Shown here: one piece after another, positions 1 to 64,000 of the stretch
Layout: every line of letters begins with the position of its first letter
Numbering within the stretch: position 1 is the first letter of the stretch
From: Sialis fuliginosa
Taxonomy: Eukaryota > Arthropoda > Insecta > Megaloptera > Sialidae
Length of the DNA: 64,000 nucleotides
NCBI GenBank assembly: GCA_961205875.1
Contig: OY540821.1
Span: 3,472,001-3,536,000 of the forward strand
Direction of reading: 5' to 3'
Notes under the pieces: generated by a model
Told to the model about the DNA's origin: nothing
Seen by the model: the letters and a program-made list of their open reading frames with translations, nothing else
Databases searched by the model: none
Program-made: the position numbers and the translations under genes

Positions 1-168
1 AATTTTCGGAATTTTAACTAAAATTTTGTTTTACATATTTTTGAATATGTATACTTTTAAAAAATGCATAAAAAAACGTTTTTTTCCGTCACAATGGCTT
101 TCCCCCTTAAACTCTTTTAGATAGCAGTCCGACTATAAAACTTTTAGAGACTGTGATTTTAAAAACGA

Positions 169-860
169 CTATACTTTTTACAGTATAAATTCACACTTAT
201 GAAACATAATTTGACATTAACGAAAACTGATTTCACACAAATAAAACAGAATTCGCAAATAGAAAAATTACTTTTTTAGGTGTGAAATTAATTTCAACAA
301 AAGAATACATGTTTCAAGGTTTTTTAATTCCTTATTATATTAACCCTAGGATCCTATATAGGGATTACCCAAACCCCACAAAATTTAATAAGATCTTCCT
401 GATGCAATGATGCAACATAATATCGTTCGACATGAAGCAATGTCTTCCAAAATACGCATTCAAAATTCTAAAATGATTGGTGCTTGATTGTTAGCACCTG
501 TATAGTTCAATATACATGCATTCTACCCTGGATATGTCGTTTTACTAACGATTCAAAGGAACTCCACTTTAAAAAAAACATTGCTAATGTGGCAATTTAA
601 GAGATTCAGAATATCTTGAATATGCAAACCATGTCGAACGATATTATGCTGCATCATTGCGCCAGGATAAACATGTATACTTATTTAATATTATAATGAA
701 GAAAAAACTTTTAAATCTGCATTGATTTGTTGATATTAATTTCATACTTGATAAATTAATTTTCCTATTTGTGAATTCTGTTTTCATTTGTGTGAAATCT
801 GTTTTCGTTAATGTAAAATTATGTTTCATATGTGTGAATTTATACTGTAAAAGGTATAGA
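169..860. repeat. Fold-back (long inverted repeat) element
   Basis: The stretch from about 169 to 435 recurs in inverted orientation from about 632 to 860. The outer arms share a segment around ACAGTATAAATTCACAC and the inner arms share ATCGTTCGACAT. Arms are a few hundred bp with moderate divergence around a centre near 530. No coding potential is seen. This is the shape of an old fold-back MITE; the family is not recognised. Confidence 0.6.
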
Positions 861-2694
861 GGTATTTTTTTTGTTGATTCTGCCACATAGGTGTTTAGGT
901 AACTTTCTGTAGGGTCTGTGTGATTTTAAGAACTATTTTAAATGTTAAATTCTGCTACATGTAAATGTTAATGGTGGTTGTAATGGTATATAAAAGTACA
1001 TACGCTTTTACATGTGCTTTATTGTAACATAAGGTGATGTTAATACCCCTAATATCACATGTGGGTGTCTTTAAATGATATATGTCATATCATAAAGCTT
1101 TTTCTTACATATTCTTCTATCATTATGTGTACGGTGGATTTTAAATAAAAAAGGCGAATTTATTTTGATACTTGCGGGGTTAAAAATAAAGTGTTTTTTT
1201 TTTAGTGCAGAATGTGAAAATAGTACAAAATTACTACTGTGTCGAAATAAATTCGTTTTTTTTCTTTGGAAAATGTGTAATCACGTGGTCACTAAATATG
1301 CATTACTGGTATCACTGATTGTGAGCAATCTTTTTTTTCAAAATAGCTGACATAGACAAATAAAAAATCATAATTATATCTTTTTCTTGTAGAAATTTTC
1401 TAACGAATATATGCAAGAAATTAATGTACGTAATTTCAATTTTTTACATGCGGTAGTTTTTAAGACAGGCACATTTTTCTGAATACTGAATTTTTTTCCT
1501 GAAATATAATTAGTTTTCCTAGGTGAATTTAAGATTCTTATTACCAAAATAATGCTGGTTTTATTCTATCAGCTCTTCTTTTTAGGATTCCGAAGAAACC
1601 CTATTAATCTCACTTTGTCGTCCGTCCGTCCGTCCGTTTCAGTCAAAGCAAAATATCTCGTAAACTATATATATGTAAAATGATGCCCTCTAGTTAATAA
1701 AAGTCATACTTACTAAATTTAAATTTGATTTAAAATTAAAATTAATTTTTTATATTTTTATTAAGGCATGTAGGGTATCAATATGAAAATTTCAGTTATT
1801 AGAATATGACATTATTTTTATATTTTTTTCTAACTCAAAAATGCACTTGTATGTAAGTGACTACAAACAGTCCAGGTAGTACGTACTTCTTGATAGATTT
1901 TTTTATTTACTTGAATTTACTTTTATACAAAAATACATTTTTTAATCGTAGTTTCTTTAAAAAAATCATTCAAAAATATTATAGGGAACTTCTTTTTTAA
2001 CAGTGAAAGTCCCATCATAATCGGTTCAGTAGTTTTATGGTCAAAATTCAAAATATTTTCATTTATATAGAGGACTTCTTTTTCAACTTACCCATTGCCG
2101 CAGACACACGACTTGCACAATGATTGCACAATTCTATTCCAAAATAATTCAAACATAAAGTCCTAGATAGATTTTTGATATTATTTCCCTAAGATGATTC
2201 GCCACAAATATAAAAAAAACATATGGATTTGTTATTGTTGCTATATTTTTGCAAACCTCACGTAAAACTTAAAAAATTGCTCCTGCTGCCGAAGTCAGGG
2301 TAGTTCCAAAATTTATTTAAAAAAAACTAGTCGGGCAAAAACTGTCATTAAAAATCAGCACTCTAAAAATGAGTATTTTTAACCGAGTTCAAACAAAGAG
2401 GAGGTTCTACAATATATATTTTTTATGTATGTTCAGGCATAACTCCAACAAATATGCACCGATTTATTTACCCAGTCTTCATTGGCGGGGTTTTTCGAGT
2501 CAGGGGTTGTAAGAAAAAAATTATTTAAGTTTCGGTAAAACGGTTTAATAAATATTCAGAAAGCTTCACGAAGAACTTTTCTAGGACGTCTTCGTGGAGC
2601 AATTTAGAAATTGCTGCATTATGGTGTGTTTTTAAGTATTTCCATCTGAATCCCCGTAAATGAAGACCGGATAATATACGTTTAACAATAAGAG
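861..2694. other. AT-rich intronic or intergenic DNA, no gene seen
   Basis: Only short open frames are present, none resembling a protein. Around 1585-1660 there is a TCCGTCCGTCCGTCC tract next to AATCTCACTTTGTC; the same combination occurs inverted near 62500-62570, so both are copies of one dispersed repeat. Around 2010-2070 is a short motif (AATCGGTTCAGTAGTTTT) that recurs near 6840, 7020, 31810, 31950 and 48320 and looks like the tail of a degraded retroelement. This stretch most likely lies in the tomosyn intron upstream of the first visible exon. Confidence 0.5.
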
Positions 2695-3280
2695 TAGGGT
2701 CGAGCGGGGTAAATATGAAACACCAAAAAAATGGGGTAAAAGTGAAACAAGCTTGCAACTAAAAAACTAATTTGTTTATAGGAGAATTATAAAAACTGAC
2801 ATCATCATTAAAGGTTTGTTAAAGCGACCTGAAAATATGAATCGCTTAATAATTGAGATTTCCCTGTTAGTCGATGTCAAAACGTGTGAATTAAATTTTA
2901 ATTCTTTGCACATAACTTTCTGTATAGCTCAAATATTAATTAAAGTCATAATTTCACATTGATATGCCACAAAGAAGATAAATCAAAGTTGCCTTTGTAG
3001 CTTTTCTTTTAATTTTTCGAGAAATATTTTCCATTAGAGACCTGTTTCACTTTTTCCCTTACCTGTTTCACTTTTTCCCAAATTAGAGGTTAAAAATGAA
3101 ACACACTTTTTTCTTTTTTAAAGTCCGTGTTGTATCGTACAGTTCAAATGACGTAAGTATTTAAAATGGTTATTCATAAGCGCATCTAGTAGAAAAAATT
3201 AAAGTATGAATTTTTATCGTTAACTGTCAAAAAAAATGAAAGATTTGTATATTGTTTCACTTTTACCCCAGTTGATCCTA
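2695..3280. mobile_element. MITE with GGGGTAAA-AGTGAAAC termini
   Basis: The left end (TAGGGTCGAGCGGGGTAAA) and the inverted right end (TAGGATCAACTGGGGTAAA) form imperfect terminal repeats of about 27 bp. The core GGGGTAAAAGTGAAAC is repeated sub-terminally near 2735 and 3040-3080. There is no open reading frame of note. No target duplication could be identified with confidence, so the superfamily is open. Confidence 0.65.
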
Positions 3281-3385
3281 TTTAATTTATTTTATAAAGA
3301 AAATAAGTATAATTTTTCAAAACAATTTCCCATTTTAATTAAACACGTTTTTCAAACTAACAATTGACAGCTGGCCTGATAGGAA

Positions 3386-4745
3386 TAAGGTGCAGTGGGG
3401 TAAGTGCAGACCGGTTTTTGCATAGTTGGACTTGAACCCATATATTTTCAATCTGTTATATAAATACTTGATATTTTCAGTATAAAATGATTGTGCAGGT
3501 ATTACTGACTAGTTTAAATTGAATAGGACGCCAATTTTCTTTGTATATTTGCATTATGATAGGAAATTGTAAAAAATGTCAACTACAGTGCACTTGCCCC
3601 ATTTTCGGGGCAAGTGCATTACCGGTAGTTAAAATCGCTTTGAAGCATTATTTCATATGCTATGGGGCAAGAGCAGAATTGTGAATACATCTAGTATAAA
3701 ATGCTTTTTACCGCATCAAGATACGTTGTTTAGTTTTGGAGTAGTGAACTTTTTAAACAAGTTAGTATTAACTTTTAGTAGTTAACTACATATTAGTTAT
3801 TACAATTTCACTCGTATTATAATAAAAAGAACCCGGGTTGAACTCCAGTTTACGGTAACAAATTCTAATGAATCTGAGAAAATAACAGTGTAGTCATAGA
3901 TAACATAAATACATAAAGTGGGCGGGGCGAATTTCATTTGGAGAATGGCGCGATTTTTAAAATTCATATTATTAAACATTTCTTAATTTACGTGTTTTTT
4001 AATTTTATTTCTGTTTTGTAGCGACCTTTCCAAACAGCTGGCAATTAATATAAATTGGCGAGGTTTTAAACTTTTATATCATTACAATAAATTATAAACT
4101 TGTATACATATGTATTTTGTGTATAAGTACTTATGTATTTTATTATGCAAACATTTTTACATTTTTTTGTTTGATTATAATAAATTAATGTATTTTTATT
4201 ATTTGATGCATATAGACTTTTCCTGGGTGAGTTATGAATATTCTTGCTCGCAGTTGTCTCAGCCATCATAACTGTTAACATAGATTTCCAAAGATTTATT
4301 TAAATATTTGGCGCAATTTTCAAAATTAAAAATCTTGAATTGTCTAGATTCTAGATTCTAGAATAGACATGGAATTATTAATTTTAATTTTAATTGTGAC
4401 ATATTCACTATTATTCACACATTATGGCTGATATAATTTCCGAAATTTTTATTAAATATTGGCGCGATTTTCAAATTATATTAATTGCCAGCTGTTTGGA
4501 AAGGTCGATACAAAACAGAAATAAAATTAAAAAACACGTAAATTAAGAAATGTTTAATAATATGAATATTAAAAATCGCGCCATTCTCCAAATGAAATTC
4601 GCCCCGCCCACTTTATGTATTTATGTTATCTATGACTACACTGTTATTTTCTCAGATTCATTAGAATTAGTTACCGTAAACTGCAGTTCAACCAGAACCC
4701 GTTAATGCACTTGCCCCGTTTCTGCTCTTACCCCACTGCACCTTA
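3386..4745. mobile_element. Large non-autonomous TIR element with internal inverted arms
   Basis: The ends match in inverted orientation (TAAGGTGCAGTGGGGTAAG at the left, complement at the right). Nested inside is a near-perfect inverted repeat of about 230 bp per arm (about 3829-4059 against 4473-4703). Short motifs such as GGGGCAAGTGCA recur near 3600, 3665 and 4710. No transposase reading frame is visible. The motif style is like the element at 2695-3280 but the sequences are not the same family. Confidence 0.7.
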
Positions 4746-4906
4746 CTTACTTTTTTTCAACACACCGATCTAAGAAAATTGTGTCTGTCACAAAGAGAAT
4801 TCCGAACATATATAAAATGAATGTGTATTTGTCTATGTGAGTTATTGGCCCACTCACCCCGTCATATCACCCATCATGCTACCGAATATGACCGCCCCGC
4901 CCTCAG

Positions 4907-5264
4907 ATAAACGGTATGGTGTGCGTGTCCCCGACAAACACTCCGGGCCGCGCGGGCTCGATCGTGTCGTCGGTCATAGGCCCCGGAGCGAACATCGGAC
5001 CCGGCGGCGGCGGCGGCGGAGGCGGTGGAGGCAGTGGCGGTGGCGGTGGAGGCAGTGGCGTCCTGCCACCTCAACAACGCGCGGCCGTACGGAGGTCCAG
5101 GTCCCAAGGTACACGGAAGTTACACAAGTGTCTATCGACCGCTAGCTACTCGGAGGAGACCAGCAGTCCCGGTTGCGGCGGTGGTGGGGGAATGTTGACG
5201 CCGATAACGACCCCGGCGTCGTCTGCGAGGCATCTCCTAGTGACAAGACAATATTGCAGTTTTG
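4907..5264 (+). CDS. tomosyn: Tomosyn exon: hypervariable linker with polyglycine tract
   Basis: After a CCCTCAG acceptor the frame opens INGMVCVSPTNTPG, which resembles the INGxCxSPT segment in the vertebrate tomosyn linker. It continues through a glycine run (ten G, S, six G, S), then RRSRSQG and a second short glycine run. The first donor in frame is at 5109 (CAAG|GTACAC) and a second at 5265 (TTTG|GTAGTA). Both leave phase 1 and both join the next exon in frame, giving a short (202 nt) or long (358 nt) version. This is the region where vertebrate tomosyn has its alternative exons. The exon is far more GC-rich than its surroundings. An in-frame stop at 4889 rules out coding upstream in this frame. 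Confidence 0.8.
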
Positions 5265-8200
5265 GTAGTACAGTCACCCCCATGCTTTTTGTTTTTTTTT
5301 TTTTGTTTGAGTTTGTGCGTTTTTACTTGATTATTTTGAATACTAGCGACTTCGTGCGCGTGGTTATACAGATTTCTGTTATGATAGTCGATTAAAAAAA
5401 GGTTTTTAGTTTCGTATTTTCTGTTACGATAATCGATAAAACAGGTTTTTAGTTTCGCATTTGCCCGTTAGATGTCTACGCTAAATGTCACACACTTAAT
5501 TTTTTTTTATTATAAAGTAGCCTTATGGCCGTATTCATAGTTCCTCCTTGAGAAATAAGGATCCCTTGTTACTCAGTTTACGTTTCATAAACCTTCCTTG
5601 ACAACCAAGGTTTCCTTATTTGCTTCCTTATCTCAAGGTAGGTCGCTAGCTTCCTTGAGGGAGCCTCAAGTCATAGATAAAATACAATTTAACCGTAACG
5701 CTACATAAACATAACCTATAAATGTAGTTGCACATTTCAATCTATAGTTTTGTGCTGTCATCACCCTTTCAGACAACGTGAATAAATATAAAAAATAAGA
5801 TAATGAACAACAAATTTTAAAAAACACTTTATTTATAATATAAACATTATTAATAACATAAAAATAATATATAATAAGATTTCCTTGTTCATCTTCTACG
5901 TTTATTATGCAAAATTTGTTGATAACAGTCAAATTATCTGTTACAACCACTCTTTATAGCATTAATTTGCTCGTAATTTTCTTATAACAACTCCCTGTAT
6001 TAATTGTAACGAGGAAGGGAATTTTTAATGATTTTGACCATTTTGACACTTAACTTTAACACACGGGAGCAGGTTCCGAAACTATAATTTTCTTGGGCAG
6101 ATAATTTCCTGCAACTCTTCATTAGTTAAGGGTTTGCCATTTAATTTTAACAAAGTATGAATATCAACAACACCTTTGATGCCTTCGAAAATGGCTATAA
6201 ACTAATTTCTTCGGTTGTATTTTGAATATTATGTTCATAATTGATGTAATCTTCAACAATTTATCTGAAACTTTTTCTGAACACCCTTCATACATAAAAT
6301 TTTACCATTTTGCATTCAAAATAAATGAACAGTAGTTAAATTTTTCTTCATTTTTACTGAATTATTTAATAATAATAATTTAAAAAGTCTAATGACAGAA
6401 CAAAATTAACCAACAAAACACATAAATATAACTAATTTTCCGTGTGAAATTAGTTGCACGCACTATAAAACGGCGCTACCATTAGTAGGTCACTAAAAAT
6501 TCATAGAATATTCGTTCCTCGATGAAGGAAGCCTTGAGATCTGACTATGAAACAAGGGAGCCTTGGATATCTGAGGAAGCCTTGATCAAGGCTTCCTCAT
6601 ACCTTGAGATAAGGAACGTTTATGAATACGGCTGTTAGTCCTTCCTCAGGATGTAGGCTATCTCACTGCCTAATTTCATCAAGATCGGTTCAGCGGTTTA
6701 CTCGTGAAAAAGTCTCTTAGACAGACGGACACACTTTCGTATTTATAATATTATATATTATTAAATTATATATTTATATTAATATTGTGAGTTTACTCCC
6801 CCCCCCCCTTCTCCCCTCAGCAATGAAATTTCCATCAAAATCGGTTCAGTAGTTTTTGTGCTAAAATTCAAAATCTTTTCGTTTATATAGATTTTCAAGA
6901 ATTTTAAAAAATATCAATTCTAAATTTTCTAAGTACGGACTTTTTGTAAATTAAATATCAATTATCATATATATAGCAGAACTCATTCTAGAATCGTTGT
7001 CTTTCTAACAGTGAAAATCCCATCAAGATCAGTTCCGTAGTTTTTGTGTTGGAACAAATTCTAAAAACTATAAAAAAGAAATTACCTCAAGAAACATCAA
7101 AAATACTTACATATATTTTTAGTGGTATTTTCTGTCATAAAAAATTATAATCAAGTAAAGACGTAAGTTTTTGTTAAGCATTGTTAAAAAAATCAAAATA
7201 ATTTTTGTATGTAACATTAAAAAAAATATTTTGATTTGGAAAAATCCATTTCCATCATATAGGCCATAGATCATGATATATTTATTTGATAGGCTAGATT
7301 TTTTATTATTTCCATAATCATTTAAACCATCAATCATAATTTTATTTTAGCATTAGCTAGATTTGATTTTTCACAAAGCTACTAAATTCATTTCATAGAA
7401 ATTTGTGAATTTTTTTTTCCATCATCGAATGCATGGTTTTCATTATGGGTAATTTTAATTAAATCATGGGCGCTGCAGAAAGAAATTCCATCGGGGATTA
7501 TTTATTTATACATATATTTAACAATTAATAATATCTTAATTTATCTAAAAATAAAAAAATTATAAAAGTATTATTAATTACAAAATTTTTTAATCAATTC
7601 TTGACGTATAAACAAATTAAGATATTATTTAAAATAACTATTTTGATATGATTTAACAAATATATGTGTTTCCCCCATCTAGATGGCGCCAATGATATCA
7701 ATATGATTTTTTTACAGTGTTGCTCTTTTTTCTAATATTTTAATAGTAGAATCTATTTTTAAAATAATTAAACAAATACGTATATATATCTGATTGAATT
7801 ATTAGATATTATTTTTAAGACGTAGTATTTTGAATTGTCTTTTTTCTATATTCTACTAATTTCCCCTTATTCTGCAGAATTTCCTTTTTAAATATTTTGG
7901 CAACACTTTTCATGTTTTTTAATTAGAAGTAATATTTAGTAAGTTTTTTTTTTAAATTTATTTAAAACAACTAAATATTCTTCTATACATAACTGTTTTT
8001 TTATGATTCAATGAAATTTTTTTGTACATTTATGTGTTCTCAGTGGCGTATTCTTCGAATTTTTATTGTACCCAAAAAAGTGCATAAAAAATTATTTTTC
8101 TGTGTTTTTTTATCTGTAAAATTTACAGTGCTGGACTTTTGTTTTTTGACGATTTCTATTTTTCAGATTTCTCTACGAATTTGTTACAAATAACCAATTA

Positions 8201-11200
8201 ACATTTTATAATTATGATCTTTATAATATAAATACAGGAGGGTCTCATTTTACGCGGATTTTTTTATGCGTATTTGAAACTATGCACATTCATCCCCAGG
8301 AGTAGGATATTAAATGAAAGCTGACAATTCAAGGAATTTAAATATGTAAACATATTCTTATTATTGAAATGTTCGTTTAACAAGATTTCACAAACGGTGT
8401 CGAGTTATATTTTCAATTAGTGGCAATAATTCTCATGAAAAAAAAATTAAATAGTTAAAATTAAAAACAATTTTTTTTTTAAGTTTTACATCAATTTCTT
8501 TAAGATTTTCGAACTAATTTACTTTGCTTGTTTTTTTAAAAAACATTCTTATTTTCGTGAATTGTCAGAAACTCTCATAACGCGATTTTCGGCTTATTTT
8601 ATTTGATTTATTTGTTTTAACGCAGTTTTAAAAAATTATGGAACGTATCCCTAATTTTACAATGTAAGCGATTTGCTGCAAAACGTATCTACCTGGTAAA
8701 GAAAGATCCTTCTGTATATATATTATTTACACTCTATGCCCCACAGCCCACCCTGCAATTGTAGCAATGAATACACGCTTGCACACCACCCAAAATGCAC
8801 TATATAAAAGTATATTATATTCACTGTATATTACTTATATTTTAGGGGGGAGGGGATTTATCTAAAAACATTTTTTTGTCAAAATCATTATTTCTTTTCA
8901 ATATATTGAACAAACATATACACAAGAATATATATATTTTTTATTTAAAGTTAATTTTTTGTTATTGTATTGACTTTTTCTCCCATATTTTTTTTTCGCA
9001 AGCACTGTTAATACACGTACAAAAAAACTCATGTTTGATGACATAGAACTTTGCAATTATAAATCACATAAACTTCAAATTGGTGTTAAAATATTCATTA
9101 TATATTCAACTTTCACGTATTACAATTTGAGATAATTTCAATCAATCGTTCAATAGTAACAACCATTTAAGTAAAGTACATCCAAAAAAATGAAAATTTT
9201 TGTACTATATATAACCAATAAATCAAGCTTGTCCAACCCGCGGCTCGCAAGTATCTTTTGTGCGGCCCTTATCGGATAATCTTATAATAATAAACTCGAA
9301 TTGAAATTGGTGCAACTAAAAAAAGTCTTCAATTTTTATTTTTGCTAACGTAACCTTATTTTATTCATAAAAATTAAGAATTTAAATTTGTGCGACCAAA
9401 AAAAAGAGGTCTTCAGTTTTTATTTTTGCATATTCTGGCCTGGGTTTATGCTATGCGGCCCACAAGGTTCGAAAGGTTGGAACCTATGAACTAAACCAAC
9501 CTTCTAAATAATTTGAAATTTTAATATGTAAAACTAGAAGATATTACGAACATTTTTAGACTTTTCTGAAGTGATTTATAATTCCAGAGTTCTATGTCTA
9601 CAAAATCAGGAATGTTTTTAGAGACATAGAACTTTGCAACTATTAATCACACAAACTTCATATTGATGTTAAAATGTTCTTTATATAATTTAGTTTTACG
9701 TATTAAAATTTGTAATAATTTCGATTAATCGTTCAATAGTTACAGCCATTTAAAGTACGTCAAAAAATGTGTACTTGACAAAAAAGGTTGTAACCACTGA
9801 GCCATCCGTCGAAATAATTTGTAAAAATAGAAGATATTACAAACAATTTAAGACTAATCTGAAGTATGTGTGATTTATAGTTCCAGAGTTCTATGTCCTC
9901 AAAAACAGGAGTTTTTAGTGACATTTACCCACCTCCAATTTACGCCTCTAGAATACGCCACTGAACATATTACGTAGAATAGACCCACAACACACAGTAG
10001 TGACGATAGTTTTTGTGTACTTTTTTTCACTCACGTTTAAAATCACGAGTAGATTTTGTCATATGTCTCTATTTCTCCTGCATGACCTTAAAAGGTGACA
10101 TGTACTATCCACAACTGGCTATCTTTGATCTATTATTTACCCTCTCATAGATACAATAACTATTATCTATGCCTTTGACTGAATCTCCTCCTAATATATT
10201 GTATAAACAAATCTTAATTGTATTTTTTTTCTTTTTATATATATTTATATGCACGTTAAAAAGTAAAGGTCGTTTTTTTTTGTATTGAAATGGTTCAATG
10301 AAATTTGAAGTTTAAAAACTATTCTTTCTTTTGCCAGAAATTTTTTTTAACGTAATCTTTCCAAAAGTAAAATTCGATTCTTTTTTTGTAATCAATTTGC
10401 TTTTTATAGTTTTATCTACGATTTTTTAAAAAAAAATTCGTTTTAATAAAAAAAAGTGAAAAAAAGTCGTGGAACGAATCTATAAAAAGTTTTGTACAGT
10501 TGAAAATTTTAAGCTTTCAAATAACTTTAAAAAATTGAAACAATAAAAATAAGGCATTAAAAAAGTCGATGTTTCTTTCTTCGAAATTCATTTTAACCCT
10601 ACTAAAATAAATATTGTTTTTTTTTTAATGAAATAAAATTACTACAAAACTTAATTATTTTTTTACGTGTATATAATATTGTAGATGTAACCTAATTTTT
10701 TGAAGGTTATATATGCGAATGAAGGTTACATTTAATACTGTTACTTACTTTAACTTTAAGTAGCTTATGTAGCCTCGAAAAATATCCGAAATATTTTCTA
10801 ATTTTTGTATATAAAAAAATATTTCACTTTTAATACCTTTGTGTACTTATTAATTAATATGTATTTTTTTAATATGATGATTATTTCTTGTTTTTTGATA
10901 ATTTATTCAAATATTTTGAACATAAATAGGCTTATATTATTACAACTAAATCAAAAAGTATTTTCAAGCTTTTAAATTTTATCAATATATCACTTGACAG
11001 TTTTATTTTATTCTTTCTTTGTTATCTAGCTCTACGAAAAATCAACTGAATTTAATATGGTAAAAAAACGTTAAAAAGAAGAAATTACAAGCTACAAAAT
11101 GCTTTTTGAATGATCGATCTACAATTTGAATTTTGCCTATTTTTTATTACAGAAAAAAATCCTTTTAGTTTTTTAAGTGTCTATTTCTTTTTTAGAAGTT

Positions 11201-14200
11201 TTATTACTCAATAAATATTGTAGATTAAAATATATATTAAACTATCTACATAATCTGCATTAATTATTTTTATAATTGTTGCATCTGAAATAAATTAAAA
11301 AAATATATTATTTGAACTGTTCCCATCTAAAAGAAAATATTACATTTTTCACTCAAAATTTAACGTTAATACAAACAATTAAATAATTGATTTCTAACTG
11401 TCGGTAATGCAGACACCTACAGCTATCAAATGATCAAAATTTTCTGTAGGTATACAAAATAATATAATAACAAATTAATTGTCTAAACGTCAAAATATTT
11501 TATTGAAGAAAAAAGTATCATAAGCTTTCGATTCACAGAATCATCGTCAGGCTAAAATATAATAAATAATAATTAAATACAATTAATATAATGAAAATAT
11601 TGATGTTTTAAAATAAAAATTCAGAAATATACCTATTAAGAAAGAACAGAAAAAAAATTGTTCTTTCTTAATAGGTATATTTCTGAATTTTTATTTTAAA
11701 ACATCAATATTTTTATTATATTAATTGTATTTAATTGTTATTTATTATATTTCAGCCTGACGATGATTCTGTGAATCGAAAGCTTGCGATACTTTTTTCT
11801 TCAATAAAATTTTTTGACGTTTAGACAATTAATTTGTTATTATTTAATATTTCAACGTCACTATAATATATATTATTATACAAAATAATATATAAACCGA
11901 AATCGTATAAATCGAATTTTTTTCCAAACAAAATATTTGAATATTTTAAAATAACAATAATTTTTGAATTTTCGTTTCGCATGGCCAAAATTTTTTCTTT
12001 TTCTGTTCATGTCGTCCTTGTTTTGCACTTAGCTATATTATTCACTTAATATTTATTTTGTTAACCACATATACAGGATGATTTATAAAACGTTTGATAT
12101 AATTTTTTATTGAGTCATTTTTTCAGGGGAAAATTATGTTATATCAATATTATGTTTTATACAAAAAGTAGTTTTAGTTGCAGATGCACTACCTAAACAT
12201 GGACGTCCCGTCAAGGGGAAAAAATAAATATTTTCAATAGAAAACATTTTTTTAATATTTGCTCTTCCCCACAGGCAGGCGTCTATGGTTATATTTTTTT
12301 TTATATACAAATAGTAAGTTTAATTTTTACTATGATAGATATTAAATATTTTAATTGCGAGCGAACCTAGTGGAAATTATTTTAGTAAAATTCATTTTTC
12401 TTAATTCAAAATTCTTGTAACTTTTTTTAATTTATCTATTTCTAATCAATAAATTTCATGTAAAGATTGTAATTTAAGCTTTACTTGTAGTCGTGTATAG
12501 TTTTAACATCGACACAGCTTTAGAAATATAAGAATATAATATATTTTTTACCCCAAATGACTCAAAAACTACACAATTTTTACCCTATTTGTTTTTTAAT
12601 ACATTCTGTATAACATAATATATTATTGTATGTAATTTTGACAATTTTAATTTATATCTCATATTTTATATGGCATTATTTAGAACACGTATTATTGTAT
12701 TTTATTATTGTATTTAGTTTAACACAGAGCCGTATCTAGGCCCCAAAATTTACTTATTGATAAAAATTTTAAAAATTAAATTTAAACTATAAAATATAGT
12801 TTACATCGATTGTCTACATGTAATTTTTTATGTAGACTATGTAAACATTGTAATTAACCGAAATATTTTCTTATTATATTATTTTATCTTACACATTGTA
12901 TAGTCTACATGTTCTCTACAACAAGTGTAGACAATAACTATCCTAAATACAGCTCTGTTTTTCTGTGTATATTAATTTTAGGTACAAATTTGATTTTCTT
13001 TTCAGGATTTTTCAAGTTTCATAATACTTACATTTATCAACCATTTTCTTTCGCTTTTTCATTTGTGTTTGGTGATTGGTAGTTTTATTTTCAAGTGCGT
13101 ATCCAGGAGGGGGAAGTTTAATTTTTTTAAGTCTGCCCCCTTTCAAAAATTTCGGATACGCGCTTACTTATTTTTTGTATTGAGCGTCGTTTGTTAATGC
13201 ACAGCTTTTTGCATTTTTGCATGATGTAATACATAGGCGTAGCGAAGGGGGGTCAGGGAGTGTTACCAGTTTACCGCCCATCTCCCCCCTATAACTGTTT
13301 CTAGCTACGCCCATGTCATGAGTCGCATATTTTTATTTTGTAATTATTGTGAAATATATCTAAAGAAAATATATTTAACCGTTTTCTTTAGTGATATATT
13401 TCTTTTTTTGGTTTTGGAATAATAATTATGTTTAAAAAAATAATACATTGCAAAGAAATTTTTACGAAAACATTGGTAAAAAAATCAGATAATCGTAAAA
13501 ATCTAGAACGACATAGAATTATTAATATTTTCTAAAGGACACTTTTCAATTTTGGGGTCAATTTAGCACCACCACCACCCACATCCCCCAATAAACATAA
13601 TTATTATTATAACTACCTGTGGACCGAAATTTGAACCGTATTACTTGATAATAGGAACAAATATAAAAAAATCAAAATAAATGACATTTTACTGAAAAAA
13701 AACATTTTTAAGGAAATTATAAAAATTAAAATTGCAATTAAAGTACAAATTTAAATACATGTTCCCATTAGCGAGATCTACGGTTCGAAAATCGGTCCTC
13801 TTTTGCCCAAAGTACATTTATGTATAAATAAACAATTTTTATAATATATTTTAAACATATGGCTCGTGTGTTGGGTGGGACTTTGTAATGTTTACCGGTG
13901 TGTCTTGTGTTCTATGGGTCGCGTAGACAAGCTGGACAGCTCATTCTCGAGGTCGCGCTCGTCGTCTATGAGCTCCCTTGAAAATATCACCTCAGAAGCC
14001 ATACAGTGTATCGCATTCGTGGAGTCGTATAGTAAAAAAACAGGTTGGTATTTTTACATTTCTGTAGGATTTTTTGGGGATTTTCTTGTCTTTATCGATT
14101 TTTTGATATCTCTTTCAAGTCTCTTACAATTTCTGGCATGTTTGAAACACATTGTCAAGACGTTTTTACATAAATACAGTACAGGCCAAAAGTTTGAATA

Positions 14201-17200
14201 CACCTAAAGAAAATACAATTTTTTGAGTTTATTTGATTATTTCACGAAATTAACTTACTTTATTCACATAAGTTTATTGTGTTTAACATATGTAGTTTAG
14301 ACATAGTATATTGATTATTATTAATGTATTTTATAAAAATCAAATCAATTTTGAACATCGAAGATATGAAAATGTTACTTTAACCGATTTTCTTAAAAAT
14401 ACCCACCTTTTTCATTAATGATTTCGGCGCAAATTTTTGGTATTATTTGAAAAGTGGTGGTGGCTCAGTGATGGTTTGGGGCTGCTTCAGAAGCGTGGGA
14501 CAACATACAACCACAAACATTACAAAAACTTATTGAAATAATGCCAAAAATCTGCATTGAAATCATTAAAGCAAAAAGTGGTCATTTTCAAGAAAATCGG
14601 TTGAAATAACATTTTCATATCTTCGATGTTAAAAATTGATTTGATTTCTATAAAATACATTAATAATAATGAAAAAATGTCTAAACTATGTTATGTAACA
14701 TAAGTTAATTTCGTGAAATAATCAAATATACTCAAAAAAATGTTTTTTCTTTAGGTGTATTCAAACTTTTGGCCTGTACTGTATGTGTATAAAATTATAC
14801 CCTCATCAAATTGCTTAAGAAAGAGAATTTTTCAGAGCACTGTAATTATGGTAGAAATAACGGGATAGAATTAAATAAACAAATATTTTAAACATTGAAG
14901 TCTGTATTGAAAATTGAAATTTAATTCATTTTTTACAGTTATACGATTTTAAAGTAAAAATATTTTTTTTATAATTCGATATTTCAACTAAAAAAAATAA
15001 AAGTTAAAATTTTAAAAATCACTCAAAAGTAGAATTATCAATGTTTAAAATGATGGTTTATTTGTTGATTTACGACTATTTTTAATATAATTATAGATAG
15101 CTTCAAAATGTCCTATTTTTTCTCTATAGTTATTCTTTATTTAATTAATTTGATGAATTTAGATTTATTTTGGCCTCGTATATTTCAAAATTACTTTATC
15201 CTTAAGGCGCTAGAAGATATAGTCCATAAAATATTCAATTTTTTTTTAAATGGATGAAGATAAAAAATCAATAAAATTTTACAAATAAATAAAGTAGGTA
15301 ATACAAAAAAAATCAATTGATTAATTAATAACAATATTTATAAATAATTCAAAAACATTGGCGTAGATATATGAGATTCAATCCAACCCGAAAATCTTAA
15401 ATATATTTTTTTAAATACTAAAAATAAGAATGATTTCGAAAATCCAAAACTGTTAAATTATTTGTTTACTTCCAGATCCTTCAGTGTTAATACCAACACT
15501 GTGGGTAGGTACAAGTCTAGGCTCGGTTCTTACGGTCCTGCTAGCGCCCCCTGAACCGGAATTCCGGTCGTCGCAGCCTTGCTTCGTGTCCCTGTGTGGA
15601 GGCCCAATCTTCCGTCTTAAGGGCTCTATTCTGACTATGTCGTTTCTAGATTGCAACGGCGCCCTTATACCGAACTCTTACGAAGTCTGGCGAGACGAAA
15701 GCAAGGATAAGAAGGACAGTAAGTGTGTTTTTTTTTGACGTACTGGGGTCTACTACTCTGATCAGCACCGTATTCATTCTCAGAATTTTAACATAAAAAG
15801 TCCGACAAACTGAACGTTTCTGATTTCAAATAATATGGTAGGAAAATTGTGATCAAGATGATTCACTTTTTTATAAAACTGAAAAATAATAGTTATTTGT
15901 GAGGTGCACATATTTTTTCTACAACCCTATTTATTATATAATATTTACAATAATATAATATAATAATTAATTTATATACGTTGTACTTTGTTATATTAAT
16001 ATTAAAATTCAACTCAAGTTGATTTAGATAATTCTATATTCATTAAAATTTGTTTCTTAATTTGTTACTGTTTAATATATGATGGATAAAAGTGGTGAAG
16101 TGAAAAAGAACATAAGTGTGCACCACCAGAGATATCAGAAGCTGCAAACTCTGTAACTTTAAATTTACTATCTACAAAATCTAAATTGAGATATGAAAAT
16201 TACACATAATACCATGAATTTTGTCAAGAAAAAAAACCTTAAGGTATTGTTTATAATCCATTTAATTTTATTAATAATTTTTTTTATTACAATAATTAAT
16301 ACAGTGCTTAATTTTTAGTAATTTGTTTAATACTATAATACAATAGTATTTATAAAATTCATTTATCGTAAAAAAATGTTAAAATATTTGTGTTACTATG
16401 AAAACATATTTGTACACGCCGTGCGTAAAAATTTTTTTTACGCACGGCGTGCGCAAAAGTACTACTACTTTACACATTGAAGTGTCAATGAAAAAGCCTA
16501 CTTTTTTAAACGGTTGTAGAAAAAATATTTTTTCCTTCAAAAAAAAATTTTTTTATCTTTTTTTTAAATAAAAAAGGTGTCGGAACCAGGGCTTCGAACC
16601 GGAACTGAACCGAAAACCGGAAAAACCGTTATTTTTTGCCGGAACCGAAATAAAAATATCAGTTTTTACGGATCAGTACATGTTAAAATACGCGCGTTAA
16701 TATGATCTTATTTCCCACTTCAATTGTCGTTCTGGCTATCATACAAGTACCATAAAATATTCTAAATTATGGTAGAATTTTTTTTTTTAATACAAATAAT
16801 TTTTTTTTAATTAATCACTCGGAGCTGAACCGAAAACCGAAAAAAACGGAAAAACCTTTATTTTTTGCGGAACGAAAACCTGAACCGAACCGAAATATAT
16901 TTTTTTACTCGAACCGGAACGAAAACCGAAACGAAAAAAATAACGGTTCGAAGTCCTGGCTGGAACTCACCTTTTGTCAATTTTTTTACTATAGAAAATT
17001 ATGTTCCTTGTGTGTAACATATAAAAGCGGCATAAAACCTTTCGTGCGTTCCTAATGGTTGAAATGTGACAGGGACACCCACAAAGACCAACAACCGAAT
17101 GAGCCCCACTTTGAATGAATCAAGACTGAACTCTACGACGGCTGCCGACGTAATCAGCGATAGACAGTTCGTCGTGATTGCGAGCGAGAAACAGGCCCGC

Positions 17201-20200
17201 GTTGTCGCGTTACCATCGCAGACGTGTATCTACCGCCAGCAGGTCTGCGACTCGGACTTCGTTGTCAAGTCGGAGGTCATCTCCCTCAGAGGTATGCACA
17301 AGAGAGGTAATTTTCCGGAATTGTCGATTGGTTTTTTATTTGGTTTTGCTGAGGTTCGGGTTTGGTATTGGTTAGAAAACTAGGAAACCTCCGTCCTCAA
17401 AAATTTTAAACCGATTAAGATGAAATTTGGTATACGGACGAAGACTGAAAACCCAGAAACAGAAATGATAAGATTTTTTTTTTTAAACATTTTTTTGGAC
17501 CCCGTTTCCATAGACTGAAAAGTATATATACTTAATCCATTTAGTAGGGTGTCTTTAGATAGGTATCCTAAAATGAAACAAAAAATGTTAAATGATCTTT
17601 TGATTTTAACCTAACCTAACCCTTCAGTCACGATATATTTGCATTTAAATGTCGTTATCAGAACGTCCCCCCACCTTAATTTCTAAACTATCTATTCAAA
17701 AAATCTGAAAAAATTCGAGAATGTAGCTTTTAATTAGTACTTCCACTAAAATTTATAACGAACACTGTCAAAATTAATTTGAACCCCCCCTTCCATATAC
17801 TGAAAAGTGAACTCACATTTTTTTCTTCACAAATCCCATTGAGTGGGATGTCATTAGATAGGTCTCCTAAAATGCCACAAAAAATGTTAAATGTTCTTTT
17901 GATTTTAACCCTTCAGTCACGATATATTTGCATTTAAATGTCGTTATCAGAGCGTCCCCCTCACCTTAATTTCTAAACTATCTATTCAAAAAATCTGAAA
18001 AAATTCGAGAATGTAGCATTTAATTAGTACTTCCATTGAAAATATAACGAACAATGTCAAAATTATTTTGGACCTCCTCCCATAGACTGAAAATTGTACT
18101 CACATTTTTTTTTCACTTTACCCATTGAGTGGGATGTCATTTGATAGGTCTCTAAAATGCAAAAAAAATGTTAAATGATCGTTTGATTTTAACCCTTCAG
18201 TCATGATATATTTGCATTTAAGTCCGTTGAAATAACTCTTGTTTCACATTCTAACCCTTTAATGCTGTCTCGTTTGAAGTTTAATCGATTTTTCGAAAAT
18301 GTAGGTGTTGGCGCCACTATATTTAGTGACGAGATATATTTTCGTTTGAACATGTTAGGGTGGTTCTATGACTCTACATGTTTAACATTCACGTTCTATA
18401 ACACGAAGGGAATAGATATATATCTACTTTTGTGTTTTCTTGAATCCGGCTTTAAGAGTTAATTTTAACCTTAAGTTTTTTTAAATAGGCCGTAAGATAT
18501 ATTTTTGTGCTATATATGAGACAGGGTGATTTCATGCATTGTGATTGATACATTGTTTTGTTGTACTATATATATATAGTGAATATTTTTGGTGTACATT
18601 TTTGTGGGTACACGTGTGTGTGGGTTCATAGCCCGTGAAGTGCGGTGTGCGAGGAAATCTGGAGAAAATTAGGACCTGCTCCACAGATTGGCGATTGCCA
18701 TCTCCACGGCAAAGGTATCCGTTGAAACCGCATCCTAAAACCTATACGTTGTTGGAGAGAACGCTGCAGTCGGGATCTAAAGGTAGGGACTGGTTTTCTT
18801 TAAAGTATAGATCGATCGATCCATCGCGATCCTGGAGTACAGTTTCACACCCATTTTGGGCGTATATACTAAAAATAAAATATTTAGGAAATGTTAACGG
18901 GTTTCTACAAATTGTGAACCAGCGTAAATCGCGGAAGCCCGTACAGTAGGTAAAAAATGAAAAATTCATTAGATTTTGTCGTTTACCTAATACCAAACCT
19001 AACCTAAAACGCAATATAGATTCAAAATTACAAACAAAATTATCATTTACGCGCTTCTTACATCTCTCCCCTTCATTCCGAAGAACAATTTATTAATACA
19101 GCGACCATTTTGCGGCTATTTTTACAGACAGCGTGTGTCTTCTATGCTACGTATCGACTGGGAAATTATTAGCGTACAGTTTGCCGAGCCTCCGACCGCT
19201 TCTCGAATGTGATTTCTTACCTTTGGCCGATCTCAGGTAAGTTTTGATAACTTTCAGCACATTTGGGCCTTTGCATAATACTAGGTGTTCACGATAACTA
19301 GCGAGAAATGGTCGCAAAGTCCCTTGAATATCTTTTTTATAGTTCAAATATATTTTTATGTTTGTTTTTTCGGTAAAAACTCGAAAACTACTAAACCGAT
19401 TTTAATGGGGTTTTCAAAAATCGGTAAATATTTTATCTGGATAGACTTTATGTAATCAATTAGATGATCAATGGGCAAAAATATAAAATATATTAAAAAA
19501 GAGCACGTGCTACATAAAAATATATCCGCTGATTAAACTACTGAACCGATTTTAATGCGGTTTTCATCATTTAATAGATAATTTATCTGTGTAGAATTTA
19601 TGTTATGTACATCATCACGCTATCTCATCAAGGGGCTGAGCAGTGAACGAAAATGTAAAAAGTGAACACGTGACATATAAAAGTCAATAATTTTTCAAGA
19701 TTCAGCGGACTTTGTGATCAACCCTCGCACTTAAACTGGGCTGTTATATATCTCTTATCTCGCTCCCACATTTTACAAAAGCACTTCGCAGCTATTTCGC
19801 TGGCCACTTTTAGTATTTTGATATTTATAAGTTGTTGCTCTACCGTTCGAAAATTATCAATAAATAGGTAATAAGGTATGGATAAAATGGTTAACCGTTT
19901 CACCTGTATAATTGTAAGTGGATCATCGCATAGACTATAATATAGTCTGTACTATATACCATAGACTATAAGAACATAAAGGCTTCAAAGTGTATAGGAG
20001 TCTTGAAAATAATTTATATTTTTGAATTTTTAACATATTGAATTTTTTTTTTATCTCGTCTTATCTACGAGAACGAGACAGAGTTTCGGTTGTGAGGGAT
20101 TGTCAACAAACCAGTATTTTTAAGTTCTTCAGGGCTTTAAATTTCATTAAAAAAATAATGACAGAATTTTTTTTTAACTCGAAGAAAATAAATAAAATTA

Positions 20201-23200
20201 TTGATATTTGGTGATAATTTTTGTGGACGGTAGTGTACATAGTGCAGTAGGAGTAGCATGTTTTATAATAAACTATATATAATATAAATAAAATAGTATA
20301 AACAAATAAATTAAAATATATATTATTTCAAATAGGTTGCCATTTTCTTAAAATAACTTACTTAAAAATTAATGAATGTAATATATAATATAATCTCTGG
20401 TAGTAACAAAACAATTGAAAAATCATGTGTAAGAAGGGGTTAAATACTTTTTAATTTCTGAAAAAAATATATTTATAAAACGTTATTTTTTTTATATTTG
20501 GATAAGTAAAGGCACCAGTTATGGCCGCTATAAGAGCAAGTTCTCGTTTGTTTTTTTTTTATTAATGGGCTTGTTTTTTTGTAATTCTCATGAACTCATG
20601 TTACTAATATGTAAAACAAGTAACTCTTTATTTAATCAATTTAATTACCAAAGTCCGCAAATATAGAATGTTTTTTAAATTATAGCCTTTTATTTTGTTC
20701 ATGTTTTTTTCTCCAGTAATGGCAAAGATAAAACCAGTAATGAGCACGCAGTGATGGACACTTGCTAATGATTACAAAATGATAAGTACTATGGCACAAA
20801 AGATATAAATGAAAGAATTATCAAATTTGAAACAATGTAAAGCAGTTTCTATGATAATATAATAATTAATTAATTAATTATAATAATAATTAGTTTAAAT
20901 GTCTACCATTTTGATACCTATTGGCCGATTGTCATCAAATCACGCTGTAAGACAGTTAAATGTATATAGATTAATATTCAGAAATGGTAGTAATAAAATA
21001 TCAACACATATTTCTAATTCAGTACAATTAATTAAAAATTTGCCATTATTGGGGTCCTTGCCAAGACTGGTGCCACTATCTTATTATAAAACACAAGAAA
21101 TGATTATTTTTATTAACTTCTTAAAATACCACGTACTTTATAGTTTATTTAATATCACAGTTTAAGGGTTAAATTTTAAATGAAAAAAAATCACTCAATC
21201 CCCCCCCCCCCCCTCCTATACAATTGTTTTGTTATTATATTTAATGCAAAAATAAATCGCTACACTTATATTAAATACTTTTTTTTTCCTTCTAAGGCTG
21301 CTCAGATACAATTTACAAATTCACAAAAAAACACGAAAAAACATACATATTTTTTCTGTTACACCGAAATAATACAAATTTCTGTGGGTTTTCTTATACG
21401 TATTATATGTTTTTAATGTATTATACATCTATGCATTTAAATATGTTGATATGTATTATAACAAATATAAAAATAATATGGACATAAAATTTTATAAAGT
21501 AGTTCAACCGACCCCCCCCCCCCTTTTGTAATTAGAAATTACCCATACCCCCCTCACGATTTGCACTTAATAAAAAAATAGTACAATTTTTTTAAAGCAA
21601 GCAAATTATTTTTAAACTGTTTTTTGACTAGTGTTTTATATTTAAAAAAAATACAATTTTTTGTATGTCCCCCCCCCCCCTCCTAAAAAATATAATAAGG
21701 GCTTGAATCGAGACTGGAACGAGACTGTTGGTTTAAAATATTAATAATTGATTGATTGATTATTAATAAAAAAATTAAGACGAAAAAATATTAAATTATT
21801 ATTAATAAAAAAAAATAAGCTGGTTTCTTTTTGTTGTAAAAAAACTAACCTAGTCCCGTTTTAGTCTAATACCCTTTTTACTACAACTATCACATGATGA
21901 ACTAATATTTGTAGATGCATTTTTCTAACATTTCTAACTCCACTTTTTTATGTCAAATCTTTTCCCAAATATCACAAATAAATGTTAAATGTAAAATTGT
22001 ACTAACTTAACCTTATATCTGTTACTATCGATCTATCTATAAAAAAGGGGTAATATGAACCCAATTTCTACTATTAAATGTTTAACCTTACTAAGGGTGG
22101 ATTTAAAAAAAATCTTCTCCTGTTTGACGACACGGTACTCTGAAACTATAAATGATAGAAACGTCGGAAACATGTTAAAATGTTTTTAATAAAATCTAGT
22201 TTAACGTATTAAAATTTCAATTCCTTTCGATTGATACTTTTCAGTTAAGTACATAAAAACGTAAATTTTACTTAAATGAAGATAACCACTGAACTATTTA
22301 TCGAAATGGTTTGAAATTTTAATACGTAAAACTAGACGGTATTATGAATATTTTAAGACAAACCGGAAGTCGATGTGATTTGTAATTCCAGAGTTCTATG
22401 TGGCCATACTCGAGATGGTTTTTTTATGGGTAATATATACCCAGCTCCCGCTACTAGGGTGTATATAATGTACCCTCACTATATATCTATCTATGTTTGT
22501 GTTGTTCTGTACTAACTCTACTACATGGTGTTGTATATAGTTTCCAGACTAACTGTAAGCAGGGCATTGTAGACCCAATGTTGTCAATTTGGGGGCAACA
22601 ACTGATTGTTAACGAAGATGCTGACCAGTAAGTGTGTGTAATATACCTTACCCCCCCCCCCCCCCCAACCAACCAACCACTTGCCCCTGACCTAAATAAT
22701 TGGATATCAAAGTATTCAATATGTCAAAATAATGTCGAAGTTATTTGTTTTATAAATATTTTTTTTAATTAGCAGTTGATTTTTTTTTAAATTAAAAGTA
22801 CTAATGTTTTTCTAAAATTCGTTGTCATTTTTCTGAAAACTAGATAATATTCAAAGATTTGTAATAATAGTAAAAATGGACGTATAGGGGTTAAAAAAAA
22901 CATTTCAAATATTAGAATCTCTACTTTTTAACGTTTTTTACCGATTGATTTTTTGTAAAGTTTATGTGGGTGCAAGAAAGTCAAAATCTATGAATTCAAT
23001 TTGATAACGTCTTATTTCAACTTCAAAATGCTTGTTTAAGATTTGACCTACAATTTTTTTCTACAGAGTTATTTGATATTTAGTAAAAATTCTCGTTTTT
23101 GACTTAATATGTAATATCTCGATAAAAAAATCGGAGATAAATAAAAAATAAGTATTTTGAAGCTGAAACTATACTCGATATATTTTATCTAAAAAAATAT

Positions 23201-26200
23201 TTTCAACCCCAAACGCCCACCCGAAATTTACAATTACATTGCCTACTTTGAATTCTTATCAAAACAAACTTTAAAATGTATTGTTTTTTTTAATTTATAT
23301 TTCATTCAAATCTTTGAATTTGTCCTTATTTTTCCCAAAAATATGTAATCCTTTATTTATATTTAATAAAAATAAATAAAAAATCGATACTTTGCTACCC
23401 AAAAAAATAAATTAAAACCTCATTTACACCATTCTACACATAACCATAATACATCATAATTGAAAATATAAAATATACCTACCTTAAGCTTCTTACGGCA
23501 CCCTTTTTATTTCCAAAATCAAGCACTGCATGTTAAATATAATGTATAGTATAGTTTCCTTTTGACGAAACTTGAGAATACTCGACTAATTAAAAACAAT
23601 TTATGTACTTACAGGTTTTTTTACAAAACAAACAAAAAATACAATTTAAATCACTAAGGGTCAATTTTACAAAATAACAGGGGGCACCACCTATAATTTT
23701 TTTTTAATTTTGTGACATTTGATTTGTTTGATTTTGCAATATAAATCTCTGAGGCTCTATTTTACAAAATAATAGGGGCACCGCCTATAAAATTTAAATT
23801 ACAAAAAAAAATTAACTTGTTATTGTTTTAGTTCTAATTTTTGTGTTGGTAGTGCCCTTGTTGGTGATGGTATCCAATTATTACAATGATTCCAGTGGCG
23901 TCGATTAAGATAAATATTTTTTTCGGAGGTTAACTTTTAATTTGATTAATTGAGCTAAAAAATTTTAGTCCAGTGAAATTTTCTCATAAAATTTACAATT
24001 ATTGAGATAATTGTAAAAAACCACTTCAATTTGTGATTTATCCAAATTTTAAAATTGTACGAGGATTTTAATTTTCTTGGGTTCTGAGTGAAATCTCTGT
24101 TAATCTGACTTATTAAACATTACAGTGGATATCTTCAGAACTATTTTCAAAAATCTCCGCTGTAATTTTTGACAAAACGTTAATAAAATATTTTTTACCC
24201 AAGTAGACCAAAAAATAAAAATAAAAAATTATTCATACGCCACTGAACAATGTCACAACGATGGAGTATTACTTATTTCATAAAAAAATATTTATAAAGG
24301 AATAAATCAAGAGTGAAGATAGATTTATTTATAATTTAACCGCCCCCTTTTAAAATTTCAGTTTTTAATATTTTTCTTGTATTTCTTAGGATTGCCCGAA
24401 CATTTTGCTTTAGTAACAGAGGCCATGGGTTATATCTGTCTTCGCCTTCGGAACTGCAGAAATTTACCATCTGTACAGATTTTTGGTAAGTGAAATCTCG
24501 CTATAACGAATTTATGTTTTTTTTTAATATAGAAATATATTTTACATCACCAAAATTTATTTTAAAGAATATAAACTATAAAAATAATCGAATTCGATAT
24601 TATTTTACAAAAGTATACATTTTGAGGGTCCCTGAACAGAGAAATCTCGTTATAACGACTTTATATAGTTTTCTTTAACTTAAAAATTTATTTAACATCA
24701 CTAAAAGATATTTTAATGAATTTAAACTATCAAAAAATCGAATTTGATATTATTTTATGAAATTATACATTTTGAGGGTCCTTGTACAGATTTTTGTTAA
24801 GAGAAATCTCGTTATAACGAATTCACATAGGCTTTTTAACTTATAAATATATTTAACATCACTAAAAAATATTTTAATAAATTTAAATCAAAAAAATCGA
24901 ATTTGATATTATTTTATGAAATTATACATTTTGAGGGTCCTTGTATAGATTTTTGATAAGAGAAATCTCGTTATAACGAATTCACATAGGCTTTTTACCT
25001 TTTAAATATATATTTAACGTCACCAAAAGTTGTTTTAGCGAATTTTAATTATAAAAATCGAACATGATATTATTTTAGGAAATTATACATTTTGAGAGTC
25101 CCTGTACAGATGTTTGATAAGATAAATCTCGTTATAAAAAATTTATCAAGGTTTTTTAACACAAAAATGTATTTTACGTTACGAAAAGTTATTTAAACGG
25201 TTTGTTATAAAAAATTTATCTTGATATTATTTTAAGAAACCACACATTTTGAGGGTCTCTGAATCGAGTACGACGCGTACCAGCTTAAACAGTACAATAG
25301 AGTAAATGTGTCCCATCTATTTTTGAAGAGCACACTATTTTTCTAACTATCCAAAAATCGGTCCATGATAGAAAAAAATGTTGTGAGTAAAATTTCTAGA
25401 AAAAAACATTACCAATCATTTACGTTCTATTCATTTTTCCGGTACAACAAACCGTTTTCAAAATATTCGGTTCTGAATGATGATACATATCTTATATTAA
25501 TAAAATATTTGTTAACTCTGATAGTATAATTATTAGAGGGTGTGATGAGAGGAGGGGGGGAAGTGTGATTTTAGTGTCTCAAATAAAGTATCTGGGATAT
25601 TCGAGAGTTGAAAATACTCCCCGAAAAGGTTCGTATACTTGCTGAAGCTATATTTATTGATCCATGTTGTTTTGGTTCGCAGTTCAAATCTTAACGATAT
25701 GATGGGCGAACTGTTTATCGCACTGGACATGCCTGAAGCACCGAAAGAAAGCTTTTTCAGAGGATGGTTTGGTGGCGGGTCTAGGTCGCTGGACCGTGAG
25801 GAGTTATGTAAGTAGAGATTTTTGTATTAATTGATGTGATTGTTTTTATGAATTTTTTTGTGACGTATTATTTTTTTTATTTTTTTTTAGGGGGGGAACG
25901 GGAGAGAGTGTGTTGTGAAAGGGTAGCAGAAGAGAGGGGGAATTGGCGTGATAAGTTATATAACCATCCAACCCCCATAAGCCCAAAAAAAAAATTTTTC
26001 TCTTATTTATATTTATGATGAATTGGTGTTTTTTTCTGTTTTGTGGGGTTTATTGTAGAGGGGTAGAGGGGTAGAAAAAGAGGGAGGAATTAAAATATTA
26101 AGTTATATACCCACCTAACGTCCCAAAAATATAATAATCAAATATTTTTAATTTTACGTCCTTTTTCTTTTTGCGACGAATTTGTGTTATTTTGTGGTTT

Positions 26201-29200
26201 ATACAGTAAAAGTTTATTATGAAGACGTAGGGGAAGAAGAAAGTGTTTATGTAATAAAGTATATAACTATCATCACCTCCCCCCCCCTCCAACCCCGAAA
26301 AAAAGTTTATAGTATATTCGATTATTTTTAATCTTTCTTCGATTATTTTTAATTTTTCTTCCTGTGACGATTGGTATTATTTTTTGTTTTTATAGGGTAA
26401 AAACGTGTAGTCAAGGAGTAGGAGTTGAAGAAGGTATTAATACAGCAAGCCCCTAAAAAATTTAAATAAAATATTTTATACCTATCACACATTCTAATTA
26501 TTTTAATATTATTGTAATTTTGAGGTTTTGTAGGGTAAATATTTTTTGTGGGCAAGTTTAATAATGATTTATACCCCTCCCTTCTCTCTCTCCCCCCAAT
26601 AAAAAAAGAAAATACAGTGCTTACAATTTATCATATTAATTTTTGTGAAGTTAAATTTTGTCTCGAAATAAATGGTTGTTGCTAAATTTGTTGATAAAAG
26701 AGGGGGGGGATATATATGGAGATAATGTATTCATATTGCTTCAATTTTATTACTTATTCAAATGCCCCTTCTAGCCATAGCATTTTTATCTTATGACGTT
26801 TCTACAGATAATCTTATTTATTTACTTTAAGCAAAGGTAGATATATTTTTTTATTAGATAATGCACATATTAATTAAATTATAATAATAATCTCTGACTA
26901 GCTGTCAAATCGTAATTCTATTTATATTTTACATACATGCGAATGTTTAAATGTTCATATGTGAGTTTGTTTTTAAATTAAATAATGAAAAAGTTTTTTA
27001 TATGTGTTGGAATAAAACCATCAAGAAATAAGCCAGGTATATAAATAAAATAAATGTTTTTAACTTTCTTATTTTATTATTGTTAAAGAGGCAGAGTGGA
27101 TGGGGGGGGGGGGGTAAGCAAAAGTGTATAAAAGACATGAAAAATAAAAATATTAGTTGTTCTTTTTTTTATTATCAAGAGCCCAAAAAATTGTGTAATT
27201 TTTTATTGTCTTTAAAATTGGTATAGATATAAAATTATCTGACAGACATGGCGCTTTATGACCGTCAGAAAATAATTTTAGACCTACTTGTTGAGAGATT
27301 TAAAAAAAGAAAAAAAGTTTGTCCAAAAAAGGAAGCTGTATTTCAAGATTTTTTTTTAAATCTCTTATTAATTTTTTAGGGGCCATTTTTTGAGTTGCTA
27401 GTCCCCTTCCCCTACCCTTCTTCTAATAGTCAGGACCTTTGTAACCTGATGGTAGTAAAAATATTATTTCCGATATTATAAAAAAGCGGACGCCCCGAGT
27501 GTCACCATCAAAGGGGTGACACCCGTGTAATATATTAAAAAAATAAAGCTTATTTACCTTATTTTTTGGTTATTTTAATCTTCCAAGGAGTAAAAAAAAA
27601 TTTGTTCGGTCATTGAAAGTCTATGAGGGGTTTGATAACCATCCAATTTATTTTAAAAAAATTGATATTTTTTCTGTCGTTAAAAAATCACAGGGGTATG
27701 TGCAAAAAAATAAAACCGTTTGACTTTTTGGCGGGGGGCGGGGTGGCACTCTCGATTTCCGCCCCGGGTGTCACCCCTCCTAGCGACGCCACTGAGTATC
27801 ACCAGTGTTATAATTCCGTTGGTGTTTACCAAGGTATATAAAGACAAGGTAGTCTCAAGAGCTCCTTGACCAATCAGCGTTAGCGCGGAAATTGACGTCA
27901 CCTGAGGGATCTATTCAAATGTCATAAATTTTTAATAGAATATTAATTACAAAAAATTCCTTTATTTATTCTTGTTTTCGTATTTTTTGATATTTTAACA
28001 ACACATACAATCAAAGAAGTACTAATTCGACATAGCAAAATCATAAAGAGCGGTCAGAATCACATAACGTATTGCCAACTTAAGAATAGTAAAAATGATG
28101 CTTCTCGAATAGACCAAATTATCTGTGACAGCTTTTTTATGATTTTGCAATGTCGAATTTGTACTTATTTGATTGTATGTGTTGTTAAAATATCAAAAAA
28201 TACGAAAACAAGAATAAATAAAAGAATTTTTTGTAATTAATATTCTATTAAAAGGTGACATCAATTCCCGCGCCAACGCTGATTGGTCAAGGAATTGTTG
28301 AGACTACCTTGTCTTTATCATAGACATAAAGACATGGACAGCGCCATCCGTGTAAGAAAGTGGACACAGAGACAGAGCTTGGTTTAAACAGCTTCTATCT
28401 CATAACGGCAGCGTGTAAGATAAAGATAGAATATGGTTTCACCCCGCTCCATCTCTCTTTTCTTCACGACCATTTTAAAATGCGGATCACGCTGTCCAGT
28501 ACTACATGTCTATGGTCTTTATATACCTTCAGTGTTTACTTACTGCGCGTCCGCGAACTTGATAAACTTCAAGGGAACTGGTATATGTATAAGTGCAAGG
28601 TTGCCTCAGTAGCTCGGCGCGAGAGAGGGAAATACGTCATCTGGAGTGCCCAAGCTGGTTGGTCAAAACCTGTGTATTTACTAATCTTTGTATAAGTGCT
28701 TATTAGTTAATTAATGTAGTTTAAAGTGACCAGACGTCCCGGATTTGAGTAGCATGTCCCGCATCACAAATTGTCCCGGAAATCGTCCCGGATTAGACAT
28801 TTATAATCATGATTGTGCGTTTTACAAAATTTTATTTAGATCGGGGAAAAAAATGCTGATCTTAAATTGAAAACCTTTTTTTCGTATCTTCTTTACTTAC
28901 ACAATAATTAAGAATTGAAATTTGAAGACTAAAAAAAAAAAAAGATCTTTAGATTTTATTTGAACAAGGCTGTCCAACTGTAAAATTTTATCAAAATTAA
29001 AAAAACTTGTATTATTTAAATTTTTATAAAAAATAATTTTTTTTACAAATATTTTTTTCGTATGTGTATGTGGGGGGGGAGGTGTCCCGCATCAGGGTTT
29101 TAGAATTCTGGTCACTTTAATGTAGTTATTTCTTTTGTTATGCTAATAATTGATCATTTTACGCGGTTGCAGTCGGCGAAGCTAGCGGCAAAGCTAGTAA

Positions 29201-29432
29201 GGCGGTCGCGAAGCACATTCCCGGCTCAGCGAACCTGCAGGAGATGGGCGTGAGGGTGAACTCTGCGACGGGCGAGGTGAGTCGCGCTCATCAACTGATG
29301 TTAGAGCGCGGTGATAAACTGTCGCAACTCGAAGAGCGATCTGCAAGAATGGCGAACGAGTCAGAGACGTTCGCGTCTTCGGCGCACCATCTAATGCTCA
29401 AGTACAAGGACAAGAAGTGGTACCAACTATAA
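4907..29432 (+). CDS. tomosyn: Tomosyn (syntaxin-binding protein 5), 3' part, eight coding exons
   Basis: Joined exons 4907-5264, 13927-14043, 15476-15718, 17073-17291, 19128-19236, 24390-24485, 25683-25807 and 29173-29432 encode about 509 residues that align in order with the C-terminal half of animal tomosyn/STXBP5. Tomosyn is a cytosolic and synaptic Lgl-family protein that binds syntaxin and SNAP25 through a C-terminal R-SNARE motif and restrains vesicle priming. Visible landmarks are a serine-rich linker (SFSRSRSSS), propeller strands ending in SLPSLRPLLE, the IARTFCF segment, the tail motif FGGGSRSLDREEL, and an R-SNARE ending in MLKYKDKKWYQL. The zero-layer arginine expected of an R-SNARE is present in LERGDKL. 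The N-terminal WD40 propeller exons lie upstream of the window. All splice phases agree. Introns are unusually large and packed with transposons. Confidence 0.95.
5336..6760 (+). mobile_element. Short retroelement remnant (SINE/non-LTR-like), split by a DNA transposon
   Basis: It begins near ACTAGCGACTTCGTGCGCGT and, after the inserted element at 5526-6634, resumes with TCCTTCCTCAGGATGTAGG and ends with ATCAAGATCGGTTCAGCGG and AGACAGACGGACA. This head-and-tail signature is common among degraded non-LTR/SINE-type repeats in arthropod genomes. The assignment rests on remembered pattern only; no coding is visible. Confidence 0.45.
5526..6634 (-). mobile_element. PIF/Harbinger-like element with TTA target duplication
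   Basis: The ends TGGCCGTATTCAT and ATGAATACGGCTG are inverted copies, flanked on both sides by TTA (5523-5525, 6635-6637), the 3-bp duplication typical of PIF/Harbinger elements. Sub-terminal inverted repeats carry many CCTTGAG and AAGGAAGC motifs. On the minus strand around 6090-6200 a broken frame reads GKPLTNEELQEIICPRK, like the end of the Myb/SANT-type DNA-binding proteins these elements encode. The frame is interrupted by stops. A DDE transposase is not seen, so this is a non-autonomous or decayed copy. Confidence 0.6.
6761..9041. other. Tomosyn intron, AT-rich, no gene seen
   Basis: This stretch holds A/T runs, a C-tract near 6800, and two short copies of the AATCGGTTCAGTAG motif (about 6838 and 7023). 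No exon with a convincing frame and splice sites was found on either strand, and no inverted termini were recognised. Confidence 0.5.
9042..9598. mobile_element. MITE of the ACATAGAACT family, interrupted copy
   Basis: The left end CATAGAACTTTGCAATTATA and the right end TAATTCCAGAGTTCTATG are inverted copies of each other. The body matches the copy at 9621-9896 and the one near 22126-22402. It is split by a second element at 9226-9486. The same right half is amplified into the satellite at 42.4-43.7 kb. Confidence 0.65.
9226..9486. mobile_element. hAT-like insertion inside a MITE
   Basis: The left end reads CAAGCTTGTCCAACCCGCGG and the right end GGTTGGAACC, with paired GCGGCCC segments inside each end. 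It interrupts the ACATAGAACT MITE, so it inserted later. An internal stretch (AAAAAGTCTTC, TTTTTATTTTTGC) is duplicated. No clean target duplication was found. Confidence 0.45.
9621..9896. mobile_element. MITE of the ACATAGAACT family, intact copy (about 275 bp)
   Basis: It starts ACATAGAACTTTGCAACTAT and ends TAGTTCCAGAGTTCTATGT, an inverted pair. This is the most complete copy in the window and shows the full length of the family. No reading frame is present. The superfamily is not recognised. Confidence 0.65.
9900..11460. other. Tomosyn intron, very AT-rich, no gene seen
   Basis: Long A and T runs and short chance frames only. No exon, inverted repeat or tandem array was recognised on either strand. 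Confidence 0.45.
11465..11850. mobile_element. Nearly perfect fold-back element, arms about 185 bp
   Basis: Left arm from about 11465 to 11650 and right arm from about 11660 to 11848 are almost exact inverted copies around a spacer of about 10 bp near 11655. Conserved points in both arms are GACGATGATTCTGTGAATCG and AATAGGTATATTTCTGAAT. A 16-bp string (TATACAAAATAATATA) occurs on both sides (about 11452 and 11877) but is offset from the right arm, so it is only a possible target duplication. Such a structure would fold into one long hairpin in the pre-mRNA. Confidence 0.8.
11851..13926. other. Tomosyn intron with short GC-rich MITE remnants
   Basis: Mostly AT-rich with no exon seen. Three short elements stand out: about 12727-12957 (ends CAGAGCCGTATCTAGG and AAATACAGCTCTG), 13094-13167 (ends GTGCGTATCC and GGATACGCGC, with a G-run and C-run inside), and 13228-13318 (ends AGGCGTAGC and GCTACGCCCATG around opposing G and C runs). 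These are typical ends of small hAT-type MITEs, but no convincing target duplications were found. Confidence 0.4.
13927..14043 (+). CDS. tomosyn: Tomosyn exon: SFSRSRSSS linker and start of second propeller
   Basis: The exon enters in phase 1 after GCGTAG and leaves in phase 1 at ACAG|GTTGGT, a weak donor. It reads DKLDSSFSRSRSSSMSSLEN, then TSEAIQCIAFVESYSKKT. In vertebrate tomosyn the same order is found: the basic-serine SFSRSRSSS motif followed by a propeller strand ending in RKTD. Length is 117 nt, a whole number of codons. A frame continues upstream of the acceptor, but it does not match the family. Confidence 0.9.
14177..14781 (+). mobile_element. Tc1/mariner-type element with transposase remnant
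   Basis: The inverted ends CAGTACAGGCCAAAAGTTTG and its complement are flanked by TA on both sides (14175-14176, 14782-14783), the Tc1/mariner target. The arms match over about 200 bp each. Between them, about 14452-14510 still reads GGGSVMVWGCF, the catalytic-domain motif shared by Tc1-type transposases, followed by broken frames. It is therefore an internally deleted, inactive copy, lying in the tomosyn intron just after the exon ending at 14043. Confidence 0.85.
14784..15475. other. Tomosyn intron, AT-rich, nothing recognised
   Basis: Runs of A and T, ending in the acceptor TTTACTTCCAG used by the exon at 15476. No repeat structure or reading frame of interest was found. Confidence 0.5.
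15476..15718 (+). CDS. tomosyn: Tomosyn exon: second beta-propeller strands
   Basis: Phase 1 in and phase 1 out, 81 codons, with acceptor TTCCAG and donor GTAAGT. It encodes LWVGTSLGSVLTVLL, then FRLKGSILTMSFLDCNG and NSYEVWRDE, which match vertebrate segments of the type LWVGTTLGTVLV and RLKGAILRMAFLD. Spacing between these motifs agrees with the family. Opposite-strand frames across this exon are shadows. Confidence 0.95.
15905..16535 (+). mobile_element. Non-autonomous element with tyrosine-recombinase-like relic (copy 1)
   Basis: The element is bounded by TTTTTTCTACAACC at the left and GGTTGTAGAAAAAA at the right. A perfect 15-16 bp hairpin (GCCGTGCGTAAA against TTTACGCACGGC, 16416-16453) lies near the right end. 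From about 16120 the + strand reads PPEISEAANSVTLNLLSTKS, then RYENYT, a stop, and YHEFCQEKN. That pattern resembles the N-terminal SAM-like domain of the tyrosine-recombinase (Crypton-type) proteins found in many arthropod genomes. The match is from memory and moderate. The second copy (58247-58990, inverted) keeps the same internal stop. Confidence 0.45.
16587..16958. mobile_element. hAT-like MITE rich in GAACCG repeats
   Basis: The ends CAGGGCTTCGAACCGG and GGTTCGAAGTCCTG are inverted copies. The flanks GTCGGAAC and GCTGGAAC (8 bp) differ at two positions and could be a decayed target duplication. The body is made of short GAACCGAAAACCG-type units. No coding is present. Confidence 0.6.
17073..17291 (+). 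CDS. tomosyn: Tomosyn exon: propeller strands with alternative in-frame donor
   Basis: The acceptor ATGTGACAG gives phase 1 entry. The exon encodes a polar linker (TPTKTNNRMSPTLNESRLNS) and then DRQFVVIASEKQARVVALPS and FVVKSEVISLR, parallel to QYAVICSEKQAKVISLP and the following strand in vertebrates. The donor at 17292 (AGAG|GTATGC) gives the family-length join to the exon at 19128. A second donor 15 nt downstream (17307, AGAG|GTAATT) also keeps the frame and would add five residues (GMHKR). Confidence 0.92.
17500..18235. repeat. Three tandem copies of a 284-289 bp unit
   Basis: CTTCAGTCA(C/T)GATATATTTG occurs at 17622, 17911 and 18195, and the stretches between align along their whole length (ATAGACTGAAAA, GATAGGT, TTCTAAACTATCTATTC). 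The first copy differs by an extra CTAACCTAAC, so it reads TAACCTAACCTAACCC where the others have TAACCC. No coding is present. Confidence 0.8.
18632..18782 (+). other. Candidate cassette or poison exon in a tomosyn intron
   Basis: A GC-richer block of 151 nt is bounded by TTCATAG and AAAG|GTAGGG. Read in phase 0 it gives an open frame containing CGVRGNLEKIRTCSTDWRLP and ending in phase 1, which would join the exon at 19128. The preceding tomosyn exon, however, ends in phase 1; spliced to it the block hits a stop after 13 codons. It is therefore either a poison exon, an exon used with an unseen upstream phase-0 partner, or a chance open stretch. Its protein matches no family I recognise and is absent from the aligned vertebrate protein. 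Confidence 0.35.
19128..19236 (+). CDS. tomosyn: Tomosyn exon: last propeller strands
   Basis: The acceptor TTTTTACAG and donor CTCAG|GTAAGT are strong. Phase 1 in, phase 2 out. It encodes DSVCLLCYVSTGKLLAY, SLPSLRPLLE and FLPLADLR, matching the vertebrate order SLPSLRPLLD followed by LPLTDMR. The first codon (D) is split with the exon ending at 17291. Confidence 0.95.
19237..24389. other. Large tomosyn intron with C-tracts and one MITE
   Basis: No exon was found. Contents include homopolymer C tracts (about 21200, 21512, 21668 and a run near 22650), a (TTAA)n-like stretch near 20865, one ACATAGAACT MITE (22126-22402), and a local duplication at about 23655-23790 where TTTTACAAAATAA and GGGGCACC(A/G)CCTATAA occur twice. 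Short open frames, such as that at 20899-21165, show no recognisable protein. Confidence 0.45.
22126..22402. mobile_element. Degraded ACATAGAACT-family MITE (third copy)
   Basis: The left end CGGTACTCTGAAACTATAAA is degenerate, and the right end ATTCCAGAGTTCTATGT is intact. The body shares AATACGTAAAACTAGA and AACCACTGA with the 9.6 kb copy. Length is about 277 bp, as for the intact copy. Confidence 0.55.
24390..24485 (+). CDS. tomosyn: Tomosyn exon: IARTFCF segment
   Basis: The acceptor TTTCTTAG and donor TTTG|GTAAGT give phase 2 in and phase 2 out. It reads IARTFCFSNRGHGLYLSSPS and then ELQKFTICTDF, the counterpart of vertebrate IARTFCFTNNGQALYL followed by SPTEIQ. Length matches the family. 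Its last 15 bases and the donor are the start of the tandem array that follows. Confidence 0.95.
24470..25275. repeat. Minisatellite of about 160 bp units starting at a splice donor
   Basis: GAAATCTCG(C/T)TATAA-type starts recur at 24492, 24641, 24803, 24962 and, as a variant, 25123. Units share CATTTTGAGGGTCC and GATATTATTTTA. Three later units begin GTACAGATTTTTGTTAAG, GTATAGATTTTTGATAAG and GTACAGATGTTTGATAAG, matching the exon end and donor GTACAGATTTTTG|GTAAG. Only the first copy keeps a GT. Confidence 0.85.
25683..25807 (+). CDS. tomosyn: Tomosyn exon: tail segment GELF...LDREEL
   Basis: Phase 2 in, phase 1 out, with acceptor GGTTCGCAG and donor TTAT|GTAAGT. It encodes NLNDMMGELFIALDMPEAP and FFRGWFGGGSRSLDREEL. 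The vertebrate tail has QEMLGELFTPVETPEAP followed by FFKGLFGGGAQSLDREEL, so this is the conserved tail between propeller and SNARE motif that regulates SNARE binding in vertebrate tomosyn. Confidence 0.95.
25870..27470. repeat. Degenerate tandem repeat, units of about 170 bp
   Basis: Units start with a purine-rich box such as GGGGTAGAGGGGTAG (about 25888, 26055, 26228, 26400), followed by AAGTTATATAACCAxC, a C-run, an A-run and TTGTGTTATTTT-like T-rich text. Divergence between units is high. Chance frames are frequent but none is coding. Confidence 0.45.
27480..27795. mobile_element. Partial element ending in the CAGTGGCGTCGC terminus
   Basis: The right end reads CTAGCGACGCCACTG, preceded by GGGTGTCACCCCTC; the same end sequence occurs within the element at 59466-60504 (about 60413-60448). 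A matching left terminus is not clear, although GGGGTGACACCC near 27514 may be an internal inverted copy. It is treated as a fragment of a hAT-type MITE. Confidence 0.4.
27830..28531. mobile_element. Fold-back MITE with GTGTTTAC target duplication
   Basis: The ends CAAGGTATATAAAGAC and GTCTTTATATACCTTCA are inverted copies flanked by GTGTTTAC at 27822-27829 and 28532-28539. The arms run about 27838-28049 against 28131-28318 and share TTGACCAATCAGCGTTAGCG (left, with differences) and GTATGTGTTGTTAAAATATC (right). The right arm is interrupted by the 196-bp insertion at 28319-28514; removing that insertion restores the terminal match. The element lies in the last tomosyn intron. Confidence 0.8.
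28319..28514. mobile_element. Nested hAT-like MITE, TSD GTCTTTAT
   Basis: The inverted ends CATAGACATAAAGACATGGA and CATGTCTATG are flanked by identical 8-bp GTCTTTAT (28311-28318, 28515-28522). The first bases match the ends of the elements at 35976-37171 and 46701-47493, suggesting one family. The open frame across it has no recognisable product. Confidence 0.8.
28722..29119. mobile_element. hAT-like MITE, ends TAAAGTGACCAG, TSD ATGTAGTT
   Basis: The inverted ends TAAAGTGACCAG and CTGGTCACTTTA are flanked by ATGTAGTT on both sides (28714-28721, 29120-29127). The body contains repeated GTCCCG motifs. The element ends only about 53 bp before the acceptor of the last tomosyn exon, close to the branch-point region. 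Confidence 0.85.
29173..29432 (+). CDS. tomosyn: Tomosyn last coding exon: R-SNARE motif
   Basis: The acceptor GGTTGCAG gives phase 1 entry, and the exon runs 86 codons to TAA at 29430-29432. It starts GEASGKASKAVAKHIPG, the counterpart of vertebrate GESSSGKASRSLAQHIPG, and continues into the coiled-coil R-SNARE: heptads through LMLERGDKLSQLEERSARM with the zero-layer arginine in LERGD, ending MLKYKDKKWYQL, nearly identical to the vertebrate end. An ATG inside the exon is an internal methionine, not a start. The domain forms a complex with syntaxin and SNAP25 that competes with synaptobrevin. Confidence 0.97.
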
Positions 29433-30720
29433 CGCGTTTGAATTATCTACAATCATGCAGGTAAATTGTATGTCAACATATTTTTATGTTTCAAGGTCAC
29501 TATAGTATATTTACACTATTTTCAGAAATAGTGGAGTCATATAACCGGATATTTTTATTGAATCAAGTCGAAAAAATATTTTTCAATTATTTTTTTGATT
29601 TTTCTGCGTTTTTTTGTTGTTGATTTATTCAAAATTCATTTTGGCATAGCCTAACATTTTTTGCCCCATCAATTAATTACTTTTTGCTACTTTACATTGA
29701 TTTAAATATAATTAATTCTTATTTTACACAGTAACCAAAAATCGCAAAAGTTAGTAGTTTTTTTTTTGTTTTTTAATTTTTTCCTGAGTTGTGTACTTGT
29801 AGAAGATTATATGATACAAAATACACAAAAATATACTTTGTTCATTTGTCATAAGATCAACCGTTTTCGAAAAATATCGAAAAAAGAAAGTACTTCAGAA
29901 TTTTATTTAATACGGATTCTTCAAATTACACAAAATAAGTTTATATTCTTGTTCTATGATTAAAAATAAGATGAAAAAGTAATATAATTATACCTCCAAA
30001 ACTGCATTTTTAACAACAAACAGCCATTTATAGTTTCGTTTTTTAATCATGATGTAACAGACGCATGGGCGCCAGCAGAATTTCTTTCAGGGGGGTGCAT
30101 TTAGATATATAAAATTAAATTACATGCGACGATAATTAAAATATATAAAAATTTTGTAATAAAAACCTGCATTGAAATTAGCATGACTATAAAAATTAAT
30201 TAAAATTAGAAATTGAAATTGACACGACCAAAAAAACAACAACTGTTATTCAAAGAGTGAATTTTAAAATAAAAATTGTATTTCTTAATTTTTGATGTGT
30301 TTTTTTTGCCAGGGGGTGCATGTGCACCTCCTTGCACCCCCCTCCCGGTGCCCATGAACAGACGTGTAACAGTAATACAACTGGCTATAACTTTATGATG
30401 ATAAGTATTAGGAGGTAAATGTATATTAACTTTTTATCTTAATTTGTATATTGTAGTTTTTTTGTTGAATATTTTTAATAATGAATATTGTGATACAAAA
30501 AATGTATAATAAAATGTAGTAATACTTTCACAGATCAATTGTTATAGAGGCACAAAGTGTGCCCCAACAACGCTTTGTAAATTCGCAGCAGATCAAGAGA
30601 TACACTACTACAACAACGCGATCGTGGCACGTTTAACTACCAATATAAGCTGTCGCCGACTTTTGACAACAAAATGCGACAGCGAGAGCAACAAAAAAAA
30701 AATCCAAAAACGTAATGTGA
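29433..30720 (+). other. tomosyn: Probable tomosyn 3' UTR with an intron (29461-30533)
   Basis: Twenty-eight bases after the stop, ATGCAG|GTAAATT forms a donor, and ACTTTCACAG at 30524-30533 forms an acceptor followed by a GC-richer block (30534 to about 30700) unlike its surroundings. With the donor within 50 nt of the stop, such an intron would not be expected to trigger nonsense-mediated decay. The block ends in an A-run. If the intron is not used, AATAAA at 30508-30513 is an alternative end signal. Confidence 0.4.
30064..30356. mobile_element. hAT-like MITE, ends CATGGGCGCC, TSD AACAGACG
   Basis: The inverted ends CATGGGCGCC and GGTGCCCATG are flanked by AACAGACG (30056-30063, 30357-30364). 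The sub-terminal GGGGGGTGCAT and GGGGGTGCATGTGC are shared with the 1.3-kb element at 37674-38976, of which this is a short relative. It lies within the proposed 3' UTR intron of tomosyn. Confidence 0.88.
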
Positions 30721-33700
30721 TATTCTTTTTAGTTTATTAATCAATATTAAGTACCTACGGTTAACCCTGCAGTGGTCATGCTCAAATCTCAGACCTTTAA
30801 CTGTGTTTTTTTAGGGGGGAAATAAGGTATTTGCTATTTTTGTTGATTTTCTGCCGCCAAATGCATCAAAATTAATAAGTGTGATTTTTTTATTCTAGAT
30901 ACAATGTGTTTTTTATTTAGGAGTGGGGGGGCATTACCCCTTATAATTGTAACAATAACTGTAACTGTAACTACTGGAGTCAGTAGCGTCTAGAATAATT
31001 TTGAAAAATAATAATTACATCAAAATTATTTAATCTTTAGCTAACATAATTTTTTTCATATAATGGGGTTAAGTACTCCTTATAACTGTTTTTGAGAGGA
31101 AGGAGTATGGTTTTTGTGCTTCAAGTGTCATTTAGAATAAATTTGGAAATAAATAATACGCCATAATTATGTAATATGGATCTTACCCCCTAAATAATGA
31201 ATTTTCTCAATGAAAGGGGTAATATCTCCCTAAATTATAACAATAACTTTTTTTCAGAAGAGGGAGAATCAAATTTGGATCTTTTTCTGATTTTTTTTTG
31301 TCAAAAACAAAAATTATTTAATAATGGGGTAGTATCTCCCTAATCTGTTATTTTTCAGATAAGGGAGGAAAAAAATCATCCCTACACATTAAAATAGACA
31401 TACCATTTTATTTATGTCATATAAAAAAGGCACCACCACTTCGGGGTTAATTATTATTATATTATATATAAATACTTATATCTCTTTACCTCATAAACTT
31501 GTTAAAATATATATTTTTGATTTCGTTAGTCGGTGCTGAATTCTATTAAAACTATAAACATACATATATAATATATAAATATATTTATTTATTTCAATCG
31601 TTCTAAAATTAGTTTGTATCATTTAGTGAGGTTATGTATACATAATAGAGTTTTTTAAATGATAATATATCAATAAATATATATATACAATTAATGCAAA
31701 AATGGGGTATTTAAAAAGTTAAATTCACATACATCTATAATAATTTTTATTAAAATTGATACAAAACTGATAAAATTTACAAGAAAAATAATCACAGTGA
31801 AAATCTCATCAAAATCGGTTCAGTAGTAATTCAATAATTCTTTCCATACGTGTTTAAAATAACTGATCAGGTACTTGATGTGATAGCGTGGTGGTATCTA
31901 GCTTAAACTGATTTTAGGGTCTTCGGCTTTCTATCAGTCGATGTCTCATCAAAATCGGTCCAGTTGTTTTTGAGTTATAGACTCAAAAAAAAAAACAGTA
32001 AATATTTACTTTTTTCAGACATATATATTATGATTACAAAATTTTTTCTTTCGAAATCTTAATTTGGAATTATTTTTTTTCGTAAAAAAATATTGGTGTA
32101 TAAGAAAGCTTTTTCAAGGTGTATGTAAATTTGACTTTAAAGTATCTCATACATTGTATACTTCACTGAATTTAGCTTCTTTAAAAAATTATTAGGGAAA
32201 TTCTTCGTAACAATTATTGTAAACTCTTTTTATATAAAAAATGAATATTTAATATATATATATAATTGTTGAGACATCTAATATTATTATGAAAGCTTAT
32301 TTAAAACATTACTTACTATAAGGAACAAATATAGCTTATGTTAAGCATACTTAGATTTGAAATCTTAGGTTAGGATTTTTAATAATAATAACTAAAATAA
32401 TGATAACTCGTTAAAAAAATGTCTGTGGTGTCACGTAGATACAAGACGAATTATTTTATATGTATACTGTACACATATGCATATAGGACTTTTAGGTTAT
32501 GTCAAAATTGAATTATCCTAACCTAACATATTTTTTTTAAATTGCATAATTCGAAAATTCTGTAACTTCGGTAAAAATGGTCGGAATTGAGTCAAAAAAA
32601 AGTATGCTATAGCTAAAAATCTATTTTTTTCAAATCCGCGAAAAAATCTAAGTTCCAATGATGTTTTTATAAAGTTATAGGATCTTGAAGAAAGAAAAAA
32701 AAATTTTATCGCTGTAACTTCGGTAAAAATGGTCGGAATCAAGTCGAAAAAAAATTTTCAATTATTTTTTAGATTCTTCTGCGATTTTTGTTTTTTTGCT
32801 GATTTATTCAAAATTCATTTTGGCATAGCCTAACATTTTTTCCCCCATCAATTAATTACTTTTTGCTACTTAACATTGATTTAAATATAATTAATTCTTA
32901 TTTTACACTGTAACCTAAAATAGCAAAAGGTGGTAAATTGAAATACATATATATTGTAGTTTTTTTGTTGAATATTTTTAATAGTGAATAGTGTGATACA
33001 AAAAAATGTATAATATAATGTAGTAATGTAACAATATTATAGGTTATACCAAAAAATAATATAATAATAATTATTATTATGAAGTACATTTGTATAAAAA
33101 AAAATAATGCATCTTCTAAAATCTAGACCTATTTTAAAATAAAAAAAATCTGGACGATGTTTTAATGTAATAGGCCTAAAAATTCATTTCAAGGCTTTTT
33201 AGAAAAAATGTGAAAGATTAGAAACAACGTAGAATGTAGAGAAAAAAAAGTCTTATGTACATATCTCCGATCGTGAGCTTTTAAAATAATAATAAAAAGG
33301 ACTAGGGGCTGAAATATATGGAAAATGGACCCCCAAAAATGTTTTTTCTATATAGTCCTAATTGTGAGAATTTCAATTTTTTTAGGAGCCTCGATGTTTT
33401 TTAGGGCCTCAAAATTTTAATGGCACTTTTATTGGTCTCAAATTTTGCATTTTGGATTTTTTTTTAGTTTAATTTTTTTACTGGGGGACAATTTCCTATA
33501 TATTTTAATTCTGTGTTCTTTTTAACCTCACAATTTTTTGACATGAATATTAGATGATACTAAATATAAATATATATATATAATACCTACCTGTAAAACG
33601 AAACGTTATTTAAGAAATATTTCAACCCATGTTTATGTACATATTATGTATATGTTTTTTGGACATATAAAATGGGTGAAAATATTCTTTTTTGTAGAAA

Positions 33701-35975
33701 AAAGGACGGCTTTAGGTTAATTTTTCGTGCCCCGGAAAAGTAGATAGAATAAAAAAAAAAAAAACAAGTACAACTATCTTTTTTTAGTTATTTTAAAATA
33801 CATTTAAAAAAAATGTCATGTTATATTTATCATTATTTGTAATACATTTTCACCCCTCTTCCCCTCTACCCATTGAAAATTAGTAGCATTTTTTAAAGAT
33901 AGTTGAACTATTATTAAAAAAAAATTTGAGCTGGTCTCAAATATTTTGGCACCCTAAAGCCGGTACTTAAAATTGTAAATTTGTTAAAATGGAAGACAAT
34001 AAAAAAATGTCGTACATTTATGTTATTATTTCATTATGTACAAAATACTTAATACTTTTTTTTTCTCGTTCCATTTTATCTTTGTTTTTACAATTATTAG
34101 TTCTCTTATAGCCAGATCCGAAATTAAAAATATGTATACTAATTTTTCAAATATTAAGTTTTAATTTTCTAAAAAAAAATGTCATGTTTCAAAATTCTGT
34201 CACTGGTCAAAATTATCGGAATTATATCGAAAAAAAAGTATGTTGTGGCTTAAGATCTATATTTTTTTATCCCCTTCGAATATTTACGATTTATTTATTT
34301 ATTTAAATTTTTTGGATCATATTGAAGCAAGGATGAAAAAATTGGAAATTAACAAACAAAAATTGTCAATGTTGAATTACTTACTTAAAAAAAAAATTGC
34401 AGAAAAATTTTAAACATGGATTTTAAAGCTGAAGATTCAATCTTTTATAAAATATCTAGAAAATTTTTCTAAAAAAAAATTTGGCCCCGTTCACGTTATC
34501 AAGGTTGAGAAAAAAATATTTCAACTTTTTTTTCCAAAAAAATCGCAAAATATTTTTTTTAATTGATTTCAAACGGTATCAAGAAAATTTGTCAAAAAAA
34601 ATTTTTTACCTCAATTCATACTATCAAAAATTGAAAAAAAAAAAATTTTAACTTTGAATAAAATCAATGCATCTAAAATTATCGGGAGGATTTGAAAAAT
34701 ATACTCTATGAGCTACAACATACTGGTTTTTTATTCCATTCCAACCATTTTAGCCAAAGTTACAGGGTTTTGAAAATTACCGTATTAATTTTTTTTAGAA
34801 TTTGCCTTTCTGATGTTCTACCTTCTTGAAAAACTTTTGACCTGGCTATATCTTGTTATTTTAATGACTTAAAGCGATAGAAAGATAGGTATGTTTGTTT
34901 TTTTCTAATAATACTTGAATGGCAAAGTTTAATTTTCTTAATCTTTTCGCTATTCTATGTTAAAGTCTTCCTTAAACTTATATTTATAAATAAATAAAAA
35001 CAAAAAATTATTGCCAAATGTATCTTAAACTATAATTTTAAATAATAAAAGAATTTTTTTTCTGTTAACACGAAGTGATATTTGAAAAAAATTAAACGCA
35101 AAAAATGATAATAATAATAAATACATATTCTAAAGAAAGAATTCTCATAAATTTGGCATTTGTTTTTAATTGACAATAAGTGGATTAAAAAATAAATAAT
35201 AATACTCTAAAAATTGTCGATCCTAACCTATATTTACGATAACTTAACCCTACTTTTGTTGAAGCACAAAAATGTATAAAAATATTAAACTAAAAGGTTG
35301 TGTGAGGAAAATTTGAACGATTTGGGACATTTGATGTATGATAAATAATAAATGATAATTTTAATTAAATAATCAATTAAAATTTATATAAAAGAACAAG
35401 TTACTTAGTTATATAGAAATTTGGGACATGTGTACTGTAAAAAATATAATACCTATATATATATATTATTATTTTATTTTTAATTTATTCATTTTAGGTA
35501 GATGAATTAAATGTAAATTATTATATTGTCAAATGTATATTATTGAATAAAATACATTACTGACAATTCATTACATTGTTTATTATCATTATTATTTAAA
35601 TATTACAATACATTCTTGAAAATATCATTTTTCTTGTATTACGTTTTCATAATGTCTATTTTTTCAGTAGATTCATTACACGCCATTAGTAAAACGCGGG
35701 TAAGAAATAAATTAATAGAAAAAACCTTTCCAAAGTCTGTAATTTTTGTAAAAATGGTCTATACTCTATATTGTTGACATCAATTGTCCAAAGTAAGTGT
35801 AGTGTTGTATTTTTTCTACCAAAATAATAAAACAATCCATCAAATATCTAAAATAAGAAAAAAAACTGATTTAAAGGCGAATTAAAAACTTTTAAAACTC
35901 GCGCTGCTCAACATTCACCACCCACGCTAAGTTACCTAGAATAAAGAGTATGGATACGATGGATACGATAGACAC
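30721..35975. other. Intergenic AT-rich DNA with local duplications
   Basis: No gene is seen. About 30810-31390 is a degenerate tandem of G-run/ATTACCCC-type units. The stretch 32727-33030 repeats parts of 29541-29755 and 30418-30530 (shared GGCATAGCCTAACATTTTTT, CAATTAATTACTTTTTGCTA and TTGTAGTTTTTTTGTTGAAT). About 32560-32640 and 34190-34270 share a further weaker repeat. Short copies of the AATCGGTTCAGTAG motif lie near 31810 and 31950. Everything else is A/T runs. Confidence 0.5.
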
Positions 35976-37171
35976 CATAGACATAGAGAATGGACAGTGC
36001 ATTCTGTATTAACACAATGGTGTAACATCTGTTCAAAAAGTGAGAGAGAGATGCAGTGTAGTTTGGAATATATCTATCTCTTTTTCTAAGAATCTGATTG
36101 GTAGCTTACTATAGTTCAGGGTAGTATTTCTGTCAGATATATTTTTGTATATCTATCTTGTGATTTTTGTGCAATAAGTTTTTTATTAGAAAAGTAAATA
36201 ATATAAACAATAAACATACTATAATGGTTCATATTTCATCGAGGAAATTTAAAAAAAAATCATCAATTGGTCTGATAAAAATTTGCAAAATTATGAACGG
36301 ATATTCCGGGAAAATAACATTTTTGCTATCAAAAATATTAAATATATATTAATAAAAAATAGTTTTAAATCAATTCCCATGTGGTTGCTACAAAATGAGG
36401 CTAATACGGAGACTCTGGGGGTCCTCTGTCAGATTTGTGAAAAATCACGTATATAGTTATTCAGAATAGGGTTGACGCGCATGCGTGACTAGATCAGTGT
36501 TAACAACTTTTATAAATCACGCATTTTATAAAACGACTGACCACGTTTAGCTGTGTTATATTTAATTATTTAGTTTAAGTTAGAGTAGTCCAGATAGATT
36601 GGTTCGTTTTCAGGCAGGGTTAGGTTAGGTTTATGAATTTCTGTTTATGCACTATATAATATATTAACATAGATACAACATACTCTACTCTATTCTAACA
36701 CATCAACACGTGACTTTTAGAGTTTTTGACAGAGGACCCCCAGAGTCTCCGTATTTACCCAAAATGGTGAGGTGGATTTCACTTACAAACAGCACATACA
36801 AGATTTACTTAACAATTTTTTTTTTTTTTTGATATTAGGTTACCTTACGAAGCTACTTAAAAGGAAGAACAAGATACATATTAAAATTGGGTCAAAAATT
36901 TCGAAACTTATATTATTTAGAAATCAATAATTGTTTTTTTTTAAATAAATTTTTTTTATAACGTTAATTATTTTTTGTTTTTTAACCTCTTTATATACCT
37001 ACATATAGTATATCTATGAATATTATTAATGTTCGGGGCCAAGAATGAAATAGTTACACTCCTGTTTAAAAAAAGGACAATTATATTCCAAACCTGATTC
37101 TATCTCTTTCTTTTGACACGGCTCTGTTTTCGAGTCAGATGCGTGGTCCATTCTCTATGTCTATGTCTATG
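35976..37171. mobile_element. hAT-like element, ends CATAGACATAGAGAATGGAC, TSD ATAGACAC
   Basis: The inverted termini CATAGACATAGAGAATGGAC and GTCCATTCTCTATGTCTATG are flanked by ATAGACAC (35968-35975, 37172-37179). The body aligns in inverted orientation with 46701-47493 (shared CCCATGTGGTTGCT, ATAGTAAGCTACCAATCxGG). It is enlarged by a nested element at 36398-36759. No transposase is visible. Confidence 0.88.
36398..36759. mobile_element. Nested MITE carrying TTAGG units
   Basis: The termini AATACGGAGACTCTGGGGGT and the complement at about 36727-36755 match over about 28 bp (ending CCTCTGTCA). CAAAATG flanks it on both sides (36391-36397, 36760-36766), and the uninterrupted relative at 47.1 kb shows the empty site. 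Inside is GGGTTAGGTTAGGTTTATG. Parts of the body (CACGTGxxTTGATGTGTTAGA, GAAAACGAACCAATC in inverted sense) recur at about 57047-57120. Confidence 0.8.
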
Positions 37172-37216
37172 ATAGACACCATCTCGTATTCAGATCATAG
37201 AGATATTATACCGAAA

Positions 37217-37479
37217 TAGGGTGACCCAGGTCTCCGGTTTTGACCCGGAGTCTCAGGGTTTGCACACTGGATCTCCTGGCTCCGGGTTTGGGTGCAATTT
37301 CTCCGGGTTTTGCAAAAAATGATGACGACTAAAAAAAAAACAGATCGTCAAAAATAGAGCAGGGGACACAAAAGTGCAGATTATGGTAAAAAATTTATGA
37401 AAATAAAAATAAAAAGAATAAAATAAAAATATAATATTTACATATCAGGGTTTACCAAAACTAAAATCTGGTCACCCTA
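37217..37479. mobile_element. hAT-like MITE, ends TAGGGTGACC, TSD TACCGAAA
   Basis: The left end TAGGGTGACCCAGGTCTCC and the right end ATCTGGTCACCCTA are an inverted pair flanked by TACCGAAA (37209-37216, 37480-37487). It is related in its ends to the element at 28722-29119. It is 263 bp long and has no coding. Confidence 0.88.
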
Positions 37480-37673
37480 TACCGAAATGGTAACTTTAAA
37501 AACCACAGAGTACACTGCAGTTCATTACTTTGTATTAAAAACATTTTATTCATACGATATCAAGGCTATTATTAAACACCTATAGTTTAAAAACCTACGA
37601 TATGATGGGCACAGAATAAAGATAATGGGTAACCATGTAAATAACTAACATTTTTAGATTGAATAGTACAAGG

Positions 37674-38976
37674 CATGGGCGCCGGCAGAATTTCTTTCAG
37701 GGGGGTGCATCTAGGTATATAAAATTAAATTTATTTAAAATTCATATCACGCGGGTATTTTAATATGCATCTGTGGAACGCATCTTCGCCTGTGAAGATA
37801 ATCACGCCTCTAAAGGTTGAAAATAAAATAAAAAATTTTTTTTTTGAAAACTATATTTTTTTGGAGCTAATATTTGGTCAGGTTGAAAATTACATAGAAT
37901 GTGACTTCCAAAAAAAAAAAAATAGTCAAATTTATGAAAAGGCCGATTTTGTATGCTTACCCGGCTATAGCCTTTGAGAAAAATAAAAAGTTTTGTGCCA
38001 GGCATTGACGTGGTACAAATATATTTTTTAATAGAAAAATATATAAACTTTCATTTGGTCATAGTTATTTTAAACTGTTACTTTATTAGTATAATTGCTG
38101 TACAAAAAATTTCCCGGAAGAGGGGACGACTAAAAATGTTTAAGATTTTTCTCATGGTCGCTATGGGTACTAACATTCAAAAAACATTTTACCCTGTTAC
38201 TCGATAGGCTAGTTTTTTTGCAGCGAGCTCTTGGTCTAATACATATATGTAATACTTCTATATAGCTAGCAGAGAGAGAAGTTCAGGTACAACGCTAGAG
38301 TGCAGATAATCGTTTCTCACTCGCCAAGAAGTACCCGTTTGCGTCCTTCTGCGCATGCTCGTGTTCACCATTTCATGCCGAAACATTACGAGCGTATTTT
38401 CCGATTAATTCTGCGCATGCTCGTGTTCACCATCCATTCCGAAACATTACGAGCGTATTTTCCGATTAATAAGTTGAAAGGCGAATTGAACTTGATTTCA
38501 AATTGTACCGCGCCGCGCATGCGCATTTGAGAGAGGGTACTTATCTGCATCTCACTTTAATGTATCACGTTCCTCTTACAGGCTCAAATGGACTGCTGGC
38601 CATTACATATATGGTCTAATACGTGTCGTTCATTTTTTTAAGATAATGAACGACATAAGACGATATTTGTGCAAAAAGCGCAAGACTGATAATATCAATC
38701 ATCTGATGATGATAATGATGTACACCTATTAGGACATCCAATCCAGGTATGTTATTTTTTTAAATATTCTTCGGCCCGTATTATGCGTGTAGACCTCTTA
38801 CTCGCGTCATATTTTTTGATAAAACGTAATTTTCATCAAGTATTATAAGGTCAAAAATGGTACATTTAATGTTTGAACAACGACCAAGGTAATTTAAACT
38901 GTTATTCAGAGTGAATTTTAAAATAAAAATTTTATTCTTAATTTTTTCATGTATTTTTTCTTTCCCGGCGCCCATG
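37674..38976. mobile_element. Long CATGGGCGCC-family element, TSD GTACAAGG
   Basis: The ends CATGGGCGCCGG and CCGGCGCCCATG are flanked by GTACAAGG (37666-37673, 38977-38984). The outer parts match the 293-bp element at 30064-30356, but this copy is 1303 bp. Internally it has a 65-bp direct duplication (38346-38410 and 38411-38474, each with CTGCGCATGCTCGTGTTCAC) and a perfect GCGCATGCGC palindrome at 38515-38524. No transposase frame is recognisable. It ends about 350 bp upstream of the putative SHOC2 start region. Confidence 0.85.
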
Positions 38977-39130
38977 GTACAAGGAGCAATGTAAAATAAA
39001 TTGTTCCATATTTCTACTAGCTCGTGTTCTCCCATTGTAGTTATCACTCTAGTAATAGGTACTATATCTCTATTGCATCTTTATTTTATCAGTGGACTGT
39101 GTCCTTACTCTTATAGCTACTGTAAATCGA

Positions 39131-39337
39131 CGCATGCGCATAAGGTTTTTCAAAACAGCCATATTTTATTGTGAATTCTGACATCCAGATTGCGAAAAAA
39201 GGTGATAATAATGTACCAAACGTAATGATAAAGTAAAAAATACGTCAAATCGATACAAAAAAAGTTAAACATACGAATCCCACACAAATCAAGATGGACT
39301 ATATATCGTATAAAAAATAACAAACGTAAATCAGTTC
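39131..39337 (+). promoter_or_regulatory. Putative SHOC2 core promoter
   Basis: An NRF-1/erect-wing-like palindrome with one mismatch (ACGCATGCGC) lies at about 39130-39139. A TATA-like TATAAAAAATA is at 39309-39319, and an initiator-like TCAGTT at 39331-39336 lies about 150 nt before the start codon. The TATA-to-initiator spacing (about 24 nt) is somewhat short. This is inferred from motif position only. Confidence 0.3.
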
Positions 39338-39482
39338 GTATAATCGTGCAGTGAACATAACATTAAAACATATTTTTAAACAATACCATGTGAATGCAAA
39401 CATAAACCAAATGTGTAGAATCGTGTGCATATATCTACAAATTAAATGACAAAGTGCGTGGTGTACATAACCTCAAAAAGTG

Positions 39483-41198
39483 ATGAATCAACCATCAAAT
39501 AACAATGTAACTTGCGACAACAACATGCCCGAAGTAACCGAACCAATTGGGGGTTTAAACCTCCGCGAGTCCCATATAAAGGAGAAGAAACTGTCCACAG
39601 GGTCCTTGGGTGGAAGCAGCGACGGAAACAAACCAAAAATCGTGACTGTCAAGCATCCTGAGTCCAACAAACCAAAACCTACCGTCAAAAAGAACAAGCC
39701 AATACAAGCGGATTTAGACGTCACAAAAGAATTTATCCGGTGTCGTGAAGACGGTATAACCAGACTGGACTTGAGTAAATCGAATATAACAAACCTACCA
39801 CCGACTTTACGTGATTTAGTGCACCTATCTGAACTTTATCTATACGGGAATAAGTTAGTGTCTCTTCCGGTTGAAATCGGATGTTTAACTAATTTAAAAA
39901 CGCTAGCGTTGAGTGAAAACTCACTGACGAGTCTCCCTGATTCCCTTGCGAACCTCAAATCTCTCAGGGTACTTGATTTAAGGCACAACAAACTCAACGA
40001 AATACCTGACGTTGTCTACAGACTCACATCTTTAACTACTTTATTCCTACGTTTCAATCGCATCCGTATTGTCGGTGACGAAATCAAACACCTGACAAAT
40101 CTAACAATGCTGAGTCTCCGTGAGAACAAAATACGTGAACTACCGGCCGGTATAGGGAAGTTAGTGAATCTAATTACATTCGATGTGTCGCATAATCATT
40201 TAGAACATCTCCCAGAAGAAATAGGCCAGTGCGTGAATTTATCTACGCTCGATTTACCGCATAATGAATTGCTTGATATACCAGACTCGATAGGAAATCT
40301 AGAGGTTCTTACAAGGCTTGGGTTGAGGTATAACCGATTAACAGCGATACCAGCAAGTCTGAGTAATTGCAAACATATGGAAGAGTTTAATGTTGAAGGG
40401 AATGCGATCTCACAGCTTCCCGAAGGACTCCTTGCAAGTCTTTCTGAACTAACGAGTATCACGTTGAGCCGGAATAGTTTTGCTTCGTATCCGTCAGGAG
40501 GACCTGCCCAGTTTACTAACGTGTATACTATTAATTTAGAACACAATCAGATTGATAAAATTCCTTATGGGATTTTTTCACGTGCAAAAAATTTAACAAA
40601 ATTAAACATGAAAGAAAATCTTCTAACTGCCCTTCCGTTGGATATAGGGACCTGGGTTAATATGGTCGAGTTAAATCTAGGAACGAATCAACTGATGAAG
40701 ATCCCTGAAGATATTCAATGTTTGCAAAGTCTTGAAGTTTTGATTCTATCGAATAACCTCTTGAAGAAAGTTCCGGCGAATATTGGAAATCTACGGAAAC
40801 TCAGGGTGTTGGATTTGGAAGAGAATAAACTTGAATCCCTCCCAAATGAGATTAGTTTCTTGCGAGAGCTACAAAAGTTAATAGTTCAGTCGAATCAACT
40901 GACGACTTTACCTAGAGCGATTGGACATCTAACGAATTTGATCTATCTGTCAGTAGGAGAGAATAATCTTGGGTATCTCCCAGAGGAAATTGGAACCTTG
41001 GAGAATCTTGAGTCGTTGTATATCAACGATAATCCCCAGTTGAGTAATTTGCCATTTGAATTGGCGCTGTGCGCGAAGCTCCAGATTATGAGTATTGAAA
41101 ACTGCCCGTTGTCGCAGATTCCGGCGGAAATTGTCGCAGGGGGGCCCTCGTTGGTGATACAGTACCTCAAGATGCAGGGGCCGTATAGGGCTATGTGA
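39483..41198 (+). CDS. Shoc2: SHOC2 / Sur-8 leucine-rich repeat scaffold, intronless
   Basis: The 571-codon frame starts at ATG 39483; an upstream in-frame GTG is not a eukaryotic start. After a lysine/asparagine-rich, presumably disordered N-terminus of about 85 residues, [12 protein letters not shown] opens a solenoid of about 20 leucine-rich repeats of 22-24 residues each. Signature stretches shared with animal SHOC2 include [69 protein letters not shown] and LPFELALC, and the C-terminus MQGPYRAM lacks only the last residue seen in vertebrates. SHOC2 binds MRAS-GTP and PP1 catalytic subunit to dephosphorylate RAF at the plasma membrane and so activates MAPK signalling. Length is close to the 582 residues of the human protein. 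The absence of introns contrasts with its neighbours. Confidence 0.97.
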
Positions 41199-41328
41199 TA
41201 TACAGTTGCAGCTTAAGTTAAGTAAGTGATTTTTTTTGTATTAGTTTTTGTTTTAGTTAGTTTTACTTTGCTGTGTGAAAAAAACTATTTAGAGTTTTCA
41301 GAATACAAATTCTGCAGTGATCTGAGTA

Positions 41329-41512
41329 TGGATCTTGACTTCTGGGTGTAAGCTGCGTCAATTTGGTCGTGTTATCGACCAACGTTTCGTCATACAGGCC
41401 TCTTCTAAAAGTGTTTAGAAAAGTCCTAAAGATGGCCACTGTAATGTGTGACGAAACGTTGGCCGATAACACGACCAAATTGACGCGGCTTACACCTAGA
41501 AGCCAAGATCCA
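41329..41512. repeat. Hairpin-forming inverted repeat just after SHOC2
   Basis: Left arm 41329-41392 and right arm 41449-41512 are inverted copies with few differences (core GACGAAACGTTGG, CGATAACACGACCAAATTGA). They begin about 130 nt after the SHOC2 stop codon and lie upstream of the nearest AATAAA, so they should be in the 3' UTR. The arm sequence resembles dispersed insect repeats, but I cannot name the family. Confidence 0.75.
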
Positions 41513-41831
41513 ATGTTCAGAATTACATTTTATTTTGACAGGAAATGTGTTTATTTAAAATTTAATTGCAGTGGCCACCACATGATTTTTATTTTATACA
41601 ATATACGATTTTTTTCATACAACAAAGGATTTTTATTATTAAATATTATATTTGTCTCATTTATGTATTTTTTTATAGGAAGTACTTTAGGAAATCAATA
41701 ATGCCCATAATTTTTTTTCATGTTAGTTTTATTTTAAAAAATACGTGCCATATAATGAAACGTAATTTGTATTTTTAATTTTTCATGTATTTTTTTTTTT
41801 ATTAATATATGAGTGACAGAAGAAATTTTTT

Positions 41832-41837
41832 AATAAA
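41832..41837 (+). terminator. Candidate SHOC2 polyadenylation signal
   Basis: AATAAA lies about 635 nt after the SHOC2 stop codon in AT-rich DNA. In sequence this rich in A the motif has little weight on its own. Confidence 0.25.
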
Positions 41838-42317
41838 ATTCTAAAAAATATAAATATAAGTAAATCAATGTTAAAAATATATTTTGTATCAACAATTTTT
41901 AAATTATTAAAATTTGCAGGTCCTTTTGAAAAATTAATTGAATATTTTTATCAAAAGTAAGAATATGTTCTCTATTTTTCATGATTATTTCTATATAATA
42001 TAATATTTATATTCAATTGTGTCACTTATGTGTTAATACAGTTTTTATTTTTATTTTTTAACTTCATATTTTGATATATGGCAAAATACACACAAAATTA
42101 AAAAAAATATATGAAGCTTATTAATTATCGTAAATGTAAATAAACTTTAGTATTAATTTAATATTTAAAATATGCTTTTTGCTTTATATAAAAAGGATCT
42201 AACAATATTACTGTGAAAACCCCATTTGAAGTAACAAAAGAATATTTGAGTAATATTTAGTATTAATTTGTTGTAACAATTATTACAATTAAAACACACA
42301 CAAAAAAACGTCTCCTC

Positions 42318-43655
42318 TTTGACGACATACTACTCTGGAACTATACATCAGGGTGGTCTTAAAATGTTTGTTATATAACGATCATTTTAAGCCTAATGTG
42401 AAGTTGGTATCGTTTTAAATTCCAAAGTTCTATGTAATTTTAATTGATATTGTAATTTTATCTGATATTATTATTTTTTACTTTTACTAAACGATTTTTT
42501 TAAATGATTTGAAATTTTAATACGTAAAACGAATATTTTAAACTACATAGTCTGAAGTCCTTATGATTTATAATTCCAGAGTTCTATGTCATCGAAAATA
42601 AGATCAATTTTATCGGCTGTATCTTTTTACTTTTATTTAAAAAGCTGTAACTAGTACACGAATCTTTGAAATGATTTTAAATTTTAGTACGTTAAACTAG
42701 ACTATCTAACGCACATTTTAAGACTAGTCTGAAGTCTGTATGATTTATAATTCCAGAGTTCTATGTCATCGAAAATAAGATCAATTTTATCGCATGTATA
42801 TTTTTACTTTTATTTAAAAAGCTGTAACTAGTACACGAATCTTTGAAATGATTTTAAATTTTAGTACGTTAAACTAGACTATCTAAAGCACATTTTAAGA
42901 CTAGTCTGAAGTCTGTATGATTTATAATTCCAGAGTTCTATGTCATCGAAAATAAGATCAATTTTATCGCATGTATATTTTTACTTTTATTTAAAAAGCT
43001 GTAACTAGTACACGAATCTTTGAAATGATTTTAAATTTTAGTACGTTAAACTAGACTATCTAACGCACATTTTAAGACTAGTCTGAAGTCTGTATGATTT
43101 ATAATTCCAGAGTTCTATGTCATCGAAAATAAGATCAATTTTATCGCATGTATATTTTTACTTTTATTTAAAAAGCTGTAACTAGTACACGAATCTTTGA
43201 AATGATTTTAAATTTTAGTACGTTAAACTAGACTATCTAAAGCACATTTTAAGACTAGTCTGAAGTCTGTATGATTTATAATTCCAGAGTTCTATGTCAT
43301 CGAAAATAAGATCAATTTTATCGCATGTATATTTTTACTTTTATTTAAAAAGCTGTAACTAGTACACGAATCTTTGAAATGATTTTAAATTTTAGTACGT
43401 TAAAGTAGGCTATATAACGCACATTTTAAGATTAGTCTTAAGACTGTGTGCTTTAAAATTTCAGAGTTCTATGTCATCGAGAATAAAATCAATTTTATCT
43501 GATATTTTTTTTACTTTTACTTAAAGGACTGTAAACTAGTAAACGATTCTTTAAAATGATTTAAAATTTTAGCAAGCAAAACTAGACTTTATAACGAACA
43601 TTTTAAGACTAGTCTGAAGTCTGTATGATTTGTAGTTCCAGTCTTCTATGTTTCC
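42318..43655. repeat. 177-bp satellite derived from half a MITE
   Basis: CCAGAGTTCTATG or a close variant occurs at 42576, 42753, 42930, 43107, 43284, 43461 and 43638, exactly 177 bp apart. The middle units are nearly identical; the outer ones are diverged. Each unit corresponds to the right half of the ACATAGAACT MITE (compare 9720-9896), and a diverged left MITE half (ACTACTCTGGAACTATA) sits at about 42326. Neighbouring units alternate between TAACGCAC (42707, 43061) and TAAAGCAC (42884, 43238). Confidence 0.9.
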
Positions 43656-45672
43656 AAACATGAGACGATATTAATCATTAAATTCTATTTTGATTCAATG
43701 AAAGCAATCTAAAAAAGTTAATTGTAGTATAATATAAGATTAAAATACTAAATGTTACTCAAAATTTTATTAAGCTAGTTATTGATAAAATTCAATGTTA
43801 TTATTGTTAAAAAATGAATGTTGATATTTAAAACAAATAATATACAGGTTATTGTTTAGTGTCTTTTGCAAATTTCAAATAAAAAATATACGAAATAGCA
43901 GATAACTTGTATAAAACAGTGGTTCTAAAACGTTGTTTGGGTAAATGAATCTTAAACTTTTTTCTACGTGATCTTCCCAATTGAAACTTACATTTTTTAA
44001 GTACCTATGTGGAGTTTTTAATTGTTTTAATTTGTGATATATATTTTTAAATATATGTATTAATGAGAGAAATATTCTAAATCCAAGTAAAGAAGGTAAA
44101 ATTCTAAAAAAGTTTCAGGATTTTCATGTAGAAAAAAGGAATGTAAAATAATTAAAATTCTGTTTTATAACCAATTTGCTTTTTGAAATTTGTATTATAT
44201 ATTAAATAATATACTATTTATCGTATATATATATATTATTATACATGTAAAAAATATGTTCTTTTGGTGTACATTTTTTGTTTAAAAAAAATATAGAGTA
44301 ATAAAAAAATCGATATTCCAAATACCAAGTAACCGAAAAAAAGTTAATTCTAAAAAAAGATTAAATTATTATTGTTTGTAATTAAACAATATATGTATAT
44401 ATATTATTATACATGTAAAAAATATGTTCTTTTGGTGTAAATTTTTTGTTCAAAAAAAATATAGGATAATAAAAATATCGATATACCAAATACCAAGTAA
44501 CCGAAAAAATTATTAATTCCGTATTATTGTTTGTAATTAAACAATATATATATATCAATCCCTCCTCTCCTTATTTGAAAAAAATCATAATTTGTAATTT
44601 TTTCATCACAAATATTTTTGTAATTTTTCTACTGCAACATTGACGAAACGTTGAATGAATATAACTTAAAAGAAATTTAGTTTTGTATTCAGGAAAATCG
44701 AAATTTTACCTTAAAATTATGTGGTCATTTTTTATTCTATTTTATATATTTTTTGGGACGGCTTGGTATGTCCTTATTATAATAAATGAATCAAATTTTG
44801 CTAAAATGCTTATAGAATTATTATATTTCAAGTGTATTATATTAAAAATTTTAACTAGTCATTTTTTATATATTTATTTTGTAAATATTGGCAGCTATTT
44901 TTTCTAAATTATATATATATAATAATTTATATTATTTTTACAAAAAATCATATTCATTATTTTATTATTTTTTCATGAGCATTTTAACAAAAAATTAGTT
45001 ATATTTTTATGGAAAAATTGTTATATGTAATATGGTAAAATGTATTATTAACTATTGCATTTTTTTGAGATACATGAAATTAAATAAACAAAAAATTATT
45101 TTTTTTGGTGTAAGTACATAAATATATTATATACACAGTGGAACCTCGGTAATTTGAACCAATAGAAATAAAGAATACATTTTTATTCAGTTTTTTTAAT
45201 AAATTGAATTACCGAGAGTCGACTTTATTTAAGAAAATGCCATACGTTCTAAATTCTTTTAACTGGATTCGTAATTTTTTTTTAAATATAGTTTTGGCAT
45301 TCCTATATTATTTTATTGATATTAAATTTTAATTTTAATGCTACATTTTATGTGATATATATAAATATATTTTTAAGGATTTTTATCCAAAAATCTTGAT
45401 ACCAACTAACGCAAAATGTTTTTTTATATATTTTGAATATGTCGATTCTTTTTTCATCTTTTGTCTTAAAAATTATTTCAGATACAGTAATATTTATTAA
45501 TTAATGTAAAAGAAAAAATACAATTCAAAGATGTTTCGAGTTTTGGGTAAAATTAATAAAAAATAATTGTTCTTTTTAGATGAATTTTATTTAAAATCAA
45601 ATCGCACACACAAGAAATATTTTTGTAATCAAAATATATATGATATATACGTACATTTGCATTTATTAAATA
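43656..45672. other. Intergenic AT-rich DNA with a short tandem duplication
   Basis: No gene is seen. About 44200-44560 is a tandem repeat with a unit near 168-170 bp (ACATGTAAAAAATATGTTC, AAATACCAAGTAACCG, AATTAAACAATATATxTATAT). At 45138 CAGTGGAACCTCGGTAATTT resembles a pogo/Tigger-type left end; AATTGAATTACCGAG near 45205 may be its inverted partner or an internal repeat. Confidence 0.45.
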
Positions 45673-45946
45673 CAGTGTGTCTTCGTTAGTACGAATTATA
45701 CATTTTTAAAGATCAAACAGTTCTTATATTTTTTTTTATTTATACAAAAAAAAATTCAACTAATTATTTTAACAGAGAATTTTTATTTTTAATTATTGAT
45801 GAAAATTAATATATTTTATTAATGAATAATTGACTCATATTTTTTAAAACGATCTGAAAACCGAAAACGGATGTTTACTCCTGTCCATTTTTGAATTTTT
45901 CAAATAACAATTATGATTTGTTGTTATTACTAACGAAGTTTCACTG
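45673..45946. mobile_element. Pogo/Tigger-like MITE with TA target
   Basis: The ends CAGTGTGTCTTCGTTAGTAC and TTACTAACGAAGTTTCACTG are imperfect inverted copies, flanked by TA on both sides. At 274 bp it is a typical MITE. The Tc1/mariner assignment rests on the TA flanks and the CAGTG...TTCGTTAGTA style of terminus. Confidence 0.65.
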
Positions 45947-46700
45947 TACCTCTTATAATCAATAAAATATTTTATATTTTATTTACAATATCATTTTTTA
46001 AGTCGTTAAAAATATTATTTTTAATTAATTATAAATTACTCATTATTTTAAAACATAGATTTGGCTTTGGATTTTATTTAGGTTAACTTTCATATACGTG
46101 TATAAAAAATCGTGAAAATTTAAATCAGATATCTACATATTTATTTTTTGTGGTAAATAAATCTAAAGCCAGCTCTGTACTGAATACATTATGTTATATG
46201 TTTATAATAGATTGTCGTAACATAAATGTAGTAATAATTGTTGATATGTATAATCAGCCATAAATAAACATTATTGTTTGTACAGTATTAGTAACTCAAA
46301 ATAAATAAAAAATATTAATATTATTCTATTTTTTTTTTCATTTGTTGATTTTGGTACTTGTTTGTTTTACAAACGCCACTACGGACATAGACTAGAGAGA
46401 ACATATAAATAGTATGAATTTAGACTTACACGAATTTAAGACTCGAATTTGTGTTTTTTCTTACAGTATATAACTTATAATTTAAAAAACAGTTTTTTTC
46501 AAAATACCTTGTAAACTAATAATAAAAAAAGAACTTTGAAATGAGGCCCCCAAGTATATAATTATTATACATATATAAGTTATTTAAGGTATTATAGTGG
46601 TGTAGACAGCAGTTGGGGAAAAACAGGTAAATATGGTAATTAATGTTTCGTATATTATAGATAAAACGAAACAAGCGTATGTAGATAAATAGGTACAAAT

Positions 46701-47493
46701 CATAGACATAGAGAATGGACCAGGCATCTGACTTGAACACAGAGCCGTGTCAAAAGAAAGAGATAAACAGGAGTGTAACTATTTCATTCTTAGTCCCGAA
46801 CATTAAAAATATTCATAGATATTATCATATATTAATCTACTGTTGATTAATATATGATTTATTATACTATATGTATATAAAGAGGTTAAAATAATTAACG
46901 TTATAAAAAAAATTTATTTAAAAAAAGAAACAATTATTGATTTCTAAATAATATAAGTTTCGAATTTTTTTAACCAATTTTAATATATCTTGTTCTAATA
47001 TCAAAAAAAAATATTTAAAATTTTGTTAAGTAAATATTTTATGTGCTGTTTGTATGTAAGTGTAGCAATTCACCTCATCATTTTGAAGCAACCACATGGG
47101 AATTGATTTAAAACTATTTTTTATATTTAATATTTTTGGTAGCAAAAATGTTATTTTCCCGGAATATTCGTTCATAATTTTGCAAATTTCTATCAGATCA
47201 ATTGATGTTTTTTTTTTAATTTCCTCAATGAAATATGAACCATTATAGTATGTTTATTGTTTATATTATTTACTTTTCTAATAAAAAACTTATTGCACAA
47301 AAATCACAAGATAGATACATATACAAAAATATATCTGACAGAAATACTACCCTGAACTATAGTAAGCTACCAATCAGGATCTTAGATATAGATATATTCC
47401 AAACTACACTGCATCTCTCTCTCTCTCACTTTTTGAACAGATGTTACACCATTGTGTTAATACAGAATGCGCTGTCCATTCTCTATGTCTATG
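46701..47493. mobile_element. Second copy of the CATAGACATAGAGAATGG hAT-like family, TSD GTACAAAT
   Basis: The inverted ends CATAGACATAGAGAATGGAC and CCATTCTCTATGTCTATG are flanked by GTACAAAT (46693-46700, 47494-47501). It is the uninterrupted, inverted counterpart of 35976-37171 and shows the empty site of the nested MITE there. Several chance frames cross it (for example 47235-47579); none looks like a transposase. Confidence 0.88.
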
Positions 47494-47539
47494 GTACAAA
47501 TAATTATACAGAATTTTTTTTAAATGTTAAAATAGTGGC

Positions 47540-47990
47540 GCTATCTAACGGCAAAATTATGAACTACCAAAGTTCGTAGTCATTAGCCGAGATAAGCTCC
47601 AAAATCTCGAAAATTTGGTGTTACATAACGAAAGTGGTGCTAATATCGGCTAAGTTTATTTTTCTTGGTGAAAATGTCGCCATCTACCACCAAATGATGA
47701 AGTATTAAAAATCGTGACGTCATTAGCCGAGATAAGCACCGAAATCTTAAAAATTTGGTGTTACATAACGAAAGTGGAGCTTATCTTGGCTAAGTTTATT
47801 TGTCTCGGCGATAGCCAAACGATGAACTAACAAAAATCATGACGTCATTAACCGAAATAAGCTCCGAAATCTAAAAAAATTGGTGTTACATAACAAAAGT
47901 GGAACTTATTCGGTTAAGCTAATTTTTCTTGGTGACAGACTTACGGCCAAATGATGAACTATCAAAAATAGTGACGTCATTAGCCATAAT
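47540..47990. repeat. Minisatellite, about 130-bp units
   Basis: CATTAGCCGAGATAAGC or a variant occurs at 47581, 47721, 47846 and 47978, with TTGGTGTTACATAAC and AAATGATGAA repeated between. Units vary from 125 to 140 bp. There is no coding. It starts about 40 bp after the transposon at 46701-47493. Confidence 0.75.
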
Positions 47991-48708
47991 AATAAAAATT
48001 TATAAATATTAACATCATGCCGTTAATACAGATATCTGTAGTCGGAATTGATAAGTTTCGCTGTTTGACTACTACTTGGCGCCACTTATACTATCGTAAA
48101 TTTCAAGTTTTTATCTGTCATACATAATGTTTTCCACCAAGTTTTCCACTACTTTTATATAACCTTCTCGCACGTACAGAAAACACTGATAATTTTTATT
48201 TCTCACCTGTTTATCTACTGATCTACATAGATCTTTGTACAAATTTCTATTTTATCAAAAAAATAATCAATTATTAATTTTATTTAATACATATCTGTTC
48301 GACGAATTCTACAAAAGTGAAAGTCCCATCCAAATCAGTTCAGTAGTATACTTAGCAAATTAAAACAAACAAAAATCTAAAAATTTCTTAAACTTAAAAC
48401 ATAAATATTTGTATAAATACTGTTAAAAAAATTAATTCATTAAAAAATTAATTTAAAGATTGTCTGTATCTGTTGTTAAAGCCTCTGTGACGGAATTTTT
48501 TTTAAATATTAAAAAATAAATTCCTGAATTACAGTCAACTGTGAAAAAAATCACCAAACATTGACAATTTTTTGATCCGTTACATTGGCTTACCTCTTAA
48601 GCCAAAAAATTCGTTCAAGATTTCTTTCAAGGGAAAATCTATTTGATAATAGATCCCTTTTAAGCCTTCCCCTTTACCTGCTGTATAACACGCCACTGTA
48701 CATACATA

Positions 48709-49106
48709 CAGGCCCGGATGTACCATGCAGGCAGAGTAGGCAGCTGCCTAGGGCGGCAAATATTGGTGGAAACTTTGAAAACTTGTTATATTTGTGGGAA
48801 TTGAATTTGATTTTGATTTCATTATCGATAAGTTTGCCATCCGAAAATCGAGACGTAAAAATTTCAACCCATAAGCAATAATTTCTCTATACATGTAACT
48901 CAAGCATGACAAAAAAAAGGTCTTCGGTTTTTATGTTTCCTAATGTAACTTTATAAAAATTTATAAAATTTGAAACTGACGTAACCAAAAAAAAAAGATC
49001 CTGACTTTTATATTTTGACATCTATGACTTAAACTATAAGTTTCGAGGGGGGGGGGGGCAATTTTCGCAACTGCCTAGAGGCAGCAAATTTCTAAATCCG
49101 GGCCTG
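48709..49106. mobile_element. hAT-like MITE, ends CAGGCCCGGAT, TSD CATACATA
   Basis: The inverted ends CAGGCCCGGATGTA and TAAATCCGGGCCTG are flanked by CATACATA (48701-48708, 49107-49114). GCAGCTGCCTAGGGCGGCAA near the left end and AACTGCCTAGAGGCAGCAA near the right form the inner part of the terminal repeat. It lies about 350 bp upstream of the CREG start codon. Confidence 0.88.
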
Positions 49107-49456
49107 CATACATATATATATATTATTAAATACGACTGAAATCAATGTCTAAATAATGTTATATTTATATATAAATAATTACATTAAAACTAATCTAATA
49201 ATATACATATATTTATTTACAAAATATATTTCGTCGACTTTGAAAAATTTAGGCCACATGATAATACTATTTTTAAACATACTTAAGCATAAGTAAATAT
49301 ACATATACTTGATACCTACATATATGTATGTACATATATTATATATTATTAATTCTGATACGTCATAGATACAAATGTAACAACGCAAAATTTAAATATT
49401 AAATCGCCTTGTCATTCGTTCAATATCGTATTTGTGAACAGTTAAGAATTTGTAAT

Positions 49457-49595
49457 ATGTTTAGTTTAAATTTATTTACAATTGTTTTAGTGTTTTTATT
49501 TAGTTATCAAAATGAAGCTAAGTCTGTTAAATTTTCTGGGCCCCCAGATCCAAATAAAGCGGCCGAAATGGCAAGATATATAGTACATGAAAGTA
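49457..49595 (+). CDS. Creg1: CREG exon 1: signal peptide and N-terminus
   Basis: The start is taken at ATG 49457 (MFSLNLFTIVLVFLFSYQ), which puts the hydrophobic signal sequence at the very N-terminus; the open frame further upstream has no ATG. The exon ends GAAAGTA|GTAAGT in phase 1, splitting the codon before the conserved WVSIATIS. Confidence 0.9.
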
Positions 49596-52500
49596 GTAAG
49601 TGAATTTTACGTAATTTTTTTTATAGTAGTATTGTTTAGAAATTTAATTTTCTATGTAGGGGAAAGGCTTGTACCTTGGGATATTTTTTACTTTTTTAAT
49701 TATTATTGCACTGACATCTTTCGTTCGAATACAACCATCTTTTAGCCCTGCAGAGATTACAATTGTAGGCAACTGTTACTACTGTTACTACGGTTTTACC
49801 TTGGGACAGCTTTGGTTCTACCTTGAGAATGATGTGGAAATGAAGCAAGACCTAAGTAGTAAATGTTTTTTATTATGAATATATGTCAAACATAATTATT
49901 ATTAATAAGGTTCAGAAGAAGTCGAAAATTATACAACTCTTTTTTTAACAACTTCTTTCTTTGGGCATAATTTACCTTTCTTACTGCCTTTTTTTAAACT
50001 TGTCCACTTCAATTCTTTGCTTCTCTGGTGTGTCAGTAGCAATCATACACTTCCTAGGGTTTCGTCCTATACCACAGGACGCGTCCCAAGTAGAGCTGGG
50101 CGCGGGCCGTGAATTTTTCGGGTCACGTCGGGTCACGGCCGTGACCCGACGTGACGTGAGCGATTTTCAAATATTGGATCGTGAGCGGGCGTGATCGTGA
50201 GTCAAAATAAAACAATCGGGCGTGACCGGGCGTGAGTACATTTTTGTCGTGCGCGAGTCCGTGAGTATATGTATGTATATTTTGATATTTCTTTAATTTC
50301 TGATCTCATGCATATATGATAATCTGTTAAATCGAATTTTTATATTAAACATTTTATTTATAATATATTATTCGGGTCACGAGCGTGACCCGCCGTGCGT
50401 GATCGGGCGTGAGTAAAAAAATAGAATTCGTGAGCGGGCGTGATCGTGAATACTTTTTTTGTAACCGTGAGTGAGCGGGCGTGACTAAAATTTTTTCTCT
50501 CGTGAGCGTGCGTGATCGTGAGCAAAAATTACTCACGCGCCCAGCTCTAGTCCCAAGGTACAACCAAAAAAATGTCAGAAAATAAATTTTCTAATGTATA
50601 AAAAAAATTACGATTCAACAACTTCTTGCTTAAATAATGCTGCGACAGTACTACATCAGATAATGTCAGTAATAAAGCTTAGCTTGTTTGTATATGATCC
50701 GGAAGTTGCAGCAAAATTTTACTTTCAAGGTACAAAAACTATATGACACTTAACTCTTCAAACAATGACTCAAATTTAAATAATTTGGTGAGCAAACAAA
50801 GGACAGGGTTGCCAATATAACATATAATTCCTAGACTGATGATAAGTCAGACATGATGGCTGAAATTGAATATTTCCTAACAACCGAAACTGATTATGCG
50901 CATGCGTCAACGGATGTTCAAAATTCAAATTTATCAAATTGATTTGTTAAATATATAAATAAATACATACAAATTCGATTGTATATCAACTACAATACAC
51001 TTATTTAACACGCGAATACCTGTAATTTATTTTAATTATCAAATAATAACTAAATAAACAACCATAGATGCATATTAACTGTCAAATGTGAATAACAATT
51101 GAATAAAGAAAATATAGAATCACGTCACATACCTCTAAATTATATCAAAATTTAGTTCAGTGTTGCGGCTCGCGCATGCGCAAATGGAATCGATACTGTT
51201 AGAAAAAGTATGAAATTTAGCCATCCGGTTTAATAGTAATTCCATAGGTATCCACTATACAGTTAAATAGCATGGCTTGGCCATAAAAAGCACACCCTTT
51301 AGACTTTTGAAACTATTGTTTTTTGAAGAATGTTTTTAAAAAATGTTAATTTTTGACTCTCATTTCTTGTCTAAATTGATATTAATAGTAATAATAGTGG
51401 TTTTATAAGTTAAATGACATAACCTCACTTTCATGTAGTATATTTATTTTCTTAAAACAATTTGTCACAAAAGAATAAATAAATACAGAACCTGAAAAAC
51501 ATCTTCCACAAATAATAAATAATACGTTAATCATACTTACAACTATATTTGTTCGGAATTAACATTAAATTTCAACAAACACAATTCAATTTTTTTTAAA
51601 AACATACCATACCAACAATGAAAAGTATGAACAAATCCAGATGTTCATTTTCGTCGTATATTTTCATAGAAAAACGTATCAAACAATGTGACAATAACAT
51701 AATTTAATACAATACAAAATTTAAATGTACATTTTTTAACTAATGACATATAAAATGGATACATGATTTTTTGTAAATTGTATTAATATGACAATGTATA
51801 AAAATTTAATAATAATTAAAAAGATAAAATAAATACATCCACATATTTTTAAATTACAACGATAACAACTGTATTCACCTAATGTCTGGCGTTTACAAAA
51901 ACATACATTGATCTAAAATAAAATTAATATTTATAGGTTATACTATATGATATTATATTTTTGTTTTAAAAATGAACTTACCTAATTTTATCTTGTTTAA
52001 AAAGTCATTGATTGACTTTGAATAAAATAATTAAAATACAGAACATATCGACGTAGCTATATACATATAAATTATAATAATAAGTATAATATGACAGATG
52101 AAGTCATCACAAAACATAACAATGAAGCTAAGTAACTATAGTGGCGCTCGCTGTGGATATTTATCGAACTACCTCGATCACTACCTATATTTGCGATTCT
52201 GAATTTCGTTAAAATAATCAAAATGATGTAAATTAACTGCAAATTTCCTTACTTCTAGTTATCCGATTTGGTTGAGTTTTAATAGGGTTCTATTCTGCAA
52301 ATAGATGAAGCGATTTCAAAAGGTTTTGTGTCAATTTATTACGTATTGCGAGCTGCAGTTTGTTGACAAGGTGTAAAAACGGGCCAAAAACGACAAATTG
52401 AACTTTGTTTATATTTTTATGACAGAAAATTAAAACCAATCGATATTAAATTAATTGAATACGGAGACTGTAATGTTCTCATTTATAAAATGTAAACATG

Positions 52501-55500
52501 TAAGGGGGTTACTGAAGAAATTTAATATATAATGCTCGTTTTATCAAATGTCATACGAAAAAAAAAATGGGACGAGAGTAAAACCACACTGCAAAGCATA
52601 GCATGCTTTGGGTGTGCTAATAATACCAGATCAGTGTATAATTCAGATAGTTACAGCTACAGTGGTTGAATTTCTAGAGCAATTGTCCCAAGGTAAAACC
52701 GTCCCAAGGCCAAGGTACGAGCCTTTCCCCTATATTGTTACGTTTAATTTTGTCGATAATTAGATTGAAATTTGGAACCAAATAAGCAACATTTTCGCCG
52801 ATTTATATCATTAAAATCAGAATGAAAATTACCTGATTTTTGCAGTTAATTCTTTTTTTAAATGCTGATAATATTTTCAATATACAGGCTGGGGCATTTA
52901 AAGTGTTACAGTTGATTATCTCAGAACCATCGCATATTTGAAAAAAATGTTTCAACCAAAAAATGTTTGATTGTAAGGGGGTAATCGAACAGTAATATAT
53001 ATTTGCTATTTTAATGTGGCCTTCAAGGATATTTGAAGGTCAACATTATTTTTTTAAATAGGAACCTATAGTTTTTATTTAGTAATCTTATTCTACGTGA
53101 AAAAACACAAATCTTTCATTGAAAACTTTTTTTTGAACAACCCAAGCTTTCCAAGATATCTAACAAAATAATTCGAGATTTTGAACTTTCAAGAATTTTT
53201 TACTCAGAAACCATAAACTTTAGAAAAAAAAGTACAAGATACAAAAAATGTTTATTTTGGTCTAATGAAACTTGGAGAATTATTCTAGAATTATTTTAAC
53301 ATTTAGAATAAGATTACTAAATAAAAACTAGATTCCTATTTAAAAAAATGATGTTGACCTTCAAATATCCTTGAAGGCTACGTTAAAATAGCAAATAAAT
53401 ATTACAATTCGATTACCCACTCACAACCAAACATTTTTTGGTTGAAACATTTTTTTCAAATATGCGATGGTTCTGAAATAATGAACTGTAACATTTTAAA
53501 TGCCCCACCTTGTACAGACTATACAATGGCGTCGTAAGGGATGTAAGCTTAGTATCTACTTCCGGTTCAATCGGAAGTAGATACAATGTTATAAATTATA
53601 TAAATTTTGTTCACGATTAAAAATGCATTCAATTTTTTTTCTTCAGATTGGGTATCTATAGCAACCATCTCGTCACTTCCGGAAGCGACCGGATATCCGT
53701 TCGCCAATATTATATCTATGGCAGATGGGCCTGTGATTAACAGCACTGGAGTGCCTTACATGTACACCACGCTCTTGGAATTATCTGCGAAAGACTTGGA
53801 AGTAAGGAAATTAACAATTAGAACAAACATAACAAACAAATACAGTTGCGTAGCAAGGATTGGGGGGGGGGGGGCGTATATTAAAATAAATCACTCTTTA
53901 TTTTTTTATTTTTCACCAATTGTTTTCAAATAGCTTTTTCGGTCGACACAAGCCTTTTTACTATTTTTTATACATCATGATACAGAAGAAATTACATTAA
54001 TTAACACTTTCCACTATGAACTTGAATATAAACTACATTTAACACACACACATACACAGTGTGTCTGTGAACGCTCTACAGCCAAAACGGTGAGACTTAC
54101 AAACATGAAATTTTAAACTTAAGGTTCTTGTATACTCTAGATGTGCATCTTCTATTTTTGAAAACAATCACTAAATCGGAAACGGATGTTTAGTGATGTC
54201 AATTTATGAATTTTTCTATTTATTTTTGAAACGGTGCGCAGTAGAAAAATATTTTTTAGATTAAAGTTATAGAAAATGTTCTTATCTATAATTTATGTTC
54301 TGTTCATTTTTCCTCCTAAAATTTTTTTGTAGGAAATAATCGATTTTCTTTAATTTTTGAATTTTTCAAATTATCTTTTTCGGTATATTTTTTTTTTTAA
54401 TTTTCACCAATTGACGTTTTTTTCGATTTTTTGGTTTAAAAAAAATAACAACCAGACTCCGCGATTCTACGTTTACCCCCCCCCCCCCCCACTCTCCCCT
54501 CGATGATTAAAAAGATCGCTCGGTTTCACGAACTATATAATTAAAACTAAAATAATTAATTCTCTTAAAAATTGTGGCTATTTCCTGGTTTGCATTTTAA
54601 TTTCTATATCTCGGGAATAATCGGACTCCGGCGGTTACATATTATCGACCTCCTTGATAATTGTACAGTGGCGTAGCAAGCATAATTGGCGCCCGGGGCA
54701 CGATATCTTTTTGGCGCCCACAAAAATAATTTAAAAATAATAATAATAATTTTATAATAAATTTGAAAATTGAAATTGGCGTGACTAAAAAAAAAGAAGA
54801 AGGTCTTCAGTTTTTAATTTCTCTAATCTTATTTATTAAATACATTCTACAATTTCACGACTAAGAAAAAAAAAAGGTCTTCAATTGCATATTCTGGCCT
54901 TTGTAAAAAAATTGTGTTTATGCTATGCGGTTCAAAAGGTTCAAAGCCATTTGGCGCCCTTCTGTAAGTAGCGCCCGGGGCATGATAGACCCCCTTGCCC
55001 CCCCCCACCCCACCGCTACGCCACTGTAATTATACAGTGCTCATTTTCACGAACAATAGTTATCAATAGTTTGTTTTTTTAGAAAGATACTCGATGTACT
55101 TTGACTTGCACTTTAGCTGAAGAAAGTTACTGCGCAGACCATAACTATGATCCAGAAGATCCGAGATGTGCCCATGTGATGCTCATAGGACGAATAGCAA
55201 AGGTGAGGCATCGATTTTATAATTTTTGACGGGAATAACGTCGTATAGACCGGGAGCTACAAGGAAGTGGACATAATATGACAACCGGCAACTATGTTCA
55301 GATTCGTATACCTGTGACAGAGCCGTAACTAGAGGCTCGGGGGGCCCGGGGCAGCAAAAAAAAAAAACAATTTTGAAGTTTGTGATTGTGACTATTTTAA
55401 TAAAATTTTGGAGAAAGATATTCCTTATAATTATAAATATGTAAGTGTGACATGTTCCAAATCAAAACGGCTAAAAAAGACATTTAAAAATAAAAATTGA

Positions 55501-57683
55501 CTCGTTGATATCTTGTGAGCAACAAAGGGACATTATTTTTTTGTAATTTTTTTTATATACTATGCGATGGCGCTAAAGATAATTCTATAAATGTATTAAA
55601 CAATTTTTTTTTTAGTTTTTATTTTTGATTTTTTTTTCTGTGTTGAATCAAAATGAGTTTAACTCAAAACTTTTTAATCCGATTTCGTAAAAAATATCTT
55701 TCTTTTTCGGGGCCCCTCTAAGCTCGGTAGCCCCGGCTGCCCTGGTGGTAGTTACGGCCTTGACCTGAGACCTCAAAGAACTTAAAAAGTCAAGAGCCAG
55801 TCGGTACTTGGGTGCAATTTTTTTAATGCGCGAAAAGGCCCTACAAAAAGAAAAAATGTTTTTTTAAATCAAAACATTTTTTGTGTCATCATTAGGCCTT
55901 TCCGCTTAAAAAAGGTCCTAACACTCATAACTGTAACTCTACTCATTTATTTGTTATAATTTTTTTAAAGTTCATAAAACCTTGAATTTGGGTGTTTTCA
56001 ATCATGAAAATGTACACTTTAAAACTTAAAACTAATATATTCATATTTAAAAAAAAATTATAATCTTCAAATGAATGTTAACAATAAGGTATACTTCAAT
56101 TAAGATTATTACCGGCACCCACCTTTATTTTAATTAACAACTGAGTGCGTTTCTCTACTCTGTGAGGGCTAATTGCCCTCACAGAGTAGAGAAACGCAGG
56201 GCAATATGAGCGCGCAGAGTAGAAAAACGCACATAGTTGTTAATTAAAATAAAGGTGGGTGCCGGTAATAATCTTAAAATTGAAGTATACCATATTGTTA
56301 ACATTCGTTTGAAGATTATAAATTTAATTTTTAAATATGAATATATTAGTTTTAACGTGTACATTTTTATGATTGAAAACACCCAAATTCAAGGTTTTAT
56401 GAACATTAAAAAATTATAACAAATAAATGAGTAGAGTTACAGTTATGAGTGTTAGGACCTTTTTTAAGCGGAAAGGCCTAATGATTGCACAAAAAAAGTT
56501 TTGATTTAAAAAAAAAAAAAAAAATTCGCCACTACCTTATATTATACAATACTCCACTGCTACGTATTCACGTCATTCCCTCGACTGTGCATGATACAGT
56601 CACACCCATTTTTTTGATTTTAATTTTGTTTGAAACGTATTTGGCGAAACTTCAGTATCCGACGTACACACAGATTTCATATTTTTGTTTGTTGGCAATA
56701 CTTTATTTGGGTGATGCGCGCGCATATGAGTTGTGTCAGTGACTGAGAATGGTGCTCAAACGGTGGAATATATGCGACCGCCAATACATTGTTATATAAT
56801 ATTATATTAATAAGGGACTGACTCCGTTGCCGGCGACGGCAATATGAATCGTTGACGGCAGTTGGTATGAATTTCTGCCGGTAAATGACTTTACAATTTA
56901 TTTATCTACTTTATCTAGTTTATGGCTTTACAGATTATGAAATTTTTGAATTTAGGTTCGAATTAGGTTATGACACATTTCGCGAAGGTAAAAACTTATT
57001 TGAAGAATATATGCCATTACTGACGCGGACTGACGCCACAACTATCAAATATCACGTGTTGATGTGTTAGAATAGACCTAACCTAACCTAACCTAACCTA
57101 CGAAAACGAACCAATCCAAATAATGAAACTCTATTTCGCCCCAAAAGTTTGTCCTAACCAAGAACAGTTAACTTGTATTTTATTAGAAAATCAACTCTCT
57201 ACGCGGTCGCATATATTCTACCGTTTTAGCACCATTCAGTCACTGACACAACTCATATGCGCGCGCATCACCCAAATAAAGTATTGCCAACAAACAAAAA
57301 TATGAAATCTGTGTGTACGTCGGATACTGAAGTTTCGCCACGTATTTTTTCACAGCTGGAAAAAAATACTGAAGAATACACCTTCGCTACAAGGGCGTTA
57401 TTCGAACGACATCCAATAATGAAAGGTTGGCCGAAAGGTAATAAAATCACCCCCACCACACTCCCGATTTTAATTTCTGAAGTAATATATTTTCTTTACA
57501 GATCATCAATTTTTCGCGATGAAATTAATTTTAGAGCAAGTATACGTTCAAGATTATTTTGGGGGCCCAAAACATGTCCCATTGCCTGAATATTTTGCTG
57601 TGAATTTGTCCAATGTTCAAAGACAAAATGTCGATGATAGTTTCACCCAGAATCAGATTTATAAAGTAGAACAGATATTTTAA
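49457..57683 (+). CDS. Creg1: CREG1-like secreted glycoprotein, five exons, complete
   Basis: Exons 49457-49595, 53647-53801, 55083-55202, 57356-57437 and 57502-57683 join without frame errors into 225 residues, close to the 220 of human CREG1. CREG proteins are secreted and lysosomal glycoproteins with a flavin-reductase-like split-barrel fold that lacks FMN binding. The protein starts with a signal peptide (LFTIVLVFLFSY), continues with AARYVVH-like MARYIVHES, WVSIATISSLPEATGYPFAN, SMADGP, STGVPYMY, CTLTLAEE-type strands and CAHVMLIGRIAK, and ends with RHPIMKGWP, VYVQDYFGGPK and EYFAVNLSNV, all hallmarks of the family. N-glycosylation sequons NST and NLS are visible. The last 20 or so residues extend beyond the vertebrate end. 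Confidence 0.95.
49659..52730. mobile_element. 3-kb TIR element without coding capacity in CREG intron 1
   Basis: The left terminus GGGGAAAGGCTTGTACCTTG and the right terminus CAAGGTACGAGCCTTTCCCC are inverted copies, flanked by TA. The motif ACCTTGGGAC or its complement recurs sub-terminally (about 49671, 49799, 50550, 52685, 52702). The interior is AT-rich, contains a perfect GCGCATGCGC palindrome at 51172-51181, and shows no transposase frame. The superfamily is not recognised. Confidence 0.7.
50091..50549. mobile_element. hAT-like element built of GTGAGCGGGCGTGA repeats, TSD GTCCCAAG
   Basis: The inverted ends TAGAGCTGGGCGCG and CGCGCCCAGCTCTA are flanked by GTCCCAAG (50083-50090, 50550-50557). 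Both ends consist of many short CGTGAGCGGGCGTGATCGTG-type units. It is nested in the 3-kb element 49659-52730, and its target was one of that element's own GTCCCAAGG motifs. Confidence 0.88.
52883..53514. mobile_element. Fold-back MITE, GGGGCATTTAAA ends
   Basis: The left end TACAGGCTGGGGCATTTAAA and the inverted right end GTGGGGCATTTAAAATGTT match. The arms run about 290 bp each (shared CCTTCAAGGATATTTGAAGG, CATCGCATATTTGAAAAAA). It lies between the 3-kb element and CREG exon 2. A second copy is at 57836-59449. Confidence 0.8.
53647..53801 (+). CDS. Creg1: CREG exon 2
   Basis: The acceptor TTTTTCTTCAG and donor TTGGAA|GTAAGG give phase 1 in, phase 0 out. It encodes WVSIATISSLPEATGYPFAN, SMADGPVINSTGVPYMYTT and LELSAKDLE, aligned with the first half of the CREG barrel. 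It contains the sequon NST. Confidence 0.93.
54666..55026. mobile_element. hAT-like MITE, ends CAGTGGCGTAGC, TSD TAATT(G/A)TA
   Basis: The ends CAGTGGCGTAGC and GCTACGCCACTG are perfect inverted copies. The flanks TAATTGTA (54658-54665) and TAATTATA (55027-55034) differ at one position. GCGCCCGGGGCA(C/T)GAT occurs inverted-internally near both ends. It ends 56 bp before CREG exon 3. Confidence 0.85.
55083..55202 (+). CDS. Creg1: CREG exon 3
   Basis: The acceptor TTTTTTTAG and donor GCAAAG|GTGAGG give phase 0 on both sides, 40 codons. It encodes DTRCTLTCTLAEESYCADH and DPEDPRCAHVMLIGRIAK, matching the family pattern of a strand followed by C-x-H-x-x-x-DP and a conserved CVHIMLSG-type strand. 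Confidence 0.93.
55318..55762. mobile_element. hAT-like MITE, ends CAGAGCCGTAACTA, TSD ACCTG(T/A)GA
   Basis: The ends CAGAGCCGTAACTA and TAGTTACGGCCTTG are an inverted pair. The flanks ACCTGTGA (55310-55317) and ACCTGAGA (55763-55770) differ at one base. GGGGGGCCCGGGGCAG and GGGGCCCCTCT-type blocks sit next to the two ends. Confidence 0.75.
55868..56508. repeat. Giant palindrome (arms about 285 bp) in CREG intron 3
   Basis: The left arm, about 55868-56150, and the right arm, about 56224-56508, are nearly exact inverted copies (for example GCCTTTCCGCTTAAAAAAGG, GGCACCCACCTTTATTTTAA). The centre holds a smaller perfect hairpin, CTACTCTGTGAGGGC against GCCCTCACAGAGTAG, at about 56155-56187. Confidence 0.9.
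56641..57340. repeat. Inverted duplication ending next to CREG exon 4
   Basis: 56641-56781 and 57203-57340 are inverted copies about 140 bp long (shared GATGCGCGCGCATATGAG, TTGTGTCAGTGACTGA, GTTGGCAATACTTTATTTGG). The right arm stops about 15 bp before the acceptor of CREG exon 4. Between the arms lie a CCTAA array and sequence related to the MITE at 36398-36759. Confidence 0.85.
57072..57099. repeat. Interstitial telomere-type (CCTAA)n tract
   Basis: There are about five consecutive CCTAA units (TTAGG on the other strand), the arthropod telomere repeat. Flanking sequence (TGATGTGTTAGAATAGA before, GAAAACGAACCAATCC after) matches the inverted interior of the MITE at 36398-36759, so the tract appears to belong to a mobile element. 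Confidence 0.75.
57356..57437 (+). CDS. Creg1: CREG exon 4
   Basis: The acceptor ATTTTTTCACAG and donor CGAAAG|GTAATA give phase 0 in, phase 1 out. It encodes LEKNTEEYTFATRALFERH and PIMKGWPK, aligned with the family motif in which a short linker is followed by ...LFxRHPxMKxWP. It is only 82 nt and is preceded closely by an inverted duplication. Confidence 0.93.
57502..57683 (+). CDS. Creg1: CREG exon 5 (C-terminus)
   Basis: After a 64-bp intron (acceptor TTTCTTTACAG) the exon encodes DHQFFAMKLILEQVYVQDYF and GGPKHVPLPEYFAVNLSNVQ, then a polar tail ending KVEQIF and TAA at 57681-57683. DYFGGPK is the most conserved CREG motif. The sequon NLS is near the end. The tail is about 20 residues longer than in vertebrates. 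Confidence 0.95.
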
Positions 57684-57835
57684 TCCCTCAATTTACCGGA
57701 ATTCACTTTTACGTGATTGAAAAAGTTCGGAAAAAAGACTTTAATTAATTAATAATTTATGGAACCAATTAAGCGCGGAAATGGAGGGATTACTGTACAG
57801 CTAAACGTAGATTTATTTTTGTACATACAGGATGA

Positions 57836-59449
57836 TGGAGTTTTTAAACTGTTGCAGATTATTATCTCAGAACCATCGCATATTTGAAAAAAATGTTTCA
57901 ATCAAAAAATGTTTAGTTGTAAGGGGGTAATCGAGTAGTAATATTTAATTGTTATTTTAACGTGGCCTTCAAGGATATTTGAAGGTCAACATCGTTTTTT
58001 TAAATAGGTACATATAGTTTTTATTTATTAATCATATTCGACGTGAAAAAACACGAATCTTTCATTGAAAAATGTTTTTTTAAAAACATTAGTTTTCCAA
58101 TGTATCTAACAAAACAATTCGAGATTTTGAACTTTCAAGAATTTTTTACTCAGAAACCATAAACTTTAGAAAAAAAGTACAAGATCAAAATAATTTTATT
58201 TTGGTCTAATAAAGCTTGGAGAATTATTTTATAAAATTAAAAAAACTTTTTTCTACAACCGTGTAAAAAAGTTGGCTTTTTCATTGACATTTCAGTGTGT
58301 AAAGTAGTACTTTTGCGCTCGCCGTGCGTAAAAAGTTTTTTCACGCACGGCGTGCGCAAAAGTGTTCCCATAGTAACACATACATTTTTACATTTTTTTA
58401 CGATTAATTAATTTTATAAATACTATAGTATTATAGTATTAATTAAACAAATTACTAAAATTTAAGCACTATATTAATTATTATAATGAAAAAAAAAATT
58501 AATAAAATTAAATCAATTATAAACAATACCTTAAGGTTTTTTTCTTGGTACAATTCATGACATTATGTGTAATTTTCATATATCAATTTAGATTTTGCAG
58601 ATAGTAAATTTAAAATTACAGAACTTGCAGCTTCTGATATCTCTGGTGGTGCACATTTATGTTCTTTCTTATATTAGTATCACCACTTATCCATCTTATA
58701 TTATAGAATAATATGAAACACATTGAAATGAAAATAGAACTGTCAAAAATTTTGTCCAAAGCTTACTAGAGTTGAATTTTAATATTCATATAGCAAAATA
58801 CAAAGTATATAAATTAATTATTATATTATATTATTGTTAATATTATATAATAAATAGGGTTGTAGAAAAAATATTGTGTGCACCTCGGGTGTAAAATGCG
58901 TTTTTCGCACTCGTGTGATTGTTAGTCGAGGCGCTAGCCGAGACTAACAAACGTTCACACTCGTGCGAAAAACTATCATTTTACACCCTAGATACACAAA
59001 TAACTATTTCTAATTATTTTATTTTAACAAAAACAAAAAAAAATACGAAATGTTAAAAAAAATCTAGAATAATTCTCCAAGTTTCATTAGACTAAAATAA
59101 ACATTTTTTATATTTTTAACTTTTCTCTAAAGTTGATTTCTGAGTAAAAGAATCTTGAATGTTCAAAATCTCGAAATTATTTTGTTAGATATCTAATAAA
59201 TATCAAATAGATATCAAAAAAAAGTTTTCAATGAAAGATTCGTGTTTTTTCACGTCGAATATGATTACTAAATAAAAACTATAGGTTCCTATTTAAAAAA
59301 ATGATGTTGACCTTCACATATCTTTGAAGGCCACGATAAAATAACAATTAAATATTACAGTTTGATTACCCCCTCACAACCAAACATTTTTTGGTAGAAA
59401 CATAGTTCTGAGATAATAATCTGTAACACTTTAAATGCCCCAACCTGTA
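57836..59449. mobile_element. Second GGGGCATTTAAA fold-back MITE, split by another element
   Basis: The left arm (57836-58240) and right arm (about 59020-59449) match those of the element at 52883-53514 (CCTTCAAGGATATTTGAAGG, ACCATCGCATATTTG) and end ATGCCCCAACCTGTA. The centre has been opened by the insertion at 58247-58990. It begins about 150 bp after the CREG stop codon. Confidence 0.75.
58247..58990 (-). mobile_element. Tyrosine-recombinase-like relic element (copy 2, inverted)
   Basis: On the minus strand about 58670-58510 reads PPEISEAASSVILNLLSAKS, then YENYT, a stop and CHELYQEKN, parallel to the copy at 15905-16535 with the stop at the same place. The hairpin GCCGTGCGTAAA/TTCACGCACGGC is at about 58319-58352. 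At the other end (58887-58989) is a second hairpin with arms of about 40 bp (TGTAAAATG..TTTTTCGCAC..GTTAGTC). It may be a Crypton-type non-autonomous element; identification is tentative. Confidence 0.45.
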
Positions 59450-59465
59450 TATTATGTAATAATGT

Positions 59466-60504
59466 CAGTGCCGGATTAACCATGTAGCAGGAGTAGCAAA
59501 TGCTACGGGCCTCGCAGCTTTGTGAAAAATATCTCTTATTGGATTTACCATCTACCGTCCATAATTAATAATTTAAGTTTAGGGTTTTCAATCTCGATTT
59601 GATTTAATTTAAAGCTCCGATCTTTGATTTTTTTTATCGATTTTTCTAAAGGACCCCGCAGTTTTTGATAGGGAAATGGCTTTCAGTCAATCTCTTTGAA
59701 ACCAACTGGAAAATATTCTCTAAATCATCCCGATTAAAAGTCTCAATGGTCGCAACTGCCTAAGTTCCCAAGGTCTCGCGCAAAAAGCTGTTTTGTAGGT
59801 ACCTAATACTGCAATAAAAAAATCGATATAGTACAGGATTTCCCAAGTTCAATATTTAATTTATTATAACAAATGGAAGAAAACTTTAAATACAAAAGTT
59901 GTCAGGCTAGACAAGCAGCATATTTTTAAAATAGTTACATTTATATAAGGTGTCCCATAAGTGTGTTACAAATCAAAGTTATATTTTTATGACAACTAAT
60001 TTTCTATTGTTTTTATTTTACAATTTAATATTTTAATAATATCGCTAGTGGCTGGCGCTGACGGCACTACACATACCTTAACATGTTTTATAAAAACTTT
60101 ATTATAATCCATAAGACAATTTGCTAGAACTTGCAAACTTTAACAACATACAAATCTAGAAATTAAATAAACAAGACGATACATAAAAATTAATTTCTTT
60201 GTTCAAAATGTCCTGTACTATATCAATTTTTTATTGCATTATTAGGTACAAAACAGCTCTTTGCGCAAGACCTCGGGAACTTAGGCGGTTGCGACCATTG
60301 AGACTTTTAATCGGGATGATTTAGAGAATATTTTCCAGTTGGTTTCAAAGAGATTGACTGAAAGCCATTTCCCTATCAAAAACTGCGGGGTCCTTTGTCC
60401 ACATTAAACGCCCTGGGTGTCACCCTTCCTCCCTAGCGACGCCACTGCCAATGGCGTCTTTATAACATTTGATACAGGCCTCACGCTGACTTAATCCGGT
60501 ACTG
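59466..60504. mobile_element. hAT-like element, ends CAGTGCCGGATTAA, TSD AATAATGT
   Basis: The ends CAGTGCCGGATTAA and TTAATCCGGTACTG are flanked by AATAATGT (59458-59465, 60505-60512). Inside is an inverted repeat with arms of about 200 bp (59650-59850 against 60205-60405; GGTCGCAAC, TTTTAATCGGGATGATTTAG), and near the right end the CTAGCGACGCCACTG motif seen at 27780. No transposase is recognised. Confidence 0.85.
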
Positions 60505-60512
60505 AATAATGT

Positions 60513-62619
60513 ATTAAGTATGGTAATAATAAGAATAACTTTAAATATTCTGTAAATATTCATTTTTACTTTTTTTCCTGCATTTCTTTTTTAGTATTTT
60601 GCACGTAATAAAGGTCCCTTATTTATTTTGCAGCTGAAAAATACTGAAACTTATTGCTTCCTCGCAATATCGAAGATACGAGAAGCATTGTGATCGTTTC
60701 AGATTGAGACAAAAAAAATTTCAAAATTTTAAATTGATATTTCCGTTTCACGTCAAGACAAACACTTTTCGTTCCGTGTCTGTCTGTGTGTCCGTCTGTC
60801 CCCTGAATCCTTGTCATACGCATAACTCATGAATCACTTGGGTCTGGTTTGAGGACGGTCAAAATATTTATTTTTTCAAGATATCTCAAGAACGACACAT
60901 GTTACGTGAAAATTTTATAGAATATTTTTTGTAGAGCATTAAATTTCCTATAATATGGGTCTACATCGTTTGTTGTAAAATATTCCCTTACAATGATTTA
61001 TCTCAATTTATTTTTAAAATGCGTGTTTTGTTTTTCTAAATATAATCAGGTGCGTCGAACTAATATTTTTTAGTAAAATTGTATAAAAATTAAATGGTTA
61101 ACCAATTCCAGGCAATTTATCTAAACACTATCGGTTTTTATTTAAATTGTTCAATAATTAACTACCTTTGATGAATTTATCACGAGGAAGCACTGTGCAT
61201 TTACTTAGCAGATGTTTTTTAGATTTTTTTGAGCGATCCTTTTGATGATAAGGTTGGGGGACAGCAATTTTTAACCGTTTTTCGCGAAAGATATATTCAG
61301 AGAAAATCGTCTGTAACAGACGGACACCGAAGTGATTTCATAGACCACCTACAAAAATTTATTTTTTCCGCACAATTACCGAAACTTTTTTAAATTATGA
61401 TCTTTTCTTTATTTTACATCTAAAAAAAGTAATAATATTTTGGATTTGTTTTTAAGCCCCCTGAAAGTGCCATTTTTTATTTAGAAAAAAAAATAGGGTC
61501 AAATTCTACTGATTCAGATCTACATTTTGACACCCCACACGCCTTGGTATTAAAAAAAAATATTTTTTTGCCTAGCTTGAATTCTTTAGTGCCCCTCCCC
61601 CAACCCTCCTGAAAAGATTTTTTTTTTAATCATTGTCTAGAATACTCTAGAGTCTAGAAAGTATTATATTACATGTTCAGTAAAAATTTCAAGTTTCTAT
61701 CTTACCAAGGTATAGTTTATGCAGGGACGTATTTATAAATTTTGCGCCCTGGGCGAATATGGTCGGCCGTCCCAGTATATTTTTTTTGAATGTCAAAAAC
61801 TTAGTATAAAGAAAAGTTTAGCAATGAGTGATTTCAGGATAAATTATTTGAGAGCAAGGATTATTAGAAATAGGATAGTTCGCGTGATTATTTTGCCGAG
61901 GAAAATTTTGTCTGTGTATTGTAGTATAGTCCAGGCTGTGGAGGCTAAAACAGGTTATTTTTAGGTACAGTTTTGCTACTCACAGGATTTGTTACAAAAT
62001 TGGTTTACAATAATATCCTAAGTTTTATCTGATTTTGGTTGCCTGCGTCATGAGTTACAAAATTCTTCAGATTTTCTGATTTTTGTTAAATACCGGTCTA
62101 AATAAGTATCTATTATACAAAAAAAAGTTTCAAATAAAAGTTGTACGTTATAAAATTCCCTACAACCTCCATTTGAAGAAAAAAATGTATATTAAAACAT
62201 AAACAAATAAAATTTTCATTTGATATTTTACGAAGTAAGAGTCGAATCGAGATTAAAAAATATGCAATTTTCATTGCGTTCGATATTTTAGGGAATAACT
62301 TAGTTACTTACTTATTACACACATTTATGTAACTCGTATGTACAGAATATCATAACAATTTTAAATGAATAATAAACAGACTTGCGTGATTTTATTGTAC
62401 CAAAATATTTTTTTATATGTCGCCTCTCTAAGATCGGCCGCCCCGGGCGATCGCCCCCTACGCCCTTATGGAAATACGTCCCTGAGTTTATGAGATATTT
62501 TGTTTAGATTGAGAAGGACACACAGACGGACAGATGGACGGATGACAAAGTGAGATTAATTTTCATATTTCTCGCAATCAAAAAAAACAACTAAAGTCAT
62601 ATATTATTAAAAATACATA
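60513..62619. other. Intergenic DNA between CREG and NCAPH
   Basis: No gene is seen. About 60740-60830 and 61311-61330 contain short GTCTGTCCGTC-type runs. About 62495-62570 holds an inverted relative of the 1585-1660 repeat (AAAATATCTCxTAAACT, CCGTCTGTGTGTCC), and the hAT-like element 61722-62484 is inserted into that repeat. The chance frame 61719-61964 lies within the transposon. Confidence 0.5.
61722..62484. mobile_element. hAT-like element, ends CAGGGACGTATTTATAA, TSD AGTTTATG
   Basis: The ends CAGGGACGTATTTATAA and TTATGGAAATACGTCCCTG are an inverted pair flanked by AGTTTATG (61714-61721, 62485-62492). GCGCCCTGGGCGAATATGG and GGGCGATCGCCCCCTACG sit inside the ends. It is 763 bp, without a convincing reading frame. 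Confidence 0.9.
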
Positions 62620-62625
62620 TTTATT
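62620..62625 (-). terminator. Candidate NCAPH polyadenylation signal
   Basis: TTTATT on the + strand is AATAAA on the minus strand, 189 nt after the NCAPH stop codon. It is plausible by position, but weak evidence in AT-rich DNA. Confidence 0.3.
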
Positions 62626-62756
62626 TCTATATCAATTAATTTAAAATCAGTAGGAATAAAAAAATACACATCAAAGTATGTAAATATACAAAAAAAGTAC
62701 TTTAAAACAACAAATTAAAACCGACAATTACATTTAAAATATATATACATTGTTGA

Positions 62757-62836
62757 AAAAAAGTGATGATTCCGATTACAGTTTGAAATTGATTCAACAA
62801 TCAATATTAAATTTTAATCGGAATCATCGCTTTTTT
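62757..62836. repeat. Inverted repeat across the NCAPH stop codon
   Basis: 62757-62779 (AAAAAAGTGATGATTCCGAT...) is an inverted copy of the coding end 62814-62836, with a single difference (GTGATG against GCGATG) and a loop of about 34 bp. The coding arm encodes the terminal KKSDDSD and the stop. The transcript could form a stem of about 23 bp that contains the stop codon. Confidence 0.8.
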
Positions 62837-63032
62837 TCGTAATTTTAATATCGGTCAAATCTTTATCGGAAGTAAGACACAAGTTGTGTTCAGAAGCGAC
62901 ATGTAAAAGGGCATAAAACTCTATAGGAGCGGAAATAATCTCTCTCGTCTCTTTCGGGAGCAAATCGAAGATTTTCGTGTGAATATCTGAGAAATTGCAA
63001 TTGATTTCTGTTATTTCTTGCTTTTCGTTTTC
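62814..63032 (-). CDS. NCAPH: NCAPH last exon
   Basis: The acceptor TTTTAG (minus strand) lies just before 63032, and the exon runs 73 codons including TAA at 62816-62814. It contains FYALLHVASEHNLCLTSDKD, the counterpart of the conserved LLHLANE motif, and an acidic SDDSD end. Open frames in the other readings of this exon are shadows. Confidence 0.92.
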   Translation of the reverse strand, partial: ENEKQEITEINCNFSDIHTKIFDLLPKETREIISAPIEFYALLHVASEHNLCLTSDKDLTDIKITKKSDDSD

Positions 63033-64000
63033 CTAAAACAAAAACAAAACAATGATTTGAAGATATCGCGTTTCTTCCCCCCACTTACCTTATTCTCGGC
63101 TGTGTTGTTATTGGACACGATAGCCCAAACTGCTGATTTGATTTCCTTCATGTCTATTTTCTTTGCTCTTGTCGCGTATGGTACGAAGATTTTAGGAACC
63201 TGCCATAAAAAAAACACATTGGATTTAATACTTTATAAGTAGACAGTGGTAAGAGATGTTTAAATAAATCCAACACCGAATTAAAGCCTGATTAATCAGT
63301 TTTCCAACGATACCCCACTTCCATATATTTTACAGTCAAACCTCTTAAAAATGATTTTAATAGTCATTGACATTCATGACCTTATATCTCGACCACTTTA
63401 ACAGATAATTAAATAGTTTAAATGCTAAATTAAAACCTGATTAATAAGCTTTCCGATACCCAACATTCACATATTTTACAGTAAAACTTCTTAAAAACGA
63501 TTTTAACAGTCGTTGGTATTCATGACCTTATAATTCGACCGCTTTAACAGATAATTAAATAGTTCAAACCGCAAATTAATGCCTGACTAATCAGTTTTCC
63601 AACGATACCCAACATCCATATATATTTAATACAGTCAAACGTCTTAAAAACAATTTACTAAAACTAGTGAACTAAAAACATCATCTAACTTCAAGAACTT
63701 ATAACTTGACCACCTTAACAGATAATTAAGTGTTCCAAACGCCAAATCGAAGCCCAACTAACCAGCTTTCCAACGATACTAAATATCCATATATTTAATA
63801 GTCAAACTTCTAAAAAAACGATTTACTAAAACTAGTGACTTCATAACCTTATAACTCAACTGCCTTAACAGATAATTAAATATTCTAAACACCAAATCAT
63901 AGCGTAATTCATCAACTTTCCAACGATATACATTTAATACATTAAAAGTAAAACCTCTCAAAATCAACTCACCATTGGAGGTGCCTCAATAAGATTATCT
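62814..64000 (-). CDS. NCAPH: Condensin complex subunit H (NCAPH / barren), 3' end, three exons
   Basis: On the minus strand, exons 64000-63973, 63199-63089 and 63032-62814 join in phase 0 and encode the last 118 residues. They read DNLIEAPPMVPKIFVPYATR, AKKIDMKEIKSAVWAIVSNN, then EINCNFSDIHTKIFDLLPKE, APIEFYALLHVASEHNLCLT and DLTDIKITKKSDDSD. Animal CAP-H ends the same way: ..YAKxAKKMDMKxLKxxMW.., then a helix ending in xAFxCLLHLANEKxLKL and a DLSDVxV tail. CAP-H is the kleisin of condensin I, bridging SMC2/SMC4 during mitotic chromosome condensation; this C-terminal winged-helix part binds the SMC4 head. The 5' part lies beyond the window edge. Confidence 0.9.
63089..63199 (-). CDS. NCAPH: NCAPH penultimate exon
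   Basis: The acceptor TTATGGCAG and donor AATAAG|GTAAGT give 37 codons in phase 0 on both sides. It reads VPKIFVPYATRAKKIDMKEI and then KSAVWAIVSNNNTAENK, matching the CAP-H YAxxAKKMDMKxLK motif. Confidence 0.92.
63275..63960. repeat. Minisatellite of about 150 bp units filling an NCAPH intron
   Basis: AACAGATAATTAA recurs at about 63400, 63546, 63716 and 63867, and CAGxTTTCCxACGATAC, AGTCAAACxTCTTAAAAA and CCTTATAxCTCGACC recur between. Periods are 146, 170 and 151 bp. The array fills nearly the whole intron between the exons ending at 63973 and starting at 63199. Confidence 0.75.
63973..64000 (-). CDS. NCAPH: NCAPH exon, cut by the window edge
   Basis: Twenty-eight bases before the donor ATG|GTGAGT read DNLIEAPPM in the frame that continues into the next exon as VPKIFVPYA. 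The exon extends beyond the window. Confidence 0.8.

Follow-up and report, generated by a model that had tools for sequence, protein, structure and literature searches.

A tandem array in a tomosyn intron that very probably arose by duplication of an exon end into a dispersed repeat

Tandem duplications that copy splice signals form a known class of genomic change, and two described genes offer points of comparison for the locus presented here. The minisatellite of the human IFI6 gene, the subject of a 1995 paper, reportedly supplies several splice donors. Two downstream repeat units of IFI6 are reported to serve as splice donor sites (PMC4526556). In a potato gene, a tandem duplication across an intron-exon boundary copied splicing signals, and a new intron formed (PMC4974935). 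None of the listed literature titles on tomosyn, tandem repeats, and splice donors describes the array reported here, and its motif letters had no match in the literature searched, although the array may have appeared in print.

The window, the whole stretch of 64,000 nucleotides of Sialis fuliginosa DNA that was analysed, corresponds to C13:3472001-3536000 of a 392-Mb genome in 20 contigs. Its features, in window positions, are as follows.

24390..24485, + strand: tomosyn coding exon of 96 bp, with AG upstream and GTAAGT downstream, supported by its translation
24472..24632, + strand: unit 1, comprising the exon end, the real donor (24486), and the first intron copy of the repeat body
24633..24782, + strand: unit 2, which lacks 12 bp where the exon end would be
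24783..24941, + strand: unit 3, TGTACAGATTTTTG then TTAAG; donor +1 is T, with a shifted GT at 24796
24942..25102, + strand: unit 4, TGTATAGATTTTTG then ATAAG; donor +1 is A
25103..25262, + strand: unit 5, TGTACAGATGTTTG then ATAAG; donor +1 is A
25210..25275, + strand: 3' stretch of the dispersed repeat including the usual continuation GAGGGTCTCTGAATCGAGTACGAC, which follows no unit but the last; limits approximate
25683..25807, + strand: next tomosyn exon, (C)SNLNDMMGELFIALDMPEAPKESFFRGWFGGGSRSLDREEL..., with limits given by AG and GTAAGT in the sequence
29154..29429, + strand: C-terminal tomosyn exon, an open frame with an R-SNARE motif; exact exon start not set

The gene was assigned to tomosyn via the SNARE exon, whose frame matches M-tomosyn (PDB 1urq, E 8.2e-10) and the Pfam Synaptobrevin family (E 2.6e-7). 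The exon pair on either side of the array (24390-24485 and 25683-25807) matched no family in Pfam or NCBIfam, and two other presumed tomosyn exons matched none in Pfam. A scan of bacterial and archaeal genome contigs with the tomosyn exon peptides gave 134 pattern matches and no relatives by tblastn, and motif scans over viral contigs gave no matches. Read in frame from 24391, the upstream exon translates as IARTFCFSNRGHGLYLSSPSELQKFTICTDF plus a split last codon, which becomes Cys once joined to the exon from 25683; its terminal bases are TGTACAGATTTTTG, and the donor GTAAGT begins at 24486. Downstream of tomosyn, on the + strand at 39471-41198, lies an uninterrupted 575-aa frame that matches human SHOC-2 (E 3.5e-226, residues 54-575) and is apparently an intronless SHOC2/Sur-8 coding region.

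The array consists of five units of 150-161 bp and ends at about 25262, and its first unit begins inside the last 14 coding bases of the upstream exon. Tandem Repeats Finder reports it as 3.9 copies of period 161 at 24638-25257 and also with period 320 at 24471-25174. The exon end and donor region lie in tandem in units 1, 3, 4, and 5 (the copies read TGTACAGATTTTTGTTAAG at 24783, TGTATAGATTTTTGATAAG at 24942, and TGTACAGATGTTTGATAAG at 25103), whereas unit 2 (24633), which reads CCCTGAACAG-AGAAATCTCG, is missing 12 bp there. The sequences of the three copies and the coordinates given in the preliminary description are correct, and three of the four non-exonic units carry the exon end. In the whole genome, TGTACAGATTTTTGNTAAG occurs with at most one mismatch in eight places (control 1), four of them in the array; by eye, the other four places (L031-L034) have no flanking unit sequence.

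A dispersed repeat makes up the 3' part of every unit in diverged form, and its core (by eye, ...AATTACACGTTTTGAGGGTCCCTGAATCACGTACGACCATTATCTCAATGACGTC...) is present in all five. A core query picked without regard to its continuation (GAAATTACACATTTTGAGGGTCCCTG, up to GAGGGTCCCTG; at most three mismatches) has 638 places genome-wide and none in the control. Among the 30 best of these 638 copies, each with one match, the core continues as A(A/T)T(C/T)A or AATCGA in 29 and as GAGCCA in one; it never continues into the TACAG of the exon end (0/30). When the usual continuation is included (AATCACGTACGAC), the core has 424 places genome-wide (control 0), among which the array's own 3' end, with three mismatches, may be counted. 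In contrast, the core followed by the exon end (TTTTGAGGGTCCCTGTACAGATTTTTG, at most three mismatches) occurs in only three places in the genome, all in the array (control 0). Likeness to unit 1 gave the same picture: the core was matched in 19 of 20 loci fetched in this way, with TACAG following in none of the 19, and in a genome search with unit 1 that scored 25 candidates, 24 non-array places matched the body of the unit but in no case the first 43 bases of the unit. The loci L052-L081 are uninformative on the continuation because they were chosen by a pattern that contains it; a count of 28 and the larger part of a count of 47 stem from these loci and are not independent evidence. Each of them has one signature.

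The same core is found in two settings: mostly as GAGGGTCCCTGAACC inside an element CAGTGGCGTAG (L009-L028), and as GAGGGTCCCTGAATCACGTACGACCATTATCTCAATGACGTC in a larger family that includes L052-L081. Just upstream of the tomosyn exon, a segment at 23893-24245 is bounded by CAGTGGCGT and ACGCCACTG, and its ends resemble those of a dispersed element (CAGTGGCGTAGATAG...CTATCTACGCCACTG) in which many of the repeat cores lie. Within this segment a repeat search detected a single 12-base inverted pair, and no clear target-site duplication was seen by eye.

The repeat family also forms a tandem array of its own, which rules out the idea that it is never tandem outside tomosyn. This array (L112:487-970, from C6:1423186 on) has a period of 112 and five core copies, and the core search on C6 found four copies spaced 112-225 bp apart. 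Its joints lie inside the family and the exon end is absent from it, so the family can become tandem via other joints; the only special point of the tomosyn array is that its joint fell inside an exon. A second, 100-bp array of two identical copies lies nearby at L112:1058-1258. Other long-period arrays occur near dispersed copies of the repeat, at L052:1873-2583 (216 bp), L069:2267-3024 (177 bp), L071:1870-2122 (135 bp), and L074:1101-1352 (141 bp); the core is absent from all four, which are the long-period arrays that Tandem Repeats Finder reported in L052-L081.

Within the tomosyn array, the cores of units 2, 3, and 4 run into a copy of the exon end, the core of unit 1 runs into the shortened form of unit 2, and only the core of unit 5 runs into GAATCGAGTACGAC. 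When the array is compared by BLAST with 30 family loci, coverage is limited to the 3' 50-80 bp of each unit; the matches break off close to each inner joint, a few bases from it at most, and extend farther only beyond unit 5, as far as about 25275. A stray piece of the family was matched by BLAST at 25340-25400. The duplication joints (marked ^) are CTG^TACAG in the exon and CCCTG^AATC in the repeat, and they have three bases, CTG, in common; of the two joints of the direct repeat, one is thus exonic and the other intronic. A joint of three bases is short, and an alternative placement is possible. Because the joint is, within this genome, exclusive to the array, and because the usual family continuation appears in the array only after the last unit, a repeat copy in the intron and an inward duplication of the exon end can be deduced. 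The joints and the family continuation support the proposal in the preliminary description that the array arose by duplications that included the exon boundary, and they indicate that copying ran from exon to intron.

A plausible course of events can be proposed on this basis. Initially, a copy of the dispersed repeat would have been located about 30-90 bp into the intron of tomosyn. A tandem duplication of about 160 bp, starting 14 bases inside the exon, would then have fused the repeat's CCCTG to the exon's CTG^TACAG via the three common bases. Growth to five units would have come later, by unequal exchange or slippage, after which the exon-end and donor copies in the intron would have changed (A or T at +1 in three, a 12-bp gap in the fourth) while the true exon end and donor presumably remained under ordinary coding and splicing constraint. 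Pairwise unit identities of 74-91% suggest that the array is old. Neighbours are most alike in the pairs U2-U3 (90.5%) and U3-U4 (86.8%), whereas U4 and U5, although adjacent, are only 77% alike, which counts against simple stepwise growth. A tandem duplication from the exon into an intronic repeat, followed by growth of the array and change in the copies, very probably explains the array, which itself most likely does nothing.

The likeness between exon and array units might in principle be fortuitous, since the window is 71% A+T. Within the 64-kb window, the 19-mer at the exon end has four matches with at most three mismatches (the exon and three copies, the latter in register within the array), compared with a mean of 0.09 and a largest count of 1 in 100 shuffles; chance likeness is accordingly refuted. 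Copying could also have run in reverse, with a pre-existing repeat array supplying the exon end and donor to the gene. Taken by itself, the 161-bp unit does look like a repeat of which the 18 bases are a part, and the family is tandem in at least one other place. Against this, the exon-end sequence is absent beside the family elsewhere, the array in L112 has other joints, and the usual continuation of the family is located at the 3' end of the tomosyn array. In addition, vertebrate tomosyn presumably aligns gap-free across the junction of the upstream exon and the next exon. Reverse copying is therefore very improbable. A terminal repeat of a DNA transposon was considered as a source of the unit as well, since AAATCTCGTTATAACGA resembles a pogo/Tigger-type terminal repeat. 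This 21-mer has 15 places with at most two mismatches (control 2), four in the array and 11 elsewhere; the idea fails to explain the unit because none of the 11 outside places precedes a unit body (by eye, over 230 bp). Loci L045, L046, and L048 hold CTTGTTATAACGAATT sequences, followed in L045 and L046 by TTGTTATATCGAGGTTGCACTGTAT, which resemble relics of a pogo/Tigger-type transposon.

The fate of the copied donors raises a separate question, as the preliminary description held that the donor GT was lost in every later unit and suggested selection against decoy donors. The loss is real in register, since at the sequence level none of units 2-5 has a GT at the donor position; in unit 3, however, a GT occurs one base away from that position (TTT|GTTAAG, 24796), and on an approximate weight matrix its score is -9.2, compared with 4.0 for the real donor. 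Of the remaining GT sites in the intron, the six that score best all fall outside the five units. Selection would have acted if copies with an intact GT harmed splicing and only alleles with dead copies survived. Such selection is conceivable because translation continued beyond the true donor yields W and then immediately a stop, and the lack of any in-register GT downstream is consistent with it. Against it, unit 1 differs from all of units 3-5 at 17 of 156 ungapped columns, and at 15 of 136 (0.11) outside the first 20 columns, so that the expected probability of such a change at +1 is about 0.11, or about 0.21 for either of two bases. The change at +1 is unremarkable because the same type of change is found at 0.11 of other columns. 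Nor are the losses independent, because A at +1 is common to U4 and U5 (U3 has T and U2 a gap), and U3-U5 all retain the T of the GT. A single loss in a common ancestor, together with one further change and a deletion, would be enough to account for all of the dead donors. Selection that purged decoys is thus unlikely, and the suggestion made earlier is not supported by these changes. Still less likely is a donor tract that turns over, in which selection purges new live donors and a dead +1 was fixed before the array grew; the earlier picture of a tract able to create donor copies is not supported by units that are 74-91% identical and include no in-register GT downstream. One observation also counts against plain decay: only two of the 14 exon-derived columns are variable, against a mean of 5.2 per 14-column window, although 16 of 143 windows are as quiet. 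Since plain decay would not predict such quiet columns, either conversion with the exon or chance has to be considered.

When set beside the described systems, the tomosyn array is a clear example of the known class in which splice signals are copied by tandem duplication. Like the IFI6 minisatellite, it has tandem units that carry copies of a splice donor; unlike IFI6, its downstream units have no in-register donor GT. The earlier characterization of the tract as unusual was fair, although IFI6 provides a precedent. As in the potato gene, the duplication crosses an exon boundary and has copied splicing signals, but here all of the copies sit inside a single intron, with no sign of a new intron or exon. 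With the dispersed family of its own genome the array has in common the 3' part of each unit, the family continuation being found only at the array's 3' end; family copies elsewhere lack the exon end and are either single (L052-L081) or tandem with other joints (L112). In this gene the dispersed repeat acts as a landmark from which the direction of a tandem duplication over an exon boundary can be read, and copies of a splice donor were left behind in the intron. Judged from sequence alone, these extra donors are dead and the wider meaning is small: the array records a tidy but unexceptional event in genome history, for which precedents are known.
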